From contig DAOUUT010000056.1 in NCBI GenBank assembly GCA_030668025.1, positions 1-15,368 of the forward strand: a DNA stretch of 15,368 nucleotides. Reading direction: 5' to 3'. Both the position numbers and the translations under genes were made by a program. Position 1 is the stretch's first letter. Every line of letters starts with the position of its first letter. Positions 1-15,368 of the stretch are shown in pieces. Source of the stretch: Promethearchaeota archaeon. GTDB taxonomy: Archaea; Asgardarchaeota; Lokiarchaeia; Sigynarchaeales; SOKP01. The notes below the pieces were generated by a model. That model did no database searches. It saw nothing but the letters and a program-made list of their open reading frames with translations, and was not told where the DNA came from.

Positions 1-357
1 CTTCTCTATATATTCAGTTTTTCTTTCTTCAGCTTTAGTTTTCGGAAATCTATCAGCAGATTCATAAATTAAATATAAATTGTATATAAATTCTCTGTTA
101 TAACCGCTATTTAGAACCGTTATTGTTTCTCTAAAATTTTTAGCGATTGTCTCAGGATCAGTATTTTTTGTATTATTATTTATGTTTGATTTAACGTTAT
201 ATAAAGAGATACTTTCAGAACCCGGTTTAATCCCTATTACGTCGATGTCTACCCAGCTACTTGTGTCTTTCTTGAAAAAATCGTAATCGATCTGAGTTAT
301 TTCTCGATTTACTATTCTTGCCCATAAACTAACATATCCCTCTCTTACATCTTTCAT
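1..357 (-). CDS. Partial hypothetical protein, possible PD-(D/E)XK nuclease-like core
   Basis: The reading frame is open from an ATG at 357 to the window edge (119 codons seen), so the C-terminus is missing. I do not recognise the family with certainty. Residues 36-58 read as a strand with two acidic residues (D37, D39, in VDIDVIGI), a turn, and a second strand ending in YNVKSN (K56). This spacing resembles the core of PD-(D/E)XK nucleases, where an Asp strand is followed by a (D/E)xK strand; here the E position is N54, so activity is doubtful or the match is accidental. The rest is charged and probably helical. It is transcribed away from the HEPN unit across a 300-base gap. The frame is very likely coding; the nuclease idea is an inference. 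Confidence 0.6.
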   Translation of the reverse strand, partial: MKDVREGYVSLWARIVNREITQIDYDFFKKDTSSWVDIDVIGIKPGSESISLYNVKSNINNNTKNTDPETIAKNFRETITVLNSGYNREFIYNLYLIYESADRFPKTKAEERKTEYIEK

Positions 358-486
358 AGTAATCGCTTGAATTTTTTTAATAACAAAATAAAACTCATAT
401 TATTTAACTTATTGTATAACTCCACAAGAATAAAAAAAAGAACAAAGATCCTCTAATTTAAGCCGAAATATATAGGTTAAGAGATA

Positions 487-510
487 ATTAAACTCTTGTT
501 AGAGTTTAAT
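487..510. repeat. Perfect 10-bp inverted repeat with 4-base loop
   Basis: The arms ATTAAACTCT and AGAGTTTAAT flank the loop TGTT. It starts about 12 bases after a TATA-like element, so it could sit across a transcription start as an operator or form a hairpin at the 5' end of an RNA. A run of T does not follow, so it does not look like a terminator. Confidence 0.7.
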
Positions 511-523
511 AGAGGGCTTAATC

Positions 524-548
524 AGGCGTACGAAGCGTTTTATCGCCT
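524..548. repeat. GC-rich small inverted repeat (AGGCG/CGCCT)
   Basis: The 5-bp arms AGGCG (524-528) and CGCCT (544-548) enclose a nested ACG/CGT pairing (530-532 with 536-538). It is one of few GC-rich spots in a very AT-rich gap. Together with the neighbouring 10-bp hairpin it may be part of a structured RNA leader. Confidence 0.35.
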
Positions 549-602
549 TGAAATCCAATGTTAGCTCAAATTATATGGAATCCTTAAAAATATTTTGCTC
601 TT

Positions 603-615
603 AAACTATATAAAG
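603..615 (+). promoter_or_regulatory. TATA box for the small ORF/HEPN unit
   Basis: AAACTATATAAAG is a good archaeal TATA box. With the usual spacing of about 25 bases, transcription would begin near 636, giving a leader of about 30 bases before the ATG at 665. This supports transcription of the small ORF with the HEPN gene. Confidence 0.5.
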
Positions 616-664
616 ATTTTCTTCTGATGTAATTGAGTCCGATAATGATCATAATTGATAAAAT

Positions 665-799
665 ATGAAATTTACGAAAAGGAATAAATTTCAATGGATT
701 AAGATTTGGTTGAGAGACAACATCATCAAACAAACGAGCGGGAGAAAATTCTTTTTTGATTCCGTATTAATTTATAAATTCGGGGGATCTACTAGATAG
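665..799 (+). CDS. Small 44-residue ORF directly upstream of the HEPN gene
   Basis: This frame starts at ATG 665 and ends at TAG 797-799, one base before the ATG of the HEPN gene. The product is basic and aromatic (many K, R, F, W and I) with no domain I recognise. The support is positional: a TATA box lies at the expected distance upstream and the stop nearly touches the next start, as in a translationally coupled pair. Small proteins encoded just before a HEPN RNase are often antitoxins, but nothing in the sequence proves that here. It could also be a chance frame or the tail of a decayed gene. Confidence 0.35.
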   Translation: MKFTKRNKFQWIKIWLRDNIIKQTSGRKFFFDSVLIYKFGGSTR

Positions 800-800
800 T

Positions 801-1601
801 ATGAAAAATTTAGTACAAGGATCTTTACATCTTCTAGATGATTATTTTGAAGATAAAGAAATAACGGAACAAGAGTTAGAACAAGGGAAATATTTTGTCA
901 GAATCATATTCAACAAAGATATTAATTACGAAATAAATGAATCGAACGAATTATACGGACAATTGATTAAATTGGTTGCATTGGCAAACAGATATCCGTT
1001 ATGCTCCGATTCATTAGAATACATAATGCAAGAATTCCAACAACATATCAATTCAAATTGGCGAGCTTCTTATAATCTTATCTTCAATGTGGGATTAAAT
1101 CCATCTATGTCTAGAAATGGCGTAGTAGAGGAGGATATAATCTCACAAATTAAATACCGAAGACGACTTATTGAATTATCAGAAGACGAACGCAGAGAGT
1201 GTAACAATCTGCAAGTGCTAATTATGGAAATTAACTGCATAACAAGATTATACAACGAAAAAATACGATTAAGTAATCTCATAAGTATCCAAGATTTCTA
1301 TAATTTTCTTGAAAAATACGACAGATTATTTAACGATCTGTTTGGATTTCATCCCACACATAGTCGACATAATTTAAGTATGAACCCGTTTAGACAGTAT
1401 AGGAATGCAATTGCACATTCAAATTACATTATACAAAATAATCGAATCAGCTTAGTAGATTGGGAATGGCAAAATAGACCTTATAGAGTTCGTGGTGTAT
1501 TATCATTATCCTTAGACGATGTATCATCGGCTGTAATGTTAATGGCATGTATTATTTCTCAAATTGTTTGTCTATATCAATTAATGTATCAATCACAATA
1601 G
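801..1601 (+). CDS. HEPN-like domain protein with RNAIAH (Rx4H) motif
   Basis: This 266-residue, largely helical protein has no signal peptide or clear membrane anchor. The informative segment is R201-N-A-I-A-H206, which fits the Rx4-6H catalytic motif of HEPN-superfamily RNases, including the common polar residue after the Arg. It is followed by a strongly hydrophobic helix at 241-262, as expected for the last HEPN helix. HEPN proteins usually act as RNA-cleaving toxins or effectors in toxin-antitoxin, abortive-infection and defence systems. Residues 1-190 are helical and not recognised; they may be a sensor or inhibitory region. A G-rich stretch (782-787) could serve as ribosome-binding site. 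It overlies a possible antitoxin ORF and is followed by a TnpB relic, a mobile-element context. HEPN assignment is moderate: one motif plus helix pattern. Confidence 0.6.
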   Translation: MKNLVQGSLHLLDDYFEDKEITEQELEQGKYFVRIIFNKDINYEINESNELYGQLIKLVALANRYPLCSDSLEYIMQEFQQHINSNWRASYNLIFNVGLNPSMSRNGVVEEDIISQIKYRRRLIELSEDERRECNNLQVLIMEINCITRLYNEKIRLSNLISIQDFYNFLEKYDRLFNDLFGFHPTHSRHNLSMNPFRQYRNAIAHSNYIIQNNRISLVDWEWQNRPYRVRGVLSLSLDDVSSAVMLMACIISQIVCLYQLMYQSQ

Positions 1602-1612
1602 TTTTAATTACT

Positions 1613-1750
1613 ATGGGAAGGTTTGTCGAATTCTTGACCTATAAAGCGGAAAAGATAGGTAAGAGATTAATAAGAATTGACGAATCTTACACGAGTTCCG
1701 TGTGTGAAAAGTGTGGTCGTAAAACAAGTAACCATCCATATCAATTTTAG
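1613..1750 (+). pseudogene. tnpB: Relic of TnpB (IS200/IS605-type OrfB), zinc-finger region only
   Basis: The 45-codon frame encodes a YKAEKIGKRLIRIDESYTS stretch followed by VCEKCGRK. This matches the C-terminal signature of TnpB: a YKAE..G strand, the D..YTS element and the first CxxC of the zinc finger. It stops before the second CxxC and the last RuvC Asp, and no upstream part remains because the HEPN gene occupies that space. It is therefore a fragment without function, left by an IS200/IS605-type element or by recombination. An open frame extends back into the HEPN gene, but that part shows no TnpB similarity. Confidence 0.75.
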
Positions 1751-1873
1751 TATGAAAAGCGGATAATTTTATGTTTTCAATTTCTATTTCTTTTACTTTT
1801 CCTTCCATATCTACGACCAACTTCCGATAGAATTTAATATAATTAGTCAGTAGATAAACACAAAAATTTTCCC

Positions 1874-1882
1874 TTTATATAG
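1874..1882 (+). promoter_or_regulatory. TATA box for the 67-residue ORF
   Basis: TTTATATAG preceded by CCC resembles an archaeal TATA box with BRE. A start site near 1904 would give a leader of about 27 bases that includes an AGAGG ribosome-binding site at 1918-1922. Confidence 0.35.
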
Positions 1883-1930
1883 ATCTATTATATATTCCTA
1901 TTAACTGAATAAAAAAAAGAGGTTAAATAG

Positions 1931-2134
1931 ATGGAATATTTGGGAAAAACTGGAGTATTGGTTATTGAGCCGTTAGACTTCGATTTAAAGCTTCAAAAAG
2001 TGTTTTATCCTAATTTTGGGTTCGTTTTTACCAGCGAATCAGAATTTTTTAGAAATAGTGCCGCGAAATTTCTGATTTTGCAAAATTTTATAACTGTTCT
2101 TACTATATCGTTGCAAAATACAAGCTCCACCTAA
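1931..2134 (+). CDS. Small hypothetical protein, 67 residues
   Basis: I do not recognise this product. The N-terminal 25 residues (MEYLGKTGVLVIEPLDFDLK) look like normal protein, whereas the rest is rich in F, S and N and may be degenerate. In favour of a gene are an ATG start, an AGAGG site 8 bases before it and a TATA box at a suitable distance. Against it are its length, the unusual composition and the lack of any motif. It lies between a transposase relic and the 3' end of the phosphoesterase-histone gene. Confidence 0.3.
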   Translation: MEYLGKTGVLVIEPLDFDLKLQKVFYPNFGFVFTSESEFFRNSAAKFLILQNFITVLTISLQNTSST

Positions 2135-2150
2135 AAATAAAAGAAAATAA
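2132..2150 (-). terminator. Oligo-T type terminator for the phosphoesterase-histone gene
   Basis: On the minus strand, two T-rich runs separated by single bases occur 45-65 bases after the stop codon of the upstream gene. Archaeal transcription commonly ends at such runs. The assignment rests on position and composition only. Confidence 0.35.
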
Positions 2151-2194
2151 TCTTTTAATTGGAGATGAGTGGGACGATTCTGGTTGTAGTAGTG

Positions 2195-3673
2195 CTAAAT
2201 TAAATTTATGGCTATCTTCATATCGTTTTGTGTTATTTTTTTTCTACCTGAATGTTTAGTTATATCTAAAGCGCAAATAGTTAATTCCTTAGCGTACGCT
2301 TCCAAATAATCCATTAATTTATCTACTGCTGCCTTGCTAATAATCTCAGCTCCGGAGCTCTTCATTAGCGCTCTTAGAGGGTTCCAAGCGAAAGCAGTTT
2401 TATGCTTGCTCCGTTTATTGCCAAGTTCTAATGTCGTATTACTCAAATCCATAAATTTAAGTAAATCCCTGTATTTATTTATAGACATTTTCTTATCATC
2501 TCTAAGTTTAGCTAAGTGCTTATCATAATTAATTTCGATTCGTTTAAAGAAATATTGTGGATTAAAATCTATCTTCTTCTCGATTAGAGCATTTAATATT
2601 TGAGCTTCTTTTCTGGCTTGTTCTCCTTTTCCCTTTTCTAAGTTATATAATACTTTTTTATATTCATTTTTAAATTTCTCGTAAGTTTCTTTAGAACATC
2701 CTAGAATTTCCTCTCTCCATTCATTATCTATAGTTACTGAATGCGAGATATCTTTATCGTAAGAAATATGGATATTTAGAATTCTTACTCTTGTGATAGT
2801 AGGCATTTCTTCATCCGGGTAAAGCTCGACCATTGAGAATTGATTACTATCATCTCTATCCATCTTCCGAGCAAAAAGTGGACCCGCTCCTATTGTTAGA
2901 GTCTCGTCATATTTATGACTTGAGGAAGCATGCGAATGACCGTGTAATATAAGAGTGAACCCATAGCCATATAATTCATTTATGACTTTAAACGATTTTT
3001 CTAAATTTTCATTCTCCACATTAATCGATGTTGGTGGATGGTGCATGAGTGCAATCTTATAATTATACTGTTGATAGGCATCTTCTTCATCCAAAATTGC
3101 TAGTAATTGATTATAATTGATATCGGTATTTTGTTTAGAATTATTATTATAGACAGACTTTTTAAAATCATTGGGATTGTTTCTATCGATATCATAACAA
3201 TTGTATAGACAACTATTAAGCCCTAGAATACGCGTATCAAAATTATCCAAGGTTCTAATAAAATGAGGATTGTTAAGATAATTTTCATCAAACACGCGCT
3301 CGTTAGTTAATTCCAACTCTTTTTTAAAGTTTAAGAAGGAATTAAATCGTTTAGGATGAATTTTTCCAACTTCTCTTATCCATTCCAAATCGTGATTTCC
3401 TGGAATGATAATGAGTTGATCTTTGTCAAAATCTCGATAAAGTACTTCTTTAACAAAAGATTTTGCGTGTGAGAAATCAGTCTCACTTGCTTCTGAAGTA
3501 AAATCACCAGTGAATATAACAAGGTTAATATCTGAAAACTTTATATTTTTATCTCTTAATTTATTCTTGATTTCGTCAAAGATTTTGGCAAAATAGGTAT
3601 TACTCCCCGTGTGCCGATTGAGTCTGCCCAAATGAAAATCACTTATGTGTAGTAATAACAACTTATTTGTCAT
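2195..3673 (-). CDS. Calcineurin-like metallophosphoesterase fused to a C-terminal histone fold
   Basis: This is a single uninterrupted 492-residue frame. The N-terminal part carries the full metallophosphoesterase signature: D12-F-H14, G56-D57, G92-N-H-D95, H211-H212 and G245-H-S-H248. It therefore probably binds two metal ions and hydrolyses phosphomonoesters, phosphodiesters or nucleic acid. Residues about 320-427 form a charged helical linker. Residues 429-492 are an archaeal histone fold: W-N-P-L-R-A-L-M-K, then a long central helix, then the loop SGRKKIT and the final helix. A gapless hand alignment with the free histone encoded at 9199-9411 gives 29 identities in 64 positions. The ATG at 3673 is preceded by a TATA-like TTTTTAAA about 35 bases upstream, with no Shine-Dalgarno site. 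The fusion could target the enzyme to DNA or allow dimerisation with histones (inference). No signal peptide is present. Confidence 0.9.
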   Translation of the reverse strand: MTNKLLLLHISDFHLGRLNRHTGSNTYFAKIFDEIKNKLRDKNIKFSDINLVIFTGDFTSEASETDFSHAKSFVKEVLYRDFDKDQLIIIPGNHDLEWIREVGKIHPKRFNSFLNFKKELELTNERVFDENYLNNPHFIRTLDNFDTRILGLNSCLYNCYDIDRNNPNDFKKSVYNNNSKQNTDINYNQLLAILDEEDAYQQYNYKIALMHHPPTSINVENENLEKSFKVINELYGYGFTLILHGHSHASSSHKYDETLTIGAGPLFARKMDRDDSNQFSMVELYPDEEMPTITRVRILNIHISYDKDISHSVTIDNEWREEILGCSKETYEKFKNEYKKVLYNLEKGKGEQARKEAQILNALIEKKIDFNPQYFFKRIEINYDKHLAKLRDDKKMSINKYRDLLKFMDLSNTTLELGNKRSKHKTAFAWNPLRALMKSSGAEIISKAAVDKLMDYLEAYAKELTICALDITKHSGRKKITQNDMKIAINLI

Positions 3674-3987
3674 GGTATTTCAATCTGAATAATTTTTTTG
3701 GGTTTAAAAAGTTTGTAATTTCTTCATCAAAATCTAATTATTATTATCTAATGCTTATTACATTTTTCTCTCTATTTTTTTTTAATCCATTATTTATTCT
3801 TTTAATTTTCAAATTTGCCTAAATTTTTCCTTTTTATTCTTTCGACAAATATAGGTAGTAATGACTGCAAAACTCAGTGATGACAATAAGAGCATAAAAG
3901 ACTCACACAATAGAATAACGAAATATTTATTGATTTTTTTCGGTAATTTTTATGAGCGTGTTGATTGTATTTTGATATGAAACTTTC
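3674..3987. other. Intergenic stretch, no supported gene
   Basis: It is very T-rich at 3720-3840. A TATA-like element for the leftward phosphoesterase-histone gene lies at 3703-3710. A 39-codon plus-strand frame (3861-3980) has only a weak AGGT in front and no recognisable product, so I do not call it. Confidence 0.5.
3703..3710 (-). promoter_or_regulatory. TATA box of the phosphoesterase-histone gene
   Basis: The minus strand reads TTTTTAAA centred about 33 bases before the ATG. A start near 3680 would leave a leader of about seven bases, consistent with a nearly leaderless transcript and with the absence of a ribosome-binding site. Confidence 0.45.
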
Positions 3988-4107
3988 TTAAATCTGAACT
4001 ATTTTTGAATTCAACAGAAAATACAAATCTTTAAAATCTTTCATGATTTCGGGACTTTTGTTATTAATAACTCGATCGGCTTTAAGTTGAATTATCCTTC
4101 TATTTGC
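3988..4107 (-). pseudogene. Out-of-frame continuation of the nucleotidyltransferase gene
   Basis: Directly after the short nucleotidyltransferase frame, the -1 frame stays open for 39 codons (ANRRIIQLKADRV and on to FKDLYFLLNS) and ends at TAA 3988-3990. Its composition is protein-like, with an alternating helix pattern. The junction is an A-AAA-AAG heptamer at 4107-4113 in the correct phase for -1 slippage. Joining the frames would give about 110 residues, close to minimal nucleotidyltransferases. The simplest reading is a decayed gene or a homopolymer sequencing error. Programmed frameshifting is possible but unproven. Confidence 0.4.
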
Positions 4108-4319
4108 TTTTTTTCGTATCTTACTTCGGTCCAATCTTGCTTTGGAATGTGCTCTAAAGAATCAACTATCGCGACCAAATCTACGTCGTTCTTGATCCAG
4201 TTAGGGGGAAGGTTCCGTTCGAAATAGCTTCCAATCCCGAACACGCTGAGGATGTGCCCCGAAAATCGCGATTTGAGGTCTTCAATAATTTCTTCGATTA
4301 AGGGATCTTTTTTGCTCAA
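4092..4319 (-). CDS. Short or truncated nucleotidyltransferase-fold protein
   Basis: This 75-residue product has F27-G-I-G-S31 followed by N44-D-V-D-L48. That is the GS...DxD pattern of the DNA polymerase beta-like nucleotidyltransferase superfamily, in which the two Asp residues bind metal. The insert between GS and DxD (YFERNLPPNWIKN) is longer than in the smallest MNT antitoxins. The family normally continues with a third catalytic strand that is missing here, because the frame stops at TAA 4092-4094 soon after DxD. Only a TTG start is available and there is no clear ribosome-binding site. It probably represents a truncated or frameshifted gene. Members act in toxin-antitoxin pairs with HEPN proteins or as nucleotide- or antibiotic-modifying enzymes. 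A HEPN-like gene lies 2.5 kb away, but with an unrelated gene between them. Confidence 0.6.
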   Translation of the reverse strand: MSKKDPLIEEIIEDLKSRFSGHILSVFGIGSYFERNLPPNWIKNDVDLVAIVDSLEHIPKQDWTEVRYEKKQIEG

Positions 4320-4521
4320 GGCGAGAATATTAGTTTTAATTGCTTTTTTAACTTTAACAATTCTATCTAAATTAAAAACAAATTTTACAAATAGTGCTAA
4401 GACTTATTAATTAACGTATTAGAGATTTTAAGCAAATGTTTAAAATTTTATGTTTAAGTGTTTATAATTTTTAAAAGTAAAATAAAAATAGGAGAAGAAA
4501 TTAATTTATTTATTATAATTA

Positions 4522-4530
4522 TTTAAATTA
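4522..4530 (+). promoter_or_regulatory. TATA box of the proteasome subunit gene
   Basis: TTTAAATTA centred at 4526 predicts a start near 4552. That puts the TTG at 4553 on the start site itself and favours translation from the ATG at 4565 with a leader of about 13 bases. Confidence 0.45.
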
Positions 4531-4564
4531 TCGTCTAATTATTGTAGAAAATTTGTTGAAGAGA

Positions 4565-5206
4565 ATGATGGAAAATAAAAATAATACGCTCAACTTGGAC
4601 GAGGATACTTTAAACCGAATTGTTAAATCAAGTACTACTATTGTAGGGATAATTGTTAAAGATGCCGTTGTAGTTGGAACAGAATCTCAAGCCACCGCGG
4701 GATACACAGTAGCCACTAAAACTGCACAGAAGCTCTTTCAGATTAACGATTACGCTTGTGCTACAATCTCGGGTGGAGTGGCAGATTGCCAATACGTTGT
4801 TAACCAACTCAAAGCACTTTCCAGGTTGAAGCAAGTAGAAGATGACAAAGTGCCTGACCCGAAATATATCGGAAGTTTAACGAGAAACATTCTATTTAGC
4901 GGAAGGTCTTACTTCGTAAGTATGATGATAATAGGTGGGTATTCCCTAAAGAATAAAAAAGGTATTCTTTATGGTGTTGATTTACTAGGAACTTTATACG
5001 ATGAAGATAAATACATTTCGTTTGGTTCAGGGTCACCATTCTCTTTAGGCGTTCTAGAGGCAGACTGGAAGCGAAATATGACTATAACTGCTGGAATTGA
5101 GCTGGTAAAAACCGCGATATCAAGTTCTCGAGAACGAGATGCTGCATCAGGATTCGAGCTTCAAATCTGTACCATCGATAAGAAAGGTTTCAAACAAATT
5201 CAATAA
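4565..5206 (+). CDS. Proteasome beta-type subunit, divergent active site
   Basis: The product belongs to the Ntn-hydrolase proteasome family (about 213 residues from ATG 4565; an in-frame TTG at 4553 adds four). A propeptide of about 23 residues leads to SSTTIVG, in which the first Thr aligns with catalytic Thr1 of GTTTVG. Lys33 (in TAQKLFQI), the GSGS loop and the late RDAASG motif (Asp166, Ser169) are conserved. Two key positions differ: the residue before Thr1 is Ser instead of Gly, and catalytic Asp17 is Glu (in GTESQATAG, where ATDxRAT is usual). It may be a slow, differently processed or non-catalytic ring subunit of the 20S proteasome, which degrades unfolded or tagged proteins in the cytoplasm. 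No alpha subunit or ATPase is in the window. The family call is firm; altered activity is an inference. Confidence 0.88.
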   Translation: MMENKNNTLNLDEDTLNRIVKSSTTIVGIIVKDAVVVGTESQATAGYTVATKTAQKLFQINDYACATISGGVADCQYVVNQLKALSRLKQVEDDKVPDPKYIGSLTRNILFSGRSYFVSMMIIGGYSLKNKKGILYGVDLLGTLYDEDKYISFGSGSPFSLGVLEADWKRNMTITAGIELVKTAISSSRERDAASGFELQICTIDKKGFKQIQ

Positions 5207-5391
5207 ATTTTCTGTTAGTAGATTACCAGTTTATTTAACTACCAATTATCAGAAATATTATTCTTTATTTTTTTAAAAAGATTTAAATTAAATTTAGATA
5301 TAAATTTTGTAAGACTTAAAATTAAAAACAAACTAGAGAATTTTTCTGGAAAATTCAAGGAGTTGAATCCAGAATCGAGATTATTATATAT

Positions 5392-5649
5392 TTGGGAGAC
5401 TTATTGGCTAAAAAAATCAATATAAGTCCACCTGCTGCCCGGGGATTAATAAAACTATCGATAAAGGACGAGTTAGGTCCTTTTAAACCATATAATCAAA
5501 TTGATTTCGAAGATTTAAAAAAAACTTTTAAAAATTCTCTAAAAAAAAGATTAATAAAATTAGACGTTCAAGAATGTGAATCTATTCTTGATTATATCTT
5601 AGATGAACTAACTTTAAACCAGTCGTTAATAACAATTGGAAGTGTATAA
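5392..5649 (+). CDS. Small conserved-looking helical protein, function unknown
   Basis: I do not recognise a named family. The 85-residue product is helical, with a tidy KINISPPAARGLIKLSIKDE segment that looks like a short helix-turn-helix or helical bundle and an acidic-basic C-terminal half. Only a TTG start (5392) is available in frame, yet the frame is open back to 5326 and a good GGAG lies at 5359-5362. One T inserted near 5391 would join this frame to an upstream TTG and add a natural-looking N-terminus (NPESRLLYI), so the 5' end may contain a frameshift or sequencing error. The stop is three bases before the ATG of the next membrane protein, so the two are probably co-translated. Confidence 0.65.
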   Translation: MGDLLAKKINISPPAARGLIKLSIKDELGPFKPYNQIDFEDLKKTFKNSLKKRLIKLDVQECESILDYILDELTLNQSLITIGSV

Positions 5650-5652
5650 AGG

Positions 5653-6438
5653 ATGGACCTTATTATTTTTTTCTGGATTTTCGCTATATTATTGATATTA
5701 TTTATTGTTTCACTCTTAGTTGTAGGTATTTTTTTCTTAATTAAAGGTAATCAAAATAAAATGAACAACCTAATAGTTATAGGAATAGGTTTTATTGCAA
5801 TAGTTGTAGGTTTTATTGGTAGTTTTATCTTTAATCTGGGGCCTATTTTTCAAGAAATTTTTGTTTTTATTGGATTCGTTTTATTAGTAGTTTTTACAAA
5901 TATGACATTTTACAAAGGCAGAAAGTCAAAAGCAATAGTCGTATTAATTGTTACGGTAATTTTAGGAACCATACAGATTATATTAATGATATTCCAAGCT
6001 TATTTTTCAATTTACACCTATTATTTCAGAGTTACTTTAGATGTACCCTATACTTTTTTAGTCTTTAATTGGCTGGCGTGGTCATCCTATTCCGCGTACC
6101 AAAAAATAAAGAATAAAAACATTCAACCATGGATAAAAGTACGATACAAATTGGTTGCTTTCGTTTCATTTATTCTCAGCTTTAATAACATACCCGAATA
6201 TTTTCAACCTGCAGGCACTACATGGGGCGATCCTGATAATATAATAAGCTTAGCTGTTTTTGGTACAACTGCTGTAATATCAGTAATTTTTGCGATTGGG
6301 TTTAGTTTGGCATGGTTGATGCCAAATCGGCTTAAAAAGTTTTTTAATAGGAATTATCAACTTTTGGATGAAAAAGAGTATACTGAAGATGAATTGATGA
6401 ATTTAATTAGAGAACAATTAGCGAATAAGAACAATTAA
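5653..6438 (+). CDS. Seven-helix integral membrane protein, unknown function
   Basis: The 261-residue product has about seven hydrophobic helices at residues 4-30, 38-60, 66-83, 92-117, 131-149, 165-182 and 198-222. It ends in a charged cytoplasmic tail of about 35 residues (NRNYQLLDEKEYTEDELMN). The layout resembles sensory seven-helix modules, but there is no kinase or other output domain and no retinal-binding Lys motif that I can see. It starts three bases after the preceding small gene, and its start codon directly abuts AAGG, so translation probably depends on coupling. A paired role with the small helical protein is likely, but its nature is unknown. Confidence 0.75.
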   Translation: MDLIIFFWIFAILLILFIVSLLVVGIFFLIKGNQNKMNNLIVIGIGFIAIVVGFIGSFIFNLGPIFQEIFVFIGFVLLVVFTNMTFYKGRKSKAIVVLIVTVILGTIQIILMIFQAYFSIYTYYFRVTLDVPYTFLVFNWLAWSSYSAYQKIKNKNIQPWIKVRYKLVAFVSFILSFNNIPEYFQPAGTTWGDPDNIISLAVFGTTAVISVIFAIGFSLAWLMPNRLKKFFNRNYQLLDEKEYTEDELMNLIREQLANKNN

Positions 6439-6463
6439 TTCTCTTAATTTTTATATTTATAAA

Positions 6464-6958
6464 TTAATCCTTAACAAAGTTTATCTCTATTTGAAGCAAT
6501 TTATTTTTTATATAAATAAAACCATTAATTTCCTTGCTTCTAGAATCCATTATTATCCATATTAAGTGCTTGAAATTTTTAATACCACAGTTATGATAAG
6601 ATTTCATACATTTTTTATCAACGCCACTTGGATTTGCTCCAGCGGGGTGAGAATGAAAAATTGCTATTAAATCTAAATTGTTATTTTTTGAAATAGTAGT
6701 TGCAAGTTTTATCAACATGTCATCGTTGTCTAACAAGAATGCAACAGGACTTTTATTGCTAGAGTCAATACATTGAAAATCCTTACTATAATATTTATAT
6801 TTAAAATCACCATTATTATTAATTTCTTGAATTTCACCGAAAATTAAACCGCACGCTTCATTCGGGGCCTCATTTTCAATACATTGTTCTAATTCATTAA
6901 TTATGATATCGTCAAGAAAAAAAATAATGTCTTTTTCAAATCTCATTTTATACGTCAT
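6464..6958 (-). CDS. JAMM/MPN-domain metalloprotease (JAB, Rpn11-like fold)
   Basis: The 164-residue protein has the catalytic elements of the JAMM family: E34 (in NEACGLIFGE), H102-S-H104-P and S111-G-V-D114. These bind a zinc ion and cleave isopeptide or peptide bonds of ubiquitin-like modifiers, or act on sulfur-carrier proteins. The spacing between the second His and Ser is six residues, whereas seven is usual. The N-terminal 30 residues form a strand and a helix, and there is no extra domain, so it resembles single-domain archaeal JAMM proteins. It is the second gene of a minus-strand operon, seven bases after the winged-helix gene, and lies 1.3 kb from a proteasome beta-type gene. No ubiquitin-like, E1 or E2 gene is in the window, so the substrate is unknown. 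Confidence 0.85.
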   Translation of the reverse strand: MTYKMRFEKDIIFFLDDIIINELEQCIENEAPNEACGLIFGEIQEINNNGDFKYKYYSKDFQCIDSSNKSPVAFLLDNDDMLIKLATTISKNNNLDLIAIFHSHPAGANPSGVDKKCMKSYHNCGIKNFKHLIWIIMDSRSKEINGFIYIKNKLLQIEINFVKD

Positions 6959-6965
6959 ACTCGAA

Positions 6966-7643
6966 TTAAAATAGCGTTAAAGCCGCGTTTAAAGCGGCTA
7001 ACCGCGATATTTGGGAGTTTTCACCCAAACCTATTATTATCACATCTTCTTTCTCAAATAATACGTTAGCTTTTTCAATTTTAGATGTAAAATACTTCAG
7101 AGTTTTTTGATTGATTTTCTTTTGTTCTTCGCTACTATTATTTACAAATTTAGAGGGAAAGATAATATTTATTCCGTTATACACAAGACAAGTAGCCCCA
7201 GAACCGTTAACCTTTATTGCCGCGTCTCGTTGCTCGATTCCGTTCTTAATTTTCTTAGTAGCGTTCTTAACTAAACAAAAATAAGGATTAACATTTTCAG
7301 GTTCAATAATAATATCTTTTAAAAAAGTAAGGTCCGCTTTTTCTAACAAAGGAATTTTTTTTTTTATTTTAGCAAAAAATTTATGCCCTTTCTTAGTTAA
7401 CACGTGCCCCTTCCTCTCTCCTTCGCTTGGAACTACAATAAACTCACTCACATCTTTTAATTTTTTAACCAAAGATTTAGCTGTTCCAGATCCAATTTGC
7501 AATTCATCTTTAAGGCGATATCTTCCAATACCTCCTGGGTTTTCTCCAAATATAAATAAAGATAATATAACATGAACATAATCGAAAGTAGGTCGAATAG
7601 TTGGACTTTCAAATAATGGCTTCAATTCACTTAATTCTTTCAT
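6966..7643 (-). CDS. Winged-helix protein with archaeal C-terminal domain (DUF4443-like)
   Basis: Residues 20-98 form a winged helix-turn-helix: a helix, IGRYRLKDEL, the recognition helix GSGTAKSLVKKLKD, then a beta wing ending in GHVLTKKGHKFF. The C-terminal part (110-225) has the segment QRDAAIKVNGSGATCLVYNG and ends in a IIIGLG strand with a helix rich in Ala and Leu. From memory this resembles the archaeal DUF4443 group, a name I hold with low certainty. It is probably a transcription regulator that senses a small molecule or binds a partner through the C-terminal domain. It is the first gene of a two-gene operon with the JAMM protein, and is divergent from the zinc-ribbon gene with only about 120 bases between the two starts. 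Confidence 0.7.
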   Translation of the reverse strand: MKELSELKPLFESPTIRPTFDYVHVILSLFIFGENPGGIGRYRLKDELQIGSGTAKSLVKKLKDVSEFIVVPSEGERKGHVLTKKGHKFFAKIKKKIPLLEKADLTFLKDIIIEPENVNPYFCLVKNATKKIKNGIEQRDAAIKVNGSGATCLVYNGINIIFPSKFVNNSSEEQKKINQKTLKYFTSKIEKANVLFEKEDVIIIGLGENSQISRLAALNAALTLF

Positions 7644-7722
7644 GTTCTTGATATTTAAAGAAATCGTTTGTAAAAAAAATATTACATCAAATAAAATTAT
7701 AAGTTAAAATTGAATTATTTCC

Positions 7723-7731
7723 TTTATATAA
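7723..7731 (+). promoter_or_regulatory. TATA box deciding the start of the zinc-ribbon protein
   Basis: TTTATATAA preceded by CC is a strong archaeal TATA box. It predicts a start near 7753, which lies after the in-frame TTG at 7710 but 14 bases before the ATG at 7767, so the ATG is the more likely start. Confidence 0.55.
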
Positions 7732-7766
7732 TCGATTACTTTATCGAGAAGTCGGCGAAGTTTTTA

Positions 7767-8765
7767 ATGGCAAAAAAAAATAGAGATCAAGATCGAGAAG
7801 ATATGCACGAACTAATATTATTTAGAGAACCAACGTCTCAAAAAATAAAGAAACTCGAATCTGTTTCTCTTGAATATATTAATCAAGAAGATAAAATTAA
7901 TTTAGTATGCAAATCAGAACCTTTTGGAGGAAATTATCTTTATTCCTTGGTAATATCAAATAGGAGCGTTGATCCAATTACAGAAATTAAGATTAGAGTA
8001 AGAATTCCAAGAGCCTTAAAGCTTTGTAGAAGTACACCTCCAACTATAACCATAGAAAAAATTAATTTTGAAGAAGATGAAGAAGAAACACAAGTAAAAA
8101 TAGAATTTGAAGTATTAAAAGGAAAAGTTCAAAAACAAATTAATTTATTTCTCTGCCCGATATCCTTAGAAGAAAAAGTTGAGATTAAATCATCAGTTAC
8201 ATTCGTAAATAATGCAGATTTTGTTAGGGCAATTGACACGGATGCTATTACTATTCAACTCGATCCATTTAGCATTGAAAGGAAAATATTACCAAGTGCT
8301 GAAGTTAAAAAATTCCTACAAATTCCCAAGATGAAAAAAGCGATTAAAAGTATTGGGGTTGGTATAGAAAAATTCTTCGACGAAAACTATTATTTTGATT
8401 ATATTACTAAAATCATCCAAGACCAAAATTTCCAATTAATTATTAAAGATAATGATAAGAAAATTGTGTGGTTTTTCGGAACAGAATTAGTGTCGGGAAA
8501 CGATGTCTTGGTAATTGGGCAAATTATCTCGGGTAAAATAGAATGGTTGGCAGCATCGCAAAACCATCCTTTACTCGTCTCCATCTTAACAAAATTTGTA
8601 AACACTTTTATAGAGGATATGATGATTTTAAACCAAATAGATTCTGAAGATCAAATTTATCATTTAGAATGTAAATATTGCGGCAATATTTTATCTAGCT
8701 TTACTGGAAAAGGTAAATCTATCGAATGTAATAAATGCAACTACGAACAAGTTATTTGGAACTAG
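7767..8765 (+). CDS. Beta-rich protein with C-terminal zinc ribbon, unknown function
   Basis: The product is 332 residues from ATG 7767 (a TTG at 7710 would add 19). I do not recognise a named family. Residues about 40-175 alternate short strands in the manner of an immunoglobulin-like sandwich (NYLYSLVISN, EIKIRVRIP, VKIEFEV). Residues about 195-295 are mixed alpha-beta and contain FQLIIKDNDKKIVWFFG. The end holds C302-K-Y-C305 and C321-N-K-C324, a zinc ribbon (CxxC-x15-CxxC). A beta sandwich followed by an alpha-beta platform recalls the appendage layout of vesicle-coat adaptors, but this is only a shape argument. No membrane segment or signal peptide is seen. It is divergent from the JAMM operon and could be co-regulated with it. 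Confidence 0.7.
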   Translation: MAKKNRDQDREDMHELILFREPTSQKIKKLESVSLEYINQEDKINLVCKSEPFGGNYLYSLVISNRSVDPITEIKIRVRIPRALKLCRSTPPTITIEKINFEEDEEETQVKIEFEVLKGKVQKQINLFLCPISLEEKVEIKSSVTFVNNADFVRAIDTDAITIQLDPFSIERKILPSAEVKKFLQIPKMKKAIKSIGVGIEKFFDENYYFDYITKIIQDQNFQLIIKDNDKKIVWFFGTELVSGNDVLVIGQIISGKIEWLAASQNHPLLVSILTKFVNTFIEDMMILNQIDSEDQIYHLECKYCGNILSSFTGKGKSIECNKCNYEQVIWN

Positions 8766-9123
8766 AAAGATTAATTACTCCTTCGTTAATGTATTCTTTC
8801 GATGACTTGCTTTAAAAATAGAATAAAATTTTTTATGTTTCATTTGATATTAAATTTCACTTTTCAGCATTTCACAATTTGATTAAATTTTTATTTTCGT
8901 CTAGTTTTATTACCATTTGTTTCATTGTGTTAGAATTATAGCCCTTATTATTCATTTTAGCATTAAATATTCACAGATTTTCGAAATCAGTGCAAGATAT
9001 TTATATTGTACGAAATGATTCAATTAGTATGGTTTGAATTTTGTCGTGAAATTTTTTTCGTTTTTTTCCTTAGAAAATCAAGTATCAATCAAAATCTTTA
9101 AATACATAAAAGAACATTCTTTA

Positions 9124-9147
9124 TTTGATTAAGTAAATTTAATCAAA
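9124..9147. promoter_or_regulatory. Perfect 9-bp palindrome upstream of the histone promoter
   Basis: The arms TTTGATTAA and TTAATCAAA flank six bases (GTAAAT). It ends only a few bases before the TATA-like run at 9151-9166. That is where an archaeal activator or repressor would meet the transcription-factor-B site, so it is a good operator candidate. Confidence 0.5.
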
Positions 9148-9186
9148 AAAATTAAATTTAAAAATATTAACTAAAATATATAAAGT

Positions 9187-9191
9187 GGAGG
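9187..9191 (+). promoter_or_regulatory. Strong ribosome-binding site of the histone gene
   Basis: GGAGG lies seven bases before the ATG. The leader GGAGGAATTAT recurs almost identically before the PH-domain gene at 15010, whereas most other genes here lack such a site, suggesting high translation of the histone. Confidence 0.75.
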
Positions 9192-9198
9192 AATTATC

Positions 9199-9411
9199 AT
9201 GTCTGAATATATTAGTTGGAGTCCTATTAGGCGCCTTATGAAACATAACGGTGCTGTTATCGTCGCAAGAGATGCTGTAAACGAACTCGTTGATTGGATG
9301 GGTTCATCAGCAGAGAAGATAACCAAAAGTGCGTTAACCTTAACGAAACATTCAAAACGTAAGAAAATAACTCGGGACGATATCTTATTAGCTATTAAAT
9401 ACTTCAAATAA
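9199..9411 (+). CDS. Archaeal histone (HMf-type)
   Basis: At 70 residues this is the normal length for an archaeal histone with almost no tail. It contains the three-helix histone fold: W-S-P-I-R-R-L-M-K with the first helix, a central helix from about residue 25 to 47, the loop TKHSKRKKIT and the last helix DDILLAIKYF. The RKKIT loop and the paired basic residues contact DNA. It should dimerise, wrap or bridge DNA and compact the chromosome. It has its own strong ribosome-binding site, a palindrome before its TATA region and a long T-run after it, so it is a single-gene transcript. It is closely similar to the C-terminal domain of the phosphoesterase encoded at 2195-3673, so the two might form mixed dimers (inference). 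Confidence 0.93.
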   Translation: MSEYISWSPIRRLMKHNGAVIVARDAVNELVDWMGSSAEKITKSALTLTKHSKRKKITRDDILLAIKYFK

Positions 9412-9432
9412 ATAGCAAATATAGTTTAAAAC

Positions 9433-9456
9433 TTATTTCTTTTTTTTTTCTTTTTA
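9433..9456 (+). terminator. Oligo-T terminator after the histone gene
   Basis: A run of ten T, one C and five T begins about 30 bases after the histone stop. Such runs end transcription by archaeal RNA polymerase. It lies just beyond the stop of the opposing minus-strand gene. Confidence 0.55.
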
Positions 9457-9461
9457 TTAAA

Positions 9462-9801
9462 TTAATCAGGAAAATTTCTATTAACTTTTATTAGAACATG
9501 TTTCAAATACTGTTTCATATAGAACCTTTCGCTGTTACAATAGTCTAACTTTTCGTTATTTGATAATTTTTTACAGTTTTTCAAGAGATTATGGATATCT
9601 TCAACTATAATAAAATACTCTTTTTTAGTGACATCACATTTTTGATTTATTAGATCATTAACTAAGTTTGAGTTAAAATCGTTGTCTCCGATATGAGTTA
9701 TGCCACTGTTTATTGAAGGGCTAATTGTGTTTGGTTTAACTGTTTCGATGATATTTACGACTTTTTTACTATTGCTAAAACCTTTTGAAATGAATACTCA
9801 T
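9462..9801 (-). pseudogene. Hypothetical gene on the minus strand, apparent frameshift near its start
   Basis: From 9797 down to the TAA at 9462-9464 the minus strand is open for 111 codons, encoding a hydrophilic, protein-like product (KKEYFIIVEDIHNLLKNCKK and KQYLKHVLIKVNRNF are typical stretches). A 111-codon open run is unlikely by chance at this base composition. No ATG, GTG or TTG lies at its start, but an ATG at 9801 is only one base out of frame: removing one A from the AAAA run near 9785 would give MSIHFKGFSNSKK. A TATA-like TTTTTTAAATA about 45 bases upstream fits a promoter. It may be a recent pseudogene, an assembly or sequencing error, or a gene using an ATT start. I do not recognise the product; it is mostly helical and follows the Gfo/Idh/MocA gene in the same direction. 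Confidence 0.5.
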
Positions 9802-9876
9802 CTCGGAGAATTTTCGATTTAATGAAAGAAATCACAAAACAATATTTAAAAAAGAAGATAGTAGCAATTTATTGTT

Positions 9877-9900
9877 AAATAATAAAATAAATAAAAAAGT
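9877..9900 (-). terminator. T-rich terminator after the Gfo/Idh/MocA gene
   Basis: Read on the minus strand, T6 and further T-rich runs start within a few bases after the stop of the oxidoreductase gene, a common archaeal termination signal. A TATA element for the following small gene lies close behind. Confidence 0.4.
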
Positions 9901-9903
9901 CGA

Positions 9904-11031
9904 TTACTCTAAGCAATAATTGTTGTTGATGTATTTTTCTAATCCTTCGAGAATAGTTCTAGTTCCCTTAGAATTATGAACTTCCATCAAATCATCAATC
10001 GTTACTAATTTCTCTGTTTTTGCTGATAAATACGATAATAACACAGTTTTTATTGCTTCTCTTGCTTGCTCTGGAGAAAAATCTGGTTTTAGATCGTTAA
10101 TTATACAATCTGTAAAATGAGAGTCCTCAATACCCATAGATATTTCGTAATATTTTGGGAAAGGTCCATGCTTAATTTCTGGTTCATACCATTTTCCTTT
10201 ATTATTACCCATACTTTCGTGATTGGAGAATATTTTAACGGGTTTTTTCCACTCGTGATTTTCGATAATTGTACCTTTTGTTCCATATATTTCTAAACTA
10301 TTTGTTGGTGGTGATATAACGGTAAAGCTAACTATAGTTTCAACAATAGTCCCACTTAAATACCTCAATAAAACCATGGCGTTATCCTCGGCTTTTTCGC
10401 TTAAATTGGTACACTGCTTTGTTAACCAACAATAAGCAGATTCAACTTTATCATTTAATATCCAATTAATTGTCGCAAATTTATGGGCACCCATATCCAT
10501 TAAAGCCCCGCCTCCTGCCATAATGGGGTGCCCCTTCCAATGCCCACTTTTCATAAGTCCAGGTATTTCATTAACTCCTTCGTAAGATCGCACCAAAAAA
10601 ACTTTCCCCACTAACCCCGATTGCACTGCTTCCATTATATATTTATGAGCGGGCAAAAATCGATGATTTTCGGCAATCATAAATTTAACACCCGCTTTCT
10701 CAGTTGCCTTAATCATATCGTCACAACCTTCGAGTGTAGTAGCCATCGGTTTTTCGCAGAGTACGTGCTTATCCGCTTCTGCTGCCGCAATGACATACCT
10801 TTCATGGAGGAAATGTGGAACCATTATCAGTACAGCGTCAATATCGCTTTTTAGTAAATCATCAATAGTGCTACAATAAGTCATCTTATTGGTTTTAGCG
10901 CATCTTCTCGCAGTTTTCTCGTTAATGTCAAAAACTGCTTTAAATTTGATTTTTGGATTATTTTTACATCCAAATTTATGAAACCTCCAGACAGTGCCAG
11001 ATCCAATAATCCCGAATTTAACAAAATCCAT
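9904..11031 (-). CDS. Gfo/Idh/MocA family oxidoreductase
   Basis: The 375-residue protein has an N-terminal Rossmann fold with G7-I-I-G-S-G for NAD(P) binding. It also has the conserved E93-K-P95 that supplies the catalytic Lys and the D179-M-G-A-H183 motif of the C-terminal substrate domain. Such enzymes oxidise or reduce sugars, inositols, amino sugars or related hydroxy compounds in the cytoplasm. The length is typical. The specific substrate cannot be read from sequence. Its transcript is probably leaderless, because the TATA box at 11053-11064 places the start site next to the ATG. It is divergent from the M24/SDR pair, and the shared 163-base gap suggests joint control of one catabolic cluster. 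Confidence 0.9.
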   Translation of the reverse strand: MDFVKFGIIGSGTVWRFHKFGCKNNPKIKFKAVFDINEKTARRCAKTNKMTYCSTIDDLLKSDIDAVLIMVPHFLHERYVIAAAEADKHVLCEKPMATTLEGCDDMIKATEKAGVKFMIAENHRFLPAHKYIMEAVQSGLVGKVFLVRSYEGVNEIPGLMKSGHWKGHPIMAGGGALMDMGAHKFATINWILNDKVESAYCWLTKQCTNLSEKAEDNAMVLLRYLSGTIVETIVSFTVISPPTNSLEIYGTKGTIIENHEWKKPVKIFSNHESMGNNKGKWYEPEIKHGPFPKYYEISMGIEDSHFTDCIINDLKPDFSPEQAREAIKTVLLSYLSAKTEKLVTIDDLMEVHNSKGTRTILEGLEKYINNNYCLE

Positions 11032-11052
11032 AATTATTCTTTTCTATAAGGA

Positions 11053-11064
11053 TATTTATAAATA
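11053..11064 (-). promoter_or_regulatory. Palindromic TATA box of the oxidoreductase gene
   Basis: TATTTATAAATA is itself palindromic and centred about 27 bases from the ATG of the leftward gene, giving an almost leaderless transcript. The matching rightward element (TTATATTTTA, 11154-11163) serves the M24 gene. Confidence 0.5.
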
Positions 11065-11153
11065 TGTTATTAATCTTGTAGAATGTTTCCAAAATCGATA
11101 ATAAAGATTTAGCTTTACCTTAGATAAATTTTATTATAAGTTTTTAACTCAGA

Positions 11154-11163
11154 TTATATTTTA
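11154..11163 (+). promoter_or_regulatory. TATA box of the M24 metallopeptidase-like gene
   Basis: TTATATTTTA is centred about 36 bases before the ATG at 11195, giving a leader of roughly 11 bases. A weak GTGAT Shine-Dalgarno-like match lies in that leader. Confidence 0.4.
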
Positions 11164-11194
11164 ATCAATTAATATTTTTAAGATGTGATATGAG

Positions 11195-12328
11195 ATGGTC
11201 GACCCAATTGGATATAGTAAGAAAAGAGCAAGAAAATTTTTAGAAAAATATGATATTGATCTTTTAATAGCCTCAACTCCAGTAAATGTATTTTATACTA
11301 CAGGTTTACCAGTAACCCATGTTGCTCCAAATCCCATTTTATATGTACTATCCAATCAATACCCAAACTTATCTATGATACATAGAGATGGAGAAGAATA
11401 TGCAATTGTATGGTCTTTATATGATAGTATAGAAGATTTTTCTTGGATCGAACCAAGTAAAGTATTTCGTGCTGGATCCTTAGAAACTACTCTAAAAATC
11501 TTGTTAAAAAAAGTTGAAGAATGGGATTTAGGCAATAAGACAATAGGGCTTGAATCTTATATGCCTCGATACCAGTCTGAAGCGTTGCAAAAGAAGTTCC
11601 CTGATGCGAAATTTATTGATGCTGATAATGCATTTATTGACATGCGACTTATTAAAACTGAAGAAGAAGTAAAGCGAATTCGGAAATCAACTGAAGTAGC
11701 TGAAAAGGCAATACAAGCATGCATAGATGCTGTAAAATTGGGTGTATTGGATACAGAATTGTTACAAATAGCGAGAAGAACGATTGTAGATGAGGGAGCA
11801 TGGGGATGGGATCATTTAACAATGAATATTGGTCCTTCTGATCCAGAAGCACCAGGATTAGGAATCCCAGTAACTCAAAATGACATTGTAAGATTTGATT
11901 TTGGAGCTGTATGGGAAGGTTACATCTCTGATGTGAGTAGAGGTGTCGTTATTGGTGAAATCCCAAAGAAAGCCAATGAAGCTATGGATTATATGATACA
12001 AGTTCAAGAATATTGTGTTGATAATATTAAGCCAGGAGTTAATGCTATGGAATTTAGGGAAGAGGCTCGATCTTACTTAAAAAACATTACAAAAAGAGGC
12101 TTTTATCTTATTACAGCACATAGTATTGGATTAGAATGTGAAGAAGCTCATCTCTTTGGCCCTGCAGGTGCAATGGACATTCCTTTTGAAGAAAATATGG
12201 TCATGGATATTGAAGTTTGGTTAAATGTGCGAGGACAAGGTTTAGTTGGTGTAGAAGATTGTTATAGAATTACTAGTTCTGGATGTGAAAGATTATCACA
12301 TCTCGATAAAAAGATAGTTGTTAAGTGA
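11195..12328 (+). CDS. M24 family metallopeptidase-like protein (Xaa-Pro dipeptidase/creatinase fold)
   Basis: The 377-residue protein has a creatinase-type N-terminal domain (1-150) and the pita-bread catalytic domain (about 155-375). All five metal ligands are in place: D235 (RFDFG), D246 (ISDVSRG), H309 (TAHSIGLECEEAH), E340 (MDIEVWLN) and E354 (VGVEDCYRI). Because true creatinases lack metal ligands, it is more likely a dinuclear-metal aminopeptidase P or dipeptidase-like hydrolase, probably cytoplasmic. The actual substrate may still be a C-N compound rather than a peptide, given its neighbours. The stop codon overlaps the ribosome-binding site of the SDR gene, so the two form an operon. 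Confidence 0.88.
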   Translation: MVDPIGYSKKRARKFLEKYDIDLLIASTPVNVFYTTGLPVTHVAPNPILYVLSNQYPNLSMIHRDGEEYAIVWSLYDSIEDFSWIEPSKVFRAGSLETTLKILLKKVEEWDLGNKTIGLESYMPRYQSEALQKKFPDAKFIDADNAFIDMRLIKTEEEVKRIRKSTEVAEKAIQACIDAVKLGVLDTELLQIARRTIVDEGAWGWDHLTMNIGPSDPEAPGLGIPVTQNDIVRFDFGAVWEGYISDVSRGVVIGEIPKKANEAMDYMIQVQEYCVDNIKPGVNAMEFREEARSYLKNITKRGFYLITAHSIGLECEEAHLFGPAGAMDIPFEENMVMDIEVWLNVRGQGLVGVEDCYRITSSGCERLSHLDKKIVVK

Positions 12329-12341
12329 GGGCGATGATAAT

Positions 12342-13118
12342 TTGAGAGTAAAAGATAAAATTGTGGTTTTAACTGGGGCAGCCTCAGGAATTGGTCGTGC
12401 TACGGCTATATTATTTGCTAAAGAAGGGGCAATTCAAGTACTTTCTGATATTGACGAAAGGGGATTGAAAGAAACATACGAAGTTTTAGGAAGTGCTAAA
12501 GAAAGAACGACAATCATAAAATTGGATGTGAGAAATTCCGACGAAGTTAGGAGTATGATTGATTCTACAATAGATAAGTATGGAAAAATTGATGTTTTAA
12601 TAGTTAATGCAGGTGTTGTGAGAGTAGGACCAGTTGAGACTTTTCCAGATGACGATTATGACTTGTTAATTGATGTAAACCTTAAAGGTACACACCACAC
12701 ATGTAAATTTGCAGTTCCTTATTTTAAAAAACAAAGATTTGGGACAATAATTACTTTAGCGTCTGTAGCAGCGCACATTGGTCAAGTAGCACATGCAAAT
12801 TACTGTTCTACAAAAGCGGGCGTGTTAGGATACACAAGAGCTTTAGCATTAGATTTAGCACCCTATAACATTCGAGTTAACAGCGTGAGTCCGGGTGCGA
12901 CCGACACTCCAATGCTACAGAGCGACGTAGCAAAACAAGCTAGAGATAGAGGTGTTGACTACGATGTTGTTAAGAAAGAATTCGAAGAAGAAGGTGTTAT
13001 AGGGCGCTGGGCAAAAGCTGAAGAAATTGCCACGGGGATTCTCTTTTTAGCAACAGATGATTCCTCTTATATGACCGGAGCAGATTTGAGATTAGATGGT
13101 GGTTGGACTACAAAATAA
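12342..13118 (+). CDS. Short-chain dehydrogenase/reductase (SDR, classical)
   Basis: From TTG 12342 the protein has 258 residues, the classical SDR length. A TTG at 12318 would add eight, but the GTGAGGG site at 12325-12331 lies ten bases before 12342 and favours the later start. Motifs in order: T11-G-A-A-S-G-I-G18 cofactor loop, D36 suggesting NAD rather than NADP, N89-A-G91, N113, catalytic S141, Y154 and K158, then S-P-G-A and the final LDGGW. It should interconvert a secondary alcohol and a ketone. The site overlaps the end of the M24 gene, implying translational coupling. With a BKACE enzyme nearby, oxidation of a beta-hydroxy acid to a beta-keto acid is an attractive guess. Confidence 0.92.
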   Translation: MRVKDKIVVLTGAASGIGRATAILFAKEGAIQVLSDIDERGLKETYEVLGSAKERTTIIKLDVRNSDEVRSMIDSTIDKYGKIDVLIVNAGVVRVGPVETFPDDDYDLLIDVNLKGTHHTCKFAVPYFKKQRFGTIITLASVAAHIGQVAHANYCSTKAGVLGYTRALALDLAPYNIRVNSVSPGATDTPMLQSDVAKQARDRGVDYDVVKKEFEEEGVIGRWAKAEEIATGILFLATDDSSYMTGADLRLDGGWTTK

Positions 13119-13129
13119 ATATTTTGAAT

Positions 13130-13849
13130 TTAATTTTCTCTTTGCTTGAAAAGCTTCTTAAGAACATTTTCTTTCTTAATCTTTCCTTTAAGGCTATCTC
13201 CCGAACTCTTAATCTTTCCTTTAAAACCTTCTCCCGACAACATTAAAGCTATGCCAATTTCATTCTTAAGTAAAATTTGTTTTGAAAAGCTACTTTGAAT
13301 TACTGAGAAAATTATTCCATAAATTAAACCAGAACCCCATAGAATTAATAGTAAAATATTCACTTCTATACCTAAATTTGACTTAATCGAAACGCTGAGG
13401 TACTTATACAATAACGCCCAAGATAATACAAACAATAATTCTAATACAATACTTACTTTAACAATGAAAGAGGCAATTTTTGTTGTTTTTGAATCTGGTA
13501 AATGGTATTTCATTGCTTTAATGTCGTGAATACCAAAAACAAAGCGTTTACTGAGGGTAGATCCACTATGAAAGGCTAAAAATACAAATATTGCGCCCAA
13601 AGAAACGGGGTTGTCTAAATAGAATACATTTATGGTTCCAATTGATATCCAGATAATAAAATTTATCCATTTAAATAATTTATTTTTGGGCTTTTCAAAT
13701 TTCTCTTCGACTTTAAAAGCCTTCTGTAGAAATGACGAAAGTACCTTTTGAAATAAAGCACCAATCCATAAAAATAGATTTATTAGAATAAATGGTATTA
13801 AAATTATAAAAGCTAAAATTAGTTCAACTGAAAATGGCATATTAAACAC
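13130..13849 (-). CDS. Five-helix membrane protein with C-terminal 11-residue repeat
   Basis: I do not recognise the family. The 239-residue protein has hydrophobic helices at about 7-33, 60-77, 82-98, 125-147 and 163-186 and a basic C-terminal tail. The tail carries two tandem copies of an 11-residue unit (GEGFKGKIKSS, GDSLKGKIKKE), with the 33-base DNA repeat still visible. The start is GTG 13849 or ATG 13840. It converges on the SDR gene with an 11-base gap and lies 42 bases downstream of the BKACE gene in the same direction, with a TATA-like run between them. It may therefore be separately transcribed. A role in transport for the cluster is possible but unsupported. Confidence 0.7.
   Translation of the reverse strand: MFNMPFSVELILAFIILIPFILINLFLWIGALFQKVLSSFLQKAFKVEEKFEKPKNKLFKWINFIIWISIGTINVFYLDNPVSLGAIFVFLAFHSGSTLSKRFVFGIHDIKAMKYHLPDSKTTKIASFIVKVSIVLELLFVLSWALLYKYLSVSIKSNLGIEVNILLLILWGSGLIYGIIFSVIQSSFSKQILLKNEIGIALMLSGEGFKGKIKSSGDSLKGKIKKENVLKKLFKQREN
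13174..13239. repeat. 33-base tandem duplication inside the membrane protein gene
   Basis: Two 33-base units lie head to tail; both begin with TCTTAATCTTTCCTTTAA and differ at a few positions in the second half. The length is a multiple of three, so it duplicates 11 residues and keeps the frame. This looks like a recent slippage duplication. Confidence 0.8.
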
Positions 13850-13891
13850 ATAAGTAAGCGTTTTATTTAAATTAAATATATTTCTTTTAAT

Positions 13892-14689
13892 TCATAACCC
13901 TAAAATTTTTCGAGCTTCGGATGGATCTGCCGTTTCACGCCCCATTTCTTTACTAATATTTACCATTCGAAGTACGATCTCAGCATTATCTTTCGCTGGA
14001 ACTCTCTCCTTCAAGAAAGGATAATCTTCCGTTCCTACGCGCACATTCCCTCCATTAGCAATTGACATTACAGCAATTTTAGTCTGTTCTTCCCCCATAA
14101 CACTAATTGTGTGAAGACAATTTTCGGGCATATATTTTATTCTATGCAAATATTCATCCGCTGTTGGTGGTGACCATGTGCCCCCAGGCCAATTAAAAAA
14201 CAAGGTTAAAATGTGGGGCGCCTTCAATAAATTTTTTTCAATTAAATAATTAAGGTTCCAATATGAACCTATATGCCACACTTCCCATTCAGGTTTTATA
14301 TTAAACTTTTCGCAAGTAATGCAGTACTGTTCTAACTCGTCTAGATCGTGGATTTGGTTTACTGTCATTTCAGTAAAATGTTCATCGTGATGATTCAATA
14401 TCGCAGAAAGCATGTCGGGTTTCGCATGAAAGTCTGGAGCCCTTTCTTCTATTGGGTAACTGGACATACCTGCTTGGATTAGAATATCGCATCTTTCTCT
14501 AATTCTTTTAACGGTCTCGATCTCTTCTCCCCTGGGTAGGTGAACGTGAGCAATTGCAGCTCCAGCTTCATAGCATTTAACAACATCCTCTATCAATGCA
14601 TCTGTTGATTCCGCCCAATTTTTTAAATCAGGATACATCCAAGAATTTGCAGTTGTGGCTGTAATAATCATCTTTTCGTATTCTATCAT
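13892..14689 (-). CDS. BKACE / DUF849 beta-keto acid cleavage enzyme
   Basis: The 265-residue TIM-barrel protein fits the BKACE family, formerly DUF849. That family condenses a beta-keto acid with acetyl-CoA, releasing acetoacetate and a CoA ester. Visible features are EAGAAIAHVHLPRG with zinc ligands H48 and H50, the KPEWEVWHIG strand (E136) and G217-...-G219-T-E221-D, where E221 should complete the zinc site. The HxH segment continues LPRG where HvR is usual, a small departure. Length is slightly short, as most members have 270-310. The ATG is preceded by GGAAG. In this cluster an SDR could supply the beta-keto substrate. Known members act on 3-keto-5-aminohexanoate or dehydrocarnitine, among others, so the substrate is open. 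Confidence 0.88.
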   Translation of the reverse strand: MIEYEKMIITATTANSWMYPDLKNWAESTDALIEDVVKCYEAGAAIAHVHLPRGEEIETVKRIRERCDILIQAGMSSYPIEERAPDFHAKPDMLSAILNHHDEHFTEMTVNQIHDLDELEQYCITCEKFNIKPEWEVWHIGSYWNLNYLIEKNLLKAPHILTLFFNWPGGTWSPPTADEYLHRIKYMPENCLHTISVMGEEQTKIAVMSIANGGNVRVGTEDYPFLKERVPAKDNAEIVLRMVNISKEMGRETADPSEARKILGL

Positions 14690-14863
14690 TACATTCTTCC
14701 AATATAGCTTATGATATTAACTTTATATTTATTATTTAATAGTAAAAATGTTAAAAATTTGATTTTTTCTTCAAGTTATTTTAAAGAAGAATTGTAAAGT
14801 TTATTTAACATATTACAGATTAGGAGAATGAACTACTTTACTATATATTCTTGATCAAAATAG

Positions 14864-14891
14864 AAATATTTATATATATATGTAAATATTT
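14864..14891. repeat. Perfect 9-bp inverted repeat with 10-base spacer
   Basis: AAATATTTA and TAAATATTT flank TATATATATG. In such AT-rich DNA part of this may be chance, but its position between two divergent genes makes it a possible operator. Confidence 0.35.
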
Positions 14892-14995
14892 ATTACATAA
14901 TAAAGAAATATTTTAAGATTTCTTTTTTAGAAGCTTAAAATGCTAGAAAATTGAATATAATTATAATTTACATATAATAAAACTAATAAAAAAAT

Positions 14996-15000
14996 GGAGG
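14996..15000 (+). promoter_or_regulatory. Strong ribosome-binding site of the PH-domain gene
   Basis: GGAGG lies nine bases before the ATG and fixes the start. The following AATTATAAT repeats the leader of the histone gene. Confidence 0.7.
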
Positions 15001-15009
15001 AATTATAAT

Positions 15010-15368
15010 ATGAGTAAAAATAATTTAGACTTTCAAGGTGAAATATCTCGCGATTTTGCTAAAAAACAGATTCTTAAAGGCTCTATCGGTTATTTTTTAT
15101 TTTATGCATCATGGTTGATTTTGACATTGGTTTTGCTATCTGTTTTTGAAGTGGGTATACAATTAGAATGGACCTTATTGATGATTTTCTATTTCGTACT
15201 TATTCCCTACGTGTTTTATTTGATTTTGATTGTATGGTACGAATTTAAGTATGTTAAAATGTTTTCGTTTGAAGTGTTAGAAAATAACCTTGTTATTCGT
15301 CATGGCGTTTTCAATAGGGTTAAAGCTACGATCCCTTATAGCAGGATACAAAACATTAACATCACGAA
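15010..15368 (+). CDS. PH-domain membrane protein (YdbS/bPH2-like), partial
   Basis: The gene runs off the window end, with 119 codons seen. After a short cytoplasmic N-terminus come two hydrophobic helices at about 27-47 and 54-77. They are followed by FSFEVLENNLVIRHGVFNR and then IPYSRIQNINI. The pattern of two helices, a strand with 'g.l.r' and the 'IPysRIQni' motif is characteristic of bacterial-type pleckstrin homology (DUF304, YdbS-like) membrane proteins, found in bacteria and archaea. Their precise function is not established; they sit at the membrane with the PH domain in the cytoplasm. The start is secured by GGAGG. Full members often carry further helices and a second PH domain that would lie beyond the window. 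Confidence 0.82.
   Translation, partial: MSKNNLDFQGEISRDFAKKQILKGSIGYFLFYASWLILTLVLLSVFEVGIQLEWTLLMIFYFVLIPYVFYLILIVWYEFKYVKMFSFEVLENNLVIRHGVFNRVKATIPYSRIQNINIT

Follow-up and report, generated by a model that had tools for sequence, protein, structure and literature searches.

Histone-fold proteins have been described as obligate dimers whose subunits pair by a handshake, a rule for which one insect CENP-T was named as exception (PMC12678787). Archaeal histones of the core kind were found to form DNA-wrapping fibres, as given by the titles of the entries 5t5k and 9qv5. The earlier note on the locus described here had stated that archaeal histones are normally single-domain proteins, which needs to be qualified for Asgard archaea, as fusions with a Rab GTPase and with a Roadblock domain are known from these organisms (PMC11390915 and PMC10919886). 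The Rab GTPase histones were reported for Lokiarchaeota (Schwab et al. 2024, PMC11390915) and, according to this work, belong to the family of alpha3-truncated histones, whose third helix comprises 3-4 residues. Anti-phage metallophosphoesterases have likewise been published already (DS-8 and DS-9; DefensePredictor). The gene reported here, located in a window of 15,368 nucleotides (i.e., the whole stretch of DNA that was analyzed), encodes a fusion protein which starts with a metallophosphoesterase, continues with a helical region and a tether predicted to be flexible, and ends in a histone fold.

Layout and conservation of the fusion protein

The gene spans positions 2195..3673, as had been given before, and resides on the minus strand, which the earlier note did not name, with the ATG at 3673 and the stop codon at 2195-2197. 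The frame, described as uninterrupted, is open over 494 codons from stop to stop and hence 2 codons longer than the ORF of 492 amino acids that starts with the ATG. All of its parts are read from the minus strand: the calcineurin-like metallophosphoesterase domain (residues 7-249, 2927..3655; PF00149, E 3.6e-15, 57.3 bits versus a cut-off of 21.5), the weakly conserved helical region seen in the structure model (residues 328-405, 2459..2692), the tether predicted to be flexible (residues 406-429, 2387..2458; pLDDT below 50 at 413-429) and the histone fold (residues 427-492, 2198..2395; PF00808 at residues 434-489, E 3.7e-8, 34.0 bits versus a cut-off of 21.4). The proposed two-domain architecture is fully supported. 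The phosphoesterase site was read directly from the protein (DFH 12-14, GD 56-57, GNHD 92-95, HH 211-212, GHSH 245-248) and agrees with the motifs listed earlier; it comprises all of the D-x-H, GD, GNH[DE], H and GHxH motifs, which we take to be the metal-motif pattern of calcineurin-like metallophosphoesterases. Within the enzyme alignment, D12, H14, D57, N93, H94, D95, H211, H212, H246 and H248 are invariant in 7/7 rows. For the C-terminus, the possibility that it is no histone fold is contradicted by the PF00808 match and by the domain model, which possesses a three-helix fold (helices at about 430-439, 447-474 and 482-491) with a pLDDT of 93.7. In both structure models the third helix comprises 10 residues and is hence of full length, and the RKKIT segment of loop 2 is present as noted before (residues 477-481, 2231..2245, minus strand). 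The NCBIfam model archaea_histone (NF043032) yielded 46.9 bits, slightly below its cut-off of 50, and matched seven of the nine close family members at E up to 1e-3.

These members come from a set of about 5.8 billion proteins that was searched with the query, whereby only the 7994 candidates with most words in common were scored and 26 matches were returned. Nine of these, among them the query itself, count as close with E values of 3.5e-70 or better, and are followed at a distance by a match at E 3.9e-12. Both Pfam domains are carried by P0001-P0007 (7/9, including the query), whereas the histone of P0009 is shortened by about 10 residues and P0008 is without a recognisable one; no further fusion was identified by Pfam domains among the best 120 of 170 profile-search matches. 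The earlier note had named an assembly join between two separate genes as what might undo the fusion. Such a chimera, or a chance run-on of two genes, was rejected and is considered next to impossible, as the join is common to seven of the nine close members on different contigs, with the other six full fusions being 40-82% identical to P0001, and no point in its favour was found.

Averaged over the seven full fusions, conservation is highest in the histone, with a mean pairwise identity over 21 pairs of 66.8% as compared to 55.1% for the enzyme and 28.3% for the helical region; the linker reaches 18.5% over 15 pairs. This order does not hold within close pairs. Between P0006 and P0007, identity amounts to 94% for residues 1-312 (288 columns), 62% for residues 313-426 and 79% for the histone, with the divergence of enzyme and histone differing at a Fisher p of 0.0005, whereas it does not differ significantly in the three pairs formed by P0001-P0003 (p 0.45-0.56). 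This one pair weakly hints that, in the P0006/P0007 lineage, diversification or recombination may act on the C-terminal half.

The fused histone and its free counterparts

When every frame of the window with at least 45 amino acids was scanned with a histone profile, a single other histone was identified, located 5.5 kb away. This free histone (70 amino acids; 9199..9411, plus strand) is a separate gene of a more distant type and serves for comparison only. The ungapped count of 29/64 identities between the two, made by hand earlier, proved exact, and over the whole fused domain 29/66 residues are identical. Much higher agreement was found with free core histones from elsewhere, namely 56/66 with the nearest one fetched (L024) and 55/66 with several others. 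The reference for this comparison comprised 24 distinct free histones, chosen from 48 by a start-string filter, with a mean pairwise identity of 92.6%. Chance likeness is excluded, as 2000 shuffles of the fused domain reached at best 13/66 identities to any core-histone string. Free core histones of this type occur in all 29 best-matching genomes that yielded a fetched locus. The histone of P0001 retains 44/50 positions invariant in the 24 core histones, 30/31 hydrophobic and 10/11 basic positions, that of P0006 retains 46/50 invariant positions, and five of the seven full fusions are 80-85% identical to a core histone. Judged by its residues, the fused histone is a near-copy of the conserved Asgard core histone, one which is less constrained than its free counterparts given the mutual identity of 66.8% as opposed to 92.6%. 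The conserved core histone (56/66), not the free histone of the window (29/66), is hence likely to be its pairing partner. Within the genome of the nearest relative, an assembly in short contigs, only two free histones were found and neither is of the 56/66 type.

A putative docking to DNA or formation of mixed dimers with chromatin histones, as proposed earlier, is supported at the level of the sequence by the 44/50 invariant positions retained. Next to 9 to 11 of the 11 basic core positions, P0001-P0004, P0006 and P0007 retain H474 and D484, which we equate with the dimer-dimer contact positions of HMfB. The R-K-K of loop 2 is retained in P0001-P0004, P0006 and P0009 and altered in P0005 and P0007. 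P0005 deviates most among the full-length folds in that it keeps 31/50 invariant, 27/31 hydrophobic and 6/11 basic positions, has a histone pI of 5.4 and is without H474, K478 and K479; P0009 keeps 28/50 invariant positions, its deletion of about 10 residues lying within the fold. Considering the loop losses of P0005, the deletion of P0009 and the missing fold of P0008, the putative DNA binding is not kept across the whole family, and the first two of these suggest that some members may lack docking on chromatin.

Alternatively, the histone fold could be viewed as a dimerisation device only, which pairs with itself, yields a dimeric phosphoesterase and has lost chromatin docking. The obligate dimerisation of histone-fold proteins, with the insect CENP-T exception (PMC12678787), would favour this idea, as would P0005, in which hydrophobic positions were kept over basic ones as if pairing and not DNA contact had been selected. 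We nevertheless consider it unlikely, since six of the seven full fusions keep nearly all basic positions together with H474 and D484, and since a mere dimerisation device need not stay as close to core histones as five of them do.

Enzyme relatives and genomic surroundings

The fold matches of the enzyme model span residues 1-328, with phosphodiesterases and acid phosphatases of small substrates ranking ahead of Mre11/SbcD nucleases. Sequence profiles do touch SbcD/Mre11, whereby TIGR00619 (SbcD) gave 23.1 bits, below its cut-off of 77.65. A chromatin-tethered nuclease of the Mre11/SbcD kind, which would use the histone as a grip on DNA for repair or the cutting of foreign DNA, is considered quite improbable. 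An SbcC/Rad50 ATPase partner was not recognised by Pfam among the ORFs scanned in the window or in the related locus L001, though it may lie elsewhere. The best NCBIfam match of P0001 is NF053862 (the DS9_1 anti-phage phosphoesterase) with 73 bits as compared to a cut-off of 420. This model matches 9/9 members, NF053861 (DS8) 1/9, and at E up to 1e-3 NF053862 also finds ordinary phosphoesterases in 177/227 genomes of the phylum and in 8/14 controls, with its cut-off of 420 bits being passed in 0/227 genomes. On the best reading, the enzyme is predicted to be a relative of the DS-8/DS-9 group that cleaves phosphodiesters with the help of two metal ions.

A copy of the gene, 84% identical, was found in L001 (JAUWZT010000179.1, a Lokiarchaeota MAG), whose contig ends before the histone. 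As the free histone domain of the window differs from one of this MAG at 1/66 positions, the window very likely derives from a near relative of the MAG. In the phylum to which this MAG belongs (Asgard archaea, judging from its name), an enzyme-only profile matched 13 of 227 genomes at E up to 1e-8. The subfamily itself was found in one of them, the MAG (579 bits); the other 12 genomes score at most 79 bits, 8 of them in ORFs of more than 492 codons. Further phosphoesterases of the wider group were seen in the same phylum at L040-L043, with those of L040 and L043 residing in long ORFs with repeat-like sequence and that of L041 giving the strongest DS9_1 match when the phylum was searched (E 3.0e-37, 128 bits). 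Wider relatives frequently have the enzyme fused to NACHT, TIR, TPR-S, EAD8 or CHAT, as seen among 20 proteins that were chosen partly for listed partner domains; 4 of these are without a further domain and 3 possess a sub-threshold one only (two pYEATS, one Hint). Many of the best 120 of 170 profile matches comprise about 300 amino acids with phosphoesterase domains alone.

The window and L001 share only the fusion gene and about 55 bases before it (3674..3728, minus strand), with similarity fading more than about 60 bases before the ATG. DNA identity amounts to 91% over 1095 bases, and the common coding part is under moderate purifying selection (dN/dS 0.075/0.174 by NG86 and 0.081/0.140 by YN00). 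The upstream sides are unrelated, and the downstream side of L001 lies beyond its contig end. A housekeeping nucleotide phosphodiesterase or protein phosphatase, which sits at chromatin and there adjusts signalling or the modification of histones, would agree with a fold near nucleotide and small-diester enzymes and with the match of NF008359, a cyclic-AMP phosphodiesterase model, to 5/9 members. A subfamily that occurs in one of 227 genomes and has unrelated upstream neighbours in a close relative is however not distributed like a housekeeping gene, and we regard this explanation as very unlikely.

On L001, one gene resembles integrases (Pfam 24.4 bits versus a cut-off of 27.1; PHROGs 7.2e-6), and HEPN is matched weakly (0.008). 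Downstream of the fusion gene, the window holds a TnpB/Cas12f-like C-terminal fragment as a trace of a mobile element (1547-1750, plus strand; Pfam TNB domain, E 1.5e-11). PADLOC matched the fusion gene only weakly (4.9e-5). Of four further ORFs scanned, three gave weak matches or none, and the fourth, a JAB peptidase about 2.8 kb from the fusion gene, matched generic JAB models (1.9e-9). Flanks, rarity and mobile traces fit an accessory gene; a role in defence is not proven by these. The remaining surroundings comprise a 266-amino-acid ORF (801-1601, plus strand) without Pfam or PHROGs match and with only weak PADLOC matches (RTasHEPN 0.035), whose YRNAIAHS stretch resembles the HEPN R-x4-6-H motif; a 75-amino-acid ORF (4092-4319, minus strand) which by eye looks like the start of a nucleotidyltransferase (GS...DVDL) and is without Pfam, PADLOC or PHROGs match; a possible proteasome-related neighbourhood (4553-7643), in which a proteasome subunit (PF00227, E 6.9e-43) lies together with a DUF4443 protein and a peptidase with a JAB domain (PF14464); and a 351-amino-acid ORF (7710-8765, plus strand) whose adaptin C-terminal-like and zinc-ribbon matches are weak and fall short of the cut-offs.

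Suggested function and comparison with described systems

Building on the observed architecture and motifs, the retention of the fusion among relatives, the likeness to core histones, the rarity of the subfamily and the differing upstream flanks, the protein is suggested, at a probability of roughly 0.5, to be an accessory Asgard (Lokiarchaeota-type) effector phosphodiesterase, possibly defensive, whose adaptor slot holds a near-copy of the core histone that tethers it to chromatin. Handshake partner, DNA binding, substrate and role in defence we infer as follows. The changing sensor or adaptor slot of the wider relatives would here be filled by the histone on its flexible tether. Since histone folds pair by handshake, the fusion should either pair with itself, yielding a dimerising enzyme, or pair with the free core histone. 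The latter would allow for entry into the histone-DNA fibre, with the catalytic domain being held beside DNA. Finally, the enzyme would hydrolyse nucleic acid or a nucleotide at chromatin, most likely during the invasion of foreign DNA. That the gene encodes a defence effector in an accessory region, as had been proposed, is plausible considering the DS9_1-type likeness and the different upstream flanks in the close relative. A further-reaching idea, which is tentative and rather doubtful, assumes the near-copy of the core histone to be the immune module of an Asgard antiviral enzyme. It could serve as a built-in decoy which signals that host chromatin is attacked by a virus, or as an admission ticket by which a latent phosphodiesterase gains a place in the host histone fibre, to become active at sites of disturbance by foreign DNA. 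For P0006/P0007, the faster divergence of the C-terminal half as compared to the enzyme would agree with a sensor that is under pressure.

Both kinds of protein are known separately in print and their combination is apparently new, as it was not found in the titles and abstracts of the literature searched, and as the main texts of the histone surveys consulted are without the terms phosphoesterase, metallophos-, phosphatase, calcineurin and phosphodiesterase. Among known prokaryotes, Asgard archaea are seen as the nearest relatives of eukaryotes. An enzyme attached to a histone of the nucleosomal type would, in these organisms, be a direct prokaryotic example of catalysis being brought to chromatin by way of a histone; should the role in defence hold true, chromatin and immunity would be linked in archaea.

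The metallophosphoesterase domain of DS-8 and DS-9 is homologous to that of the fusion, but DS-8 has a NACHT domain in the same protein, whereas the fusion gave no NACHT match (Pfam, E up to 0.1) and possesses the histone fold instead, and DS-9 has a HAD partner gene, whereas no HAD phosphatase was matched by Pfam among the window ORFs scanned. Phosphodiesterases of the Rv0805, GpdQ and SMPDL3A type are without a histone and share 14-21% sequence identity with the fusion's enzyme, and YydB (9a6c_B), known from an integrative model with its partner YydD, shares 18%. Like the fused histone, the EADs of bacterial conflict systems are small non-catalytic interaction modules on effector enzymes; the consulted passages of PMC7159879 and PMC8195603 do not name a histone as EAD, and no second histone copy resides in the gene adjoining the fusion. 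HHoB (9qv5) and the histones of HMfB-type chromatin (5t5k) are free small proteins, whereas the fusion's histone forms the tail of a 492-amino-acid enzyme. The Hodarchaeales histone-Roadblock/LC7 fusions join, as here, an Asgard histone fold to another domain, their partner however being a Roadblock domain and not an enzyme (PMC10919886). The Rab GTPase histones (PMC11390915) share with the fusion both the Asgard origin and the order of an N-terminal signalling or enzyme domain and a C-terminal histone fold, but they start with a Rab GTPase in place of PF00149 and are face-to-face histones with a truncated alpha3, whereas the third helix of the fusion comprises 10 residues.
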